A stretch of DNA of 64,000 nt from Paludicola sp. MB14-C6 (lineage in GTDB: Bacteria > Bacillota > Clostridia > Oscillospirales > Ruminococcaceae). How positions within the stretch are numbered: the first letter of the stretch is position 1; each line of letters opens with the position of its first letter. The stretch is taken from contig NZ_CP133133.1 in NCBI RefSeq assembly GCF_030908625.1, positions 2,046,001-2,110,000 of the forward strand, written 5' to 3'. Below, piece by piece: positions 1 to 64,000 of the stretch. Below the pieces are notes generated by a model. That model made no database searches. It was not told where the DNA came from and was given only the letters and a program-made list of their open reading frames with translations. A program made the position numbers and the translations under genes.

Positions 1-1
1 T

Positions 2-634
2 AATGGAGTGGAACGTGTGCGTTTAGGTTCATTAGAACCAGAGCTATTGAGTGATGATGATTTAATGCGAATGAGTAAAATTCCTCAATTTTGCGACCAA
101 TTCCATTTATCCTTGCAAAGCGGCTGTGACCAAACATTAAAACGAATGAATCGTCATTATGATTCAGCTGAGTATTATGAAATTGTAAGCAAAATTCGCT
201 CTATTTTTGATAATCCCGCAATTACAACGGATATTATGGTTGGATTTGCAGGAGAAACTGAACAAGAGTTCGAAGCTTCTTTAGCATTTGCAAAAAAAGT
301 ACAATTTGCGAAAGCTCATGTGTTTGCATATTCGATTCGTCAAGGAACAAAAGCTGCTACTATGGAGAATCAAGTGGACAAGCATACAAAAGAAAATCGA
401 AGCAAGCAAATGATAGAAGTCACTAAGCTTACCCAGCAAGATTTCTTAAAAACGCAAATAGGAACTACCCAAGAAGTCTTATTTGAAACTCCACATGGTG
501 AAAATGAATATGTGGGGTATACCAAGAATTATACAAAAGTAATTGTGAAAAGCAATGAAAATATTTGTGGTGAAATTAAAACTGTAACTTTAAGTTCTGC
601 TTATGAAGAACACTGCCAAGGCGAAATACTATAA
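2..634 (+). CDS. mtaB: MtaB tRNA methylthiotransferase, 3' part
   Basis: This is the C-terminal part of a radical-SAM methylthiotransferase. The frame is open through the left window edge, so the 5' end, with the UPF0004 domain and the CxxxCxxC cluster, lies outside. Visible are the end of the radical-SAM barrel (HLSLQSGCDQTLKRMNRHY, then TTDIMVGFAGETEQEF) and a terminal beta-rich segment of about 60 residues consistent with a TRAM RNA-binding domain. The motifs fit MtaB/MiaB/RimO enzymes. MtaB, which converts t6A37 to ms2t6A37 in ANN-decoding tRNAs, is favoured from the wording of the SGCDQTLKRMNR block, but MiaB cannot be fully excluded from a fragment. The GTG near base 8 is internal and not a start. 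The gene ends 76 bp before purL. Confidence 0.85.
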   Translation, partial: NGVERVRLGSLEPELLSDDDLMRMSKIPQFCDQFHLSLQSGCDQTLKRMNRHYDSAEYYEIVSKIRSIFDNPAITTDIMVGFAGETEQEFEASLAFAKKVQFAKAHVFAYSIRQGTKAATMENQVDKHTKENRSKQMIEVTKLTQQDFLKTQIGTTQEVLFETPHGENEYVGYTKNYTKVIVKSNENICGEIKTVTLSSAYEEHCQGEIL

Positions 635-710
635 TCGAATAAAACCGATAGGTAATAACATCAATCCTGAAACATTGAAATAAACAACAAATTTTATAGG
701 AGTGTACCAA

Positions 711-3700
711 ATGCCAGTATATCGTATCTATGTAGAAAAAAAAGAACCATTCGCAGTTGAAGCACACAGCATTTTAAGCGATGTTAAAACATCATTGCAG
801 CTAGAAAACTTAGAAGCAATTCGTGTGATTAACCGTTATGATGTTGAAGGTATTTCGGAAGAAACATTTAAAAAAGCACAAAGAACTGTTTTTTCAGAAC
901 CAAGCATTGATGACATTTATTTTGAATGTCCAACCATAAATAGTGAAGGACGTATCTTTGCAATTGAATATTTACCGGGACAATTCGATCAACGTGCCGA
1001 TTCATGTGCACAATGTATTCAAATTTTAGTACAAGGGGATCGTCCTGTTGTAAAAAATGCAAGAGTATATGTTGTTTCGGGCAATTTAACCGATGATGAA
1101 TTTCAAGCATTAAAAGCTTATCTAATCAATCCGGTTGAGAGCCGTGAAGCATCTTTAGCTACTGTGAACTCTTTAGATATGAAATATGATGTTAAAACGA
1201 CTGTAAAAACATTAGATGGATTCATTGATTTGAATAAAGATGGACTAGCTTCTTTTATCAATGAATATGGCTTAGCAATGGATTTAGATGATATTATTTT
1301 CTGCCAAAGCTATTTTAAAGATACAGAAAAAAGAAATCCAACAATCACTGAAATCAAAATGATTGATACTTACTGGTCTGACCATTGCCGTCATACCACT
1401 TTTTCAACAAACATTGATAAAGTAACAATTCATGATGATTTTATTAAGAAATCCTATGAAGAATATAAATCTGCTCGTGAAGTATTATATAAAGGCAGAA
1501 CCGATAAACCAATCACTCTTATGGATTTAGCAGTAATTGGTGCAAAGAAGTTAAAGAAAGACGGTATTTTAACTGATTTAGATGAATCAGAAGAAATTAA
1601 CGCTTGTTCCGTTAAAATTAAAGTAGATGTTGACGGGGTAGAAGAAGATTGGCTATTGATGTTTAAAAATGAAACACATAACCATCCAACCGAAATTGAA
1701 CCGTTTGGTGGTGCGGCTACTTGTCTTGGCGGTGCAATTCGTGATCCGTTGTCTGGCCGTTCTTATGTATACCAAGCAATGCGTGTTACAGGCGCTGCAA
1801 ACCCACTAGTAAGCTTAGAAGATACTATTAGTGGTAAATTGCCTCAAAAGAAAATCGTAACAGGCGCTGCTGCCGGCTACAGCTCATATGGTAACCAAAT
1901 TGGACTAGCTACCGGTCAAGTAAACGAAATATATCATGACGGTTATGTTGCAAAGCGTATGGAAATCGGCGCTGTTATGGGTGCTACTCCTGCTAAAAAT
2001 GTAGTCCGTGAAGTGCCTGAAGCAGGTGATGTTGTTATTCTACTTGGCGGAAAAACAGGACGTGACGGTTGTGGCGGTGCTACAGGTTCATCAAAATCAC
2101 ATACATTAGAATCCCTAGAAAGCTGTGGCGCTGAGGTTCAAAAGGGTAATGCACCGGAAGAAAGAAAAATCCAAAGGTTATTTAGAAACAGTGAAGTAAC
2201 TCGCTTGATTCGTCGTTGTAATGATTTTGGAGCAGGTGGTGTGTCTGTTGCAATCGGTGAGTTGGCAGATGGCTTAGAGATTAACCTAGATGCTGTTCCT
2301 AAAAAATATAATGGCTTGGATGGAACAGAGCTTGCAATTTCCGAATCTCAAGAGCGTATGGCTTGTGTAGTTAGAAAATCCGATATGGAAAAATTTATTG
2401 CATTAGCGCAAGAAGAAAACTTAGAAGCAACTTTTGTTGCAACGGTTACCGAAACCCCTCGATTAAAAATGGATTGGAACGGTAAGCGAATTGTTGATTT
2501 ATCTCGTGAATTCTTGAATTCAAATGGTGCTGTAAAGCATACAGAAATTGAAGTGGCAAAAGCTCTCGTAAAACCTGTTCACAAAAAAGAGATTACAGCT
2601 GTAAATGTAGTGGAACATTTATGCGATTTAAATATGTGTTCTCAAAAAGGATTAGTAGAGCGGTTTGACTCTACAATTGGTTCTGGTTCTGTGTTGATGC
2701 CATTTGGTGGTGAATATCAATTAACACCAACACAAGCAATGGTGGCAAAAATTCCAGTACTTTATGGCGAAACGCAAACTGCATCCGTAATGGGATGGGG
2801 CTTTAACCCATATATCAGCGAACAAAGTCCATATCATGGAGCAATGTATGCTGTTATTGAATCTATTGCAAAAGTAGTAGCAACAGGTGGTAGCCATCAT
2901 CAATGTTGGTTGACATTCCAAGAATATTTTGAAAGAACACAAAATAATCCTGTTCGCTGGGGTAAACCATTTGCAGCGCTTCTTGGCGCATATAAAGCAC
3001 AAATTGAGCTTGGCATTGGCGCAATTGGTGGTAAAGACTCAATGAGTGGTACATTTGAAAATATTGATGTTCCTCCAACACTATGTTCTTTTGCTGTATC
3101 TGTTACTAAAACGCCAAAAGTCGTTTCTCCGGAATTCAAGCGTCAAGGTAATCGAGTTATTATGATTATTCCGGAATATGATGCAAATGGTATTCCATGT
3201 TTCGATAGCATTAAAGCTTGTTTTGATAAAGTAGAAAGCTTAATTTCTCAAGGCGTAGTAAATGCATGTTCTACTTTAACATATGGTGGTGTGATTGAAG
3301 CTGTAGCGAAAATGGCACTCGGCAACAAAGTTGGTATGAAGTTTACAGAACAAGTAAGTCCTGAGCTTATGTTTAACCCTGTATATGGTGGATTTATTTT
3401 AGAAGTAAGCCAAAGTGCAGACGTTGAAGGCTTTACTGTAATTGGTACAACTACTTCAAAATACATTATTGTATTGCCAAATCTTGAAATTGTGGATATG
3501 AGAGAATTACAAAAGAAATACGAGAAAAAGCTAGAACCAATATTCCCATATCGTATTCATCAATCTACTCAAATTCCAACGGAATTTAGCTATAAATCAG
3601 CAAAAAAAGATAGAATATCCCCGGCAATCAAAGTTGCAAAACCAAAGGTTTTAATTCCGGTGTTCCCTGGAACAAACTGTGAATATGATTCTGCTCGTGC

Positions 3701-4439
3701 ATTTGAAAAGGCAGGTGCAGATGCAGAAATCTTTGTAATCAAAAACTTAACCAGTGCAATGATTGAAGAATCTATCAAAACTTTTGCAAGTAAAATTGAT
3801 CAAGCACAAATGATAATGATACCTGGTGGCTTTTCCGGTGGTGATGAGCCGGATGGATCTGCAAAATTCATTGTAAGTTTCTTCAAAAACCCACAAGTAA
3901 AAGAAGCAGTACAACGCTTACTACAAACTCGTGATGGCTTAATGGTGGGTATTTGCAACGGCTTCCAAGCATTAATTAAACTAGGTTTAGTTCCATATGG
4001 CGATATTGTCGATATGGATGAAACCGCTCCAACATTAACATTTAATACAATTGGACGCCACCAATCTATGATGGTTAATACTCGTATCAGTTCCAATAAA
4101 TCTCCATGGTTATATAACACACAAGTTGGCGATATCCATGCAGTTCCAATTTCTCATGGTGAGGGTAGATTTATTGCTGATACTAGATTGATTGAGAAGT
4201 TAGCAGCAAACGGACAGGTTGCAACACAATATGTTGATTTACAAGGTCAACCAACTTATGATATTGCGTTCAATCCAAATGAATCTGCAATGGCGATTGA
4301 AGGTATTACTTCTCCGGACGGAAGAGTGTTTGGTAAAATGGCACATAGCGAGCGTATTGGTACTGATATTTGTAAGAATATTTATGGCAATAAAGATCAA
4401 ATGATTTTTAAATCAGGCGTAGAATATTTTACAAAATAA
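711..4439 (+). CDS. purL: Phosphoribosylformylglycinamidine synthase, fused single-chain PurL
   Basis: FGAM synthase carries out step 4 of purine synthesis: FGAR plus glutamine plus ATP gives FGAM. At 1242 aa this is the long one-chain form, in which the PurS-like, PurL and PurQ activities are fused. Motifs in order are SDHCRHTTF (around residue 220), ETHNHPTEIEPFGGAA (around 325), a second AIRS-like half in the middle, and a C-terminal class I glutamine amidotransferase with FPGTNCEYDS, the nucleophile in GICNGFQALIKLGL, and a late catalytic His in MAHSERIG. A GTG at 702 extends the frame by three codons, but TAGGAG at 697-702 sits 8 nt before the ATG at 711, so 711 is chosen. A strong terminator follows. 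No other purine gene is in the window. Confidence 0.97.
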   Translation: MPVYRIYVEKKEPFAVEAHSILSDVKTSLQLENLEAIRVINRYDVEGISEETFKKAQRTVFSEPSIDDIYFECPTINSEGRIFAIEYLPGQFDQRADSCAQCIQILVQGDRPVVKNARVYVVSGNLTDDEFQALKAYLINPVESREASLATVNSLDMKYDVKTTVKTLDGFIDLNKDGLASFINEYGLAMDLDDIIFCQSYFKDTEKRNPTITEIKMIDTYWSDHCRHTTFSTNIDKVTIHDDFIKKSYEEYKSAREVLYKGRTDKPITLMDLAVIGAKKLKKDGILTDLDESEEINACSVKIKVDVDGVEEDWLLMFKNETHNHPTEIEPFGGAATCLGGAIRDPLSGRSYVYQAMRVTGAANPLVSLEDTISGKLPQKKIVTGAAAGYSSYGNQIGLATGQVNEIYHDGYVAKRMEIGAVMGATPAKNVVREVPEAGDVVILLGGKTGRDGCGGATGSSKSHTLESLESCGAEVQKGNAPEERKIQRLFRNSEVTRLIRRCNDFGAGGVSVAIGELADGLEINLDAVPKKYNGLDGTELAISESQERMACVVRKSDMEKFIALAQEENLEATFVATVTETPRLKMDWNGKRIVDLSREFLNSNGAVKHTEIEVAKALVKPVHKKEITAVNVVEHLCDLNMCSQKGLVERFDSTIGSGSVLMPFGGEYQLTPTQAMVAKIPVLYGETQTASVMGWGFNPYISEQSPYHGAMYAVIESIAKVVATGGSHHQCWLTFQEYFERTQNNPVRWGKPFAALLGAYKAQIELGIGAIGGKDSMSGTFENIDVPPTLCSFAVSVTKTPKVVSPEFKRQGNRVIMIIPEYDANGIPCFDSIKACFDKVESLISQGVVNACSTLTYGGVIEAVAKMALGNKVGMKFTEQVSPELMFNPVYGGFILEVSQSADVEGFTVIGTTTSKYIIVLPNLEIVDMRELQKKYEKKLEPIFPYRIHQSTQIPTEFSYKSAKKDRISPAIKVAKPKVLIPVFPGTNCEYDSARAFEKAGADAEIFVIKNLTSAMIEESIKTFASKIDQAQMIMIPGGFSGGDEPDGSAKFIVSFFKNPQVKEAVQRLLQTRDGLMVGICNGFQALIKLGLVPYGDIVDMDETAPTLTFNTIGRHQSMMVNTRISSNKSPWLYNTQVGDIHAVPISHGEGRFIADTRLIEKLAANGQVATQYVDLQGQPTYDIAFNPNESAMAIEGITSPDGRVFGKMAHSERIGTDICKNIYGNKDQMIFKSGVEYFTK

Positions 4440-4473
4440 TATAGACTAAAAGCAGATTGTAATCGTAAAGATG

Positions 4474-4516
4474 ATATGAACCATAAAGTGTTTTACTTTA
4501 TGGTTCATATTTTGTA
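4474..4516 (+). terminator. Terminator after purL
   Basis: A perfect 16-bp stem (4474-4489 with 4495-4510) encloses a 5-nt GTTTT loop and is followed by a short T-rich run. It lies 34 bp after the purL stop and separates purL from the next promoter. Confidence 0.85.
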
Positions 4517-4518
4517 CA

Positions 4519-4547
4519 TTGAAATAAAAATGGATATCATATATAAT
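4519..4547 (+). promoter_or_regulatory. Sigma-A promoter for the 4580 gene
   Basis: TTGAAA (4519-4524) and TATAAT (4542-4547) are separated by 17 bp. The site sits directly after the purL terminator and about 25 bp before the Shine-Dalgarno region of the next gene. Confidence 0.75.
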
Positions 4548-4579
4548 ACTTAGATAAGAACAAAAAGGGTGAGGCTTAT

Positions 4580-5134
4580 ATGAATTGGTCCTATAAACCT
4601 GGGTTACGAGCAGTAAAAACAACGATTGTTGTTTTTTTATGTTTGTTGATACAAATTATTTTTAAGCGTGAAAATGCTTTTTACGCAACAATTGCTGCTG
4701 TAGTTTGTCTACAATCAACGTATGTAGAGACCTTTAAATCGGGTAAAAATCGTTTAGTTGGAACAGTAATAGGCGGTTTTTTTGGATATATTGTAATAGA
4801 ATTTTGTATGATGATACCTTATTATCATGAATATTGGATTATGCTCATTGTTCCAGCTGGCATATTTTTGCTGATTTATATTTGTAATGTATTGGATCGA
4901 AAAGCATCTGTTGCTATTTGCTGTATTGTTTTTTTAAGTATTACAGCAAATTCCTCTAGAGATATCACAAATGCACTAACTTATGTAATAGACAGAGTAT
5001 TAGATACTTCAATTGGTATAATATTGGCTATGGTTGTAAATCGCTTTATTGCTCCACATAAAAAAGAAACGAAAAAAGAAATTTTGAACCCTACCAATCC
5101 AGAATTAACTGATAAAGTGGATAATGTGCAATGA
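4580..5134 (+). CDS. Aromatic acid exporter (ArAE/FUSC-like) membrane protein
   Basis: This 184-aa protein has an N-terminal bundle of about four to six hydrophobic helices (residues about 12-140) and a charged cytoplasmic tail rich in Lys and Glu. The opening, with a GLRAVKTT segment followed by a helix and then FYATIAAVVCLQSTYVETFKSG, is typical of the half-size FUSC/ArAE_1 (YgaE-like) family of putative small-molecule exporters. The AAAAGGGTGAGG ribosome site precedes the ATG at a proper distance. It has its own promoter and is probably transcribed alone or with the VTT-domain gene 98 bp downstream. The substrate is unknown, and the family assignment rests on the N-terminal motif. Confidence 0.7.
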   Translation: MNWSYKPGLRAVKTTIVVFLCLLIQIIFKRENAFYATIAAVVCLQSTYVETFKSGKNRLVGTVIGGFFGYIVIEFCMMIPYYHEYWIMLIVPAGIFLLIYICNVLDRKASVAICCIVFLSITANSSRDITNALTYVIDRVLDTSIGIILAMVVNRFIAPHKKETKKEILNPTNPELTDKVDNVQ

Positions 5135-5232
5135 ACTGAGTAACTGAATTTGAAGACAAATATAAGATAAAATCGTTTTAGTTTTATGTCAGATAGATAA
5201 TATAGAAAAATAATATTTTAAAGGGGTAAAAG

Positions 5233-5976
5233 ATGTCAAAGCACAAATATCAGTTAAAGAAACTTAACAAAAAAGATTTATTAAAACTCATTATATTTAT
5301 AATAGTGATTGTCGGAATGGTTGCATTAACGATTTATCTTTTTCCACGTATTATGCTCTTAAAAGATCAAGCAGGTCGAGATGCTTTTATGGCATATATT
5401 CAGTCTAAAGGTATTTGGGGCGTTGCAATTCTAATGGGTGTTCAAGCATTACAAGTGGTAATTGCCGTAATACCTGGTGAACCTTTTGAAGTGTTATCGG
5501 GCTTGGTTTATGGTACCTGGGGCGGTTATTTTATTTGTACAGCGGGAATGCTGATTGGAACCATTTTTATTTATTATTTTGTAAGAGTACTAGGTTATGA
5601 ATCTATTAGCAAATTATTTGGCGAAGGTAAACTAGAGAATTATAAATTCATGAAAAACACAAAAAAATTAGAGCTGTTTACGTTTATATTTTTCTTTATA
5701 CCGGGAACGCCAAAGGATTTTCTTACTTATTTTATGCCATTTACAAAGATTAAACCTTTAACACTGTTTATCATAATTACAATAGCAAGAATACCATCCA
5801 TTATTTCATCGACTTTTGCTGGTTCTTCTATCAGTCAGGGTAAGTGGGGACAAACCATTGCAATTTTTGCTATTATCGGAATTATTGCAGTTGTAGGCAT
5901 CATATTCAACGAGAAACTGGTTGATATGTTAAATAATAAACGTGAACAAATGAAAGCAAAGCGCATGAAAAAGTAG
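5233..5976 (+). CDS. TVP38/TMEM64 (VTT-domain) membrane protein
   Basis: This 247-aa integral membrane protein has about five or six transmembrane segments. The central VTT/SNARE-associated domain (about residues 60-200) carries the family hallmarks: a PGEPFEVLSGLVYG segment, then GGYFICTAGMLIGT, and later FFIPGTPKDFLTYF. In DedA/VTT proteins these re-entrant PGxP and FIPGxPKD loops are linked to lipid scrambling or transport. The start has AAGGGG 6 nt upstream. The very basic C-terminus (KREQMKAKRMKK) fits a cytoplasmic end. Its physiological role here cannot be read from context. Confidence 0.88.
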   Translation: MSKHKYQLKKLNKKDLLKLIIFIIVIVGMVALTIYLFPRIMLLKDQAGRDAFMAYIQSKGIWGVAILMGVQALQVVIAVIPGEPFEVLSGLVYGTWGGYFICTAGMLIGTIFIYYFVRVLGYESISKLFGEGKLENYKFMKNTKKLELFTFIFFFIPGTPKDFLTYFMPFTKIKPLTLFIIITIARIPSIISSTFAGSSISQGKWGQTIAIFAIIGIIAVVGIIFNEKLVDMLNNKREQMKAKRMKK

Positions 5977-6026
5977 CAAAGGGGTTTGTTTGAAAAGCTA
6001 GTTGTTCAAACTTATTTGTGTATCTA

Positions 6027-6049
6027 TGCCGCTATTCATTATAGCGGCA
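6027..6049 (+). terminator. Stem-loop after the VTT gene, possible weak terminator
   Basis: A perfect 9-bp stem with GCCGC in the 5' arm has a 5-nt loop (6036-6040). No T-run follows, so it may be an RNA processing or stability element rather than an intrinsic terminator. Confidence 0.4.
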
Positions 6050-6098
6050 ATTCGGTTATGCTGGAATTTTCATAAGACTGAAAGGAAAGAATATTGGA

Positions 6099-6833
6099 AT
6101 GAACGAAAACTATAGCTTTGAAAAGCTAAGCGAAACAATACAAGTATGTGTGAGTAAGGAACATCGGTTTGGAACCGATGCGTTCTTATTGAGTGTGTTT
6201 GCAAATCCAAGGAAAAAAGATATTGTATGTGATTTAGGAACAGGCTGTGGCATTATTCCTATGATTCTGACTAAAAAGTTTGAACCGAAAAAGATTTATG
6301 GTGTAGACATTCAGCCACAGGCAATTGAACAATTTCATTTATCCATAGAAAACTCCTCTTTACCAAATGAAGTAGAACCTATTTTATGTGATTTAACAAA
6401 ATTAAATACACAAATTCCGTATGGCAGCTGTGATGTGGTAACTTGTAACCCGCCGTATAAAGCAAATCAAGCAGGAATTCTAAGTGAACTCACAGCAGAG
6501 CAAATCGCACGTCATGAAGTGATGTGTACGATAGATGATATATGTAAAACAGCGTCTAAACTATTAAAGTTTGGTGGTAAACTATGCTTGTGTCAACGTC
6601 CAGAGCGTTTAGCAGATGTTATTACTGCAATGAAACAAAATGATATCGAGCCAAAATTATTGCGATTTATTGCGAAAGAACATACTCAAGCACCATGGCT
6701 TTTCTTAATAGAGGGTAAAAAAGGGTCAAAACCATTTATGAAGGTAATGCCGACTATGCAGATGTATGATGGAGAAGAGTTTTCTAAAGAGCTAAAACAA
6801 GTTTACGGAAATGATTATTCTAATGGTGACTAA
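6099..6833 (+). CDS. trmN6: tRNA1(Val) adenine(37)-N6-methyltransferase-like protein
   Basis: This 244-aa class I SAM-dependent methyltransferase has the SAM-binding loop DLGTGCGIIPMIL (residues about 46-58), the acidic strand end GVDIQPQAIE, and the N6-adenine catalytic motif NPPYKANQAG (about 117-126). An N-terminal RFGTDAFLLSVFA segment is typical of the YfiC/TrmN6 group. The family methylates N6 of A37 in tRNA1(Val). That the Firmicute member does the same is family knowledge and not shown here. It is the first of a run of RNA modification genes and is followed within 150 bp by rsmI, a pairing common in clostridia and bacilli. Confidence 0.87.
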   Translation: MNENYSFEKLSETIQVCVSKEHRFGTDAFLLSVFANPRKKDIVCDLGTGCGIIPMILTKKFEPKKIYGVDIQPQAIEQFHLSIENSSLPNEVEPILCDLTKLNTQIPYGSCDVVTCNPPYKANQAGILSELTAEQIARHEVMCTIDDICKTASKLLKFGGKLCLCQRPERLADVITAMKQNDIEPKLLRFIAKEHTQAPWLFLIEGKKGSKPFMKVMPTMQMYDGEEFSKELKQVYGNDYSNGD

Positions 6834-6849
6834 AGGGAAATGTGTCATA

Positions 6850-6963
6850 ATGATTGCATTTTTATGGGAGGATTTTAAGAGGATTGTCCATATTATGCCG
6901 ATTATTGTTAAAATGACATTTGATAATACGAATTGTATAGAAATTAAAGAGTATATAGTATAA
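6850..6963 (+). CDS. Possible 37-aa small protein between trmN6 and rsmI
   Basis: A short frame fits the gap between trmN6 and rsmI, starting 16 bp after one stop and ending 17 bp before the next start. An AAGGGAA element lies about 10 nt before its ATG. The product begins MIAFLWEDFKRIVHIM and has no domain I recognise. The tight colinear packing favours a real small gene. The short length and AT-richness make a chance frame quite possible. Confidence 0.25.
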   Translation: MIAFLWEDFKRIVHIMPIIVKMTFDNTNCIEIKEYIV

Positions 6964-6980
6964 AAAGCGGAGGAAATAAC

Positions 6981-7883
6981 GTGAATCAAAATCAAGAGGC
7001 AGAAGATATTTTATCTGAACAAGCATTAACGCCAACAGTAGAAAAAAAGAATTGCAATAAACCAACTTTATATGTTGTAGGAACTCCAATTGGAAATCTG
7101 CAAGATATGAGCTATCGTGCAATCAATACTTTAAAAGAGGTTGATTTTATTGCCGCTGAAGATACAAGAGTAACCTTGAAACTGCTCAATCATTTTGATA
7201 TTAAAAAACCAATGATTAGTTATTACGAGCATAATTTAAGGGAACGAGGCGAATATATTTTAAATCGCATTTTAAATGGTGAAACCTGTGCGATTGTTTC
7301 AGATGCAGGTATGCCTTGTATTTCCGATCCAGGGGAGGACTTAGTACGCATTTGTGCAGAACAAAATGTGGATATTAAAATAATTCCAGGACCTAGTGCT
7401 GTTATTTCAGGTTTATGTTTAAGTGGGTTAAAGACATCACGTTTTACCTTTGAAGGTTTTTTAAGTACGGCAAAAACCAATCGAATGCAACATTTAAATT
7501 CTTTAAAGCAAGAAGAACGTACAATGATTTTTTATGAGGCTCCGCATAAGCTGCTTTCCACTTTAAAAGATATGCAGTCTTATTTTGGTAATCGTAAAAT
7601 ATCAATCGCAAGAGAATTAACAAAAGTATATGAGCAGGTAATGAGAACGACGTTGGACGAAGCAGTAGTATTTTATTCAGAAAACACACCTAAAGGTGAA
7701 TTTGTCTTAGTTATCGAAGGTGCAGCACCTATACAAGAGGAAAAAATAACATTAGAGCAAGCAATTGAAAAAGCAAACGAAATGGTTCAAAATGGGGTAA
7801 AAGCTACCGATGCGGCAAAGCAGATAGCAAAGCAAACCAACTTTAAAAAATCAGATATTTATAATGCGTTGTTAGAAATTTGA
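6981..7883 (+). CDS. rsmI: 16S rRNA (cytidine1402-2'-O)-methyltransferase
   Basis: RsmI 2'-O-methylates C1402 in the 16S rRNA decoding centre. The 300-aa protein shows the tetrapyrrole-methylase fold with the RsmI signatures LYVVGTPIGNLQDMSYRA (about residues 30-47), AEDTR, SDAGMPCISDPG (about 105-116), IPGPSAVISGLCLSGL and FYEAPHKL. A Lys-rich C-terminal segment with a helix-turn-helix look (KATDAAKQIAKQ) is also usual. Start is GTG at 6981 with GCGGAGG 7 nt upstream. The first 25 residues are an extra acidic stretch before the conserved core. It probably shares a transcript with trmN6. Confidence 0.95.
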   Translation: MNQNQEAEDILSEQALTPTVEKKNCNKPTLYVVGTPIGNLQDMSYRAINTLKEVDFIAAEDTRVTLKLLNHFDIKKPMISYYEHNLRERGEYILNRILNGETCAIVSDAGMPCISDPGEDLVRICAEQNVDIKIIPGPSAVISGLCLSGLKTSRFTFEGFLSTAKTNRMQHLNSLKQEERTMIFYEAPHKLLSTLKDMQSYFGNRKISIARELTKVYEQVMRTTLDEAVVFYSENTPKGEFVLVIEGAAPIQEEKITLEQAIEKANEMVQNGVKATDAAKQIAKQTNFKKSDIYNALLEI

Positions 7884-7940
7884 TAACCTTTTTAAAAAGC
7901 TTATTTTTTTATCACAATTTTCACACATTTTTTCGTTATA

Positions 7941-8022
7941 CTTTAGTCATACGAAATCCTTCTATTAGTTTTATGCCGAGCGTAATCGTTCGGCTGCTAT
8001 TAGAAGCTAAGTATGACTAAAG
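7941..8022 (+). repeat. 82-nt nested inverted repeat before the two-component genes
   Basis: Three nested pairs fold into one long hairpin. The outer arms are CTTTAGTCATAC (7941-7952) with its perfect complement at 8011-8022. The middle arms are CTTCTATTAG with CTATTAGAAG (one mismatch). The inner arms are GCCGAGCG and CGTTCGGC (one G-T pair) around TAAT. It ends 25 bp before the response-regulator start. A TATACT box at 7937-7942 overlaps its left end but lacks a good -35 box. It could be a leader structure, an operator or a miniature mobile element. I cannot name a family. Confidence 0.6.
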
Positions 8023-8047
8023 CAATCATTCGAAGGGAGCAAATAAA

Positions 8048-8719
8048 ATGGAAAAAATTCTAGTTGTAGATGATGAAAGCAGAATTAGAGATATTATCAA
8101 GCAATATTTGCAGTTCGAAGGATATGCTTATGAAGAAGCAGCAAACGGACAACAAGCCGTTGATATATTTGAAAAAGGTAATTTTGATTTAGTGATTATG
8201 GATGTGATGATGCCTTTTATTGATGGCATTACAGCTTTACGCATGATTCGTCAAAAATCCGATACCCCTGTTATTTTGCTAACTGCAAAGGGTGAAGAAT
8301 ATGATAAGGTATTTGGTTTTGATTTGGGCGCAGATGATTATATAGTAAAACCGTTTTCTCCGAAAGAGCTGATGGCAAGAATTCGTGCTGTTTTAAAACG
8401 AACAATAAAGGTTGCATCTAAAAATGAAACCTACACATATAAAAAATTAGCAATGAACTTTATTTCTTATGAATTAAAAATAGATGGTCAGAAAGTGAAC
8501 TTGACGCCAAAAGAATTTGAAATGCTGCGTTATTTTGTGAATAATAAAGGTACAGTTGTAACAAGAGAAAATCTCTTAAATGAAATTTGGGGTTATGACT
8601 TTTATGGCGATTCCAGAACCGTTGATACACATATTAAGATGCTACGAAATAATTTAGGTGACTATAGAGATTTGATAAAAACAGTATGGGGTGTTGGGTA
8701 TCGCTATGATGAAATCTAA
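8048..8719 (+). CDS. OmpR/PhoB-family response regulator
   Basis: This 223-aa two-domain regulator has a receiver domain (1-115) with acidic pair DD (8-9), phospho-acceptor D52 in VIMDVMMPF, T79 in LLTAKG and K101 in YIVKPFS. It is followed by a winged-helix DNA-binding domain (about 128-223) with LTPKEFEMLRYF and the ending VWGVGYR. All catalytic residues are present, so it should be phosphorylated by the partner kinase encoded immediately downstream in an overlapping frame. The Shine-Dalgarno is GAAGGGAG. Target genes are unknown, and the inverted repeat upstream is a candidate for autoregulation. Confidence 0.93.
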   Translation: MEKILVVDDESRIRDIIKQYLQFEGYAYEEAANGQQAVDIFEKGNFDLVIMDVMMPFIDGITALRMIRQKSDTPVILLTAKGEEYDKVFGFDLGADDYIVKPFSPKELMARIRAVLKRTIKVASKNETYTYKKLAMNFISYELKIDGQKVNLTPKEFEMLRYFVNNKGTVVTRENLLNEIWGYDFYGDSRTVDTHIKMLRNNLGDYRDLIKTVWGVGYRYDEI

Positions 8720-10148
8720 AAAGAAGCGAATTAGTATTCGTAATAAAATTTGGCTTGCAATTATGTCTACCGTTTTTGTTATTATTGGTGGACTTTGGTT
8801 ATTGCAAGTTGTTTTTTTAGAAGATTATTATTTGAAAATAAAGAAAAACGATATTGTAAATAATACACAAGCTATAGTAAAAGCCATTAACTATAAAGGG
8901 TTATATAATGCCGGGGATGATATATACCGTATTGGTTCCGCAAACACACTTTGCATTGATATTTCTCAACCGACTGGAGAGCCTATTGTAGGGTATGAAG
9001 GATTGGGTGAAAACTGTGTATTGCATGCAAATGGATTAAATAAGTTAAAAGTGCTAAAGGAAGCAAACGCAAATAAAGGCACAACAGTACTCGCAGACAT
9101 TACGCATCCAAAGTATGATACTAGATTCTATTCTTGTGCAATTACGATGGATGCAAAAGACGGAAACCAGTATACTGTAATGGTTACCGCCACCCTAGCA
9201 CCTGTCAAAGAAGCAGCAGTTATTATTAAAAATCAGTTAATTTGGGTATCTATTTTACTTGTGCTTGTAGCAACAGCAATTGCGTTTATATTGGCTCGTT
9301 CTTTAACAAAGCCAATTCAAAAGTTATCAAAAGCTGCACGTGAAATTGCATATGGAAATTGGAATGCAGACTGTACGGTGCCTAGTAATGATGAACTTGG
9401 AGATTTAAGCCAGAACTTTAGCTATATGCAAAAGGAGTTTGCAAAGGTAAATATTCTTCAAAAAGAATTGGTAGCGAATATTTCTCATGATATTCGAACG
9501 CCACTTACAATGATAAAAGGCTATGCAGAGGCAATCAAAGATATAACCGGCGATAATAAAGAGATGCGTGAACATCAATTAGATATTATAGTTGATGAAA
9601 CAAATCGCTTAAATACATTAGTGAACGATGTTATGGATTTATCGTTAATGCAAGCAGGGCAAACACCTATGAATATTGAGCCTTTTAATATTGCAAAAAC
9701 CATTACCGATATTTTAGGAAGGTTTGAGTTATTAGAGCAGACTAAGGGATTTGAGTTTACCTATATCGGAAATGAAATTGCTATGGCAAACGGTGATGAG
9801 GTCCGCATTGAGCAGGTTTTATATAACTTGATTAACAATGCAGTTAATCATATTGGCGAGCAAAAGCAAATTAAAGTTTCAGTTATAGAACAAGAAAAGG
9901 TTTATCGAGTTGAAGTTTCAGATACCGGAACAGGTATAGCGCAAGAAGATTTACCACTAATTTGGGATCGTTATTATAAACCATATAAAAATGGAGAACG
10001 AAAAACAGTAGGTACTGGATTAGGACTTTCTATTGTAAAAGCGATTTTAGTCAACCATGGTTCTCAATTTGGCGTTTATAGTACCATCGGAGTTGGCAGT
10101 ACATTTTGGTTTACATTAACCAAAGCCAAACCGGAAGAAAATCAATAA
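8706..10148 (+). CDS. Membrane sensor histidine kinase
   Basis: This protein of about 480 aa is cognate to the preceding regulator. It has TM1 at about residues 12-34, an extracytoplasmic sensor of about 145 residues with no domain I recognise, TM2 near 175-200, a HAMP linker, a HisKA domain with the phospho-accepting His in NISHDIRTPLT, and an HATPase domain with an N box, DTGTGI (G1) and GTGLGLSIVK (G2). The frame opens further upstream at a GTG (8691), but the ATGs at 8706/8709 overlapping the regulator's last codons by 11-14 nt suit translational coupling. A terminator follows, so the pair forms a two-gene operon. Confidence 0.93.
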   Translation: MMKSKKKRISIRNKIWLAIMSTVFVIIGGLWLLQVVFLEDYYLKIKKNDIVNNTQAIVKAINYKGLYNAGDDIYRIGSANTLCIDISQPTGEPIVGYEGLGENCVLHANGLNKLKVLKEANANKGTTVLADITHPKYDTRFYSCAITMDAKDGNQYTVMVTATLAPVKEAAVIIKNQLIWVSILLVLVATAIAFILARSLTKPIQKLSKAAREIAYGNWNADCTVPSNDELGDLSQNFSYMQKEFAKVNILQKELVANISHDIRTPLTMIKGYAEAIKDITGDNKEMREHQLDIIVDETNRLNTLVNDVMDLSLMQAGQTPMNIEPFNIAKTITDILGRFELLEQTKGFEFTYIGNEIAMANGDEVRIEQVLYNLINNAVNHIGEQKQIKVSVIEQEKVYRVEVSDTGTGIAQEDLPLIWDRYYKPYKNGERKTVGTGLGLSIVKAILVNHGSQFGVYSTIGVGSTFWFTLTKAKPEENQ

Positions 10149-10159
10149 TGTCCTAATTT

Positions 10160-10200
10160 AAAAAATGCCAGTCAAGTTTTTTGATGCGGCATTTTTTATT
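10160..10200 (+). terminator. Terminator after the histidine kinase
   Basis: A 10-bp stem (AAAAAATGCC at 10160-10169 with its complement at 10188-10197) has an 18-nt loop and a T-run within the 3' arm. Confidence 0.8.
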
Positions 10201-10224
10201 TGTAAACTTTATGATTTTATACAA

Positions 10225-10253
10225 TTGCTATATGGTAAAACTTATGATAGAAT
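10225..10253 (+). promoter_or_regulatory. Promoter for the 10287 gene
   Basis: TTGCTA (10225-10230) and TAGAAT (10248-10253) are separated by 17 bp, with a TG dinucleotide one base before the -10 box (extended -10). Confidence 0.6.
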
Positions 10254-10286
10254 AATGTTGAAATATGGAGTAATAGGAGAACTATA

Positions 10287-10676
10287 ATGAAAAAGAGTAT
10301 ACTTATTATGTTATGGTCGGCTTTGTTTTTGATTTTCTATATTTGCACAGGTTTATTAGATAGCCCAAGCATGGCTTTATACAGTAATGCTATATTATTA
10401 GGCGTTTTACTCATATGTTATTATATTTTTAGAATTTTAAGATTAAGTTATATACCAAAGCATAATATAATAACATGGCTAGCTCTTACATTAGTCAGTG
10501 TTCCTTTTGTTATTGGGTTATCCGAAGTTGGAATTATGCCTGATTCTACTAAAACACAAGGCATAAACAATGGAAAGATGGAATATCTTTTTTTTATCCC
10601 AATTAACTTGGGATTTGTAATATGTATGTGTATCGAGAATGTGATTGGGCGGTATTTACTTCACATACGTGACTAA
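10287..10676 (+). CDS. Small four-helix membrane protein, unknown
   Basis: This 129-aa hydrophobic protein has four predicted transmembrane helices (about residues 5-23, 29-48, 60-80, 96-120) joined by short loops. The last loop contains a polar stretch (MPDSTKTQGINNGKMEYL). I recognise no family motif. It lies 70 bp before the CPBP protease gene on the same strand and after its own promoter, so the two may form an operon. A TAGGAG ribosome site precedes the ATG. Confidence 0.6.
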   Translation: MKKSILIMLWSALFLIFYICTGLLDSPSMALYSNAILLGVLLICYYIFRILRLSYIPKHNIITWLALTLVSVPFVIGLSEVGIMPDSTKTQGINNGKMEYLFFIPINLGFVICMCIENVIGRYLLHIRD

Positions 10677-10746
10677 CTTGCAAAGTTGAAAGTAGGATGG
10701 TATTATTATATGATACATAGATCTAATGAGAAGTGGGGTTAGTTTT

Positions 10747-11688
10747 TTGGACAATAATGATTCAGTGGCACAAATAAAAAGACCAATAAAAGAGTTTACA
10801 AGAGTGGGTTTTGCTCTCTCGGCGATGGTACTTGCAATTTATGTTGCAAAATATCCACTTATCTTCTTAATTAAGAATTGCTTACCTGTTTTATTAAAAC
10901 CACCGTTTAGGCAATGGACAGCGCTTGGTTTATCGGCGGTTTGCATTTATTTAATTGGCTTTCCGATTATGATGCTTTTATTACGCAAAATTCCAAGTTT
11001 AAAAGCGACTGAAAAGAAAAAAATCGGTCCAACAAAATTTCTGACATATCTTGTAATTACGTTTGGTGCAATGTATATATCAAATTTTATAACGCTGCTT
11101 ATCGTTATGATTCTTTCTTGGTTAAAAGGTTCTATGCTAATTAACCCTCTTGAAAGTCTACAAGGGGGAAATATATTTGCTAATTTCCTATATGGTGCTA
11201 TTCTGGCTCCCATCATGGAGGAAGTAATATTTCGTGGTGTGATGGTAAATAAACTACGAAAATACGGTGATGTAGTTGCAATATTGGGGTCAGCTTTGGC
11301 TTTTGGGTTAATCCACGGTAATATTTCGCAAATTCTATATGCGTTTACTGCTGGTGTCATATTTGCCTATATAACATTGCGTTCCGGCACAATTCAGTAT
11401 TCTATATTGATTCATGTTTTGGTAAATTCACTTGGGTTAATAGTAGCGCCTTGGGTGGCACAAAAACAAAATATTATGCTGACAGCAGTTCTTGGTATGG
11501 TAGTTATTACAATGATTTCGGTTGGTACGTTGTTATTTGTTATCAATTTTAGAATCATTCGCTTAGAAAGAGGAACAGTTGAGTTTTCAACAAAGCAATT
11601 AGTGAAGCAATTGTTTTTCAATTGGGGAATGATTAGTTATTATATCGTTTCACTTATTTTAATCGTTTCTATGATTGTAATGGTATAG
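10747..11688 (+). CDS. CPBP-family intramembrane metalloprotease
   Basis: This protein has about seven or eight transmembrane helices and the complete CPBP (Abi/CAAX-like) catalytic set: EEVIFRG (motif 1, EExxxR), FGLIHGN (motif 2, FxxxH) and HVLVNSLG (motif 3, HxxxN). The frame also has an ATG at 10726 with no ribosome site. AAGTGGGG at about 10731-10738 fits the TTG at 10747 (about 8 nt), giving 314 aa, so TTG is preferred. Bacterial CPBP proteins are linked to prenyl-protein-type processing, bacteriocin self-immunity and regulated proteolysis. No bacteriocin gene is adjacent, so the role stays open. Confidence 0.87.
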   Translation: MDNNDSVAQIKRPIKEFTRVGFALSAMVLAIYVAKYPLIFLIKNCLPVLLKPPFRQWTALGLSAVCIYLIGFPIMMLLLRKIPSLKATEKKKIGPTKFLTYLVITFGAMYISNFITLLIVMILSWLKGSMLINPLESLQGGNIFANFLYGAILAPIMEEVIFRGVMVNKLRKYGDVVAILGSALAFGLIHGNISQILYAFTAGVIFAYITLRSGTIQYSILIHVLVNSLGLIVAPWVAQKQNIMLTAVLGMVVITMISVGTLLFVINFRIIRLERGTVEFSTKQLVKQLFFNWGMISYYIVSLILIVSMIVMV

Positions 11689-11733
11689 TATTAAAAATTA
11701 CAAAAAGTCACATAAAAATTTTCAAATAAGGTA

Positions 11734-11762
11734 TTGACAACTTTTTTGATGTTTGCTAATAT
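11734..11762 (+). promoter_or_regulatory. Promoter of the T-box leader
   Basis: TTGACA (11734-11739) is followed 17 bp later by TAATAT (11757-11762). A perfect TATAAT overlaps at 11760-11765 but with a 20-bp spacer. Transcription would begin near 11770, just before the T-box stem I. Confidence 0.75.
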
Positions 11763-11769
11763 AATATAA

Positions 11770-12078
11770 AACAATTTAATCATTTAATGCGTTGATAGGG
11801 AGTAGTAGTTATAATTGCTTGATTCAGAGAGCCGTTGGTTGGTGTGAAACGGTGCAGGTGTTGTGATGAACTCGCCCTTGAGCAGTCACTTGAAATCGGA
11901 TAACCGAAATTAGAGTTGAACGGCATTCCACCGATAACAGGAATAGCATTTGATAGATGCGAAAAAAGTGGGTAACAGTACTACTTTGTAGAACTGTACC
12001 AATTGGAGTGGTACCGCGGAAGATTATACAGCTTTCGTCTCCTTGACTAATTGTCAAGAAGACGAGAGCTTTTTTATT
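11770..12078 (+). promoter_or_regulatory. T-box leader, probable leucine (CUC) specifier
   Basis: This is a tRNA-sensing leader that controls the downstream acyl-CoA synthetase gene by transcription antitermination. It shows the AGAGAG motif of stem I (about 11826), the distal GGTTGGTG element, a specifier region where GAA is followed by CTC (11871-11873) and GCCCTTGAGC, the universal T-box TGGTACCGCGG (12009-12019), and a competing terminator. The T-box base after TGG is T, which pairs with discriminator A73 and agrees with tRNA-Leu. Family knowledge says uncharged tRNA stabilises the antiterminator. The codon call comes from alignment by eye to the usual spacing and is less certain than the T-box itself. 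Confidence 0.9.
12030..12078 (+). terminator. T-box regulated terminator
   Basis: An 11-bp outer stem AGCTTTCGTCT / AGACGAGAGCT (one mismatch) carries an inner CTTGAC / GTCAAG stem and ends in TTTTTT. Its 5' side overlaps the end of the antiterminator region. Confidence 0.88.
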
Positions 12079-12166
12079 TTCATTGACAATTAGATATTAA
12101 TTTCAAAGTAAGCAAGAGGCTTAATCCCTAAATGGGAAACTTTATTGAATTTAAGGAGGATTAACT

Positions 12167-13831
12167 ATGGATAAGTTAATGGAAATAACGGTTGGAAACT
12201 TATTAGAAGAGGTGGAAAAAAAATATCCTGATCAGCAAGCTGTAAAGTATATTGATCGTGATTACTGCCGCAGTTGGAAAGAATTTAATCAAGAAGTCGA
12301 TGAAATCGCAAAAGGATTTGTATCTATTGGCGTAAATAAAGGAGATCATGTTGCGATATGGGCTACTAATGTACCGGAATGGTTGTTAACATTGTTTGCT
12401 TGTGCAAAGATAGGTGCCATTTTGGTAACAGTAAATACAAATTATAAGGTCTTTGAATTGGAATATGTACTAAGGCAATCTGATGCAAAAGTTTTGGTTA
12501 TGACAAAAGGAACAAAATATGGGGACTACGTTCAAATCGTGAATGAGCTTTGTCCTACTTTAGTGAATCAACAACCAAATCAATTGGATTTTCCAATGCT
12601 GCCGTTTTTAAAATCTGTTATATTAACTGAAAATGAAGCACCTGCAGGTATGATGGCATTTTCTAAGCTTTATGAAAATGGAAAAGTAATAACAGATGAA
12701 GAATACATCCAAAGAAAAGCGCAACAGGATTTTCATGATGTTGTGAATATGCAGTATACTTCAGGCACAACAGGCTTTCCAAAGGGAGTTATGTTGACTC
12801 ATTATAATATTGTAAATAACGGAAAATGCATCGGTGATTGTATGAAGTTTACCCATGAGGATAAACTTTGTATTCCGGTTCCTTTTTTTCATTGCTTTGG
12901 GTTAGTGTTGGCGATTATGGCTTGTTTGACTCATGCAACCTCTATGGTGCCATTGGAATCCTATCGTCCAATCGACTTTTTAAGAGCATTGGATGAAGAA
13001 GAGTGCACAGCGATTCATGGTGTACCGACTATGTATATTGCGGCACTTGAGCATTCTGATTTTAAGAAGTTCAAATTTCCGAAATTAAGAACAGGTATCA
13101 TGGCGGGTTCTCCTTGTCCGATAAAGGTAATGCAGCAAGTAATCAATGATATGGGTATGCATGAAATAACGATTGCTTTTGGTCAAACAGAAGCTTCTCC
13201 GGTATGCACAATGACAACAACCGATGATAGTATTGAACATCGAGTATCAACCGTTGGTAAAGCGATGCCGCATGTTGAATGTAAAATCGTTGACGTGGAA
13301 ACAGGTGAAACATTGGGAGTAGGTCAACAAGGTGAGTTCTGTGCACGAGGCTATAACATTATGAAGGGCTATTATAAGATGGAAGAAGCCACAGCACAAG
13401 CAATTGATAAAGATGGCTGGCTACATACGGGCGATCTTTGTGAAGTAGATGAGCACGGCTATTATAAGGTTACAGGTCGTATTAAGGACATGATTATTCG
13501 TGGTGGCGAAAATATTTATCCCAAAGAGCTTGAAGAATTTATTTATACAATTGAAAATGTAAAAGATGTGCAGGTTATTGGTGTGCCAAGTGAACAATAT
13601 GGTGAAGAGGTCATGGCTTGTATTATTTTAAAGGATGGCGTTAATATGACATCAGATGAAGTGAAAGACATTATGCGTCAAAATATGGCTCGTCATAAAG
13701 TCCCTTCTTATATTGAGTTTGTTAAAGAATTTCCAATGAATGCAGCAGGAAAAATCATGAAGTTTAAAATGAGAGAATGGGCAGTTGAAAAGTTAAACCT
13801 ACAAAAAGCAAATGCAATTGAAACAGCATAA
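12167..13831 (+). CDS. AMP-forming acyl-CoA synthetase (FadD-like)
   Basis: This 554-aa ANL-superfamily enzyme activates a carboxylic acid with ATP and transfers it to CoA. The P-loop-like motif YTSGTTGFPKGVMLTH is near residue 197, followed by the A5-type motif GQTEASP, the hinge and gate region YKVTGRIKDMIIRGGENIYP, and the C-terminal catalytic Lys in AAGKIMKFKMRE. The general architecture is that of medium/long-chain fatty acyl-CoA ligases. Chain preference cannot be read. A strong AAGGAGGATT ribosome site precedes the ATG. It is the only gene behind the T-box, so expression should rise when leucyl-tRNA is uncharged. That suggests a role in branched-chain or amino-acid-derived acid metabolism, which is an inference. 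Confidence 0.92.
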   Translation: MDKLMEITVGNLLEEVEKKYPDQQAVKYIDRDYCRSWKEFNQEVDEIAKGFVSIGVNKGDHVAIWATNVPEWLLTLFACAKIGAILVTVNTNYKVFELEYVLRQSDAKVLVMTKGTKYGDYVQIVNELCPTLVNQQPNQLDFPMLPFLKSVILTENEAPAGMMAFSKLYENGKVITDEEYIQRKAQQDFHDVVNMQYTSGTTGFPKGVMLTHYNIVNNGKCIGDCMKFTHEDKLCIPVPFFHCFGLVLAIMACLTHATSMVPLESYRPIDFLRALDEEECTAIHGVPTMYIAALEHSDFKKFKFPKLRTGIMAGSPCPIKVMQQVINDMGMHEITIAFGQTEASPVCTMTTTDDSIEHRVSTVGKAMPHVECKIVDVETGETLGVGQQGEFCARGYNIMKGYYKMEEATAQAIDKDGWLHTGDLCEVDEHGYYKVTGRIKDMIIRGGENIYPKELEEFIYTIENVKDVQVIGVPSEQYGEEVMACIILKDGVNMTSDEVKDIMRQNMARHKVPSYIEFVKEFPMNAAGKIMKFKMREWAVEKLNLQKANAIETA

Positions 13832-14035
13832 AATCAAGCTTCTTTGCATTTACTTTTAGGAATAAGCAAGGTATATTAACCCCTATGGTGCCAAAATCAA
13901 AGATATTGACTATAACTAGAACATGATATAACGGAAACTTATTTCCACATATGAGTAAACAGACTTTATATGATATAATCGACTTATAAAGAAAAGACAT
14001 GACGATAAAAAATCAGCTTGAAAGGAATGAACATT

Positions 14036-14839
14036 ATGAAATTAGCTTTTTCAACACTTGGCTGTCCTGATTGGAGTTGGAGCGAAATATATGCAACTGC
14101 AAAAGACTTGCAATTTGATGGAATTGAAGTACGTGGCGTTGCAAACGAATTATATGTTCCAAAAGCAAAACGATTCACACCCGAGAAAATAGATAGTACA
14201 ATAGCAAAATTAAAGCAGGGTAATCTTGCAATTTCAATGCTAACTACAGGAATAGCAGTTGGAAGTGACTATCCGAACGCCTTAGCAGAAGCAAAAGAAT
14301 ATATTGATTTGGCACAAAAGCTAAGCTGTAAGTATATTCGTATCATGATTACTTCTAATCCATATCCTGAAGATTGTAATATGGTGCAAGCAATTGAACT
14401 TTATAATCAAATGTGTGCTTATGGTGAAGATAAAGGAGTTACTCCTTTAATGGAAACCAATGGCGTACTGGCTTGCTCTGATGCAATGAATCAATTTATG
14501 GATAAGATTGAAAGTAAGAATAAAGGGGTACTTTGGGATATTCATCATCCATATCGTTACTTCAATGAAAGCGTATATGATACTTATCGTAAGCTAGGTA
14601 AAGCAATACAATATGTTCATGTAAAAGATAGTATTAAGCCGAATGATAACATCACTTATCGCATGATGGGATATGGTGATTTACCGATTTATGATGCTAT
14701 TAAGCTTTTAAAAGAGAATAAGTATGATTCTTATATATCATTGGAATGGGTAAAGCGTTGGAATCCTGACTTAGAGGAACCCGGCATTGTTTTCGCTCAT
14801 TTTAAAAGCTATATGTTATTTTTACTTGGTAGAATATAG
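14036..14839 (+). CDS. Xylose isomerase-like TIM-barrel protein (sugar phosphate isomerase/epimerase family)
   Basis: This 267-aa protein of the AP-endonuclease-2/xylose-isomerase-like fold carries typical metal-site strands: GIEVRGVANELYVPK, TPLMETNG, GVLWDIHHPYRYF, VHVKDS and SLEWVKRWNPDLEEP, which supply the Glu, Asp, His and Glu ligands. Members isomerise or epimerise sugars or inositol derivatives; the substrate here is unknown. A TTG at 14018 and an ATG at 14027 lie in frame, but AAAGGA (14021-14026) is correctly spaced only for the ATG at 14036. The gene stands alone, ending in a very strong hairpin. Confidence 0.83.
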   Translation: MKLAFSTLGCPDWSWSEIYATAKDLQFDGIEVRGVANELYVPKAKRFTPEKIDSTIAKLKQGNLAISMLTTGIAVGSDYPNALAEAKEYIDLAQKLSCKYIRIMITSNPYPEDCNMVQAIELYNQMCAYGEDKGVTPLMETNGVLACSDAMNQFMDKIESKNKGVLWDIHHPYRYFNESVYDTYRKLGKAIQYVHVKDSIKPNDNITYRMMGYGDLPIYDAIKLLKENKYDSYISLEWVKRWNPDLEEPGIVFAHFKSYMLFLLGRI

Positions 14840-14843
14840 TATA

Positions 14844-14888
14844 AAAGCTTATCAATCAATCAAACAATTTGATTGATTGATAAGCTTT
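14844..14888 (+). terminator. 21-bp perfect hairpin, bidirectional terminator-like
   Basis: Arms at 14844-14864 and 14868-14888 are perfectly complementary over 21 bp with a 3-nt CAA loop and contain a TCAATCAATCAA motif. Weak T-richness follows. It covers an apparent TTG start of the next frame, arguing that translation begins downstream of it. Confidence 0.75.
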
Positions 14889-14922
14889 GTATTTGTTAAA
14901 TTTATATTGGGAGAATAAGATA

Positions 14923-15402
14923 ATGAATGTTAGTATAAAACTCGGAAGTTACGAAGAAATGTTAGAGTTATGGGATGGTAGGTATGAAAGCTTCGTGGAT
15001 GATTATGTTAGAGATATAAAACTTGGGAATCATGAAGTGTTGCTTATGAAAGATAACGAGACAAATCGCTTTATTGGTGAAATACATATTGTATGGGATA
15101 GTGGAGATAAAGACCAAGCCAATGGCATTGATACTGCTTATATTCTATCTTTAGAATTGTTGCCTGAATATCAAGGAAAAAAACTAAGTAGGTTGTTAAT
15201 CAAACAAGCTTTAATAAGGATTAAAGAAAAAGGTTTTCACAAAGCTACAATTGGTGCTGACGATATTGAACGTGAAAAGTTAAATACTATCTATCAAAAA
15301 TGGAGATTTACCAAAGAAATTAAACGAAGTTCTTTTGAATATGAAGAACAAGGTCAAACGGTTTTATGCACATACTCATTATTGTTAAATGATAAGCTCT
15401 AA
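14923..15402 (+). CDS. GNAT-family N-acetyltransferase
   Basis: This protein of about 159 aa has the GNAT fold. The beta4-alpha3 acetyl-CoA site reads LSLELLPEYQGKKLSRLLIKQAL (positions about 86-108; the Q/RxxGxG-type loop is QGKKLS, slightly divergent) and is followed by GFHKATIGADDIEREKLNTIYQKWRF, the usual alpha4 segment. The ATG at 14923 is preceded by TTGGGAG at 9 nt; upstream TTG codons fall in the hairpin. The acceptor substrate is unknown. Confidence 0.8.
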   Translation: MNVSIKLGSYEEMLELWDGRYESFVDDYVRDIKLGNHEVLLMKDNETNRFIGEIHIVWDSGDKDQANGIDTAYILSLELLPEYQGKKLSRLLIKQALIRIKEKGFHKATIGADDIEREKLNTIYQKWRFTKEIKRSSFEYEEQGQTVLCTYSLLLNDKL

Positions 15403-15470
15403 TATTTCATGATTAACTATAACTATTAATTTAATTATGATTACTTTCAGTAAAATTTACAAACACTATA

Positions 15471-15500
15471 TTGCAAAATACCTTAGAAAAGTGATACGAT
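15471..15500 (+). promoter_or_regulatory. Possible promoter for the nucleotidyltransferase gene
   Basis: TTGCAA (15471-15476) and TACGAT (15495-15500) are separated by 18 bp, about 30 bp before a strong AAGGGGG ribosome site. The -10 box is imperfect. Confidence 0.4.
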
Positions 15501-15531
15501 AATAGCAAGACATAGTAAGGGGGAAAACAAT

Positions 15532-16377
15532 ATGGATTCTGTAAAACCAATCATTCAAAAACTAACCCAAACCTTAAAGAGTACAGTGAACGGAAGATAT
15601 GCAATTGCATTAGCTGGATCCTATGCAAAAGGTGTGGCAGACAAAAGCTCTGATATTGACTTTTTTATGTTTGTAGAAAATCCAAAATTGTATGAAGATC
15701 GGGTTTCTATTATCAAGGGAATTGCAGATGATAATATGCCTGTTTATGTGTCAGCCGATTTTAATGATGGTGCATGGGGCGGAAGTATGGACTTCTTTTA
15801 TCAGGGAATTCCCGTAGAAACAACTGTGAGATATATTGATAAAATGGATTCAGTAATTGCAGATTGTTTAAAAGGTGAATTCGAAATTATTCCCGCATTA
15901 TGGACTACAAATGGTTATTATACGTATATTTATTTATCTGAAGTAGATTTTATTCACCCAATTGACGATCCATATGGAATTATTACATCCTATAAAGAAA
16001 AAATAAGAAGTTACCCAAAAGTATTAAAAAATGCAATTATTCATCGATTCTTTGATCGTTCAAATATGTGGCTCGATAATTTCCATTACAAGAGTGCAAT
16101 TGAAAGAGAAGATATCATGTTTACGGGTAGTATTGTAAAGAATACGGTACTTGATATGGTGCAAGTTGTTTTTGCTTTGAATGAAACCTATTTTACAGGA
16201 GATAAAAAGCTAGAAAAGCAGCTATCAAAGTTAGACTATTGCCCACACAAGCTGCTCGATAATGTGGAATTTTTGATGTCAGCTCCAAAGGATAAAGAAA
16301 AGTTGGCTGAACAAAGAGATATTTTGATTGCAATTCGTGACCGATTACAATATAAAATTAGTGAGATAGAAGAATAG
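15532..16377 (+). CDS. Nucleotidyltransferase-fold protein
   Basis: This 281-aa protein has an N-terminal Pol-beta-type nucleotidyltransferase signature, ALAGSYAKG followed by SSDIDFFMF (residues about 27-50), with two metal-binding Asp in DID, and a further acidic segment (IPVETTVRYID) that may give the third carboxylate. The remainder is helical with no motif I can name. It resembles stand-alone DUF4037/aminoglycoside-adenylyltransferase-like proteins, which may modify small molecules, RNA or protein. No antitoxin-like partner (MNT-HEPN) is adjacent, and the gene has its own promoter region and following hairpin. The function is unassigned. Confidence 0.75.
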   Translation: MDSVKPIIQKLTQTLKSTVNGRYAIALAGSYAKGVADKSSDIDFFMFVENPKLYEDRVSIIKGIADDNMPVYVSADFNDGAWGGSMDFFYQGIPVETTVRYIDKMDSVIADCLKGEFEIIPALWTTNGYYTYIYLSEVDFIHPIDDPYGIITSYKEKIRSYPKVLKNAIIHRFFDRSNMWLDNFHYKSAIEREDIMFTGSIVKNTVLDMVQVVFALNETYFTGDKKLEKQLSKLDYCPHKLLDNVEFLMSAPKDKEKLAEQRDILIAIRDRLQYKISEIEE

Positions 16378-16425
16378 AAAATGTAGTTATTATTTATTTT
16401 ATTGAATTTAATGTTAAAATGATGT

Positions 16426-16480
16426 AAAATGTATTTATAGGAAATAGAAAAGTTAATTTCTTGTAAATACATTTTTACTT
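16426..16480 (+). terminator. Terminator-like hairpin after the nucleotidyltransferase gene
   Basis: A perfect 12-bp stem (16426-16437 with 16464-16475) encloses an inner GAAAT/ATTTC pairing and runs into a T-rich 3' arm. Confidence 0.6.
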
Positions 16481-16535
16481 GTATTTATCAGACAATCACA
16501 GCTATAAGTACAGACATGAAAGGTAGCGATAGTTC

Positions 16536-17441
16536 ATGACAAAATCCCCAAAAAGCATTTGGTTCACGGTATTTTTATTTGTATTCATTTTCATTCTTTT
16601 GTTTATTAAGGGTACTTCTGTTATTGAAATTTCAGGGAATACATCTTTTGTATTTTATTCTATACCCATTCATCTTGTTGGTTTTATGCTTGGAATCATC
16701 TTGTTCTTGTTCAAGGGAATACGAGATATTTTTATGAAAACAATGGTACCGTTGTTTATGTTACCAGGATTTTTAACTATGTATTTTGTATTTTATCCAA
16801 TGACTCATAATACGCAAATACGAACTTATTCCAATTTAGGTTTCAAGAGGTTCTTTGTTGAAAATTCAGTTAATCCTGATAAGGTACAACTGCAAAGTCC
16901 TACATTTGGTTACTTAACTGAGTTTTTCTTTGGCTTTGTGGTTGGGTTAATGTTAATTGTGTTAATTAACACGATAATGCATAAATCCTATAAACAGCTA
17001 TTGTTTATTCGTCCGGTTTATTGGGTTGCTTTGGTAGTTCCGTTTGTGATTGGGTATTGTGACACGATTATTAGTTTTCTAGCAAATATGCATCATCAGT
17101 ATTGTATTAATCCAACAACTCCTGTATCGGTGAGAATGGCATTGCCAACTGTTTTTATTGAATATAGCTTTTTGTTTTTAGTGGTAGCAGCTTTTATGTT
17201 TTTTGTGGTTCAAAAAATAGCGATTAGCAAGCCGATTGCAATAATAAGTTGTTGTATTGCGTTACTCTTAGCACCTTTGAATCCTTATGTAAGTGTATTG
17301 GCGATAAAACTCAATTTCTTAAAAGAAACTTGGTATGTGGAAAACGTTTTAGGAAGGTATCGCTATTCACTTGTATTATTTATGGCTGTAATTTTTGTAC
17401 TTGGAATAAAAAGTATAAAACAGTCAAAACAAATTGATTAA
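16536..17441 (+). CDS. Polytopic membrane protein, unknown
   Basis: This 301-aa protein has about eight hydrophobic helices (near 9-26, 40-60, 66-88, 128-147, 160-182, 208-228, 235-255, 278-296). A hydrophilic loop (about 92-125) contains TQIRTYSNLGFKRFFVENS. I recognise no family motif. The ribosome site is weak (AAAGG about 12 nt before the ATG). It is transcribed alone and ends in a strong terminator just before the rpoB promoter. Confidence 0.6.
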   Translation: MTKSPKSIWFTVFLFVFIFILLFIKGTSVIEISGNTSFVFYSIPIHLVGFMLGIILFLFKGIRDIFMKTMVPLFMLPGFLTMYFVFYPMTHNTQIRTYSNLGFKRFFVENSVNPDKVQLQSPTFGYLTEFFFGFVVGLMLIVLINTIMHKSYKQLLFIRPVYWVALVVPFVIGYCDTIISFLANMHHQYCINPTTPVSVRMALPTVFIEYSFLFLVVAAFMFFVVQKIAISKPIAIISCCIALLLAPLNPYVSVLAIKLNFLKETWYVENVLGRYRYSLVLFMAVIFVLGIKSIKQSKQID

Positions 17442-17448
17442 AAATAAC

Positions 17449-17479
17449 AAATCCCCCTCATAATAAAGAGGGGGATTTT
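17449..17479 (+). terminator. Terminator upstream of the rpoB promoter
   Basis: The 11-bp stem AAATCCCCCTC / GAGGGGGATTT has an 8-nt loop and a following T-run, a textbook intrinsic terminator. Confidence 0.9.
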
Positions 17480-17517
17480 GCATATAATAATTTTTTTAAA
17501 CTTTTTTACATAGATAC

Positions 17518-17546
17518 TTGACAAGCAGTCAAAAACATTATATAAT
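17518..17546 (+). promoter_or_regulatory. Consensus promoter of rpoBC
   Basis: Perfect TTGACA (17518-17523) and TATAAT (17541-17546) boxes are separated by exactly 17 bp. This is the best promoter in the window, as expected for RNA polymerase genes, and shows that rpoBC is not co-transcribed with rplJL here. Confidence 0.9.
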
Positions 17547-17552
17547 GATATA

Positions 17553-17810
17553 CTGTATCAAAATGGAGTTTTATACCTACTTTATGTAGAGTATATCATA
17601 CTTGATATAAAAAAGCAATACAAATCTGTAGAATTTTTTTGTAAAATCCATTTAAAATTCTACATATCCTACAGAGGACATATATGGAAAATTTAAATAG
17701 GGTTTCTTCTTTTATTTAAATGTATTACAGAGCAATAAATTTTATGAATTTATTGTTCAGGATTTCTTATGGTTTTCTGTGGTTAAATATATGATTGGAG
17801 TGATAAGCCT
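17553..17810 (+). promoter_or_regulatory. Long structured rpoB leader
   Basis: About 258 nt of untranslated leader separate the rpoB promoter from its start codon. It contains an ATATCA/TGATAT mini-hairpin, an 11-bp stem TGTAGAATTTT / AAAATTCTACA, an ATTTAAATA / TATTTAAAT pairing and an AATAAATT / AATTTATT pairing. No open frame or known riboswitch core is seen. It may serve transcript attenuation or autoregulation of beta/beta-prime synthesis (inference). Confidence 0.55.
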
Positions 17811-20800
17811 ATGGCAAATGTCAGACCTGTTCCAGGGGTAAACGCCAAACTAGTTCAACTTGGCACAAACGAGCGTTTGAGTTTTGCGAAAATTGATGAA
17901 GTATTAGAAATGCCTAACCTCATCGAAGTACAAAAGAACTCATATGATTGGTTTTTAACACAAGGACTTAAAGAAGTATTTGCTGATGTAGCTGCTATTA
18001 GCGATTACACAGGAAACTTAGTTTTGGACTTTGTGGGTTATCGTTTAGATGACGAACCAAAATACTCAGTGGCTGAGTGTAAAGAGAGAGACGTAACATA
18101 TGCGGCACCTTTAAGAGTGACTGCTCGCCTTTTAAATAAGGAAACTGGAGAAGTAAAAGAGCAAGAAATCTTTATGGGTGACTTCCCATTAATGACTGAG
18201 AGTGGTACTTTCGTTATCAATGGTGCAGAACGTGTTATTGTATCTCAATTAGTGCGTTCACCAGGTGTGTATTTCAGTGATTCCTATGATAAAACAGGTA
18301 AAAAGCTGTATGCATCAACTATTATCCCAAACCGTGGTGCATGGTTGGAATATGAAACAGACTCCAATGACTTTTTCTATGTTCGTATCGATAAAAACAG
18401 AAAAATTCCGATTACTGCATTGATTCGTGCATTATTAAAAGTGCGTGATGATGTAAATTCTGAAGATATTGCACAAGACTATACTTTAGGCTTAACAACT
18501 GCAGTAGGCAGCGATAGCGAAATCGTTGGTATTTTTGGCGAAGATGATAGATTAACTACTACTATTACAAATAAAGATGCTACTAAAAATGGTGAGGAAG
18601 CTTTATTAGAAGTATATCGTAAACTTCGTCCAGGCGAACCACCAACAATTGAAAGTGCTGTGAAGCACATTGTTCCTTTATTATTTGATGAACATCGCTA
18701 TGACCTATCTAAGGTTGGTAGATATAAATATAATAAAAAACTTGCTATGGAGCATCGCTTAGTAGGCCATATTCTTGCTGAGCCGGTAATCAATGAATTA
18801 ACCGGTGAAGTAATTGCTGAAACAAACGAGAAAATTACTCGTGAAAAGGCAAACGAAATTCAAAGAGCTGGTGTAGATACTGTTTACTTGTCTGTAATGG
18901 AAGGCGAAAAAGTTGTTAAAGTAATTTCAAACGGAATGGTTGAAATTACGGACTTTATCGAAAGTATTGACAAAGAAGAATGTGGTGTTTACGAACTAGT
19001 ACGTTTTAAAGTATTAAAAGATATCTTAGAAAAAGCTTCTTCTGTTGAAGAGCAAATTCAAATGGTAAAAGAAAGAATTAACGAGTTAATTCCGAAACAC
19101 ATCATTAAAGACGATATCTTTGCTTCTATTAACTACATGAACAATTTAGTTTACAATATTGGTACTGTTGATGATATTGACCATTTAGGTAATCGTCGTA
19201 TTCGTACTGTAGGCGAATTGCTACAAAATCAATTTAGAATTGGTTTCTCTAGAATGGAAAGAGTGATTCGTGAAAGAATGACTTTACAAGCACAAGACAT
19301 GGATGTTATTACTCCTCAAGCGTTAATTAACATTCGTCCTGTTGTAGCTTCTATTAAAGAATTCTTTGGTTCTTCTCCACTTTCTCAATTCATGGATCAA
19401 ACAAACCCATTGGCAGAGTTAACTCATAAACGTCGTTTATCAGCATTAGGTCCTGGTGGTCTTTCTCGAGACAGAGCCGGATTCGAAGTTCGTGACGTTC
19501 ACTATAGCCATTATGGAAGAATGTGTCCAATTGAGACCCCCGAAGGTCCAAACATCGGTTTGATTTCTTATCTTGCTTCTTTTGCTCGATTAAATGAATA
19601 TGGTTTCATTGAAGCTCCATATCGTAAAGTAGATAAAGCAACAGGTAAAGTATTAGATGAAGTAGAGTATATGACTGCTGATATCGAAGATAGCTTTGTT
19701 GTAGCCCAAGCGAATGAGCCATTAACTGAAGAAGGCACTTTTGCAAGAAAAAGAGTTAATGCTCGTTATAGAGATGAAATCTTGGAAACTGACCGTGAAG
19801 CAGTAGACTACATGGACGTTTCTCCTAAGATGGTTGTATCTGTTGCGACAGCAATGATTCCATTCTTAGAAAATGATGACGCAAACCGTGCATTGATGGG
19901 TGCAAACATGCAACGTCAGGCTGTTCCTCTATTAAAAACCGAATCTCCTTATGTAGGAACCGGTATGGAATATAAAGCGGCTGTTGATTCAGGCGTAGTT
20001 GTTGTTTCTAAACACAATGGTATTGTTGAAAGAGTTTCTGCTGATGAAGTTGTAATTAAAGATGAAAATAACAAGCTTCAAGTTTACAAGGTTACAAAAT
20101 TCAAACGTTCTAACCAAGGTACTTGTACAAACCAACGTCCTATCGTTGTAAAAGGTCAAGCAATTAAAGCAGGTGACGTATTAGCAGATGGACCTGCAAC
20201 TTGTAACGGTGAAATCAGCTTAGGTAAAAATGCGTTAATCGGATTTATGACTTGGGAAGGTTATAACTACGAGGATGCGGTTTTAATCAATGAAAAGTTA
20301 GTTCGTGATGATGTATATACTTCTATCCATATCGAAGAATATGAAACAGAAGCACGTGATACAAAATTAGGCCCAGAAGAGATTACAAGAGATATTCCAA
20401 ACGTTGGTGAGGATGCCTTAAAAGATCTTGATGAAAACGGTATTATTCGTATCGGTGCTGAAGTAAGAGCCGGCGATATTTTAGTAGGTAAGGTTACACC
20501 AAAGGGTGAAACTGAACTTACTGCTGAAGAACGCCTATTAAGAGCAATCTTCGGTGAAAAAGCAAGAGAAGTAAGAGATACTTCCTTAAAGGTTCCTCAT
20601 GGTGAATGTGGTATTATCGTAGACGTAAAAGTATTTACAAGAGAAAACTGTGATGAATTAAGCCCTGGAGTTAATAAAGTTGTTCGTTGCTATATTGCTC
20701 AAAAGAGAAAAATCTCTGTTGGAGACAAAATGGCGGGTCGTCATGGTAATAAGGGTGTTGTTTCCCGTATTCTACCTCAAGAAGATATGCCATTCTTACC

Positions 20801-21614
20801 AGATGGTACTCCACTAGATATCGTTTTGAACCCTCTAGGCGTACCTTCTCGTATGAACATCGGTCAGGTACTTGAAGTTCACTTAGGTCGTGCAGCTGCT
20901 GCATTAGGCTTTAAGATGATGACACCGGTATTCGATGGTGCTCATGAGGATGATATTCGTGATTGTCTAAAAGCTGCTGGCTTAAGAGATGATGGTAAAA
21001 CAATTCTTTATGATGGACGTACCGGAGAATTATTTGATAATCCTGTAACTGTAGGTTATATGTATTACCTCAAACTTCATCACCTTGTTGATGATAAAAT
21101 CCATGCTCGTTCTACTGGTCCTTACTCACTTGTTACGCAACAACCTCTTGGTGGTAAAGCGCAATTTGGTGGTCAAAGATTTGGTGAGATGGAGGTTTGG
21201 GCACTTGAAGCTTATGGTGCGGCTTACACTCTACAAGAAATCTTAACAGTTAAATCAGATGACGTTGAAGGACGTGTTAAGACCTATGAAGCTATTGTTA
21301 AAGGTCAAAATGTTCCAAAACCTGGTATCCCTGAGTCATTTAAAGTATTGATTAAAGAGCTTCAATCACTGGGCTTAGATGTCAAAGTGCTTGATAAAGA
21401 TAACTTGGAAATCGATTTGAAAAACTCATTCGAAGATGATGATGCAGGGTTACAACCTGTTATTGATGATTCTGAGTATGTTGAAGATTCCGATTTTGAA
21501 GGTTATTCTGTTGAAGAAGTTGAATTTGAAGATGATGATTACGATTTTGATTTGGATTCAGATTCAGATTCTGATAGCGACTTTGAGGATGATTCAGACA
21601 CAGAACTATTTTAA
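17811..21614 (+). CDS. rpoB: RNA polymerase beta subunit
   Basis: This 1267-aa beta subunit of core RNA polymerase has a conserved rifampicin pocket, [11 protein letters not shown] then [13 protein letters not shown] (about residues 523-555). Asp, His and Ser at the classic resistance sites are wild type, so no rifampicin resistance is predicted from this region. Late motifs [17 protein letters not shown] and [20 protein letters not shown] are intact. The protein is some 70 residues longer than the Bacillus subunit because of a C-terminal tail of about 60 residues dominated by Asp and Glu, with a short Asp-Ser repeat. GGAGTGAT precedes the ATG. rpoC follows 18 bp downstream. Confidence 0.99.
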
Positions 21615-21632
21615 TAGAAAAGGGGTCTAAAT

Positions 21633-24600
21633 ATGGAATTTAACGTATTTGAGTCTATAAAAATAGGGCTAGCCTCTCCTGAACAAGTGAGAGAATGGTC
21701 TTATGGCGAAGTAAAAAAACCAGAAACGATAAACTATCGTACTTTAAAACCAGAGCGTGACGGCCTTTTCTGCGAAAGAATTTTTGGTCCACAAAAAGAC
21801 TGGGAATGTCATTGCGGTAAATATAAAAGACTACGTTTCAAAGGCAAAGTATGTGATAAATGTGGTGTAGAAGTTACCCGTGCAAAGGTAAGACGTGAAA
21901 GAATGGGACACATTGAGCTTGCAGCTCCTGTGTCACATATCTGGTACTTTAAAGGTATCCCTTCTCGTATGGGATTATTATTAGATATTTCTCCTAGAAG
22001 ACTAGAAGAAGTAATCTATTTTGCAAAATATATCGTAATTGATCCAGGTTCAACTCCATTGGAAAAAGGTCAACTTTTAACAGAGCTTGAGCATATGGAT
22101 ATGCGTGAAAAATATGACGAAGATTTTAGAGCAGGAATGGGTGCTGAGGCTGTTAAAGAGCTTTTAGTAGAACTTGATTTACCAAAATTAAGCGAAGAGC
22201 TAAAAGAAGCTTTAGAAACTGCAACAGGTCAAAAACGTGTTCGTTATTTAAAACGTCTTGAAGTTGTTGAAGCATTCAGAACTTCAGGCAACCGTCCTGA
22301 GTGGATGATACTTGATGTAGTTCCTGTAATTCCACCAGATATTCGTCCAATGGTTCAATTAGATGGTGGCCGTTTCGCTACTTCTGATTTGAATGATCTT
22401 TATAGAAGAGTAATCAACAGAAACAATCGTTTGAAAAGATTGTTAGAGCTATCTGCTCCTGACATTATTGTTCGTAATGAAAAACGTATGTTACAAGAAG
22501 CAGTAGATGCATTGATTGATAATGGCAGACGTGGCCGTCCTGTAACAGGACCAAACAATCGTCCATTAAAATCTCTTTCTGATATGCTAAAAGGTAAACA
22601 AGGTCGTTTCCGTCAAAACCTACTAGGTAAACGTGTTGACTATTCAGGACGTTCTGTTATCGTTGTAGGTCCTGAACTAAAAATGTACCAATGTGGTTTA
22701 CCAAAAGAAATGGCTCTTGAGTTGTTTAAACCATTCGTAATGAAACGTTTAGTAGAAACAGGTCAATCCAACAATATTAAGAGTGCTAGAAAGATGGTTG
22801 AGCGTGCAAGAGAAGAAGTTTGGGATGCTCTTGAAATCGTAATTAAAGATCACCCGGTACTATTAAACCGTGCGCCAACGCTTCATAGACTTGGTATTCA
22901 AGCTTTCGAACCAGTATTAGTAGAAGGTAGAGCACTAAAACTTCACCCACTTGTATGTACAGCTTACAACGCTGACTTCGACGGTGACCAAATGGCTGTT
23001 CACGTTCCTCTATCTGCTGAAGCACAAGCCGAAGCACGTTTTCTAATGCTTGCAGCAAACAATATCTTAAAACCTTCTGATGGACGCCCTGTTGCAGTTC
23101 CAACACAAGACATGGTTCTTGGTTCTTACTATCTAACATTGCAAAAAGATGGTGAAAAAGGCGAAGGCAAAATCTTCAAAGATGTGAATGAAGCTTTGAT
23201 GGCTTATAACGAAGGTGTTATTAGTCTTCATGCAAAAGTAAAAATTCGCTTAAGCAAACAAATTGGTGATACTAAGGTTAGCAAAATTATTGATACAACA
23301 ATTGGTCGTGTAATCTTTAACCAAACAATTCCTCAAGATTTAGGCTATGTAGATCGTTCTAATAACGAAAACCAATTTGCTTTAGAAGTTGATTTCTTAG
23401 TTAAGAAAAAACAACTCGGCGATATTATTGATCGTTGTATTCGTGTTCATGGTACTGCAAAAACTGCAGAAGTTTTAGATAAAGTAAAAGCATTGGGCTT
23501 TAAGTTCTCAACAAAAGGTGCAATTACTGTTGCGGTATGTGATGCTACAATTCCTCCACAAAAGAAACAATATCTAGCTGAAGCAGAAGCTGCTATTGAA
23601 GATATTAACGACCAATTCCAAATGGGTCTTATCTCAAATGAAGAGCGAACAAAGTTAGTATTGAAAACTTGGGATAAAACAACAAACCTAGTTACAGTTG
23701 CACTTCAAGAAAACTTGGATAATTACAATCCAATTTTTATGATGGCTGACTCTGGAGCTCGTGGTAGTATCAATCAGATTAGACAGCTTGCTGGTATGCG
23801 TGGATTGATTGCCAACACATCTGGTACAACAATTGAAGTACCAATTCGTGCAAACTATCGTGAAGGCTTGAATATCTTGGAATACTTCATTTCTTCTCGT
23901 GGTGCGAGAAAAGGTCTTGCTGATACCGCTCTTAGAACTGCTGACTCAGGTTACTTGACTCGTCGTTTGGTTGACGTTTCTCAAGACGTTATTATCCGAC
24001 AAGATGATTGTGGAACGCATAATGGTATTGAAGTTTATGCAATCACAGAAGGAAAAGAAATGATTGAGCCATTAGAAGACCGTTTAATCGGACGTTATCT
24101 AGTGGAAGATTATGTAGATGAAAAAACCGGTGAAGTGCTTGTATCTAAAGATAAGCTAATGGGCGCATATGATGCGAAAAAGCTTATCAATGCAGGCGTT
24201 ACCAATATTCGAATTCGTTCTATTCTTACTTGTGAATCCAAACAAGGTGTTTGTACAAAATGTTATGGTTCTAACCTTGCTACTGGTAATCCGGTTGCAA
24301 TTGGTGAGGCAGTAGGTGTTATTGCTGCTCAATCAATTGGTGAGCCTGGTACTCAGTTGACAATGCGTACGTTCCATACTGGTGGTATTGCATCTGCAGA
24401 AGATATTACACAAGGTCTTCCAAGAATCGAAGAGTTGTTTGAAGGAAGAAAACCAAAGAACTCAGCAGTTATTGCTGAAATTGATGGTAGAGTTCGTATT
24501 GAAGAAATCAAACGTACTCGTCACATTTTCGTTACAAACTTCGATGGAGAAGAACGTGATTACCCAATTCCATATGGTTATAGAATTAAAGTTGTTGATG

Positions 24601-25223
24601 GCGATACAATTCAAAAAGGTGAGGCTATGACAGAAGGTTCTGTTAACCCACATGATGTTCTTGCTGTTAAAGGTGAACAAGAAGTTCAAAACTATTTAAA
24701 TAGTGAGGTTCAAAAGGTTTACCGTATGCAAGGTGTTGATATCAACGATAAGCATATCGAGGTTATCGTTCGTCAAATGATGCGTAAAGTTCGAGTATCC
24801 GATGCAGGAAGCTCTGATTTACTTCCAGGAGCTTTAGCTGATAGAAGTGAAGTAGAAACTGCAAATCGTGCAATTCAAGCAAGAATGGATGCCGGCGAAA
24901 TTGGCTTAAAACTTTGTGAATATTCAGCTGTATTACTTGGTATTACAAAGGCTTCTCTTGCAACTGACAGCTTCTTATCTGCTGCTTCATTCCAAGAAAC
25001 AACTAGAGTATTAACCGAAGCTGCTATAAAAGGTAAGGTTGACCCATTATTAGGCTTGAAAGAAAACGTAATTATCGGTAAATTGGTTCCAGCAGGTACT
25101 GGCATGAATTGCTATAGAAATGTAGAAGTCGTAAAAGTACAAGAAGAGCCACAAACTGATGACTCTCAAGATGATATGGATATTGAGTTTCAACAACAAG
25201 AAACAATCGTATCAGCAGAATAA
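21633..25223 (+). CDS. rpoC: RNA polymerase beta-prime subunit
   Basis: This 1196-aa catalytic subunit has the active-site motif [17 protein letters not shown] (near residue 445) with three Mg-binding Asp. The N-terminal zinc site CHCGKYKR…CDKCGVEVT and the second zinc site [13 protein letters not shown] are present, as is the trigger-loop region. The length matches Firmicute enzymes without the large insertions of proteobacteria. It is co-transcribed with rpoB after an AAAAGGGG ribosome site. The C-terminus ends in an acidic, Gln-rich stretch ([15 protein letters not shown]), a milder version of the rpoB tail. Confidence 0.99.
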
Positions 25224-25260
25224 TCGACAAAACAAGCTATATTCTTGTCAAAAATAACTA

Positions 25261-25290
25261 TTGACAAAGTATGTGGAAAAATGTTAAATT
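25261..25290 (+). promoter_or_regulatory. Promoter for rpsL-rpsG-fusA
   Basis: TTGACA (25261-25266) is followed by TTAAAT/TAAATT at 25284-25290 (17-18 bp spacer), with TG one base before TAAATT. The rpsL start lies about 160 nt downstream, leaving a leader with a strong hairpin. Confidence 0.7.
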
Positions 25291-25361
25291 AAATAGGTTG
25301 AGAAAATTTGCTTTGTTTTATGAATGATTTTAAAATAAAGTAACATTCTAAACTTGTGTAG

Positions 25362-25401
25362 CTATTTTGGAGGTTTGACAACGTCAAACCTCCCAATATA
25401 G
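25362..25401 (+). promoter_or_regulatory. Strong hairpin in the rpsL leader
   Basis: GGAGGTTTGAC and GTCAAACCTCC form a perfect 11-bp stem with an AAC loop, extended by imperfect CTATTTTG/CAATATAG pairing. No T-run follows, so it is not a standard terminator. The stem holds a Shine-Dalgarno-like GGAGG about 75 nt before rpsL. A role in str-operon leader control is possible but unproven. Confidence 0.6.
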
Positions 25402-25450
25402 ATTTATCAAATATTTTTATTTGAAAAAATTTGAAAGAAGGAGGAGCGAT

Positions 25451-25876
25451 ATGCCAACATTTAATCAGTTAGTACGTAAAGGTAGACAAGTGAATGAGAA
25501 GAAATCAGGTGCGCCTGCACTACAAGAAACTTTCAATACAATGAAAAAAGCTTATAGTGAACAAAGTTCTCCACAAAAACGTGGTGTTTGTACTACAGTT
25601 AGAACGATGACTCCTAAAAAGCCTAACTCAGCTCTTAGAAAAGTTGCCAGAGTAAGACTTACAAATGGATACGAAGTTTCTGCTTATATCCCAGGTATCG
25701 GTCATAACTTACAAGAACATAGCGTTGTCTTAATTCGTGGTGGTCGTATTAAAGACTTACCTGGTGTTCGTTACCATATTGTACGTGGTACCCTTGATGC
25801 ACAAGGTGTAAACAACAGAAACCAATCTCGTTCTAAATACGGAACAAAACGTCCAAAAGCAGGGGCTAAAAAGTAA
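25451..25876 (+). CDS. rpsL: 30S ribosomal protein S12
   Basis: S12 (141 aa) belongs to the decoding centre. [12 protein letters not shown] opens the protein, and [17 protein letters not shown] and [17 protein letters not shown] are the two conserved loops whose Lys residues (K43- and K88-equivalents) are wild type, so no streptomycin resistance change is seen. The open frame extends 30 bp upstream, but GAAGGAGG sits 7 nt before the ATG at 25451. S12 starts the str-type operon, with rpsG and fusA downstream. Confidence 0.98.
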
Positions 25877-25986
25877 TAAGATCCCTATGAGATGAAGATA
25901 ATTCATGCCCATATGTAGCGGCTTTTATATATAATTAGCCTCTGCATTGGTCAAGCGGGAGATTCTATACTTTCGAGTACCTATGA

Positions 25987-26484
<498 letters not shown>

Positions 26485-26547
26485 TAATAATTTAGGACAT
26501 ACTAAATTAAAGATAAATTATATATTCGAGAATTTTAGGAGGATATT

Positions 26548-28629
26548 ATGCCAAGAGAAGTATCACTTGAGCTTACTCGTAACATTGGTATAATGGCTCA
26601 CATTGACGCAGGTAAAACAACAACTACTGAGCGTATCCTGTATTACACAGGTAAAACTCATAAGATTGGTGAAACCCATGAGGGTGCTGCAACAATGGAC
26701 TGGATGGCACAAGAGCAAGAAAGAGGTATTACAATTACTTCAGCTGCTACTACTGCATTCTGGAAAGGCCATAGAATCAATATTATCGACACTCCTGGGC
26801 ACGTTGACTTCACAGTAGAAGTAGAACGTTCTCTAAGAGTTCTTGACGGTTCCGTTACTGTATTCTGTGCAAAAGGCGGCGTTGAGCCTCAATCTGAAAC
26901 AGTATGGCGTCAAGCAGATAAATATCGCGTGCCTAGAATGGCTTACGTGAACAAGATGGACATTATGGGAGCTGACTTCTTTAATGTTGTAAAGATGATG
27001 CATGACAGATTAAAATGTAATGCAGTTCCAATTCAATTACCAATCGGTGCTGAAGAAACTTTCAGAGGCGTGATTGACCTAGTTGAAATGAATGCAGACA
27101 TTTATTACGATGAAATGGGTAAGGATATGCGTGTGGAAGAAATTCCTGAAGACATGCGTGAACTTGCTGAAGAATATCGTGCAAAATTATTAGAAGCAGT
27201 TGCAGAGCAAGATGAAGAAGTTATGATGAAATATCTAGATGGTGAAGAAATCACTACTGAAGAAATCAAAACTTGTCTTCGTAAAGGTACATTAGCAAAT
27301 ACTATTGTTCCTGTTGTTTGTGGTACTTCTTATAGAAATAAGGGCGTTCAAAAATTATTGGATGCAGTAGTTGACTTTATGCCAGCTCCAACCGATGTTG
27401 ATGACATCAAAGGTATCAATCCGGAAACTGACGAAGAAGTTACAAAGCCTTCTTCTGACAGCGAGCCATTTGCAGCTTTAGCATTTAAAATTGCAACTGA
27501 CCCATTTGTTGGAAAGCTATGTTTCTTCCGTGTATACTCTGGAACAATTGATGCTGGTAGTTCTGTATTAAACTCAACAAAAGATAAGCAAGAGAGAATG
27601 GGCCGTATTCTACAAATGCACGCAAACTCTCGTCAAGATATCGAAACAGTTTACGCTGGTGATATTGCTGCTGCTGTTGGTTTGAAAACAACTACAACTG
27701 GTGACACATTATGTGACCCAAAACATCCTGTAATTCTTGAGTCAATGGAATTCCCAGAACCAGTTATTCAATTGGCAATTGAGCCAAAAACAAAAGCTGG
27801 TCAAGAAAAAATGGGTATCGGTTTAGCAAAACTAGCTGAAGAAGACCCAACATTCAGAACTTATACTGATGAAGAAACAGGTCAAACTATTATCGCTGGT
27901 ATGGGTGAGCTTCACCTTGAAATCATCGTAGATAGATTACTTCGTGAATTCAAAGTAGAAGCAAACGTTGGTGCTCCTCAAGTTTCTTATAAAGAAACAA
28001 TTAGAAAAGAAGCAACTGTTGACCATAAATATTCTCGCCAATCAGGTGGTAAAGGTCAATACGGTCATGTTAAAATTATCGTTGAACCTAATGAATCTGG
28101 TAAAGGCTATGAGTTCATCAACAAAGTTGTTGGTGGTGCAATTCCGAAAGAATACATCCCAGCTGTTGATGCAGGTATCAAAGGTGCTATGCAATCTGGT
28201 GTTCTTGCTGGATACGAAGTTGTTGACTGTAAAGTAACATTATTCGACGGTTCTTACCATGAGGTTGACTCCTCAGAAATGGCATTTAAAATTGCCGGTT
28301 CTATGGCGTTTAAAGAAGCAATGAGAAAAGCTGATCCAGTTATTTTGGAACCAATTATGAAAGTTGTTGTAATTGTTCCTGAAGACTACATGGGCGATAT
28401 CATTGGTGACTTAAACTCTCGCCGTGGTCAAATTCAAGGTATGGAAGCAAGACCTGGTGCACAACAAATCAATGCATTTGTTCCACTTTCTGAGATGTTT
28501 GGTTACTCAAACGCACTTCGCTCTAAATCTCAAGGCCGTGGACAATATTCTATGGAACCAAGTCATTATATCGAAGTTCCAAAATCTATTTCTGAAAAAA
28601 TCATGAGTTCTAGATCAAAGAACGACTAA
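26548..28629 (+). CDS. fusA: Elongation factor G
   Basis: This translocase GTPase has 693 aa. G1 is [19 protein letters not shown] (residues about 18-36), then [12 protein letters not shown] (switch I/G2), DTPGHVDFT (G3) and NKMD (G4). Domains II-V follow, with a typical domain IV containing [12 protein letters not shown] and [22 protein letters not shown] near the C-terminus. The AGGAGG ribosome site lies 6 nt before the ATG. It is third in the rpsL-rpsG-fusA-tuf order and is probably co-transcribed with rpsL and rpsG. Confidence 0.99.
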
Positions 28630-28643
28630 TTTTTTAAAAACAC

Positions 28644-28671
28644 TTGAAAAATAAAATTTACGTGGTAGAAT
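28644..28671 (+). promoter_or_regulatory. Internal promoter for tuf
   Basis: TTGAAA (28644-28649) and TAGAAT (28666-28671) have a 16-bp spacer and lie in the 93-bp fusA-tuf gap. An extra tuf promoter agrees with the high demand for EF-Tu. Confidence 0.6.
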
Positions 28672-28722
28672 ATTAGTCATATAGACTACTATTCTATCCA
28701 CAAATATAAGGAGGAAATTCCA

Positions 28723-29925
28723 ATGGCAAAAGCTAAATTCGAACGTACCAAGCCACACGTTAATATTGGTACAATTGGTCACGTTGACCATGGTAAAACT
28801 ACTTTAACTGCTGCTATCACTAAAACTTTAGGTTTACAAGGTAAAGCTGAATTCAGAGCATACGACCAAATCGACGGTGCTCCAGAAGAAAGAGAACGTG
28901 GTATTACTATTAATACTGCTCACGTTGAGTACGAAACTGACAACCGTCACTACGCTCACGTTGACTGCCCTGGCCATGCTGACTATGTTAAAAACATGAT
29001 CACTGGTGCTGCTCAAATGGACGGCGCTATCCTAGTTGTATCTGCTGCAGACGGACCTATGCCACAAACTCGTGAGCATATTCTTCTATCTCGCCAAGTA
29101 GGTGTTCCTTACATCGTTGTATTCATGAACAAAGCTGACCAAGTTGATGACCCAGAACTACTAGACTTAGTAGAAATGGAAATCCGTGATCTTCTAAATG
29201 AATATGAGTTCCCAGGCGATGATACTCCTATCATCAAAGGTTCTGCTCTACAAGCTCTAGAAGCTCCAAACGATGTTACTAACGCTGCATATGCTCCAAT
29301 TTTAGAGCTAATGGATGCTGTTGACTCTTGGATTCCAACTCCTGAGCGTAAAGCTGATCTACCTTTCTTAATGCCTGTTGAGGACGTATTCACAATTACT
29401 GGTCGTGGTACTGTTGCTACTGGTAGAGTTGAAAGAGGTCAATTAAAAACTGGTGATGAAGTTGAGATTCTTGGTCTAACTGACGAAAGAGCTAAAACAG
29501 TTGTTACTGGTATCGAAATGTTCCGCAAAATCCTAGATTATGCTGAAGCAGGCGATAATATCGGTGCTCTACTTCGTGGTGTTCAAAGAGCTGACATCGA
29601 ACGTGGTCAAGTATTAGCTAAACCAGGTTCTATTCACCCACTAACTAAATTCGTAGGTCAAATCTACGTTCTTAAAAAAGAAGAAGGCGGACGTCATACT
29701 CCATTCTTCAAAAACTACCGTCCACAATTCTATTTCAGAACAACTGACGTAACTGGTATTATCGAGTTACCAGAAGGTGTTGAAATGGCTATGCCTGGCG
29801 ATAACGTTGAAATCAATGTTGAATTGATTACTCCTATCGCTATCGAAGAAGGTCTACGTTTTGCTATTCGTGAAGGTGGCCGTACAGTAGGTTCAGGCGT
29901 TGTTGTAAAAGCATTAAAAGACTAG
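28723..29925 (+). CDS. tuf: Elongation factor Tu
   Basis: This 400-aa GTPase delivers aminoacyl-tRNA. G1 is [16 protein letters not shown], followed by [13 protein letters not shown] (effector), [20 protein letters not shown] (G3 region) and NKADQVDD (G4). The C-terminal beta-barrels close with the usual [15 protein letters not shown]. The AAGGAGG ribosome site is ideal. Only one tuf copy is in the window. It ends in a strong terminator. Confidence 0.99.
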
Positions 29926-29939
29926 TTCCTAGTTTTTTC

Positions 29940-29975
29940 AAAAGCACTCAGATTGCAAAATCTGAGTGCTTTTTT
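29940..29975 (+). terminator. Terminator after tuf
   Basis: A 15-bp perfect stem AAAAGCACTCAGATT with its complement, a GCAA tetraloop and a T6 run. Confidence 0.95.
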
Positions 29976-30273
29976 GATAGTTGCATTGAAAATGCATAAA
30001 AGGAGTACATATACAGAATTTATACATTAAGATTTGTTGATTATCGTAGCGAAAATGCAATATCTAAAATTGAAAAGTTCATAATCAAATTTCAAGTATC
30101 GTAAATATGTAAATACTACCAAATATATTTTATAAAAATATACAAAGTACACAATGTAATTACATGTGTGCTTCATAGCAAAACAAAATCATGAAAAATG
30201 AGTACCTTTGAAACACATATTTCAATTTTTTGTAAAATCAAAAGAATTATTGTGCAATATAACAATTTAAAAC

Positions 30274-30301
30274 TTGCAAATTCGACTATATTTGTTATAC
30301 T
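30274..30301 (+). promoter_or_regulatory. Upstream promoter of oppA
   Basis: TTGCAA (30274-30279) and TATACT (30296-30301) are separated by 16 bp, about 100 bp before the oppA start. Confidence 0.5.
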
Positions 30302-30318
30302 TTAAACTGCTAAAACAC

Positions 30319-30347
30319 TTGAAATTATGAAAAGTATGTGATAAAAT
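30319..30347 (+). promoter_or_regulatory. Downstream promoter of oppA
   Basis: TTGAAA (30319-30324) and TAAAAT (30342-30347) are separated by 17 bp with TG nearby upstream of the -10 box. The start site would lie about 45 nt before the oppA ATG. Confidence 0.55.
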
Positions 30348-30398
30348 ATAAAACATATTAAAAACCTATATTAAAGAAATAACAATGGAGGAATCGAA

Positions 30399-32027
30399 AT
30401 GTTTGCAAAAAAACGCACATTAACAATCGTAGTTGCAATGGCGCTTGCTGCATCAATGTTGTTATCATCTTGTACAAAAGTTGATAATGCTGCTAAATCT
30501 AAGTACCCTGGTACTTCAGAAAAAGGAACAGCAGTAATTAACCTTGGTGCTGAACCGCCTAAAATGTTTTCAGTAATTTCTACTGACACAGCTTCTGGTG
30601 TCGTGTTACTTCATCTGATGGATGGTCTTACTGTATTAGATAAAGAAGATAAACCACAACCAGGTGTTGCAAAAAAATGGAAAGTTTCTGATGATGGAAA
30701 AGTTTATACTTTTGAACTTCGTGATGACTATAAATGGACTAACGGAGAAAAAGTAACTGCAAATGACTTTAAATTTGCTTTCTTATCATTATTAGATCCA
30801 AAATTCGCTTCTGAATATGCTTACTTTGGTTATGTATTTAAAAACGGCGAAAAATTTTCTAAAGGTGAAGCAAAAGCAGAAGATGTTGGTGTAAAAGTTA
30901 TTGACGATTACAAACTAGAGCTAACTCTAGAAAATCCAACTCCTTATTTACCAGGTATGTTAGCTTATAAAGTTTTCTTACCAGTTAACAAAAAAGCTTA
31001 CGATACATATGGTGAGAAATATGCAACTGATGCAAAAAATATCGTTACAAATGGTGCATACAAATTAGAAAAATGGGAGCATGAAAACGAAATCGTCATA
31101 ACGAAAAATGCTGATTACCCAGATGCTAAAAAAGTTAAAATCGACAAAATCGTTATGAAAATGATTAAAGATTCCAATGCTGCTATGAACTCATTTAAAG
31201 GCAATGAAATCGATATGATCGGTTTAAATGGTGACCAACTTGCAATGTTAAATAAAGAAGGTCAACCTACTTACTCATATGATGATAACTCAAACTGGTA
31301 CTTTGAATTTAATATGAAGAGACCTGTTTTAGCTAATGCTAAAGTACGTCAAGCTTTAACAACTGCTATCGACAGCGAAAGTTTCGTTAAAAACGTATTA
31401 AAGAATTCATCTAAACCTGCTCGTCAATTCACACCTCCTGCAATTGCTGGTTACAAAAAGAGCTTCTACGAAGAAATCGGACCTCAATTCAAGAGCAATG
31501 ATATTGAAGGCGCTAAGAAGTTAATTGAAGAAGCTAAAAAAGAACTTGGAATGGACAAAATTTCATTTACTTTAATAGTTGATGATACTGATACTGCATC
31601 TAAACATGCTGCTTTCTTCCAAGAAACATGGAAAAAACTTGGCGTTGATGTAAAAATTCAAGCTGTTCCATTCAAGAGCAGACTAGAAAAAATGACTCAA
31701 AAAGACTTTGATGTTACTATGGCTGGATGGGGTCCTGACTATAATGACCCTATGACATTCTTAGATTTATTTGAAACTGGAAATGGTAACAACCATACTA
31801 GTTACACAAATAAAGCATATGATGAATTACTAGCTAAAGTTAGAAAAGAAACTGATAAAAAAGCACGTTTTGGCTATTTAGCTGAATTAGAGAAAATTTT
31901 AATGAAAGACATGCCAATCGGTCCTTACTACTTTAGAGCTCGTGACTATACAGTATCCGGTAAATTATCTGGTGTTGTTCGTACAGGTTTCCAAGATATT
32001 AACCTAAAATGGGCAGAAGTAAAATAG
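30399..32027 (+). CDS. oppA: Oligopeptide-binding lipoprotein (family 5 substrate-binding protein)
   Basis: This 542-aa extracellular solute-binding protein belongs to a peptide ABC importer. Residues 1-25 form a lipoprotein signal with lipobox LLSSC (Cys25). The mature part shows the SBP family 5 core: GLTVLDKEDKPQPGVAKKW, FELRDDYKWTNGEKVTANDF and NGAYKLEKWEHENEI, with a late MAGWGPDYNDPMTFLDLF, all usual in OppA/DppA. The cargo is presumably peptides, but related proteins also carry other substrates. It is first in oppABCDF and is separated from oppB by 191 bp of stem-loops, which would allow more binding protein than permease. Confidence 0.93.
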   Translation: MFAKKRTLTIVVAMALAASMLLSSCTKVDNAAKSKYPGTSEKGTAVINLGAEPPKMFSVISTDTASGVVLLHLMDGLTVLDKEDKPQPGVAKKWKVSDDGKVYTFELRDDYKWTNGEKVTANDFKFAFLSLLDPKFASEYAYFGYVFKNGEKFSKGEAKAEDVGVKVIDDYKLELTLENPTPYLPGMLAYKVFLPVNKKAYDTYGEKYATDAKNIVTNGAYKLEKWEHENEIVITKNADYPDAKKVKIDKIVMKMIKDSNAAMNSFKGNEIDMIGLNGDQLAMLNKEGQPTYSYDDNSNWYFEFNMKRPVLANAKVRQALTTAIDSESFVKNVLKNSSKPARQFTPPAIAGYKKSFYEEIGPQFKSNDIEGAKKLIEEAKKELGMDKISFTLIVDDTDTASKHAAFFQETWKKLGVDVKIQAVPFKSRLEKMTQKDFDVTMAGWGPDYNDPMTFLDLFETGNGNNHTSYTNKAYDELLAKVRKETDKKARFGYLAELEKILMKDMPIGPYYFRARDYTVSGKLSGVVRTGFQDINLKWAEVK

Positions 32028-32060
32028 GCTATCGTTCATTCTAATACAAGACATATACTC

Positions 32061-32089
32061 CGAGCCATATTACGTAATTGTATGGCTCG
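32061..32089 (+). terminator. Hairpin 1 between oppA and oppB
   Basis: CGAGCCATA and TATGGCTCG form a perfect 9-bp stem with an 11-nt loop starting 34 nt after the oppA stop. It is followed by a T/G-rich stretch, so partial termination is possible. Confidence 0.55.
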
Positions 32090-32098
32090 TAGTTGTGT

Positions 32099-32165
32099 TT
32101 TGATGCATTTAAGCTTACATATTTTGTTAGATGAATGCAATTGATGTAAACTTAAATGCATCAAA
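32099..32165 (+). repeat. Large stem-loop 2 between oppA and oppB
   Basis: Two 22-nt arms (32099-32120 and 32144-32165) pair with one mismatch around a 23-nt loop. No T-run follows. It may protect the oppA mRNA 3' end after processing. It ends 53 bp before oppB. Confidence 0.65.
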
Positions 32166-32218
32166 GTAATGTATGAAATTTGTTACTATAGATTTTTGAA
32201 AGAAAGGGGCAATTTTTT

Positions 32219-33172
32219 TTGGCAAGATTTTTATTAAAGAGAATTTGGTATTCTGTTTTAACATTATTTGTTTTAATAGTAATTACCTTTTTTATGATGC
32301 GTCTACTTCCTGGTACTCCATTCCTAGGCGAAAAGGCTTTGCCAGAAGCCACTAAAATTGCATTAATGCAAAAATACGGATTGGATCAACCGACAATCGT
32401 TCAATTTGGAAAGTATATGGGAAATGTATTAAAAGGTGATTTAGGTATTTCAATGCACTATAATCGTCCCGTTAATGATATTATTTTAAGCTCATTTCCA
32501 TATTCCTTTGACTTAGGTATTAGAGCGCTGATTTTTGCTATACTAATGGGTATTGGTTTGGGAATTTTGGCTGCTAATAAAAGGGGTACTGGATGGGATT
32601 CTGCTGCTATGATTATAGCAGTTATTGGTGTATCTATACCAAGCTTTATTGTTGGTGCATTGTTACAATTCGGTTTATCTTTGAAGTTGAATCAATTTAT
32701 TCAAATGTTTTCACCAGGTGTTCAGTTGTTCCCGACATTAGGTTGGAGCTCTGAAATGCATAAGGTTCTTCCTGCATTTGCTTTAAGCTTTGGCTCTTTA
32801 GCTACTATTTCACGTTTAATGCGTACTAGTATGCTTGATGTTTTAGGTCAAGACTATATTAAAACAGCAAAGGCAAAAGGTTTAAGCAGAGGAAAAATTA
32901 TTTGGAAACATGCTGTTCGTAATGCAATCATGCCTGTAATCACAGTTTTAGGACCAATTACAGCAGCTGTATTAACCGGTGCATTCGTTGTTGAACAAAT
33001 CTTCAACATTCCTGGAATGGGTAAATTCTTTGTTTTGAGTATTCAAGTTCAAGACTATACAATGATATCAGGAACAACTATTTTCTATGGCGCATTTTTA
33101 ATCTTAGCCAATTTAATTGTTGACCTTGTATATGGATTTATTGATCCACGTGTAAAATTAGGAAAGGAGTAG
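32219..33172 (+). CDS. oppB: Peptide ABC transporter permease OppB
   Basis: This 317-aa inner-membrane permease has six transmembrane segments. The start MARFLLKRIWYSVLTLFVLIVITFFMMRLLPGTP is a standard OppB/DppB opening (read as positions 1-34), and the cytoplasmic EAA-type loop with DYIKTAKAKGLSRGKIIWKHAVRN (near residue 215) contacts the ATPases. Translation begins at TTG 32219, 9 nt after AAAGGGG; no ATG lies nearby in frame. It pairs with OppC four bases downstream. Confidence 0.95.
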   Translation: MARFLLKRIWYSVLTLFVLIVITFFMMRLLPGTPFLGEKALPEATKIALMQKYGLDQPTIVQFGKYMGNVLKGDLGISMHYNRPVNDIILSSFPYSFDLGIRALIFAILMGIGLGILAANKRGTGWDSAAMIIAVIGVSIPSFIVGALLQFGLSLKLNQFIQMFSPGVQLFPTLGWSSEMHKVLPAFALSFGSLATISRLMRTSMLDVLGQDYIKTAKAKGLSRGKIIWKHAVRNAIMPVITVLGPITAAVLTGAFVVEQIFNIPGMGKFFVLSIQVQDYTMISGTTIFYGAFLILANLIVDLVYGFIDPRVKLGKE

Positions 33173-33176
33173 TACA

Positions 33177-34154
33177 ATGAGTAAAGAAAAAGATAATGTG
33201 ATTGAAGAAGTTCTAGATGATGTACAAATTACAGAAGCATCATTTGAACTAGTTGGCAAAGATGCAAAAAACAGTGAAGCAATTGTACGCCCTTCCTTGA
33301 GCTATTGGAAAGATGCTATGCGTCGTTTAGTAAAAAATAAGGTAGCAGTTGTTTGTGCAATTTTCCTTGCTTTCATAATTTTGATGGCTATTATTGTACC
33401 TATGGTATCTCCATATACTATTTCTGACATACATATCGAGCATACTGATAAGGGAATGTTCTATACCGCTGAAGATGGCCATATGCATATATTCGGAACA
33501 GACTCTTTAGGACGTGACATTTTCGTTCGTATTTGGAGCGGTGCTCGTGTATCTATGTTTATTGCATTTACAGCAGTATTTATTAACTTTATCATAGGTA
33601 TCATTTATGGTGGTATCTCTGGTTATGTAGGCGGTCGTGTTGATAATATCATGATGCGTATCATTGAAATTATCAATGGTATCCCTTACTTAATGATTGT
33701 TATATTGCTGATGATGGTAATGGAAGCAGGTATCGGTACGATTATCATAGCATACGCTGCGGTTGGTTGGACCGGAATGGCACGTTTGGTTCGTGGTCAA
33801 GTAATGACATTAAAAGAACAAGAATTCGTAGTTGCTGCTAAATCTTTGGGTGCAAAACCTTCTCGAATTTTAGCAAAACATCTATTACCAAACACATTGA
33901 GTGTTGTTATAGTAAATATTACATTGGCAATTCCATCTGCTATCTTTACAGAGGCATTCTTAAGCTTTATTGGTTTGGGCGTTCCTATTCCAAACGCAAG
34001 CTGGGGTACTCTTGCAAATGACGGTGTAGCTGTATTCCAACAACATCCTCATATGCTATTTATCCCTGCATTCTTTATTAGCTTAACAATGTTATCCTTT
34101 AACTTATTAGGTGACGCACTTCGTGACGTATTTGACCCAAGGTTAAGAAAGTAG
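33177..34154 (+). CDS. oppC: Peptide ABC transporter permease OppC
   Basis: This 325-aa permease has a longer N-terminal cytoplasmic part (about 45 residues, acidic), then SYWKDAMRRLVKNKVAVV before TM1 and FGTDSLGRDIFVRIWSGAR, the OppC/DppC hallmark before TM2. The EAA loop includes EQEFVVAAKSLGAKPSRI. The ending GDALRDVFDPRLRK is also diagnostic. It forms a heterodimeric channel with OppB. Only 4 bp separate it from oppB, and GGAG in the oppB end serves as its ribosome site. Confidence 0.95.
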   Translation: MSKEKDNVIEEVLDDVQITEASFELVGKDAKNSEAIVRPSLSYWKDAMRRLVKNKVAVVCAIFLAFIILMAIIVPMVSPYTISDIHIEHTDKGMFYTAEDGHMHIFGTDSLGRDIFVRIWSGARVSMFIAFTAVFINFIIGIIYGGISGYVGGRVDNIMMRIIEIINGIPYLMIVILLMMVMEAGIGTIIIAYAAVGWTGMARLVRGQVMTLKEQEFVVAAKSLGAKPSRILAKHLLPNTLSVVIVNITLAIPSAIFTEAFLSFIGLGVPIPNASWGTLANDGVAVFQQHPHMLFIPAFFISLTMLSFNLLGDALRDVFDPRLRK

Positions 34155-34163
34155 GTGTAAGAA

Positions 34164-35180
34164 ATGAATGAAAATGTTTTAGAAATAAATAATTTAAAAG
34201 TTTCGTTTGACACTTATGCCGGTGAAGTGCAAGCTGTTCGTGGCGTTACTTTTAATGTAGCTAATGGTGAAGTATTAGCTATCGTTGGTGAATCAGGTTG
34301 TGGAAAAAGTGTAACGGCGCAAACAATTATGAAGCTGAATCCAATGCCACCAGCAAGAATTAAAGACGGCTCTGTTATTCTAGACGGAAAAGATATTGTT
34401 GCAGCTTCTGAAAAAGAAATGCAAAATATCCGTGGTACTGTTGTAAGTATGATTTTCCAAGACCCAATGACTAGTTTAAACCCAACTATGACAGTTGGTA
34501 AACAATTAACAGAAGCAATAGTGAAGCATCAAAAAATTTCTAAAGAAGAAGCTAGAAAAGAAGCTGTAAGATTATTGAAATTAGTTCAAATTCCAAATCC
34601 GGAACAAAGAGCAAAACAATATCCTCATGAATTTTCAGGAGGAATGCGTCAAAGAGTTATGATTGCTATGGCATTGTCTTGTAATCCAAAGTTATTGATT
34701 GCGGATGAACCAACAACTGCTCTTGACGTTACCATTCAAGCTCAAATTATGGATTTGATGGCTGATTTGAAAAAAGAGCTTGGCACATCCATTATTTTGA
34801 TTACTCATGACCTTGGCGTTGTTGCAAATCTTGCTGACAATGTTGCAGTTATGTATGCCGGTAAAATTGTTGAAAAAGGTGCTGTAGATGATATTTTCTA
34901 CAATCCATCTCATCCATATACAACTGGCTTACTAGATTCACTTCCTCGTGTAGATAGTGATAGATCAAAACAACTTCTTGCAATTGATGGCACACCACCT
35001 GACTTATTTGCTCCACCTGTTGGCTGCGAATTTGCAGACAGATGTAAGTATTGTATGAATATCTGTAAAGAGCACGTTCCTCCATTATATGAAGTAAGTC
35101 CAAATCATTTTTCAGCATGTTGGATGTTACATCCGGAATGTGATAAAAAACTAAACAGAGGAGGTGCTGTTAATGGCTAA
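34164..35180 (+). CDS. oppD: Peptide ABC transporter ATP-binding protein OppD
   Basis: This 338-aa ABC ATPase shows Walker [13 protein letters not shown] (about residue 42), Q-loop QDPMTSLNPTMTVGKQL, signature FSGGMRQRVMIAMALS, Walker B LLIADEPTTALDV and the H-loop in LITHDLGV. The C-terminal oligopeptide-transporter domain has GCEFADRCKYCMNICKEHVPPL, a four-Cys motif that in OppD/F proteins can bind an Fe-S cluster. It overlaps the oppF start by 8 nt. Confidence 0.96.
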   Translation: MNENVLEINNLKVSFDTYAGEVQAVRGVTFNVANGEVLAIVGESGCGKSVTAQTIMKLNPMPPARIKDGSVILDGKDIVAASEKEMQNIRGTVVSMIFQDPMTSLNPTMTVGKQLTEAIVKHQKISKEEARKEAVRLLKLVQIPNPEQRAKQYPHEFSGGMRQRVMIAMALSCNPKLLIADEPTTALDVTIQAQIMDLMADLKKELGTSIILITHDLGVVANLADNVAVMYAGKIVEKGAVDDIFYNPSHPYTTGLLDSLPRVDSDRSKQLLAIDGTPPDLFAPPVGCEFADRCKYCMNICKEHVPPLYEVSPNHFSACWMLHPECDKKLNRGGAVNG

Positions 35181-36150
35181 TGAACAACAAGTATTAGTTG
35201 AAGTAAAAGATTTGAAAAAACATTTCCATGTTGGACATAATCAAGTTTTAAAAGCTGTAGATGGCGTCTCTTTTACAATCAAAAAAGGCGAAACGCTTGG
35301 CTTAGTTGGTGAATCCGGTTGTGGTAAATCAACTCTAGGTCGTGTTTTAATGGGTATTTATCCAAAAACAGCCGGTGAATTGATTTATGATGGAAAATCA
35401 TTAAATATTAAAAAAACATCTCATAGATACCACTACGCAAAGAAAGCTCAAATTATATTCCAAGATCCATACGCTTCTTTAAATCCTCGTATGACAGTTG
35501 GCTCTATCATCAGCGAAGGTATGGAAATTCATAAAATGTACGATGCGGAAAAACGTCAAGAGAGAGTTTATGAGCTTCTTGAGACAGTTGGACTAAATCG
35601 TGAACATGCAAGCCGTTTTCCACATGAGTTCTCAGGTGGTCAAAGACAAAGAATTGGTATTGCAAGAGCTCTTGCAATTGAGCCTGAATTTATCGTATGT
35701 GATGAGCCAATTTCTGCACTTGATGTATCTATTCAAGCACAAGTTATCAACTTATTGAAAGACTTACAAAAAGAATTAGGCTTAACTTATCTTTTCATTG
35801 CGCATGACTTAAATATTGTTAAATATATTAGTGATAGAATTGCTGTAATGTACTTAGGTAACATCGTTGAGATTGCAAGCAGTGACATCATTTATCATCA
35901 TACATTACACCCATATTCCAAAGCTTTGTTGTCATCTGTTCCTATTCCTGACCCAGATGCTGAAGCGCAAAAACAGCGTGTTGTTTTACAAGGTGATGTA
36001 CCTAGCCCAATTAACACTCCTGTTGGATGTAATTTTGCTGGTCGTTGTCCAAATGCATGTGATATTTGTCGTAAGGAACGTCCTCCACTAATCGAAGTAG
36101 AACCAGGACATATGGTTGCTTGCCATTTGGTGAAACCAGAACAAAAATAA
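35173..36150 (+). CDS. oppF: Peptide ABC transporter ATP-binding protein OppF
   Basis: This 325-aa second ATPase pairs with OppD. Walker A is [19 protein letters not shown], followed by [17 protein letters not shown], signature [16 protein letters not shown] and Walker [20 protein letters not shown], with a C-terminal [25 protein letters not shown]ys motif. ATG at 35173 is favoured by GAGGAGG 8 nt upstream, over the GTG at 35164. Its last codons, reading [11 protein letters not shown], are copied twice in the intergenic DNA downstream, each copy ending in its own stop codon. Confidence 0.96.
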
Positions 36151-36164
36151 GTTAGAATACATTC

Positions 36165-36243
36165 AACTATATAAAGTGACGTGAGCAACCATATGTCCTA
36201 CATATCGGTTGCTTGCCATTTGGTGAAACCGGAACAAAAATAA
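36165..36243 (+). repeat. Duplicated oppF 3' end, copy 1
   Basis: This 79-bp unit ends with a near-exact copy of the last oppF codons through the TAA. Its first half (GTGAGCAACCATATGTCC, 36181-36198) is a near-perfect reverse complement of coding sequence just before the oppF end, so each unit folds into a hairpin. It matches the second unit at 75 of 79 positions. Confidence 0.9.
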
Positions 36244-36258
36244 ACTATAATTATAATA

Positions 36259-36337
36259 AACTATATAAATTGACGTGAGCAACCATATGTCCTACATATC
36301 GGTTGCTTGTCATTTGGTAAAACCAGAACAAAAATAA
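36259..36337 (+). repeat. Duplicated oppF 3' end, copy 2
   Basis: This is the second 79-bp unit, 94 bp after the first, with the same hairpin and the same pseudo-C-terminus plus stop codon. The units are not preceded by ribosome sites and are not themselves genes. Confidence 0.9.
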
Positions 36338-36357
36338 GTATTGTTTATAATATAAAG

Positions 36358-36404
36358 TATGAAAGGTATTTGCTTATATTAAGTGAATACCTTTCATATT
36401 TTTG
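36358..36404 (+). terminator. Terminator of the opp operon
   Basis: A 13-bp stem (36358-36370 with 36386-36398), a 15-nt loop and a T5 run following the two hairpin repeats. Confidence 0.88.
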
Positions 36405-36528
36405 TTACAAAATGAAAGAATAATAAAATAATCAGTAGTGATAAATAAATTTACATAATATACATTTACTTTTCAAAGCTTTATTGGTAGAATAACACTA
36501 CACTGATATATGTGGTACTAATTTTATT

Positions 36529-36537
36529 TGCTATAAT
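36529..36537 (+). promoter_or_regulatory. Extended -10 promoter for degV
   Basis: TGCTATAAT at 36529-36537 gives a perfect TATAAT with TG one base upstream. No convincing -35 box is seen. Confidence 0.5.
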
Positions 36538-36587
36538 TAAGCTTATATGAATTAAATTAGTATAAAGTGGATATATAGAGAGGACTT

Positions 36588-37430
36588 ATGGTGAAATGGA
36601 TGGATTATAGAATTATTGCGGATAGTTGTTGCGAATTTACATCTGAGTTGAAAGAAGAAGTAGAATGCAAAAGTGTTCCACTAAAAATGACACTTGGAAA
36701 TGATACTTATGTAGATGATGAAAACTTGGATGTGAATCATTTTCTAAAAACGATGAATCATTACAAAGGAAGAGCAATGTCTGCCTGTCCATCTCCACAA
36801 GAATATTATAATGAATATGCAAGCGACAAACCCAATTATGTCGTAACTTTGTCGTCTCAATTATCAGGCTCTTATTCAAGCGCTATGGTGGCAAAAATGT
36901 TAGCAGAGGAAGACGATAAAGAAGTTGAAGTTTTTGATTCTAAAAGCGCATCTGCGGGTGAATTGTTGGTAAGCTTAAAAATAAAAGAATGCATGGATAA
37001 CGGTTTAAGTAAAAACGAACTCATTACAAAGACTCAGGAGTTTATAAAAGGAATGAAGACTTTTTTTGTTCTTGAGAATTTAGATAATCTGATGAAAAAT
37101 GGACGAATGAGCTTAATTGCAGCAAAAATTGCAACAGTGATGCATATAAGAGCTATATTAGGCTCTGACGGTGAAGGTAATATTGCATTTTTTGATAAGG
37201 CTAGAGGTACATCAAACGCAATTCAACGTTTAGTTGATATGATTGGCGAACAATGCAAAGATACAGCGAATAAAGTATTAGCTATTTCCCATTGCAACAA
37301 TGAAACGCAAGCTCTAAGAGTGAAAAAACTAGCACAAGAAAAATATTCTTTCAAGGATATTTTAATTGTTAAAACCAGAGGATTAAGTAGCATGTATGCA
37401 AATCAAGGCGGAGTAATTATTGCATTTTAA
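36588..37430 (+). CDS. DegV-family fatty-acid-binding protein
   Basis: This 280-aa DegV/FakB-type protein has an N-terminal YRIIADSCCEFTSEL (strand and phosphate loop), the central VVTLSSQLSGSYSSA (lipid-binding Ser/Thr) and NLDNLMKNGRMSLIAAKIAT. FakB proteins present fatty acids to the FakA kinase; no fakA is adjacent. The start could be ATG 36588 or GTG 36591, because AGAGAGGA ends only 3 nt before the former. It is a single gene with its own promoter and terminator, followed by an acyl-CoA thioesterase gene. Confidence 0.9.
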   Translation: MVKWMDYRIIADSCCEFTSELKEEVECKSVPLKMTLGNDTYVDDENLDVNHFLKTMNHYKGRAMSACPSPQEYYNEYASDKPNYVVTLSSQLSGSYSSAMVAKMLAEEDDKEVEVFDSKSASAGELLVSLKIKECMDNGLSKNELITKTQEFIKGMKTFFVLENLDNLMKNGRMSLIAAKIATVMHIRAILGSDGEGNIAFFDKARGTSNAIQRLVDMIGEQCKDTANKVLAISHCNNETQALRVKKLAQEKYSFKDILIVKTRGLSSMYANQGGVIIAF

Positions 37431-37436
37431 TATAAG

Positions 37437-37469
37437 AACAATCCATTCATGTGAATTGGATTGTTTTTT
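37437..37469 (+). terminator. Terminator after degV
   Basis: The stem AACAATCCA / TTGGATTGTT is extended by a TTCA/TGAA pair with a one-base bulge, and is followed by a T6 run. Confidence 0.85.
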
Positions 37470-37515
37470 ACTTGTCATTTAGAATATAACGATGCAATGA
37501 AAAAGGAGTAGGATT

Positions 37516-37983
37516 ATGCAACAATTAAATGCAAAAACGGTATCACAATCTGCAACACAGCAAATTCAAATATTGATGCCTGAACATATTAATGGATATG
37601 ATAGATTATTTGGCGGACGTCTTATGGAGTGGATAGACGTTGTTGCTGCTGTAGTAGCACGTAGACATTCTGGCTGCAATGTAACAACGGCAGCGGTAGG
37701 CCATTTGGAGTTTAAAGCTCCTGCGTATGTGAATAGCACCATTGTTTTAAAAGGCCAAATGACTTATGTAGGAAGGTCTTCTATGGAAGTTAGAGTAGAT
37801 ACGTTTGTAGAAGAGCTAAGTGGTAACCATATTCTTATTAATCGTGCATATTTGGTTTTAGTCGCTTTAGATGAAGACGACAAACCAACGATGGTGCCAA
37901 GATTAATATTAGAAACAGAAGAAGAAAAAAGTGAATGGGAAGCTGCAAAACTGCGTAGCCAATTCTATAAGCAACAAAAATAA
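37516..37983 (+). CDS. Acyl-CoA thioesterase, hot-dog fold (YkhA/YciA type)
   Basis: This 155-aa cytosolic hot-dog protein hydrolyses acyl-CoA to free acid and CoA. Residues 18-36 (IQILMPEHINGYDRLFGGR) contain the conserved Asn and the GGRLMEWID segment with the catalytic Asp. VGHLEFKAPAYVNSTIVL and YVGRSSMEVRVDTFVE follow in the usual order. The single-domain length fits a hexamer-forming type. Its substrate is unknown. It has a good AAAAGGAG ribosome site and stands between two terminators. Confidence 0.9.
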   Translation: MQQLNAKTVSQSATQQIQILMPEHINGYDRLFGGRLMEWIDVVAAVVARRHSGCNVTTAAVGHLEFKAPAYVNSTIVLKGQMTYVGRSSMEVRVDTFVEELSGNHILINRAYLVLVALDEDDKPTMVPRLILETEEEKSEWEAAKLRSQFYKQQK

Positions 37984-38002
37984 CGGATACCATAAATAAT
38001 AG

Positions 38003-38033
38003 TAAGCGTAGGAAGATATACTTCCTACGCTTA
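38003..38033 (+). terminator. Hairpin terminator after the thioesterase gene
   Basis: The 13-bp perfect stem TAAGCGTAGGAAG has a 5-nt loop and a modest T-rich tail. Confidence 0.75.
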
Positions 38034-38042
38034 TTTCATATG

Positions 38043-38100
38043 TTGAAAAATGAAGTGAATTATGATAAACTATAGTAATGTTATTTTACCAAATGGTAAA
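38043..38100 (+). promoter_or_regulatory. Promoter with operator-like palindrome before the MFS gene
   Basis: TTGAAA (38043-38048) and TAAACT (38066-38071) are separated by 17 bp. The palindrome TTTACCAAATGGTAAA (38085-38100) lies just downstream of the predicted start, where a repressor could block transcription. The start codon is 110 bp further on. Confidence 0.4.
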
Positions 38101-38210
38101 CAGTAATTTTTTTATTACAAATTATAGTTATTGATTTTGAGAATTAAATAAATCAAAGCTTTCCCCCAAATAAAGGATTGTTTTAATTTGAATTAACGTA
38201 AGGAGCTCAT

Positions 38211-39395
38211 ATGACAACATTACTTGTAATTATATATCTTTCATTTATTAGCTTAGGATTACCCGATTCACTACTTGGAAGTGCGTGGCCGATTATACAA
38301 AAGGATTTAGCAACAACGTTTAGTATTGCAGGCTACATTTCTATGACCACGTGTGCCGGAACGGTAATTTCAAGCTTAATCAGTAATAGAATGGTTTTAA
38401 AGTTTGGTACAGGCAAGGTCACTTTTGTTAGTGTTGTGATGACAGGTCTTGCTTTATTAGGCTGTACATTTGCACCAAACGTTTTATTTCTATTTGCAAT
38501 GGCTTTGCCACTTGGCCTAGGCGCAGGAAGCGTTGATGCTGCACTTAATAATTTTGTAGCACTACACTATGAATCAAAGCATATGAGTTGGTTACACTGC
38601 TTTTGGGGTATCGGTGCAACCGCGGGTCCTGCAATTATGTCTATTTTCTTATTGAGTCAAGGCGGTTGGAGAAAAGGTTATTTAACGATTGCAATTCTTC
38701 AGCTTTCCCTAGCTTTATTGCTGTTTTTTACTTTACCTCTTTGGAATAGAAGTACTAATCGAACCAGCATTATAGATGCAGTACAACAAAAACCTATAAG
38801 TAATCGAGAAGCAATGAAAATACCATATGTAAAGTTGGCACTCGTATCTTTTATCTTTTTCTGTGCGACTGAATTAACAACAGGACTTTGGAGTAGTAGT
38901 TATTTGGTTTCGGTAAAACAAGTATCGCCAGCTATTGCGGCACGATGGGCGGCGTATTTTTATGCCGGAATTACGGGAGGTAGATTTATATCCGGGTTCC
39001 TTTCTATAAAAGTGAAAAGTCCGACTTTAATACGTATTGGACAGTTAATTTGTGTTATAGGTGCTATTACGCTGATGCTTCCATTGCCTGCTTATTTTTC
39101 AATGATAGGAATCATCCTTCTTGGGCTAGGAACATCACCGATATATCCATCTATGCTGCACGAAACTCCTAATAGGTTTGGAGCAGAAAACTCTGGTGCA
39201 ATTATGGGATTGCAAATGGCGTTCGCATATATTGGTAGTACGTTTGCTCCACCGTTAATGGGTGCAATCGCGTCAATAACTACTATAAAAATTTTCCCAT
39301 ATTTTCTGTTATTGTGTGTGTTAACAATGCTGATTACATCTGAAATATTACAGAAAAAAATAGTAAGTAAAAATCGAGTAAATATAATTGAATGA
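38211..39395 (+). CDS. Major facilitator superfamily transporter
   Basis: This 394-aa protein has 12 predicted helices. It opens directly in TM1 (LLVIIYLSFISLGLPDS); the loop-2 region SNRMVLKFGTGKV corresponds to the MFS motif A position. TM4-5 holds LPLGLGAGSVDAALNNFVALHY, and GLGTSPIYPSMLHETPNRFG is in the C-terminal half. The pattern resembles the FucP/sugar-type MFS subgroup, but the substrate cannot be named. The ribosome site TAAGGAG is good. It converges on the minus-strand GGDEF gene with a shared hairpin between. Confidence 0.87.
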   Translation: MTTLLVIIYLSFISLGLPDSLLGSAWPIIQKDLATTFSIAGYISMTTCAGTVISSLISNRMVLKFGTGKVTFVSVVMTGLALLGCTFAPNVLFLFAMALPLGLGAGSVDAALNNFVALHYESKHMSWLHCFWGIGATAGPAIMSIFLLSQGGWRKGYLTIAILQLSLALLLFFTLPLWNRSTNRTSIIDAVQQKPISNREAMKIPYVKLALVSFIFFCATELTTGLWSSSYLVSVKQVSPAIAARWAAYFYAGITGGRFISGFLSIKVKSPTLIRIGQLICVIGAITLMLPLPAYFSMIGIILLGLGTSPIYPSMLHETPNRFGAENSGAIMGLQMAFAYIGSTFAPPLMGAIASITTIKIFPYFLLLCVLTMLITSEILQKKIVSKNRVNIIE

Positions 39396-39430
39396 AAATA
39401 ACGAAGAGCTATAAGTATGATAACGATAGA

Positions 39431-39466
39431 CAAAGGAGAGGTGCAATGATAAGCACCTCTCCTTTG
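39431..39466 (+). terminator. Shared hairpin between convergent genes
   Basis: The 14-bp perfect stem CAAAGGAGAGGTGC with an 8-nt loop lies in the 93-bp gap between the MFS gene (plus) and the GGDEF gene (minus), and likely ends both transcripts. Neither side has a strong T-run. Confidence 0.7.
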
Positions 39467-39488
39467 CCTTATAATGTTTGTGTAGAAA

Positions 39489-41723
39489 TTAAAGTATTCT
39501 ATTTCCACCATAAATAATATATTGATTTTTACCGCCTTTTTTTGCTTCATATAAAGCAGTATCTGCTTTATCCACCAATTCATTAAAAGTAGTACCATCT
39601 ATATCGTAAAAAGCGATACCAATGCTGCCTGATATATCAATTGAAATATTTTTAGAACTTACTGTTTGACGGAAAGCTTCACAAATTTCATTTGCTTTGT
39701 TTCGTATAAAATCCATATTTGTTGTATTTTTTAGTAAAATAACAAATTCATCGCCTCCAACACGTCCACAGATATCAGAAGAACGAATAATTTTTTTCAA
39801 TTTCGATGTGACTTGAAGTATAACGGAATCTCCTACTAAATGGCCTAAAGTATCGTTTACATTTTTGAAGTTATCTATGTCTAAGAATAGGAGCGTATGT
39901 TTACCGTTTTTGCCCTTGTGGGTGAGATAATTATCAATCAACATACTAGTGGTACCTTTGTTATAAAGGCCTGTTAATGAGTCGTTTTCCGCCTTTTGCT
40001 TTAGCATATCGGTTTCACGCTTTTGTTGGTCGATATCAATAATTTTACCAACGGTTTTTGAAACAACATCATTTTCATCGATAATTGTGGAGGCTTTGAT
40101 GCGACACCAGATGTATTTATCGGGCGATTTTGCTAACCGAACTTCACATTCACAGTACTTCTTGCCTTTTTGTAAAAGGTCAAACATTGTTTTAAAAGTT
40201 TCGTAATCCTGTGGATGTACCAAATTGACTTTCTTTGCTTGTTCAATAAAGTTAGGCTGTTTTGAATTAAAGCTAAATTTATTATCCCATTTATCTGATA
40301 AATATACGCTCTGATCAACAAAGCTGTATTCAAAAATGATACTATCTGACTGCTCGGTCACGACACGATAACGTTGCATATTTAAATTCAATTCGTGTTG
40401 TACCTGCTTTTTATCTGTAATATCTGTTAACACACATAAACACGATGGGTTTTGGTCAGTATTCGAAATCATACGTCCTTTAAATAAGAACCAGCTGTAT
40501 GTACCATCTTTGCACATGATGCGGCAATCAATTTCTACCGTTTTATTGGTAGTCATTTGGTCAACAATTGCAGAAGCCAACTGTTCACGATCTTTTTCGT
40601 GTACTAAGTTTAGAAAGCTGTTATTCAAAACGGTTTCGATATCCTTTTTACTGAATTGGATTAACTTAGATATGCCATCATTTAAAAATTTTATTGTTAA
40701 GCAATCATCATATAGAAATTCCACCACACCACCCGGAATATTCGCCATAACGGTTTCAAATTCTAATTTGGTTTTATGAATACGACTTTTACTTTTGTTT
40801 AAATTTAGATAGATGATGATAATAATGCTTGAAAACACTACAAAGGTTAAAATAAAGAAGATGATAGAGATTTTAAATATGTATTTGCTGTCTGTTGAAA
40901 GATATGCATCATCTATAGTTGAAACAATGTAATAATGATCCATATTAAGTGGGGTATAGTGCATGACATATTTATCTCCCGATATCTTGAATGATAGGGT
41001 GTCCTCTTTTAGAAGTTCGGTATTGTTATAGATGTCATTCTTTGTATGGGTATTTAGTGATTCAATTATTTTGGTTACGGATTGTGTATTGAAATCATTA
41101 TTGCTATTTTTGAATTTGGTAATTAAGGGGTTCATTCGATGATCGGTAATAGTGATGTTAAATCGTTCATCATATAATTGAGAGCTAATGGTGTTTTGAA
41201 ATGTTTGAAAATCCATAACACCTAGTAAAATAGCTTTATTTTCATTTGAATAGGAAAACGGAGCGTGGTAGATATAACGCTTTTCTATATTGTTTTTTGC
41301 ATTTAAAAAAGCAAATTCTGATTCATCTTGCAGAATATTTTCATAATAATCAATTGGCAATTCGTCAAAATAAGAACCTTTGGTTGCTATAATATCTCCG
41401 TTTGACGTTAAAATTCCAAGTTGCTTAAAGGAAGTTTTTGAAATACTGGTTTCCAGAATTTCAATCTGTTGTTCTTTACTATCTTTAATATTGGGGCTAC
41501 TGAGAGTAGCTGCAATCATATCAAGAGATTTTAAATTGAGTTGGAGTACTGCCTTGATATTGTCTCTTCTTTGTTTAGCGAGATTTTCCACGCACGAATA
41601 ACTCTCTTCGTTAATTGCAGAACTCATTTGTAACCAATAAACGAAAAGTATACAGATAAATAGAATACATGTACTGAGTATTGCTAGCACGCTAAGCATT
41701 GTTTTCATTTGCTTTTTATGCAT
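39489..41723 (-). CDS. Diguanylate cyclase with Cache and PAS domains
   Basis: This 744-aa membrane protein makes the second messenger c-di-GMP from two GTP. TM1 is about 11-33, followed by an extracytoplasmic Cache-type sensor of about 250 residues, TM2 about 283-306, two PAS domains (about 320-440 and 450-575) and a C-terminal GGDEF domain with intact GGDEF at 656-660. RSSD sits five residues before the motif and matches the RxxD inhibitory I-site, so product inhibition is likely. It is the second gene of a minus-strand operon, 40 bp after the EAL protein gene, giving synthesis and breakdown from one transcript. Confidence 0.93.
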   Translation of the reverse strand: MHKKQMKTMLSVLAILSTCILFICILFVYWLQMSSAINEESYSCVENLAKQRRDNIKAVLQLNLKSLDMIAATLSSPNIKDSKEQQIEILETSISKTSFKQLGILTSNGDIIATKGSYFDELPIDYYENILQDESEFAFLNAKNNIEKRYIYHAPFSYSNENKAILLGVMDFQTFQNTISSQLYDERFNITITDHRMNPLITKFKNSNNDFNTQSVTKIIESLNTHTKNDIYNNTELLKEDTLSFKISGDKYVMHYTPLNMDHYYIVSTIDDAYLSTDSKYIFKISIIFFILTFVVFSSIIIIIYLNLNKSKSRIHKTKLEFETVMANIPGGVVEFLYDDCLTIKFLNDGISKLIQFSKKDIETVLNNSFLNLVHEKDREQLASAIVDQMTTNKTVEIDCRIMCKDGTYSWFLFKGRMISNTDQNPSCLCVLTDITDKKQVQHELNLNMQRYRVVTEQSDSIIFEYSFVDQSVYLSDKWDNKFSFNSKQPNFIEQAKKVNLVHPQDYETFKTMFDLLQKGKKYCECEVRLAKSPDKYIWCRIKASTIIDENDVVSKTVGKIIDIDQQKRETDMLKQKAENDSLTGLYNKGTTSMLIDNYLTHKGKNGKHTLLFLDIDNFKNVNDTLGHLVGDSVILQVTSKLKKIIRSSDICGRVGGDEFVILLKNTTNMDFIRNKANEICEAFRQTVSSKNISIDISGSIGIAFYDIDGTTFNELVDKADTALYEAKKGGKNQYIIYGGNRIL

Positions 41724-41763
41724 AAGAGCTCAATCCTCTTTTCGACTTTTCTATATTATTTAT

Positions 41764-44052
41764 TTACATAAAATTTGCTTCAAAATCACTTACTGGAATT
41801 GGTTCAGAGAATAAGAAGCCCTGAACATAGTCACAATTAACAGAGGTTAAGAAGTCTGCTTGTTCTTTCAATTCTACACCTTCTGCAACCGTTTTCATTT
41901 CAAGTCGTTTCGCCATATCAATAATACTTGCTATGATTTCACGACCACGCTTTTCATCAGAAGCTCGTGAGAAAAATTCACGGTCTATTTTTAAAATATC
42001 AACAGGAAGATTCTTTAATAGATTTAAAGAAGAATATCCTGTTCCAAAGTCATCAATGGAAAGAACAAAGTGATATTGTTTTAAGCTGTCTACAGCATTT
42101 AAAAGTGTGGAAACATTTTCTAAGTTAATTGTTTCTGTAAGTTCAATTTCCAGTAGGTTAATTGGAATCTTATATCGTTCAACAATCGTGTGTAATTCTT
42201 CTGCAAAATGTGGGTTGTAGATATGAAGCCTTGACATGTTTACTGAGATCGGTATCGGAGCGACATTATTCGTAAGCCATTTTTTAATTATCTTACAAGT
42301 TTCTTCAAAAACGTAATAATCAAGTTGGGTAATAAACCCGTTGGTTTCAAAAAGGTTAATAAATTTATTTGGACAAATCAATCCTTTTTGAGGATGGTTC
42401 CAACGTATCAAAGCTTCTGCACCTATTACTTTTTTATTATCCAGATTGAATTTTGGCTGAAGATAAATAATAAATTGTTTTTCCTCTATAGCAATGTTCA
42501 TTTCTCGTTCTAATTCTTTTTGTAATAAGGCTTTTTCACGAATTTTGCTATTATAAAAGCTATAGAACAAATCTTTTGAATTGTTAGTAGATTGCATTGC
42601 CAATAATGCACGGTCACCCATAGCAGAGATTGGAAGGGTTTTATCTTTAATTTTATAGATACCGAAAACAATACAATTTAAGAAATTGATTTTATAGTAG
42701 GATTGTAAAGTATTAATTTGATCACTGATCTTTTTAAGCCGATTTACTGTAACATCATTTGAAGTATATTCCATTAAGAATGAAAAGCGATCTGCATTTA
42801 CTCTGGTATGAGGTTCATCACTATTCAGGTTATTGTTAAGCGTTTTTGAAACATGTTGTAATAATTTATTTCCGATATCATAACCCATAATGTCATTGAT
42901 ATATTTAAAGTTTTCAATATTGGCATATATATAGGTGTAATTTTTATCTTTATTTTTTTTCAAAATATCTTGAACATCAATTAAGAATTTTGACCAATTT
43001 CTATAACCGGTTAATTGATCTGTATATGCTAGCAACTCAAACTTTTTTTTAGTCGAGCGTTTGATATAATAAGCATAAAGAAAAGCAATAAGTATAGTTA
43101 AAATAATAATCAAGTAAAAAACGATTGTATTGTTTTGAATTGATTTTGTTTTTACTACTGTAGTACCAGTCGATGTTGTAGTAACAATAAACCAGTCGTT
43201 TATGTGTTCTAACGGGGTATAGGTATAAAAGCTGGGGACTTCGTTTTTTAGGGTAAAGCGTTGGACATTCGCTTTATTTAATTGAAAATCAAGGCTAATC
43301 TTTGTTGTGTCAATATTATTCTGATTTAAATAAGAAAATAGATTTTCTGAATCATTCATAATTGATAATGAAGAGGATACCAGCTTCCCGCTTTTTTGAA
43401 CAATAAAACTCGATGAATCAGTATTGCCATTCAAAGACATTATGTAACTACTGAAATCGGTTACTGATATTGCTGCACTGATTACACCGATTATAGCATG
43501 AGAGCTTTGAATAGGAGCGCTAAGAATAATACATTCCTTTCCGTTGGTGGGGTGTTTTGTTCTTTGTGAAATGGTTGAAACACCGTTTATAGCTTTTTTT
43601 AGAGAGTCGCTCATTTTTATATTACTTTCAGATCCATCATCAAAGTAGCTTGTCCCTTCTTTAGTTGTAACCCAAACAGACAAATAACCGTTGCTTTCGC
43701 GTACGTTTTGTAATAATATCAGCAGTTTTTGATTCTCACCTTTATTTAAGGTGGATATAAGGTGTCCGGTTGCAGTTAATGCTGCTAATTTTGCGTTGAA
43801 ATTCACTTCTAGTGTATCTTTGACATTGAGAGCTTTTGAGAGAGAAATTTCTTTATCATATTTTTCAATATTTTTAAACATTTTTGTTGTGAAGACATAA
43901 AAGTTAACAATTAAAATAAGGATAAAAGCTAATATAATTAAACAAAAAATCAATTGCCTAGGCCTATTATGCAGCAAATCAAGCGATATACTTTTTGCCC
44001 ATGGAATATCTATTGTGGAAGCAGCTTTGTTAACTGCAGGCTTTCGGTTCAT
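41764..44052 (-). CDS. c-di-GMP phosphodiesterase (Cache, degenerate GGDEF, EAL)
   Basis: This 762-aa membrane protein has TM1 near 35-57, an extracytoplasmic sensor, TM2 near 310-330, a GGDEF-like domain (about 340-500) whose motif reads VNADRFSFL and should lack cyclase activity, and an EAL domain (about 520-760). The EAL catalytic set is complete: E546 in EAL, N605, the ELTET Glu, DDFGTGYSS (667-675), K688, E724 and Q744. Hydrolysis of c-di-GMP to pGpG is predicted. AAAGGAG precedes the start. It is first in the operon and divergent from the pilus-like genes. Confidence 0.93.
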   Translation of the reverse strand: MNRKPAVNKAASTIDIPWAKSISLDLLHNRPRQLIFCLIILAFILILIVNFYVFTTKMFKNIEKYDKEISLSKALNVKDTLEVNFNAKLAALTATGHLISTLNKGENQKLLILLQNVRESNGYLSVWVTTKEGTSYFDDGSESNIKMSDSLKKAINGVSTISQRTKHPTNGKECIILSAPIQSSHAIIGVISAAISVTDFSSYIMSLNGNTDSSSFIVQKSGKLVSSSLSIMNDSENLFSYLNQNNIDTTKISLDFQLNKANVQRFTLKNEVPSFYTYTPLEHINDWFIVTTTSTGTTVVKTKSIQNNTIVFYLIIILTILIAFLYAYYIKRSTKKKFELLAYTDQLTGYRNWSKFLIDVQDILKKNKDKNYTYIYANIENFKYINDIMGYDIGNKLLQHVSKTLNNNLNSDEPHTRVNADRFSFLMEYTSNDVTVNRLKKISDQINTLQSYYKINFLNCIVFGIYKIKDKTLPISAMGDRALLAMQSTNNSKDLFYSFYNSKIREKALLQKELEREMNIAIEEKQFIIYLQPKFNLDNKKVIGAEALIRWNHPQKGLICPNKFINLFETNGFITQLDYYVFEETCKIIKKWLTNNVAPIPISVNMSRLHIYNPHFAEELHTIVERYKIPINLLEIELTETINLENVSTLLNAVDSLKQYHFVLSIDDFGTGYSSLNLLKNLPVDILKIDREFFSRASDEKRGREIIASIIDMAKRLEMKTVAEGVELKEQADFLTSVNCDYVQGFLFSEPIPVSDFEANFM

Positions 44053-44343
44053 ACAAATACTCCTTTAAATGTATGTGTTATAAATTAATAAAAATATTGA
44101 CAAATTATTAAAAATTCTATACTATAAATATTAGTCTAAGTATAACATAAAATGGAATTAAATACAATAAAACAAATCAAAATATATATATTTTAGTAAA
44201 TATGTTTAACAAGGTCTACATTTTATAAACAACTCTGTTCATGAATGACAATATTATTATAAATAAATTGATGTGGAGGCCGATATATAATAGATAAGGA
44301 TAAGCTTTAATAGTACAATAACGAGGATTTCGGAGGCGGATAG
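44053..44343. other. Divergent intergenic region between c-di-GMP and pilus-like operons
   Basis: No gene is seen in 291 bp. On the plus strand TATAAT lies at 44286-44291 (no good -35 box), and a TTGACA at 44097 has TATACT 15 bp later, too close for a normal promoter. I found no c-di-GMP riboswitch core here by eye. Confidence 0.45.
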
Positions 44344-45456
44344 ATGAGAAGCAAAATTAACATAATATTAGTTTTATTTATAATAATATCAATTCTTACA
44401 TCTTGTGTAAAATTAAAACCGACTCCCGATATATCCAGTATAAATTCTTCGAGTTCAAAAGAGCAGTCTTCGAGCGAGGCAAGTTCATCGGAAGTATCTT
44501 CAAGTTCGAGTGAAGTAAGTTCTCAAACCAGCAGTTCAAAACCAGATGCAGCTAGCTCAAAGAATCAGCAAACGAATTCAACCAAACAACATACGAGCTC
44601 AAAATCCTCAACTGACTTTTCATGGGACAAGGGTGGAAATTATTCAGGAAGTATCAACATACACGTTACATCAAGTCCTAAAACAACCGTATTATCAGAT
44701 GCCAATGCAATGATTGATATATCAAATGTATCAGAAGGCTATATCACAGCCAGCTATACAGGAAGCGCAAAGCGTTTAAAGCTACAAGTTAAGAAAGACG
44801 GTAAAACATATAACTATGACTTAAATAACCAAGGTGGAGAAGAGACGTTTCCATTACAACTAGGAAACGGTGACTATGAGTTTCGCATAATGGAAAATGT
44901 AACAGGAACACAATATATTCAATTATTCTCTGGTACAGCTTCTGTTAGTTTAAATAATAGCTTTTCCCCTTTTTTATATCCCAACCAATATTCCAATTAT
45001 AATGCATCCAGTAATGCTGTTAAGAAATCGTTTGATTTATGTATGAATGCATCTAATGATTTAGACAAAGTAAAATCAGTATATAATTACATCATTACCA
45101 ATGTTAAATATGACTATCCTAAAGCTTCATCTGTACAATCCGGGTATTTGCCTAATGTAGATAATACATTAGCAACAAAAAAAGGTATCTGTTTTGATTA
45201 TGCAGCGTTGATGGCTGCAATGTTAAGAGCACAGAATATTCCAACTAAGCTGGTTGTAGGGGATGTAGCGCCAAACGGTGTTCGACACGCATGGAATGAT
45301 GTTTATATAAAAGGTCGTGGCTGGATTACCGTAGGAATTCAATCCGACGGCTCACAATGGAAGCGATTAGATGCAACTTTTAGTTCATCCAATCAAGCAG
45401 ATATATCGAATTTCATAAACAACAGCAGTAATTATACAACTTTAAGAATATACTGA
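44344..45456 (+). CDS. Lipoprotein with transglutaminase-like domain
   Basis: This 370-aa exported lipoprotein has lipobox ILTSC (Cys21) after a hydrophobic helix, then a Ser-rich low-complexity linker (about 33-95) suited to spanning the cell wall. A beta-rich domain (about 100-205) follows, then a C-terminal transglutaminase-like papain-fold domain. Its triad is visible as Cys in TKKGICFDYAALMAAML, His in VRHAWNDVY and Asp in WKRLDATF. Bacterial members act as proteases or crosslinkers. It ends 21 bp before the GspF/PilC gene and heads that operon, suggesting a role in surface assembly (inference). Confidence 0.88.
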   Translation: MRSKINIILVLFIIISILTSCVKLKPTPDISSINSSSSKEQSSSEASSSEVSSSSSEVSSQTSSSKPDAASSKNQQTNSTKQHTSSKSSTDFSWDKGGNYSGSINIHVTSSPKTTVLSDANAMIDISNVSEGYITASYTGSAKRLKLQVKKDGKTYNYDLNNQGGEETFPLQLGNGDYEFRIMENVTGTQYIQLFSGTASVSLNNSFSPFLYPNQYSNYNASSNAVKKSFDLCMNASNDLDKVKSVYNYIITNVKYDYPKASSVQSGYLPNVDNTLATKKGICFDYAALMAAMLRAQNIPTKLVVGDVAPNGVRHAWNDVYIKGRGWITVGIQSDGSQWKRLDATFSSSNQADISNFINNSSNYTTLRIY

Positions 45457-45477
45457 TTTTACAGTTAGGAGGACAAT

Positions 45478-46542
45478 ATGGATACGCAAACAAAGGAAAG
45501 GAAAATGCGATTATTATCATCCGATGATATTTCAATTTTTTGTGCACAAGTTGCATTGATATTAAAATCCGGTATTCCTTTACATGAAGGCATTGTAGCA
45601 ATTAGCGAAAATATAGAAGAGAAAAATGCAAAGAAGCTCATTATAGAAATTAGTAATAGCGTTGAAGCAAAGGGTGAATTACATATTGCATTGTCTGAAT
45701 CAGGCGTTTTCCCTGATTATATGGTAAATATGGTTCGTATCGGTGAAAAAACAGGTAAGCTTGAGCCGGTTATGGAGTCCTTGTCCTATTATTATGAGAG
45801 AGAAGCTGAATTAAAGAACAGAGTACGATCTGCAATTTTATATCCTACTATTTTGGTTTTAATGATGTGTGCAGTTTTAACTGTGCTCATCGTAAAAGTA
45901 CTACCTATTTTTAGTGATGTATTTGCATCATTAGGTTCCGATATGCCCGCTATGGCTGCACAAATGATGAATTTCGGATTATCGTTAGGGAAATATGCAT
46001 ATGTTATTTTATTACTATTAGCAATACTAATCGTCGGGTTGTTCTATTATTCCAAAACGAGCAAAGGTACACATAACATAAGCAAACTGTTTGGTCAGCT
46101 CTTTTTTACCAAAAAGCTGACAGCCAAAGTAGCTGCTGCACGTTTTGCATCTGTTATGAGCATGATGTTTTCCAGTGGATATCATACAGATGAAGCATTG
46201 GAGCTTGCTAGTTTAATAGTAAATCACTCAACTGTAAAGCAAAAGGTTGAAAAATGCCGCGATTTAATTAACAAGGGTTATTCCTTTTCCGATTCCGTAA
46301 CACAAACAGGAATTTTCGGTGGGATTTACGGAAGAATGGTTAGCATTGGTGTAAAAACCGGTAGCTTAGATGAGGTTATGAAACGATTAGCTGATATTTA
46401 CAATGATCAAGCAGACGAATCCGTTGATAAAGCGGTTGCATTAGTAGAACCGATATTGGTTGGAATTTTGTGTGTTGTAATTGGAATTATCCTGTTAACG
46501 GTAATGTTACCGCTTATGGGTATCATGTCATCTATCGGATAA
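45478..46542 (+). CDS. GspF/PilC-family inner-membrane platform protein
   Basis: This 354-aa protein has two repeated T2SSF domains (about 15-135 and 215-335), each with a cytoplasmic helical bundle and followed by transmembrane helices (three in all, near 118-140, 170-192, 323-347). Motifs include FCAQVALILKSGIPLHEGIVAI, the repeated GEKTGKLEPVMESLSYYYE, and GVKTGSLDEVMKRLADIYNDQ. These proteins form the rotor platform for type IV pili and type II secretion. It has an AGGAGG site and is followed closely by four small genes and pilT. Confidence 0.93.
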   Translation: MDTQTKERKMRLLSSDDISIFCAQVALILKSGIPLHEGIVAISENIEEKNAKKLIIEISNSVEAKGELHIALSESGVFPDYMVNMVRIGEKTGKLEPVMESLSYYYEREAELKNRVRSAILYPTILVLMMCAVLTVLIVKVLPIFSDVFASLGSDMPAMAAQMMNFGLSLGKYAYVILLLLAILIVGLFYYSKTSKGTHNISKLFGQLFFTKKLTAKVAAARFASVMSMMFSSGYHTDEALELASLIVNHSTVKQKVEKCRDLINKGYSFSDSVTQTGIFGGIYGRMVSIGVKTGSLDEVMKRLADIYNDQADESVDKAVALVEPILVGILCVVIGIILLTVMLPLMGIMSSIG

Positions 46543-46561
46543 CAACAGAATGGAGTTACCT

Positions 46562-46891
46562 ATGCGACTTTTTAAAGAAAACAAACCCAATCGCAAACCT
46601 TTATTAATATCGATAGCTGCTTTGCTTGTAATTGTGGCTTATTGCATCTTTACTTTCGCAAATGTTTCAAAGTCCACAACACAAGAAAAAATGAATATTA
46701 CGCAGCAAGCAATAGAGCGTGCTGTTGTAAATTGTTATGCATTAGAAGGATTTTATCCAAGCAATATTGAATATTTAGAAAATAATTATGGTGTATTGAT
46801 TGACCATAAGAAGTATGTCATTTTATATGAAACAGTTGGTTCTAATGTTCGACCATACGTAGAAGTAGTACAACGTGGAAACACGATGTAA
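46562..46891 (+). CDS. Pseudopilin-like small membrane protein
   Basis: This protein of about 109 aa has a basic N-terminus, a single transmembrane helix (about 14-34) and then TQQAIERAVVNCYALEGFYP followed by a NIEYLENNYG helix, which resembles the AIxxYxxxxGxYP segment of GspG-like pilins. No classical prepilin peptidase site (G before xxxxE) is visible at the N-terminus. ATG at 46550 has no ribosome site; GGAG fits the ATG at 46562. Function is inferred from position between gspF/pilC-like and pilT genes. Confidence 0.65.
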   Translation: MRLFKENKPNRKPLLISIAALLVIVAYCIFTFANVSKSTTQEKMNITQQAIERAVVNCYALEGFYPSNIEYLENNYGVLIDHKKYVILYETVGSNVRPYVEVVQRGNTM

Positions 46892-46909
46892 AAGTAAGGG
46901 GTGAAACAA

Positions 46910-47386
46910 TTGAAAACAAAGGAGACAACTACTGCAATTACTTCACTTTTGGTATTGCTTGTGTTTGGCATGTTTGCAATAGGCTCTTTATTTGTTGTGT
47001 TAATCGGAGCAAGCGATTATAAATCAATTGTAGATAGAGCAGAACAGAATAACCAGATAAGAGCTTCCCTTTCGTATGTTGCAAATAAAATCAAACAAGG
47101 TGATGAGTCTGCATCCATACAAGTAGTGAACCAGGATAATTTGCAATTACTAACTATTACACAAAATATAGATGGTCAGCTATACGATACTTATATTTAT
47201 TATCATAAAGGTGTTATTAACGAACAGTTTATCAAACATAATGCAAAGCTGAATCCAAATGCAGGAACCCCTATTGTTGAAGCAGACGATTTTCGGGTTT
47301 CAAAGGAAAATTCTACTATTACTTTGCAGGTGAAATGCAGTAAAATCACTCAACCATTGCAATTAAAGGTACGATTGAATACATAA
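46910..47386 (+). CDS. DUF4860-like pseudopilin-associated protein
   Basis: This protein of about 158 aa has one N-terminal transmembrane helix (about 9-33), then an extended region IVDRAEQNNQIRASLSYVANKIKQGD that resembles the GspJ/ComG-type layout. The rest is predicted beta-rich. I believe it falls near DUF4860, often found with clostridial type II-like clusters, but this needs a profile search. AAGGGG overlaps a GTG at 46901 and is correctly placed for TTG at 46910, which is preferred. It lies between the other pseudopilin-like genes. Confidence 0.6.
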   Translation: MKTKETTTAITSLLVLLVFGMFAIGSLFVVLIGASDYKSIVDRAEQNNQIRASLSYVANKIKQGDESASIQVVNQDNLQLLTITQNIDGQLYDTYIYYHKGVINEQFIKHNAKLNPNAGTPIVEADDFRVSKENSTITLQVKCSKITQPLQLKVRLNT

Positions 47387-47405
47387 TAAAAAAGGAGGCA
47401 ATACA

Positions 47406-47855
47406 ATGAAAAAAGCATCAGTATCCAATTCGTTTTTTATTGAAATCATTATAGCAATATTGTTTTTTTCGCTTTGTGTTGCTATTACCTTACAATTATT
47501 CGTGGATGCACATTTAAAAAGTGTATTATCAGCAGAAACAAATATTGCAATTGTTCGATTACAAAATGAAGCGGAAGAGATAAAATCAAGTAAATCTTTT
47601 TCTAATATTCAAAGAGTATATCAACAATATCAAAATCAAACAGAAAATAATGAAAAATTAACGTATCAAATACCATTGGATGATGATTGGAATATTACCA
47701 AGGGAAAAGCAAAATATTTTATACATATTAAGTTGAAAAATACACTTATGTCGAATGGCATCATGGTGCAGGCAAATATAGCTGCAATTAAAATAGACAA
47801 TAATGCAAAAAAAGCGCTATGTGATATAGATGTGAATCATTACATTGCAAAATAG
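47406..47855 (+). CDS. Pseudopilin-like protein (GspI-like)
   Basis: This 149-aa protein begins KKASVSNSFFIEIIIAILFF, a short basic leader followed by a hydrophobic helix with Glu near the +5 position, close to a class III prepilin pattern with Asn or Ser in place of the usual Gly before the cut site. The C-terminal domain is Lys- and Asn-rich with several predicted strands. It has an AAGGAGG ribosome site. Role inferred from the operon. Confidence 0.6.
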   Translation: MKKASVSNSFFIEIIIAILFFSLCVAITLQLFVDAHLKSVLSAETNIAIVRLQNEAEEIKSSKSFSNIQRVYQQYQNQTENNEKLTYQIPLDDDWNITKGKAKYFIHIKLKNTLMSNGIMVQANIAAIKIDNNAKKALCDIDVNHYIAK

Positions 47856-47874
47856 AAAGATAGGAGTACAGAAT

Positions 47875-48462
47875 ATGAAATCAAGCCATAAGGTAAAAAT
47901 CAGCGTTGGTGCAACAACAATTTTAATGATATTTGTTGTATTATGCTTAACAACCTTTGCGGTGCTTTCTTTTTTAACTGCACGCTCTGATTTAAAGCTT
48001 ACCTCTAAATCAGTAACAGCAACTAAAGAATATTATCAAGCAGATGCAAAAGTTGAAGAATGGCTTGGCTCGGTGGATGATTTTCTTTCGCTTGCTTCAA
48101 AAAGTGCGAAAATCTATGTGCAAAATGGGGTATTAACCAACCTCCCAATAGGCGAAATACCGCAAGAAAAACAAGCAGGAATAAAATCTATTCTTTCTAA
48201 CGACTCCTATAGCAAAGAGAAAAAAGAAAATGAAGTGTATAGACAATTTCAAGATTTAGCTGTTTATAAACTTAAGAATATAGCAATCAAGCCCGAACCA
48301 AATGCGAAGAAATCTTATGATTATATTGTGAAAGTGAATGATAACTTTGAAATTAACGTAAAGCTATTATTAAGCAATCTAGACGAAACAAAACGATATC
48401 AAGTAGTTATGCGAAAGTTAATTAGCTTAAAGCAATGGGAACAAGAGCAGGTTGAGGTTTGA
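47875..48462 (+). CDS. Pseudopilin-like protein (PilX/GspK-like)
   Basis: This 195-aa protein has a transmembrane helix (about 12-38) followed by SFLTARSDLKLTSKSVTATKEYYQADAKVEEWL, read at positions about 35-67. That arrangement of hydrophobic helix, ARSDL and later A/YYxAxAxxE is typical of PilX/GspK minor pilins. The remaining domain is mixed and unrecognised. ATG at 47875 is chosen because TAGGAG precedes it by 8 nt; an upstream TTG in the previous gene has no site. Confidence 0.6.
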   Translation: MKSSHKVKISVGATTILMIFVVLCLTTFAVLSFLTARSDLKLTSKSVTATKEYYQADAKVEEWLGSVDDFLSLASKSAKIYVQNGVLTNLPIGEIPQEKQAGIKSILSNDSYSKEKKENEVYRQFQDLAVYKLKNIAIKPEPNAKKSYDYIVKVNDNFEINVKLLLSNLDETKRYQVVMRKLISLKQWEQEQVEV

Positions 48463-48494
48463 AATGAATAAAGCAAAGAAATAGAGGTTATAAA

Positions 48495-49556
48495 ATGAAC
48501 GTAGTTGAAATTTTGAAATTAGCAAGTCAAAAACAAGCATCTGATGTTTTTATTGTGGTGGGCAGTCCTGTTTGTTTGAAAGTCGGATCCAGCATTAAGC
48601 CTATTGATGAAAATAGCTTAATACCAAATGATACAAGTGAATATTTAAAACAAATTTACGAGCTGCAAAACAACAGAAGTATGAAGGTTTTGCTAGAAAC
48701 AGGAGATGACGATTTTTCTTTTTCTATAAAAGGGCTTGGCCGATTTCGTTGTAATGCATACAAACAACGTGGTTCATTAGCAGCTGTTTTGAGATTGGTT
48801 GCATTAGAATTACCGGACTATCAATGTTTGAATATTCCCGAATCAGTCATGAATTTGTATCAAAAAAGTAAGGGACTAGTACTAGTTACAGGACCTGCTG
48901 GTAGCGGTAAATCAACTACATTATCTTTAATGATAGATAAGATTAACTCAACCAGAAATTCGCATATTATAACAATTGAGGATCCAATTGAATTTTTGCA
49001 CAAGCATAAGCTAAGTCTTGTCTCTCAACGTGAAGTGTCACAAGATACTGATAACTATGTTCAAGCTTTACGAGCAGCTTTGCGACAAGCACCCAATGTT
49101 ATTTTATTAGGTGAAATGCGTGACTATGAAACGATAGCCACCGCAATGACTGCTGCAGAAACAGGCCAATTGGTTTTTTCCACCCTGCATACGGTTGGAG
49201 CTGCAAATACAATTGACCGCATTATCGATGTGTTTCCATCCAATCAACAACAACAAGTTCGATTTCAGCTTTCTATGGTTTTAGAAGCGGTAGTATCACA
49301 ACAGCTGATACCAACTGTGGATGGAAAGCTGATGCCTGTGTTTGAAATAATGAAAGTAAATAGTGCAATTCGAAATTTAATACGTGAATCTAAAATTCAT
49401 CAAATTGATAATGTTATTTTTGCATCTTCTGAAGATGGAATGACAAATATGGATACTGAGATATTCAAGTTATATAGAGAAGGTATTATTACAAAGGAAA
49501 ATGCAATTTCTCATTGTTTGAATCTTGAAGTAATGCAAAGAAAAATTGCCGACTAA
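48495..49556 (+). CDS. pilT: PilT-type pilus ATPase
   Basis: This 353-aa hexameric secretion ATPase powers type IV pilus retraction in known systems. The N-terminal domain ASDVFIVVGSPVCLKVG is the PilT-type substitute of the HLxxGxxPxxR segment. Walker A is GPAGSGKST (133-141), followed by the Asp box TIEDPIEFLHKHK, Walker B VILLGEMRD and the His box TGQLVFSTLHT. Late features EAVVSQQLIP and MPVFEIM are PilT hallmarks. It closes the operon and is the only ATPase; no PilB is nearby. The first Asp/His-box DPxE motif is intact, so activity is expected. Confidence 0.92.
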   Translation: MNVVEILKLASQKQASDVFIVVGSPVCLKVGSSIKPIDENSLIPNDTSEYLKQIYELQNNRSMKVLLETGDDDFSFSIKGLGRFRCNAYKQRGSLAAVLRLVALELPDYQCLNIPESVMNLYQKSKGLVLVTGPAGSGKSTTLSLMIDKINSTRNSHIITIEDPIEFLHKHKLSLVSQREVSQDTDNYVQALRAALRQAPNVILLGEMRDYETIATAMTAAETGQLVFSTLHTVGAANTIDRIIDVFPSNQQQQVRFQLSMVLEAVVSQQLIPTVDGKLMPVFEIMKVNSAIRNLIRESKIHQIDNVIFASSEDGMTNMDTEIFKLYREGIITKENAISHCLNLEVMQRKIAD

Positions 49557-49600
49557 TTTTAAATTACAATTATTTACAAATTATATATAATATTTTTGAT

Positions 49601-49637
49601 AACGCCCGTATATGAAAGTATACAGGCGTTATTTTGC
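49601..49637 (+). terminator. Terminator after pilT
   Basis: Arms AACGCCCGTATA and TATACAGGCGTT pair with one mismatch around a 6-nt loop, with ATTTTG following. Confidence 0.8.
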
Positions 49638-49668
49638 ATAAATCAAGCTATAAAATTTTGTTAAGTTC

Positions 49669-49712
49669 GTCTATAATTAATTATAGACTGTTTGGTAAAA
49701 AAAGTGTACAAT
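49669..49712 (+). promoter_or_regulatory. Adhesin promoter with 20-bp palindrome
   Basis: TAGACT (49684-49689) and TACAAT (49707-49712) are separated by 17 bp and precede the adhesin start by about 30 bp. The perfect palindrome GTCTATAATTAATTATAGAC (49669-49688) covers the -35 box, a position suited to a dimeric repressor or activator. The palindrome is AT-rich, so chance cannot be excluded. Confidence 0.5.
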
Positions 49713-49743
49713 GAATATAAAGTTACATTGAAGGAGTATGTAT

Positions 49744-52700
49744 ATGAGATTGCGAAAACTTGTTGCATGTGTTTTATCTGTGTTAATGTTGTTATCAAAT
49801 GGTATTAACATGGTTTATGCTGAACCTTTATCTAAATCCCAAGACACCACAGGAACAAGTATGTCTAAAAATACTAACTATAACTTAGTATGGGATAAGC
49901 CAAGTGATACTAACCCATTTGGCGGTGCATCTAATTTTAATGCTACCGTTTTGGGGAATATTACAAAATTATCCGACAGTGAAGGCCCGGTTGCTTCCAA
50001 TGGAAGTATTTTTCCATATAATGTTTCACCCAATGGAATAAAAAGTGAATCTTCAATAGCTTGTGTCCCAATTGGAACACGTTTTGGTTCTCATACAGTT
50101 CCTTGGATTGAGCCAGATGCTATTGATAATGGCATTGCGCCTCAATTTAAACTTGGGTTACTATTAGCAGGTTTTGGTACCGCATCTTGCCCTGTAAAAT
50201 TCGGGGATGTAGTAGTTGGTATGCATGCTCAATATACTTCTAGTTGGAAACCATTTATTCGAACAGAAAAGGCGGATGCATATTTAAAAGCTGCACAAGC
50301 TGATTTAATCGAAATGAATCGCTATATTTCTTCGTTATCTGCAAACGGTACCATAGAAAACAAGTCTGATAAAATTACATTTATCGGTACAAAAGAGATA
50401 AATATATTCAATGTTGATTATTCTGTATTGGATTTTGCAAGAAAATCAGTAGAGTTTAAAATACCTAAAGATTCTACTGTTATATTGAATGTACAAGGCA
50501 ATGGAACAGTTACCTTGTGCACAGGTGAAAACAATGGTAGTACCCCTCTTGTTAATAGGAAAAAAGCAACTGCTGAATTTGCCGGCAGAGTGCTTTACAA
50601 TGTGAATAGCAATATTACAAAAGTAGTTTCAAGAGCAGGCACAAACTATTTATTTGGATCTGTTTTAGCGCCGCATTCTGATTTGAAAGCTACTGATGGT
50701 GGTAGTTCTATTAACGGTACTTTAGTATGCAAAAATGTAGAAGGTGTAGAAGGATTTGAATTTCATCATTTTCCTTTCCGTGGAAAAGTTCCTCCAAAGG
50801 ATGAACCTGCATTAACAAACTTTAAATTTACAAAAAAAGCGAATCCTACAAAAGTCGTTTCCTGTCCCGAGCTTTTTCATTCTTTTACAACAGAATGTCC
50901 GGGTTTAAATGGAGCCACTTTTGAGTTAACTAATAATGAAACAAAGAAAAAGTTTACTGCAACGTCGTTTGGTACTGAACAAAGAAGTCATGATTATTTT
51001 TGGGATATTTTGGGACTTTTTCAGGAATGCACCTCAACCACAGTAGAATTAGGAGAAGTTGCATTTTCAAACATTCCGATAGGTGAATATACCTTAACCG
51101 AGAAATCAGCTCCAAGCGGATATATAAAATCAAATGCAAAAATTACTGTTCGTGTTTTAAAATCAGCAGATGGTATAGTGCTTGTTAAGTTCTTTAATGC
51201 TAATGGTGTAGAAATAAGTAATGCTGATGTGGAAGAGTATTTTACCAATTCCAAGTACTCCGCAGAAATTGTAATGCACAAGCTAGGCTATAATGGAACT
51301 AAAAAGCAATTTGAACAAAGCGAATTAAAAGATGATAAAAAAGATAAAAAGGTAGTTTGGCTAAATGGCGCAACCTATCAATTAAAGGATAAAGATTTAG
51401 GTATTATTTATACTGCAACGACCAAGACTCAAGAATGGGATGAAAATGGACCTGACCAAGGTACTGCAATTTTTAAAAACATTCCTCTTGGAAACTATGA
51501 ATTAACTGAGATCACAGCACCTAATGGTTACATGAAATCCAATGTTGTTATTGATGTAACTGTATCTGAACATAGTGGAAGAGCTGAGGTCACTTACGAA
51601 TATAATAATAAGTCATTGTCTAATATTCATAACGTTCAATATAATGAGGTTGAGAAATTACTTGTAAACTTGGAAACTGCAGTTGCAAAATTCCACTTTT
51701 TTAAAGTAGGAAATGTCGATAATAACGGTAATCACGATCTTAAGTTAGTTAACGCAAGGTTCCAAGTAGTAGAGCGTGGAACCGATAGAGTAGTAGCAGA
51801 GGCTCTTTCTGATCACCAGGGTAAGGTTGATTTTGAAAATATTCCGTATGGCCTTTATACTTTAGTTGAAGCTGAAGCACCTACTGGCTATTTAAAAGGT
51901 AATCCGATTGATTTTGAAATTGTAAATAAGAATACAATCAATTTTGAAAATTGGAAGGGAATCGAGTATTATAATTATTTTAAAGAAGATGTATTTGGTA
52001 GTTTTAATTTTAATAAAAAAGACGACAAAGGCGCTTTCGTAAACGGCGCAGAATTTGGATTATTTGCAAAACTAAGCGATACCACACCAATTAACGGAGC
52101 ATGGGCAAAAGCAACATCTGCGAATGGCATAGTATCATTTGCTAACATTCCGGAAGGAACATATTTCTTAAAAGAAATTGCAGCACCAAACTCTCATATT
52201 ACATCAAGCAATTATGCAACCATTCAAGTGCAACGCGATGGTAACACCAATCGTGCTAAAGTTACGACTACACCTGATTCAAGATCTCTAGAACAAACAT
52301 TTGTCAATATGGTAAAAAAAGAGGTCTATGGTAGCTTAGAATTCACCAAGACGGACAACACAGGTGCGAATGTAAAAGATGCAATTTTTCATTTGGTAAA
52401 TAACAAAACCAATGCAACATTGAGTGCAACGTCAAACAATCTAGGTGAGGTAATATTCTCTAATATTCCGGAGGGAACATATACTTTATCTGAATTCCAA
52501 GTACCTTCAACTCATTTAAAAACTTCTGCAACAGCTACGATAAAGGTTGAAAGAATTGTAAATACCAATACGGCTCAAACAATTATTATCTCAGAAGGAA
52601 ATAAATCTTTACAAGAGCTTTTTAAAAATGAGAAGAAAGTAAATGTTTTTGGTAAAGTAGAATTCAATAAAAAAGACAATACCGGAGCGTATGTATCAGG

Positions 52701-55700
52701 CGCTGTTTTCCATTTAACAAATCAACAAACGCATGTTAAAGTTGCTGAGGCAAATTCAGGTGCAGATGGTAAAGTTACTTTTGATGCAATACCGGAAGGC
52801 ACTTATGAGATAGCTGAGTTTGTAGCACCAAATACACACTTTATCAGTACGGAAACGGCAACTGTAAAAGTAGAGCGTGACGGTAATACCAATAATGCAA
52901 AAGTTACGATTACAACAAATGGTAATCAATCATTGGATGATACATTTGTTAACGTTAAAAAAGTTGGATTTAGCTTTACTAAGAAAGGCAATGATAACAG
53001 CAAGCTAGAGAATGCAGTATTCCGCTTGATAGGTAATAACTATAATCAAACTGCAGCATCTAATAGTGAAGGAGTAGTAAGCTTTGATGGTTTACGTCCA
53101 GGAGTAACTTACTCATTAACTGAAGAGTCAGCACCTGCAAATTATTTCAAAGTTGATGGCAGCGTAAGTGTGGTTGTTGCAAATGATGGTTCAATCAGAT
53201 ATTCAAATGACTTGGAAACTTATTTCGTTAACACAAAACAAGTTTCTGTATTCGGGTCTGTTAGCTTTAATAAGGTAGATAATAGTGTCAACCCGGTCCC
53301 AGTTAGCGGTGCAACGTTTGGTTTATATAAACTTGATAACGGATCTAATGAATTGCTGAAAACTACAACAACACAAGCGGATGGAAAAGTATCTTTTGAT
53401 AATATCCCAGAAGGAAGATATACTTTAAATGAAATATCAGCACCATCCACTCATTTTAAAACAAGAGCATCAGCAACAGTACTTGTTACAAGAGATGGAA
53501 TGACCAATCAGTCACTTGTAAAGATTATAACATCAGATGACAACTCACCTGTTGAAACTTTTAAAAACCTTAAAAAATTAGATGTAACAGGAAAGCTAAG
53601 TTTTGTAAAACAAGAAACAGGTACAAATAAGCCATTAAAAGGTGCTGTATTTGAGCTCAAACAAGGCAATAACATTTTTAACGCAACTTCAAACAATAGT
53701 GGAGTCGTTTCTTTCAGCAATATTCCTGAAGGTGTATATACACTATCAGAAAAAACTCCACCGCAAAATGTAAATGGTGATGATACCCACTTTAAATCAG
53801 AAGCAACAGTAAATGTAAAAGTAGAACGAATTCCTGAAAGTAACAATAGTAAAGTACTAATAAATGATGTAGAGGTAAATCAAGAAGAACCAGTTGCAAC
53901 AGTTGCAACAGTTACAACAACATTTGTGAATACATTGATTACAAAGGTTACAGGTGAATTTAACTTTACTAAGATAGACGATAACAATCAAGCTGTAAAT
54001 GGTGCAGTATTCCAATTAAAACAAAATGGAAAAGTAATCATGACAGCATTATCTGAAAATGGAACAGTATCTTTTGCAAGTATTCCAGAAGGCACTTATG
54101 AGTTAACAGAGCAATCAGCACCAGAAACACACTTTGCATCACAAAACAAAGCTATAGTAGTGGTGAAACGTGTATCAGGTAAAAATGAAGCAACAACGAC
54201 CATATCTGTAGACAGAAAGAACTATTTAGCAGCTGATGCAAATAATGCATTAAAAGCAAACTTTGTTAACACACAAGTGAAAGATGTATTTGGAGCATTC
54301 CAATTTAGTAAAAAAGATAACGATAGAAATTATGTTAAAGGTGCAACATTCCAACTAACAGCAGATGGAAAAACTCCAATTGAAGTTATAACTGGAGAAA
54401 ACGGTTTAGTATCATTTACAAATATCCCTGTAGGAACATATACTTTATCTGAAAAAGCAGCACCAGATACCCACTTTAAAACAAATAAAACAGCAACAGT
54501 AGTTGTAGAGAGAGTAGCAGGTAAAAATGAAGTTACAACAACAATTACAGTTGAAAATCAAAACTATAACCCAACTACAGCACTTACCCCGTTAGAAAAT
54601 CTATTCAATAATACGAAGATAGTTCCTGTATTTGGAAAATTCAATTTTGATAAGAATGATAACACAGGGGATAAAGTAGCTAAAGCGGAATTTGGATTAT
54701 TCAAAAAAGCTGAAGAAACCACACCAATTAACGGAGCATGGGCAAAAGCTATTTCTAGTGCTGGATTTTTAGGAATAGAAAAGGGAAAAGTATCCTTTGA
54801 AAATGTTCCGGAAGGCACGTACTTCTTAAAAGAAATTGCAGCACCGGATTCTCACTTTCCTACAAAAGTGATGGCTGTTGTAAGAGTGGAACGTGATGGT
54901 CAGACGAATGATTCAAAAGTAGTTGTAGACAATGTTATAGTAAATCAAACGAGTGAAGTTAAAGCGTTGACAAGTAAATTTGTGAATGAAAAGAAAGTAG
55001 ATGTATTTGGCAAATTCAACTTCAATAAAAAAGATGATAAAGGAAACTTAGTAAATGGAGCAGTATTCGGATTATATGCAAATGAAAGTGAAACCACGCC
55101 AATTAATGAAACATGGGCAAAAGCTATTTCAACTAATGGTATAGTGTCCTTTGCAAGCATTCCGGAAGGAACGTATACACTAAAAGAAGTATCTGCACCG
55201 AATACCCACTTTAAATCAGAAGCAACAGTAAATGTAAAAGTAGAACGTGATGGTGATACGAATCTAGCAAAAGTAATAGTAGAAAATGTTGCAGTAAATC
55301 AAACGAGTGAAGTTGAAGCATTAACAAGCAGGTTTGTGAATGAAAAGAAAGTAGATGTCTTTGGCAGCTTTAGTTTCAATAAAAAAGATAATAAAGATGA
55401 TATTGTAAACGGCGCAGTATTCGGATTATATGCAAATGAAAGTGAAACTAATCCAATTAATGAAACATGGGCAAAAGCTATTTCAACCAATGGTATAGTA
55501 TCCTTTGCAAGCATTCCAGAAGGAACGTATACTTTAAAAGAAGTATCTGCACCGAATACCCACTTTAAATCAGAAGCAACAGTAAATGTAAAAGTAGAGC
55601 GCAACGGTAATAGCAATAATGCAAAAGTAACGACTACAACCAACAATATATCATTAAATGACACTTTTGTTAATCTAAAAAAAGTTGAATTTAGCTTTAC

Positions 55701-56766
55701 TAAGAAGAGTAATGATGATAGCAAGCTAGAGAATGCAGTATTCCGCTTGATAGGTAATAACTATAATCAAACTACCATATCTAATAGTGAAGGAATAGTA
55801 AGCTTTTCTGGTTTACGTCCAGGAGCAACTTACTCATTAACTGAAGAGTCTCCACCTGCAGGATATATTAAATCAGAAATCTCAGTTGGAATTCAAGTAG
55901 ATTCAGATGGAATAGTATCATGGACGAATTCAGATAAAACATTAGAAGAACAATTTGTTAATAAAGAGATTGTCGGAAATATTACTTTTACAAAGTATAT
56001 AAATGATAAGAAATATACTTTGGCTGGTGCGGAATTTGAATTATTGAAAGATAATAAGAGTTATGGTACCACAGTATTTTCTGATGCAAATGGTGTTGTT
56101 ACTTTTGTAAAAGTAAAACCAGGTAGTTATCAAATTAAGGAAGTTAGCTCGCATAATGAGTATTTTAAAAAGTCAGAAGAAGTAGTAAATGTGGTAGTTG
56201 ATGAAAATGGTTTAAGCTCATTATTAGGTGAAAATAGAGTGACAGCAGAAACCAAGTTTATTAACACATCTTTAAGCTTCATTCAATTTACAAAATACAC
56301 TTCAAATAATACTCGTATAGCAGGGGCAGTATTCGAATTGCTTCGTGGAACAGAAGTTGTAATGACAGATACTTCTGATCAAAACGGTATTGTTCGGTTT
56401 GAGAATATAGCCCCAGGTGAGTATACGATTCGTGAACAATCTGCACCAAGCGGTTATATTAGATCAAATGCAATTATGAAAGTTACCATTTATCCAGATG
56501 GAAAAACTTCAGCATCAGAGGATACAATTGCTGAGTGGGAAAAGGCTTTCATTAACAAACTTTACATTCCACCAGTACAGCCACCAGTAAATCCATCTAT
56601 ACCGCCTGAAGAAATTTTGGATGAGGAAACACCACTTTCAGGATTAGACGTTAAGCCGACAGAACAACCTCAAACTTCAGACAATACGAATATTTTGTGG
56701 CCAATATTAGTAGCTGTTGGAAGCTTGCTAGTTCTTTTCCGAAAGAAAAAATTGAATAACAAATAG
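49744..56766 (+). CDS. Giant cell-wall adhesin with 17 SpaA/Cna-B-like repeats
   Basis: This surface protein has 2340 aa. Signal peptide: about 1-27, ending VYA. Head: about 30-350 resembling the choice-of-anchor A/collagen-binding-type domain, with SVLAPHSDL and later SINGTLVCKNVEG. Stalk: 17 prealbumin-like repeats of about 100-118 residues, each with a strand Lys (such as FNFNKKD), a Glu in the TLKE/TLSE position and a terminal FVN Asn, the set that forms internal isopeptide bonds in such domains. The tail is a Pro-rich linker, then QPQTSDNT, a hydrophobic helix and FRKKKLNNK, a sortase-type anchor with an atypical motif. ATG 49744 has GAAGGAG at 8 nt; ATG 49738 is too close to it. Confidence 0.93.
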   Translation: MRLRKLVACVLSVLMLLSNGINMVYAEPLSKSQDTTGTSMSKNTNYNLVWDKPSDTNPFGGASNFNATVLGNITKLSDSEGPVASNGSIFPYNVSPNGIKSESSIACVPIGTRFGSHTVPWIEPDAIDNGIAPQFKLGLLLAGFGTASCPVKFGDVVVGMHAQYTSSWKPFIRTEKADAYLKAAQADLIEMNRYISSLSANGTIENKSDKITFIGTKEINIFNVDYSVLDFARKSVEFKIPKDSTVILNVQGNGTVTLCTGENNGSTPLVNRKKATAEFAGRVLYNVNSNITKVVSRAGTNYLFGSVLAPHSDLKATDGGSSINGTLVCKNVEGVEGFEFHHFPFRGKVPPKDEPALTNFKFTKKANPTKVVSCPELFHSFTTECPGLNGATFELTNNETKKKFTATSFGTEQRSHDYFWDILGLFQECTSTTVELGEVAFSNIPIGEYTLTEKSAPSGYIKSNAKITVRVLKSADGIVLVKFFNANGVEISNADVEEYFTNSKYSAEIVMHKLGYNGTKKQFEQSELKDDKKDKKVVWLNGATYQLKDKDLGIIYTATTKTQEWDENGPDQGTAIFKNIPLGNYELTEITAPNGYMKSNVVIDVTVSEHSGRAEVTYEYNNKSLSNIHNVQYNEVEKLLVNLETAVAKFHFFKVGNVDNNGNHDLKLVNARFQVVERGTDRVVAEALSDHQGKVDFENIPYGLYTLVEAEAPTGYLKGNPIDFEIVNKNTINFENWKGIEYYNYFKEDVFGSFNFNKKDDKGAFVNGAEFGLFAKLSDTTPINGAWAKATSANGIVSFANIPEGTYFLKEIAAPNSHITSSNYATIQVQRDGNTNRAKVTTTPDSRSLEQTFVNMVKKEVYGSLEFTKTDNTGANVKDAIFHLVNNKTNATLSATSNNLGEVIFSNIPEGTYTLSEFQVPSTHLKTSATATIKVERIVNTNTAQTIIISEGNKSLQELFKNEKKVNVFGKVEFNKKDNTGAYVSGAVFHLTNQQTHVKVAEANSGADGKVTFDAIPEGTYEIAEFVAPNTHFISTETATVKVERDGNTNNAKVTITTNGNQSLDDTFVNVKKVGFSFTKKGNDNSKLENAVFRLIGNNYNQTAASNSEGVVSFDGLRPGVTYSLTEESAPANYFKVDGSVSVVVANDGSIRYSNDLETYFVNTKQVSVFGSVSFNKVDNSVNPVPVSGATFGLYKLDNGSNELLKTTTTQADGKVSFDNIPEGRYTLNEISAPSTHFKTRASATVLVTRDGMTNQSLVKIITSDDNSPVETFKNLKKLDVTGKLSFVKQETGTNKPLKGAVFELKQGNNIFNATSNNSGVVSFSNIPEGVYTLSEKTPPQNVNGDDTHFKSEATVNVKVERIPESNNSKVLINDVEVNQEEPVATVATVTTTFVNTLITKVTGEFNFTKIDDNNQAVNGAVFQLKQNGKVIMTALSENGTVSFASIPEGTYELTEQSAPETHFASQNKAIVVVKRVSGKNEATTTISVDRKNYLAADANNALKANFVNTQVKDVFGAFQFSKKDNDRNYVKGATFQLTADGKTPIEVITGENGLVSFTNIPVGTYTLSEKAAPDTHFKTNKTATVVVERVAGKNEVTTTITVENQNYNPTTALTPLENLFNNTKIVPVFGKFNFDKNDNTGDKVAKAEFGLFKKAEETTPINGAWAKAISSAGFLGIEKGKVSFENVPEGTYFLKEIAAPDSHFPTKVMAVVRVERDGQTNDSKVVVDNVIVNQTSEVKALTSKFVNEKKVDVFGKFNFNKKDDKGNLVNGAVFGLYANESETTPINETWAKAISTNGIVSFASIPEGTYTLKEVSAPNTHFKSEATVNVKVERDGDTNLAKVIVENVAVNQTSEVEALTSRFVNEKKVDVFGSFSFNKKDNKDDIVNGAVFGLYANESETNPINETWAKAISTNGIVSFASIPEGTYTLKEVSAPNTHFKSEATVNVKVERNGNSNNAKVTTTTNNISLNDTFVNLKKVEFSFTKKSNDDSKLENAVFRLIGNNYNQTTISNSEGIVSFSGLRPGATYSLTEESPPAGYIKSEISVGIQVDSDGIVSWTNSDKTLEEQFVNKEIVGNITFTKYINDKKYTLAGAEFELLKDNKSYGTTVFSDANGVVTFVKVKPGSYQIKEVSSHNEYFKKSEEVVNVVVDENGLSSLLGENRVTAETKFINTSLSFIQFTKYTSNNTRIAGAVFELLRGTEVVMTDTSDQNGIVRFENIAPGEYTIREQSAPSGYIRSNAIMKVTIYPDGKTSASEDTIAEWEKAFINKLYIPPVQPPVNPSIPPEEILDEETPLSGLDVKPTEQPQTSDNTNILWPILVAVGSLLVLFRKKKLNNK
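52969..53140 (+). repeat. Adhesin repeat block shared with 55683-55860, copy 1
   Basis: This region encodes the shorter repeat type beginning FSFTKK and containing NAVFRLIGNNYNQT. The DNA is nearly identical to the block at 55683-55860, far closer than between average repeats. Confidence 0.8.
54979..55332 (+). repeat. 354-bp tandem adhesin repeat, copy 1
   Basis: This unit starts at TTTGTGAATGAAAAGAAAG and encodes repeat 13 of the stalk. The next unit begins exactly 354 bp (118 codons) later with nearly the same DNA, including silent positions, pointing to recent duplication. Confidence 0.82.
55333..55610 (+). repeat. Tandem adhesin repeat, copy 2
   Basis: This unit encodes repeat 14. It stays almost identical to copy 1 through a long stretch that ends with VNVKVER, then diverges. 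The same stretch from THFKSEATVNVKVER also occurs in repeat 9 (about 53790-53826). Confidence 0.8.
55683..55860 (+). repeat. Adhesin repeat block shared with 52969-53140, copy 2
   Basis: This block encodes repeat 15, the second FSFTKK-type domain, nearly identical in DNA to repeat 7. Confidence 0.8.
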
Positions 56767-56770
56767 CTTT

Positions 56771-56810
56771 AAAAACACATTGGTAACTATTTTTACCAAT
56801 GTGTTTTTTA
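56771..56810 (+). terminator. Terminator after the adhesin gene
   Basis: A perfect 16-bp stem AAAAACACATTGGTAA with complement, a 6-nt loop and a T6 run, 5 bp after the stop codon. Confidence 0.95.
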
Positions 56811-56882
56811 ACGCTCAAACAAACTGTTTCACATCAAGGATAATATTTCCTTGACGAAATCTGAATTAATTATAAAAAACCA

Positions 56883-56911
56883 TTGACAAAGAGATGGTAA
56901 TATGTTATTAT
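56883..56911 (+). promoter_or_regulatory. tRNA-Ser promoter
   Basis: TTGACA (56883-56888) and TATTAT (56906-56911) are separated by 17 bp, with TG one base before the -10 box. A TATAAT at 56909-56914 overlaps with a 20-bp spacer. Confidence 0.7.
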
Positions 56912-56941
56912 AATTTACGTCGCAAATGACTATTAAATATT

Positions 56942-57030
<89 letters not shown>

Positions 57031-57096
57031 ATTAAATCAGAAGACAAAGGGTTACCTTGCTTCTGATTTTATAATAAATAATCACGTCACACATTT

Positions 57097-57189
57097 GGAG
57101 AAGTACTCAAGTTGGTGACGAGGCGCCCCTGCTAAGGGCGTAGGTCGGATTAAACCGGCGCGAGAGTTCGAGTCTCTCCTTCTCCGCCA
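57097..57189 (+). tRNA. tRNA-Ser (anticodon GCT)
   Basis: This 93-nt tRNA has acceptor GGAGAAG pairing with CTTCTCC, an encoded CCA, anticodon loop CTGCTAA giving GCU (reads AGC/AGU), a long variable arm and T-arm GAGTTCGAGTCTC. It lies 66 bp after tRNA-Ser(TGA) and is probably co-transcribed. Confidence 0.98.
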
Positions 57190-57200
57190 AATAAGATGAG

Positions 57201-57234
57201 TCCCGTTAAACATTACGTTTGACGGGATTTTCTT
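57201..57234 (+). terminator. Terminator after the tRNA pair
   Basis: TCCCGTTAAAC and GTTTGACGGGA form an 11-bp stem with one G-T pair and a 5-nt loop, followed by TTTTC. Confidence 0.85.
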
Positions 57235-57243
57235 GTATAAAGA

Positions 57244-57267
57244 AACCCCCATGCTATGCATGGGGTT
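57244..57267 (+). repeat. Second hairpin downstream of the tRNAs
   Basis: AACCCC(C)ATGC and GCATGGGGTT pair with one bulged base around a TAT loop. No T-run follows on this strand, though the reverse strand has a T/C-rich flank. The 85 bp after it hold no gene. Confidence 0.55.
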
Positions 57268-57352
57268 CAAAAAAAGGCGGAAGCCGATGAGGGAAAAGGG
57301 CATTAAAAAGGCTCTATGTCAAATGTTTGTGGTGGACTGATAAAATATATAA

Positions 57353-57395
57353 TACGAAGTAAGCCTGGAACATATGGTTCCAGGCTTACTTCGTT
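57353..57395 (+). repeat. 43-bp palindromic direct repeat, left of the IS1182 element
   Basis: ACGAAGTAAGCCTGGAAC, loop ATATG and the exact complement form an 18-bp perfect stem. The identical 43 bp occur at 58921-58963. The non-symmetric ATATG loop has the same direction at both ends, so this is a direct repeat and not an inverted one. Confidence 0.95.
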
Positions 57396-57406
57396 CAGCT
57401 TGTAGA

Positions 57407-57442
57407 AAAAGTCTCCTAAATTCGATGATTTAGGGGACTTTT
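57407..57442 (+). terminator. Hairpin inside the left IS end
   Basis: AAAAGTCTCCTAAAT and ATTTAGGGGACTTTT form a 15-bp stem with one G-T pair and a 6-nt loop. The T-rich 3' arm could stop transcripts entering from the tRNA side before the transposase promoter (extended -10 TGGTATAAT at 57454-57462). Confidence 0.7.
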
Positions 57443-57478
57443 GACGCGAAAAATGGTATAATTAAATAGGGTGATTAA

Positions 57479-58930
57479 ATGTTAGTTAAAGCTAAAAAAG
57501 ACCGAACACAAGTAGAGTTTTTGTGCTTAGAAGAATTTATTCCAGCAGAACATTTGCTTAGAAAAATAGATAGTGCAGTGGATTTCTGTCATATATATGA
57601 TTTCGTAGAGGATTTGTATTGTAAAGATAATGGAAGACCAAGCATAGACCCAGTAGTACTAATCAAAATGGTCTTAATACAACATTTGTATGGAATAAGT
57701 TCGTTGCGCAAATTGGTAGAAGAAGTACAAATGAACTGTGCATATCGTTGGTTTTTAGGATATTTAATGACAGAACAAATACCTCACTTTACAACAATAA
57801 GTTATGCCTTTAAACATAGATTTAACGAGAATACTATTGCATGCATTTTCAACTGGATATTGAATGAAATCAATGATATGGGATATCTTGACCCAGAGGT
57901 GGTATTTGTAGATGGAACCCATATAAAAGCAAATGCAAATATAAAAAAGGTTGTAAAGAAATCAATCCCCGTAGCAGCAAAACATTATGAGAAACAACTA
58001 ATGGACGAAATCAATAAAGATAGAGAAGAACATAAAAAAAAGCCATTTGACGATACAAAGCCACCTAAAATAGAAGAAAAAATCATCAATGAATCAACCA
58101 CTGACCCTGAAAGCGGTGTATTTCATAAAGGAGAGCATAAGAAATGCCTTGCTTATGAAGCACATACAGCTTGTGACAAAAAAGGCTACATTGTAGATGT
58201 TCATGTAACAGCAGGCAATGTACATGACAGCGTAGCATTCGATGATTTGTATGATAAATTAAAAGAAAACCACCCCGAAATCCAAACAATAGTGGCAGAT
58301 AGTGCCTACAATACTCCCTATATTGCAAAAAGACTTATAGATGATGGAAAAGATTTATTAGTACCATATCGTAGACCAATGACAAAACAAGGCTTTTTTA
58401 AGAAATATGATTTTTCATATGATGAATATTTTGACTGTGTAGTATGTCCAAACAATAAAGTTTTACACTATTCCACCACGAATAGAGAAGGATACAAAGA
58501 ATTTAAAAGCAATCCAAACGACTGTAAAATCTGTGGGTTTCGTTACAAATGCACTGAAAGTAAAGAATTCCAGAAACAATACACAGTTCATGTTTGGCAT
58601 GAGTACTTAGAGCAAGTTTCAGATATTCGTTATGCAATAAAATACAAAGATCTTTATGCACAGCGAAAAGAAACGATTGAGCGAGTTTTTGCTGATGCGA
58701 AAGAAAAATACGCAATGCGTTATACACCTTATCGAGGTCTTGCCCAAGTAACAAACTGGGTTAGGCTTAAATTTGCGTGCATGAACCTTAAAAAGCTGGC
58801 AATACATAAGTGGAGGGTGAACTCTCCTTTTTGTATCCTTTGCACTTTTTTCAAATTTTCAACCATATATTCAAAAGCCCGACTTTGGTTACGCCAAAAT
58901 CGGGCTTTTTCTTCAGACTGTACGAAGTAA
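57479..58930 (+). CDS. IS1182-family-like transposase
   Basis: This 483-aa DDE transposase has an N-terminal DUF772/InsH-like helical domain (about 20-110; IDPVVLIKMVLIQHLYGISS). Catalytic Asp is in VFVDGTHIKANANIKK, second Asp in IVADSAYNTPYIAKRL and Glu in ERVFADAKEKYAMRYTPYRG. A four-Cys zinc-like knuckle (CVVCPNN, then CKICGFRYKC) precedes the last part. The frame runs through the right inverted repeat, and its TAA stop (58928-58930) lies in the flanking direct repeat, outside the element. The frame looks intact, so the element may be active. Confidence 0.93.
   Translation: MLVKAKKDRTQVEFLCLEEFIPAEHLLRKIDSAVDFCHIYDFVEDLYCKDNGRPSIDPVVLIKMVLIQHLYGISSLRKLVEEVQMNCAYRWFLGYLMTEQIPHFTTISYAFKHRFNENTIACIFNWILNEINDMGYLDPEVVFVDGTHIKANANIKKVVKKSIPVAAKHYEKQLMDEINKDREEHKKKPFDDTKPPKIEEKIINESTTDPESGVFHKGEHKKCLAYEAHTACDKKGYIVDVHVTAGNVHDSVAFDDLYDKLKENHPEIQTIVADSAYNTPYIAKRLIDDGKDLLVPYRRPMTKQGFFKKYDFSYDEYFDCVVCPNNKVLHYSTTNREGYKEFKSNPNDCKICGFRYKCTESKEFQKQYTVHVWHEYLEQVSDIRYAIKYKDLYAQRKETIERVFADAKEKYAMRYTPYRGLAQVTNWVRLKFACMNLKKLAIHKWRVNSPFCILCTFFKFSTIYSKARLWLRQNRAFSSDCTK
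58873..58910 (+). terminator. Terminator inside the right IS end
   Basis: AAAAGCCCGA and TCGGGCTTTT form a perfect 10-bp stem with an inner TTTGG/CCAAA stem, followed by TT. It lies within the 3' end of the transposase reading frame. Confidence 0.8.
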
Positions 58931-58963
58931 GCCTGGAACATATGGTTCCAGGCTTACTTCGTT
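58921..58963 (+). repeat. 43-bp palindromic direct repeat, right of the IS1182 element
   Basis: This is identical to 57353-57395. It supplies the stop codon of the transposase. Confidence 0.95.
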
Positions 58964-59160
58964 AACCACATATATGAATTTTTCTGTGTAGGTCGGTCAG
59001 GTTTATAAACGATACGTAGTGTGCTGTTTCATTTGCATGATGAAGCAAAAAAAAATTTTGGGTATACCAAGAATTTTGTGTAAATATAAAAACAATCAGA
59101 ACAAGAAATAGGAACAAAATAGTAATTGACATAGTGTATAGGTTAGTTGAAACAAGTTTA

Positions 59161-59198
59161 TTTAATGACAAAAGGGGCATGCCCCTTTTGTCATTAAA
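59161..59198. repeat. 38-bp perfect palindrome in the IS256 non-coding end
   Basis: TTTAATGACAAAAGGGGC with its exact complement around a central AT. It lies 21 bp beyond the transposase stop, so it can act as a terminator-like hairpin for the transposase mRNA and as a barrier to incoming transcription. Confidence 0.85.
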
Positions 59199-59219
59199 TT
59201 TTGGCGGCTGAACATAGAA

Positions 59220-60446
59220 TCATCCAGCGATTCTGTCCGAAAACATGATGTTTAATTGGTTTAAAACAACGTCCCAATTTCGACAACGTTGTGTCCATCG
59301 TTCGACAATTTTCTTTGAAGCTAAATACAGTATCCTTTTTAAACTATCATCATTTTGAAATGATGGTTTGTTCTTGGTTATTTGTCTGAACTGCCTGTTT
59401 AATCCCTCAATAATATTAGTTGTGTATATTATTTTCCTTACATCAGTTGGATATGCAAAAAAGGTTGATAGTATATCCCAGTTATCCTCCCAACTCTTTA
59501 TGCAAGAAGGATAACTTTTACCCCATTTTTCTTTGAATGATATTAGATTATTCAATGCTTCTTCCTCTGTAACAGCTTGATATACTAGTTTTAGATCTGC
59601 CATTAACTTCTTGATATCTTTGTATCCTACATATCGTGTTGAATATCGAATTTGATGTATAATACAACGTTGAATGTGCGCTTTGGGATATGCTGCATTG
59701 ATTGCTTCTTTAAAACCTTTTAAACCGTCAACACAAAATAGGTATACATCTTGCAAACCCCTTGATTTCAAGTCATTCATAACGCTCAACCAGAATTTTG
59801 AGCTCTCGTTTTCTCCAATCCAAATGCCCAATATATCTTTATTTCCTTCAAGTGTAATTCCTAAAACCACATATGCTGCTTTCGTTACAAACTGATTGTT
59901 TTCTTTTACTTTGTAGTGTATTGCATCCATGAACACAAATGGGTATACACTATCTAGTGGACGGTTTTGCCATGCTGTTACTTCCGGCATTATTTTTTCT
60001 GTTATCTTGCTTACTAGTCCATCTGAAATTTCTACATCATAAAGATTTTTTACTTGTTCAGCAATATCTCGTTGAGACATGCCACAAGAGTAAAGTGCAA
60101 TAATTTTTTCTTCCATCCCGTCAGCATTACGATTATATTTACCAATAATTTGTGGTTCAAATTCACCGTTTCTATCACGAGGAACATTAATATCCACTTC
60201 GCCAAGTTGTGTTTTAACTGTTTTCTTTGAATATCCATTTCGATAATTTTTCGACATGCTTTTTCCGTCATCGTTCGCTATTCTTTGACTTTTTTGGTAA
60301 CCCAATTCTTCGTCTAATTCACTATCCATAACTTGCTGAAGAACATCTTTGAACATCTCTTTCATTGCCTGCATAACCTCTGTTGTGCTTGTGAAGTTTT
60401 GGCTGTTCACATACTCTTTTAATAACTCTTTCGGTTGCTTTTCCAT
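59220..60446 (-). CDS. IS256-family (Mutator-type) transposase
   Basis: This 408-aa transposase matches the IS256 group throughout. MKEMFKDVLQQVMDSELDEELGY is near the N-terminus, followed by the GEVDINVPRDRNGEFEP segment. The catalytic triad sits in VFMDAIHYKVKE (Asp), FCVDGLKGFKEAI (Asp) and IIYTTNIIEGLNRQFR (Glu). RCIIHQIRYSTRYV lies in the usual place. The frame is complete with a normal start context (AAGGAAGT upstream). The length is typical of the family, so the element may be functional. Confidence 0.95.
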   Translation of the reverse strand: MEKQPKELLKEYVNSQNFTSTTEVMQAMKEMFKDVLQQVMDSELDEELGYQKSQRIANDDGKSMSKNYRNGYSKKTVKTQLGEVDINVPRDRNGEFEPQIIGKYNRNADGMEEKIIALYSCGMSQRDIAEQVKNLYDVEISDGLVSKITEKIMPEVTAWQNRPLDSVYPFVFMDAIHYKVKENNQFVTKAAYVVLGITLEGNKDILGIWIGENESSKFWLSVMNDLKSRGLQDVYLFCVDGLKGFKEAINAAYPKAHIQRCIIHQIRYSTRYVGYKDIKKLMADLKLVYQAVTEEEALNNLISFKEKWGKSYPSCIKSWEDNWDILSTFFAYPTDVRKIIYTTNIIEGLNRQFRQITKNKPSFQNDDSLKRILYLASKKIVERWTQRCRNWDVVLNQLNIMFSDRIAG

Positions 60447-60551
60447 AAAAAAATACTTCCTTTCATACTTGAATTTATTATCTTAATTCTTGTCTGATTG
60501 GAAGTACCTTATTCACTTTTACACAAAATTTTCGGGAGTCTCATATGAATA

Positions 60552-62750
60552 CTAATCTAATCTAGCAATCATTTCGTCTTGCAGTTCCTTAGGTAAATCT
60601 ACAAAGTGAGCAGAGACACCCCAGAGTCTTACAATCAAATCTTTATACTTTTCGGGATTAAGTTGAGCATTCTTTAAATCGTCAAGATCCATTACATTTG
60701 GTTGATGTTGCAAACCACCAATTGAAAAATAAGATTTAATAAGGTTTTCTAAAATCTCACTACCATTATTGCCTTTAAAAGTTGAAGCAAAATATGAAAT
60801 CATAACACAATAATTCCATTGAATACATTGATAATCAATTTTTGCAGCAGATTTTAATGTTGCAGTTGGTCCATTTTTCATTGTTCCACTTTCTGGGGTT
60901 AAAGTTACTGCAACAGGAGTTCCTTGTTTTCTGCCTTCTGGAGTAGCCATTAAAGCTTGCCCAGTTATAACTGGATGCGGTTGATGAATTCCAGCGAGAT
61001 GCACTCCACCAGATACAGTTTTGTATTGAGATATTTCTTTACAACAATACTCAAGGATATCTTTTGCTATTAAATCAATATAATCGTCATCGTTACCCCA
61101 TTTTGGTGCATTCCATAGTTCATTTCGCATGATTTCACCATCAAGACCTTCAAAGTTATTCTCACAAGCATTATAAACCTCAGATAATTTATACTTCTTT
61201 AAATCATATACATACTTTTTAATTGCCGCAAGTGAGTTAATTCCTTCTGTCGGGCAGCCAATAAATACGCCCTTGTGCTTAACCGGATAACTTTCAAGTG
61301 TCATGTCTGTTGCTGAATCTATACTACCATGGAATAATGGAGATAGAATTGGAAGTGGGCACATGAGAGAACGCCATTCTAGATTTGAAGAAATTTTATT
61401 GTTTTTTAGTTCGTTAAAATAATATTGCTTATTGCCATTTTTATATTCTAGAAAAGCTTTATGTGTACGGTTAAAATGTTCAATTTTTACTTTTATTACA
61501 TTACCTAATTTTTCTTTAAATTGTGTAATAAACTCATCAAAAGTCAAATTATCTTTTGCAGTAGATAAGAAATCCATCAATGTATTAACTAAAGAAATCT
61601 GTCCTGAACAGTAAAAATCACCTTTTCCGGCAATTGTAATATCTTGACATAAATCAAAGCTGTAATCTCGAGCATATTTCACCTCTACTCCGGCTTTTAT
61701 CATACTTTCAATAAATAAATCATCATTATAATATGATATAAAATTTAGTCCTCTTACCGAAAGTTGGGTTGCCTTTTTAAGAAATTCAGGAGGGTTTTTA
61801 CTGTTGATTCTAATACTAATTTCTGGCTCAGGAAGGGCAGTCTTTTCAACTCCATTTAGTATCATAAAAGAAACTGCATTAACTGCGTTATCCCCATTTT
61901 CTAATATGCCTCCAATTGTGATATTTAGTTGAGCTGCATACTTATTCAAATAACTTTGATTTAAATCTACTTGATCATACATCTTTAAAAGTAAGCATTC
62001 AATTAACTGCTGTGCATCTTCGTATTTTGTATTTGCAAGGTATTTATTAAAAATCACATCTAATCTACCATAGTTTATAAATTCAAAACTTTCAATTAAA
62101 GTTGCTAAATGTGCAAACCACATAAGCTGAATTGCTTCATAAAAATTAGATGCTGGTTTATGTGAGATACATTTACATACACGACTAATTTCTAAAAGCT
62201 CTAATTTTCTTTTATTGTTTCTTTCTTGTTGTGATAATTTGAAAGCATATTCACTATATCTGTTAATTAAACATGATAGCCCATTATATGCAATTATTAC
62301 GCTATTAAGAAAATCAATATTATCTTGAGAAAGATTATTTTCATTTAATTTCGTCTTACAATTAGCAATAATCCCATCTATTCCTTGTTCAAGTATTATT
62401 GAATAATCGGGAGTGTAGTGAGTTTTATTATAAAACTGTTCGTTAAAACCAAAATAATCAATATCAGTTTGATTTACATAACTCGGATATGCTTGCAAGC
62501 AATAATCGCTAATATCATGATTATCCTCATTTCCTTTGTTTGCACATAGCATAGTACGTGTTCCGACAATTAGCTCTTGCTCACCAATATATAGTGGCAT
62601 ATTCTCAAATATCATTTTTGCACCCATTGCTTTTCGCTCGCACAAACTGGCATTTTCAGTGGCAGTTGTCCAATCTGATGGCATTGAAACTCTAGCAACT
62701 TTATTTTTGCTTGTTATAGTCTGTTCTCGAAGGTATTGCGTCCTTGTCAT
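60552..62750 (-). CDS. Glycyl-radical enzyme, unassigned class (PFL-like)
   Basis: This 732-aa glycyl-radical enzyme is related to pyruvate formate-lyase and dehydratase-type members but is not clearly any named class. The C-terminal barrel segment reads MATPEGRKQGTPVAVTL then KNGPTATLKSAAK, which is general to the family. The radical Gly is G711 in RLWGVSAHF, where most members have RVxGYS. The thiyl Cys is probably C368 in DLCQDI, giving CxD in place of the usual CxE of dehydratases and decarboxylases. GGAGGG precedes the ATG. The gene is third after an alcohol dehydrogenase and its activase, hinting at an aldehyde product (inference). Confidence 0.88.
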   Translation of the reverse strand: MTRTQYLREQTITSKNKVARVSMPSDWTTATENASLCERKAMGAKMIFENMPLYIGEQELIVGTRTMLCANKGNEDNHDISDYCLQAYPSYVNQTDIDYFGFNEQFYNKTHYTPDYSIILEQGIDGIIANCKTKLNENNLSQDNIDFLNSVIIAYNGLSCLINRYSEYAFKLSQQERNNKRKLELLEISRVCKCISHKPASNFYEAIQLMWFAHLATLIESFEFINYGRLDVIFNKYLANTKYEDAQQLIECLLLKMYDQVDLNQSYLNKYAAQLNITIGGILENGDNAVNAVSFMILNGVEKTALPEPEISIRINSKNPPEFLKKATQLSVRGLNFISYYNDDLFIESMIKAGVEVKYARDYSFDLCQDITIAGKGDFYCSGQISLVNTLMDFLSTAKDNLTFDEFITQFKEKLGNVIKVKIEHFNRTHKAFLEYKNGNKQYYFNELKNNKISSNLEWRSLMCPLPILSPLFHGSIDSATDMTLESYPVKHKGVFIGCPTEGINSLAAIKKYVYDLKKYKLSEVYNACENNFEGLDGEIMRNELWNAPKWGNDDDYIDLIAKDILEYCCKEISQYKTVSGGVHLAGIHQPHPVITGQALMATPEGRKQGTPVAVTLTPESGTMKNGPTATLKSAAKIDYQCIQWNYCVMISYFASTFKGNNGSEILENLIKSYFSIGGLQHQPNVMDLDDLKNAQLNPEKYKDLIVRLWGVSAHFVDLPKELQDEMIARLD

Positions 62751-62762
62751 ATTAACCCTCCA

Positions 62763-63698
62763 CTAATCAATATTGATTCCATTATTAATAAAAATCTGTT
62801 TATATTTAGATAACGTATGATTTTCTATTAACTTCGTAGTGTTATAGCAATAATCGAATCCTAATGTTTTATATTTGCTCTTTCCTAAAGTGTGATATGG
62901 CATTAGAGTTACTTTTTTTATATTTTGCAGTGGCTTAATAAAATTTGCTATATATTCCATTTCTTTTTGGGTAGAATTCACTCCATCTATAACAGGAATT
63001 CTAATCCAAATTGGTTTGTTATGTTTATCTAAGTTTATCAAATTCTCCAAAATAAGCTTGTTAGAAACTCCTGTTGCATTTCTATGAATCCCTTCATCAA
63101 ATGCTTTTATATCATATAAGTACAAATCGCAATATGGTAAGGTTTTCTCAAAAAGCTCCCAACTTGCATATCCACAGGTATCAATTGTAGTGTTAATGCC
63201 TACCACTTTGCATAGCTTCATGCATTCAACTACAAATTCAGCCTGCAGCATTGCTTCACCACCTGAAAATGTCACTCCACCATCAACACCATAGAAATCT
63301 TTATCTTTTAAGACAAGTTTTAAAACTTCATCAGGTGTTAATTCAAAACCACAAATTGTTAGTGCTTGTGTTGGACAGTTATTGATACATTTTTGACACA
63401 GCTTACAATTATTGTGGTTTATAATATGCTCTCCATGTATAAATGCATGACAGCTACATATTTCTTGGCATTTTCTACATTCGATGCATTTTTCACTGAA
63501 ATATTGCATCTGTTTATTTTTATACAGTCCCTCTGGATTGTGACACCATTTGCATCTTAATGGACAACCTTTCATAAAAATGGTAGTCCTAATACCATTA
63601 CCATCATGCACTGAAAAACGTTGTACATCAAAAACTATTCCTTTTAAAATAATATATTCCCCCTTATAAAGAAAGCAAATATATTTGTTTGATGTCAT
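62763..63698 (-). CDS. Glycyl-radical enzyme activating protein (radical SAM)
   Basis: This protein uses SAM and a 4Fe-4S cluster to place the radical on the enzyme encoded 12 bp downstream. The frame is 311 aa. The radical-SAM motif is CPLRCKWC (C45, C49, C52), then a ferredoxin-like insert with two clusters' worth of Cys (71, 74, 77, 81 and 98, 101, 104, 108), then GGVTFSGGEAMLQ. The insert is characteristic of activases for dehydratase/lyase-type enzymes, not of PflA. The ATG at 63698 lies inside the upstream gene with a poor site. An AAGGGGG overlaps the upstream stop codon and points to an ATT start at 63653 or 63650, which would trim 15 or 16 residues and fit homologues better. Confidence 0.92.
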   Translation of the reverse strand: MTSNKYICFLYKGEYIILKGIVFDVQRFSVHDGNGIRTTIFMKGCPLRCKWCHNPEGLYKNKQMQYFSEKCIECRKCQEICSCHAFIHGEHIINHNNCKLCQKCINNCPTQALTICGFELTPDEVLKLVLKDKDFYGVDGGVTFSGGEAMLQAEFVVECMKLCKVVGINTTIDTCGYASWELFEKTLPYCDLYLYDIKAFDEGIHRNATGVSNKLILENLINLDKHNKPIWIRIPVIDGVNSTQKEMEYIANFIKPLQNIKKVTLMPYHTLGKSKYKTLGFDYCYNTTKLIENHTLSKYKQIFINNGINID

Positions 63699-64000
63699 CT
63701 TTTCTTAAAGGAGGATTACTTCCTAAAACACCATTTTCATTAAAGCTTACTTCAACAACATCGGAAACTAGTTGCTCAATGTCTTCTTTGTTTACACCAA
63801 ATTCAGATATTCTCGTTTGAACGCCATATTTTTTTATGTAACTTTCAAAAGTTAATACGGCTTGCCTTAGATTTTGTGAAAAAATCATTTGAGCAAATTG
63901 TTCGTATCTATTATTATCTTCTCTATTTGCAAAAAACTTCATCCACGCAAGCATCATACAAGATAGTGTTGCTCCGTGCGTTGCGTGATAACGAGCGCTC
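63664..64000 (-). CDS. Iron-containing alcohol dehydrogenase, 3' part
   Basis: This is the C-terminal part of a group III (iron-dependent) alcohol dehydrogenase; the 5' part lies beyond the window. At the edge the frame reads RYHATHGATLS, the conserved His-containing metal-binding segment, followed by MMLAWMKFFANRED, close to the butanol-dehydrogenase BdhA/YugJ pattern. The remaining helices (FAQMIFSQNLRQAVLTFESYIKKYG and later LRKDDIKQIYLLSL) match the usual C-terminus. It likely reduces an aldehyde with NAD(P)H and is the first visible gene of the operon with the activase and glycyl-radical enzyme. Confidence 0.88.
   Translation of the reverse strand, partial: SARYHATHGATLSCMMLAWMKFFANREDNNRYEQFAQMIFSQNLRQAVLTFESYIKKYGVQTRISEFGVNKEDIEQLVSDVVEVSFNENGVLGSNPPLRKDDIKQIYLLSL

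What the first reader, a model, noticed from the sequence alone, without database searches (positions are those of the whole stretch)
60552..62750. Glycyl-radical enzyme with non-consensus radical loop and CxD site
The C-terminal loop reads RLWGVSAHF where characterised enzymes show R-[VI]-x-G-Y-S, so the Tyr after the radical Gly is Val and Trp precedes it. The apparent thiyl site is C368-Q-D370; dehydratases, decarboxylases and C-S lyases usually have C-x-E, and PFL has CC. Together with an activase bearing two extra clusters, this suggests a class with its own chemistry.
Basis: partly seen in the sequence, partly recalled or inferred. Interest (0 to 1): 0.75.

Follow-up and report, generated by a model that had tools for sequence, protein, structure and literature searches.

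The report
Uncharacterised radical enzyme in sugar-cleaving operon
A gut bacterium carries a member of an untested class of glycyl-radical enzymes with altered catalytic motifs, and its neighbouring genes suggest that it strips a hydroxyl group from a sugar alcohol so that a kinase and an aldolase can split the product for fermentation.

Summary
Window 60552-62750(-) encodes a 732-aa glycyl-radical enzyme (GRE) with C368-Q-D370 and R708-LWGVSAHF. Of 120 listed proteins of its family (itself included), 120 have R[LM]WG[VI] and 119 have CQD; of 77 other GREs aligned from the same order, none has CxD or Val after Gly. The family is one clade (support 100), at most 33% identical to six references, far below every NCBIfam class cut-off; closest solved folds are glycerol and 1,2-propanediol dehydratases. 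The activase's two extra clusters are ordinary.

New is the context. The operon runs on past the window as Fe-alcohol dehydrogenase, XylB-like kinase (frame-broken here), deoxyribose-phosphate aldolase and GntR. Kinase and aldolase subtypes occur in the same 13 of 39 GRE genomes; in an order sample the kinase occurs in 5 of 345 genomes, all GRE-positive. A candidate operator is shared with sister operons carrying a different GRE. I infer a dehydratase turning a pentitol-like polyol into a deoxy-sugar, cleaved to acetaldehyde plus triose phosphate. Against it: 18 of 26 cassette-free GRE genomes show no DeoC over cut-off. Substrate and activity are untested.

The parts
60552..62750 (-). Glycyl-radical enzyme, 732 aa
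   Evidence: AlphaFold2 mean pLDDT 90.6, pTM 0.92; closest fold 1r8w glycerol dehydratase
61641..61649 (-). Codons of C368-Q369-D370, thiyl site with Asp where GRE eliminases have Glu
   Evidence: CQD in 119 of 120 listed proteins; 0 of 77 other GREs have CxD
60603..60629 (-). Codons of R708-LWGVSAHF-716, radical loop; G711 is the predicted radical Gly
   Evidence: R[LM]WG[VI] in 120 of 120 listed proteins
62418..62420 (-). Codon of H111, aligned with H164 of glycerol dehydratase
   Evidence: invariant in 25 aligned members
62763..63698 (-). Radical-SAM GRE activase, 311 aa, CX3CX2C plus two ferredoxin-type CX2CX2CX3C motifs
   Evidence: TIGR02494 336 bits, cut-off 174
63664..63999 (-). C-terminal part of Fe-containing alcohol dehydrogenase (complete gene L006:9665-10858, runs past the window end)
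59220..60446 (-). Transposase, 408 aa (IS256-like by recall; the same ORF is listed again in L006 and L008), just downstream of the GRE; not part of the pathway

Best explanation
The protein is an eliminase-type glycyl-radical enzyme of an uncharacterised class. Its activase installs a radical on G711, which passes to C368; the thiyl radical takes an H from a carbon that bears OH, D370 deprotonates that OH, the neighbouring OH leaves as water, and an aldehyde (deoxy-sugar) results. In the window's operon type the deoxy-sugar, phosphorylated before or after this step by a dedicated XylB-like FGGY kinase, is split by a dedicated DeoC aldolase into acetaldehyde and a triose phosphate, and the Fe-ADH reduces acetaldehyde to ethanol. 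The most likely substrate is a pentitol or its phosphate (ribitol or D-arabitol would give 2-deoxy-D-ribose). Shown: motifs, predicted fold, operon, co-occurrence, shared candidate operator. Inferred: every reaction. My split: eliminase of a sugar or polyol 0.75; feeding this kinase and DeoC in window-type operons 0.55; pentitol to 2-deoxypentose 0.35. In the window's own genome the kinase gene is frame-broken (or misassembled), so the pathway may be off or incomplete there.
For: Fold: best matches are glycerol and 1,2-propanediol dehydratases. C368, D370, H111 and G711 align with Cys433, Glu435, His164 and Gly763 of glycerol dehydratase. Operon: GntR, DeoC, FGGY, Fe-ADH, activase, GRE in L006 and L012 (activase there in two tblastn pieces); all but GntR in L011; all but ADH in L021; DeoC and FGGY divergent from GntR-XylFGH-activase-GRE in the spirochaete locus L034, no ADH; remnants in L044. 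GRE, activase, XylB-like kinase and XylHGF-like importer in L070. DeoC is over its equivalog cut-off (197 vs 117 bits) and keeps both lysine motifs (roles recalled). Operon-type FGGY in 13 of 39 GRE genomes at E<=1e-120; operon-type DeoC in the same 13 at E<=1e-50, 12 at 1e-70. Order sample: FGGY in 5 of 345, all five among the 17 GRE-positive genomes; nominal Fisher p 1.6e-7 taking all 17 as in the sample. Sister operons with GntR, DeoC, FGGY and ADH carry other GRE types (L104, L105, L109), and two of these three share the candidate operator AAACATNATNATGTTT at up to 1 mismatch. A GRE-free version has a polyol dehydrogenase of the GolD/DthD family over cut-off (L082).
Against: 26 of 39 GRE genomes lack the operon-type kinase and DeoC at the thresholds used, and 18 of those 26 show no DeoC over cut-off at all (many are draft MAGs). 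L015 and L016 have the GRE and activase at the L011-type site without the DeoC-FGGY-ADH cassette, so the GRE can be kept without it. The operon DeoC has K[TS]GTGW in place of KTSTGF and may prefer another substrate. FGGY and ADH reach no equivalog cut-off. Two GRE-negative genomes of the order have a DeoC of 258-279 bits, about as strong as those of the GRE-positive G564 and G795 (256-262 bits). L082 and L107 pair the same kinase and aldolase types with SDR dehydrogenases and no GRE nearby, which does not by itself call for a deoxy-sugar. Several GRE-only loci lie beside GH78 or GH29 genes, which would suit rhamnose or fucose products. No activity data exist.
Confidence: 0.5

Rival explanations
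1. It is a 1,2-propanediol dehydratase: L-fucose or L-rhamnose gives lactaldehyde, the Fe-ADH makes 1,2-propanediol, and the GRE dehydrates it to propanal.
For: Second-best solved fold is 1,2-propanediol dehydratase. GH78-like genes near the GRE in L018, L025, L032, L038, L040 (L018 and L038 match rhamnosidase models at 209-297 bits, far below their cut-offs) and GH29-like genes in L006/L079, L020, L038 and, weakly, L022 and L044 (label recalled). FucI-like ORF in L029 (by its start; not scanned), FucA-type aldolase (260 bits, cut-off 264) and partial rhamnulokinase in L034.
Against: Does not explain DeoC, the XylB-like kinase or the XylFGH-like importer. E435 is Asp, and the H281, S282 and D447 positions of glycerol dehydratase are not kept. 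GH genes are common in rumen MAGs (recalled) and their enrichment was not tested.
Confidence: 0.17
2. It acts on an anhydro-alditol (phosphate) by ring-opening C-O cleavage, like the E. coli YbiW and PflD type, and DeoC or another aldolase takes the deoxy-ketose.
For: Same logic of GRE plus class I aldolase; fsaA lies next to ybiW/ybiY; PDB titles give 1,5-anhydro-hexitol-6-phosphates as YbiW and PflD ligands.
Against: Only 25-26% identical to YbiW and PflD and not grouped with them. DeoC over its equivalog cut-off points to a 2-deoxy-aldose phosphate rather than a 1-deoxy-ketose (inference). YbiW and PflD keep CxE.
Confidence: 0.13
3. The GRE works alone as an electron-sink dehydratase of some polyol whose aldehyde is simply reduced, and the kinase-aldolase cassette is a separate pathway that was captured by some loci.
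For: 26 of 39 GRE genomes lack the cassette, 18 of these 26 show no DeoC over cut-off; presence or absence at one site in L011 versus L015/L016.
Against: In the order sample no GRE-negative genome has the kinase subtype at E<=1e-120; for DeoC 4 of 6 hits at E<=1e-70 are in GRE-positive genomes and 2 in GRE-negative ones. Candidate operator and GntR shared across operons.
Confidence: 0.15
4. It is no longer a working GRE (drifted loop, unusual acid).
For: Departure from RVxG[FWY] and CxE; kinase of the same operon broken in this genome.
Against: Motifs almost invariant in the 120 listed proteins (53-87% identical to the window's, itself aside); an activase in 32 of 34 loci that hold sequence upstream of the GRE, missing in L023 and L044; confident fold.
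Confidence: 0.03

Closest known systems
B12-independent glycerol dehydratase (1r8w/1r9d) and GRE 1,2-propanediol dehydratase (5i2a, 9rco)
   Same: Fold (TM about 0.8); Cys and Gly loops, H at the H164 site of glycerol dehydratase
   Different: 33% identity to glycerol dehydratase; CQD for CVE; RLWGV for RVAGY; H281, S282, D447 not kept
YbiW and PflD, 1,5-anhydro-hexitol-6-phosphate enzymes of E. coli (function recalled; ligands named in PDB titles)
   Same: For ybiW, a class I aldolase gene next door (fsaA); radical C-O cleavage feeding an aldolase (recalled)
   Different: Other place in the tree, CxE and RVAGYS kept; Fsa rather than DeoC
trans-4-hydroxyproline dehydratase HypD and choline lyase CutC
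   Same: Eliminase fold and mechanism class
   Different: 318 of 1100 and 296 of 1050 bits of the NCBIfam cut-offs; CxE in both
SPU bacterial microcompartments (DeoC, RpiB, aldehyde dehydrogenase; PMC4207490, passages seen)
   Same: DeoC as source of acetaldehyde in a catabolic locus
   Different: Those passages name no GRE or FGGY kinase for them; no shell gene was recognised near our loci, which were not screened for one
Deoxyribose-phosphate aldolase DeoC (TIGR00126)
   Same: Operon DeoC over cut-off; both lysine motifs kept
   Different: Shared K[TS]GTGW...PTTV signature in six operon copies, unlike KTSTGF...GGAT of 6d33; a separate copy lies at G000:C1:930689

Membership tests
Glycyl-radical enzyme superfamily | PFL-like and Gly_radical domains | tested here: met
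   PF02901 359 bits, PF01228 72 bits, over cut-off
Glycyl-radical enzyme superfamily | Radical Gly and thiyl Cys in loops | tested here: met
   G711 and C368 align with Gly763 and Cys433 of 1r8w
Glycyl-radical enzyme superfamily | RVXG[FWY] fingerprint | tested here: not met
   RLWGV; family-wide; fingerprint from PMC11528403
Glycyl-radical enzyme superfamily | Neighbouring GRE activase | tested here: met
   TIGR02494 336 bits, cut-off 174
Glycyl-radical enzyme superfamily | Glycyl radical by EPR | not testable with these tools
   needs purified enzyme
GRE eliminases | CXE motif | tested here: not met
   CQD in 119 of 120; CXE from PMC8473560, PMC7077986
GRE eliminases | Predicted fold closest to eliminases | tested here: met
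   top Foldseek hits are dehydratases
GRE eliminases | Elimination activity | not testable with these tools
   needs assay
Glycerol/1,2-propanediol dehydratase class | H164, H281, S282, E435, D447 positions (roles recalled) | tested here: not met
   only H164 kept; E435 is Asp; others vary
HypD, CutC, HpsG, HpfG, IAD, HPAD, PFL (NCBIfam equivalogs); PFL2-3 subfamily TIGR01774 | Curated score cut-off | tested here: not met
   best equivalog 318 of 1100 bits; TIGR01774 350 of 678 bits
YbiW/PflD anhydrohexitol-phosphate lyases | Clustering in a GRE tree | tested here: not met
   own clade with support 100; YbiW and PflD elsewhere, deep nodes weak
Deoxyribose-phosphate aldolase (operon partner) | TIGR00126 cut-off 117 bits | tested here: met
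   197, 195, 188 bits in L006, L011, L034
Xylulokinase XylB (operon partner) | TIGR01312 cut-off 380 bits | tested here: not met
   325 and 336 bits in L011 and L034; GHSLG (GFSLG in L034) where L070 and E. coli xylulokinase have GQMH

The most novel reading that the evidence does not exclude
A radical deoxygenation route in gut anaerobes: a GRE with an Asp base makes 2-deoxypentose (or its 5-phosphate) from a pentitol without B12 and without ribonucleotide reductase, and a dedicated kinase, DeoC and ADH ferment it to ethanol plus glycolytic triose phosphate with balanced NADH. At least three distinct GRE subfamilies have been recruited to the same kind of GntR-controlled module, possibly for different polyol isomers.
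Probability: 0.3. Interest if true: 0.8.

Novelty: new variant of a known kind. Interest (0 to 1): 0.58.

Why it matters
GRE classes have repeatedly turned out to run unsuspected gut pathways, and a passage of PMC11574389 says that many abundant gut GREs have unknown functions. This one comes with a testable pathway guess, a regulator with a candidate operator, and a clean structural question: what a shorter acid (Asp for Glu) at the site of the catalytic base and a Val after the radical Gly do to substrate choice, activation and radical stability. If the pentitol reading is right, it would be a source of 2-deoxyribose units outside nucleotide reduction and a redox-balanced way to ferment sugar alcohols.

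Tried and rejected
Viral contigs gave no relative (67 stretches matched a pattern, 0 confirmed). First ORF calling picked long antisense ORFs and hid DeoC and GntR genes in some loci; replaced by tblastn. In one search one query, GRE_L070, was in a wrong frame (29 stops); its rows are not used, and the L070 GRE was re-read. Tandem repeats near the gene: none. Recoding: no in-frame stop in the GRE. The Trp before Gly as a class mark: rejected. The activase clusters as a sign of novelty: rejected (plus recall). A shell-protein organelle: no shell gene was recognised in the loci read, but they were not screened for one. Literature: searches listed, by title and start of abstract, no paper on a GRE with DeoC, a pentitol or a deoxy-sugar product; several lists were capped (25 of 1,459, 25 of 2,210, 30 of 35, 5 of 2,509) and the library lacks most subscription journals, so this is weak evidence of absence.

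Limits: Fisher p ignores shared ancestry (two of the five genomes share the window's genus, two more share another) and takes the number of GRE-positive genomes in the 345 as at most 17. The DeoC control (E<=1e-70) is stricter than the search of GRE genomes (1e-50). Many GRE genomes are draft MAGs. 3 of the 39 loci (L046-L048) were dropped because their record prefixes match those of L036, L026 and L037. In one search, 3 of the 7 hits score only 339-370 bits and are taken as other GREs. The tree uses 6 named references only, three of them partial chains, and leaves out the partial L045; deep branches have support 25-88.

Full report
WHAT IS THERE. The ORF at 60552-62750 on the minus strand encodes 732 aa with both GRE Pfam domains. 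In an alignment with glycerol dehydratase (1r8w), CutC, HypD, YbiW, PflD and PflB, C368, D370 and G711 fall on the thiyl Cys, the Glu of CxE (Ser in PflB) and the radical Gly. Published consensus: RVXG[FWY] (PMC11528403, passage) and CXE for eliminases (PMC8473560 and PMC7077986, passages). So both departures are real.

MORE THAN CHANCE. A search of the large protein set gave 347 proteins at E<=1e-30; only the best 120 are listed, the window's own among them; of these 120 have R[LM]WG[VI] and 119 have CQD. In 59 genomes of the same order there were 95 GRE hits. I read 81; 77 aligned at both loops: 0 had CxD, 0 had Val after Gly, and 75 had F, W or Y there. The 14 not read were 4 members of this family, 3 other GREs of the window genome, G069:C254, G049:C34, G043:C44 and 4 fragments. 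Trp before Gly occurs elsewhere (RVWGFS, RIWGWS), so it does not mark the class.

A CLASS OF ITS OWN. No NCBIfam equivalog comes near its cut-off (best 318 of 1100 bits). Identity to the six references is 23-33%. In a maximum-likelihood tree the 12 family members used (WIN, L011, L012, L021, L029, L030, L033, L034, L039, L040, L041, L070) form one clade with support 100 on a long branch; deep nodes are weak. The AlphaFold2 model (pLDDT 90.6, pTM 0.92) is closest to glycerol dehydratase and then 1,2-propanediol dehydratases. The activase is a normal one; an activase lies in 32 of 34 loci that hold sequence upstream of the GRE, missing in L023 and L044.

SPREAD. The GTDB scan found 39 loci from 36 record prefixes, titled mostly as gut Clostridia or Oscillospiraceae MAGs, with one Spirochaetia record. 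In whole-genome samples: 17 of 394 genomes of the order, 3 of 391 of the class sample (two of these are the window's genus), 2 of 18 of the family of G564. The contig length of L044 (Merdimmobilis hominis An559) equals that of G007's contig, and G007 is listed as the same genus as the window, so the window is probably from that genus.

THE OPERON. Past the window end the order on the minus strand is GntR, mobile elements, DeoC, FGGY kinase, Fe-ADH, activase, GRE (L006). The same genes recur: L012 (GntR, DeoC, FGGY, ADH, activase in two tblastn pieces, GRE), L021 (GntR, DeoC, FGGY, activase, GRE), L011 (DeoC, FGGY, ADH, activase, GRE, then adenine deaminase), L044 (GntR, DeoC remnant, FGGY, GRE remnant), L034 (DeoC-FGGY divergent from GntR-XylFGH-activase-GRE). 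In G835 the cassette runs into the start of an activase where my stretch ends (L106), and part of the GRE opens another contig (L035); in G821 the cassette lies about 11 kb from the GRE on what is by length the same contig (L103, L017). In L070 the order is XylF, G, H, XylB-like kinase, activase, GRE, and L080 has kinase, activase, GRE. In L036 and L045 a PfkB-type sugar kinase (KDG kinase-like, below cut-off) precedes the activase. The XylF and XylG of L034 score below their cut-offs. Kinase and importer types point to a sugar-like substrate.

CO-OCCURRENCE. Profile A3 (operon FGGY) hits 13 of 39 GRE genomes at E<=1e-120; profile A2 (operon DeoC) hits the same 13 at E<=1e-50 and 12 at 1e-70. 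In 345 genomes of the order, A3 hits 5, all among the 17 GRE-positive genomes; A2 at E<=1e-70 hits 6, of which G270 and G044 are not in the GRE-positive list and score 258-279 bits, as low as the GRE-positive G564 and G795 (256-262); G007 carries only a DeoC fragment that misses this threshold. The window genome has a second DeoC at C1:930689.

SISTER MODULES. GntR, DeoC, FGGY and ADH lie beside other GREs in L104 (DGCTELI, RVWGYS), L109 (DGCTEIM, RVWGFS; also a CMN, RIGGHS GRE) and L105 (MGCNEL, RVSGFS), 22-25% identical to the window's. DeoC and FGGY of these types lie beside two SDR dehydrogenases, with no GRE in the stretch read, in L082 (LacI-type regulator by recall) and L107 (GntR); one L082 SDR is over the GolD/DthD cut-off (343 vs 286 bits). 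So the kinase-aldolase pair is the constant part, and the entry enzyme varies.

OPERATOR. A palindrome AAACATNATNATGTTT with at most 1 mismatch occurs in 5 of 12 distinct module loci (L006 twice, L012, L044, L104 twice, L105), each time upstream of GntR or DeoC, in neither L070 nor L082, and in 0 of 27 GRE loci without the cassette beside the GRE. In L006, 2 sites at up to 2 mismatches were found against 0.68 expected (37 of 200 shuffles reach 2), so the count alone is weak; the placement is the point. In L006 and L104 two sites lie 63 and 65 bp apart upstream of DeoC, the inner one exactly between TTGACA and TACAAT or TATAAT with 17 bp spacing. L104 carries the other GRE type, so one regulator type seems to serve both. 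Seven module loci (L011, L021, L034, L103, L106, L107, L109) have no site at up to 1 mismatch.

MECHANISM. By analogy with GRE eliminases (passages): thiyl radical at C368, H abstraction at a carbinol carbon, D370 as base, loss of the neighbouring OH, aldehyde. For a pentitol this gives a 2-deoxypentose; DeoC would cleave its 5-phosphate to acetaldehyde and glyceraldehyde-3-phosphate, and NADH from the triose branch pays for ethanol. The logic resembles YbiW/PflD with Fsa and GldA (pathway recalled; fsaA beside ybiW; ligands in PDB titles). Whether the kinase acts before or after the GRE is open.

RESULTS AGAINST. 26 of 39 GRE genomes lack the cassette and 18 of those 26 show no DeoC over cut-off. 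L015 and L016 keep GlgB, activase, GRE and adenine deaminase without the cassette present in L011. The FGGY gene of the window genome is frame-broken near L006:11280, while DeoC, ADH, activase and GRE are open; an assembly error is not excluded. GH78 and GH29 genes near several GRE loci leave a rhamnose/fucose to 1,2-propanediol reading alive.

LITERATURE. Seen only as passages: PMC11528403, PMC11574389, PMC4207490, PMC8473560, PMC7077986. Searches listed no report of this class or pathway by title or abstract start; several lists were capped and most subscription papers are not held.

VERDICT. A real, recurrent, uncharacterised GRE class with a family-wide CxD site and RLWGV loop; most likely a polyol dehydratase that in the window's operon type feeds a kinase and DeoC. 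New variant of a known kind.

Noticed in passing
G000:C1:2569443-2570891 (L009:7123-9348): A fourth GRE of the window genome is split by an in-frame TGA (332 and 405 aa ORFs), downstream of an activase and an aldo-keto reductase by sequence type.
   Followed up: no
L006:10873-12374: FGGY kinase of the operon is frame-broken in the window's genome; mobile elements lie between GntR and DeoC and just downstream of the GRE.
   Followed up: partly
L208, L210, L212, L213, L215-L218 (C-x-W); L179, L185, L199, L206 (C-x-Q); L211, L214 (C-C-C); L177, L189 (C-x-G): The order holds GREs with other Cys-site motifs: C-x-W 8, C-x-Q 4, C-C-C 2, C-x-G 2 of 77 aligned.
   Followed up: no
L109:1159-3297: GRE with CMN at the thiyl site and RIGGHS radical loop (His after Gly), in a locus with an operon-type FGGY kinase.
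   Followed up: no
G564 (L082, L110): One single-contig genome carries 12 DeoC-type hits (11 over the cut-off), some in tandem; two of the places read have an FGGY kinase and sugar ABC genes nearby.
   Followed up: partly
L011, L106 versus L015, L016: DeoC-FGGY-ADH cassette present or absent at the same place between GlgB and the GRE activase.
   Followed up: partly
window 49738-56766: A 2342-aa repetitive surface protein of many similar domains, with a signal-like start and a C-terminal hydrophobic tail (Cna-B-like by recall).
   Followed up: no
window 11783-12045: T-box leader (Rfam RF00230, 122 bits).
   Followed up: no
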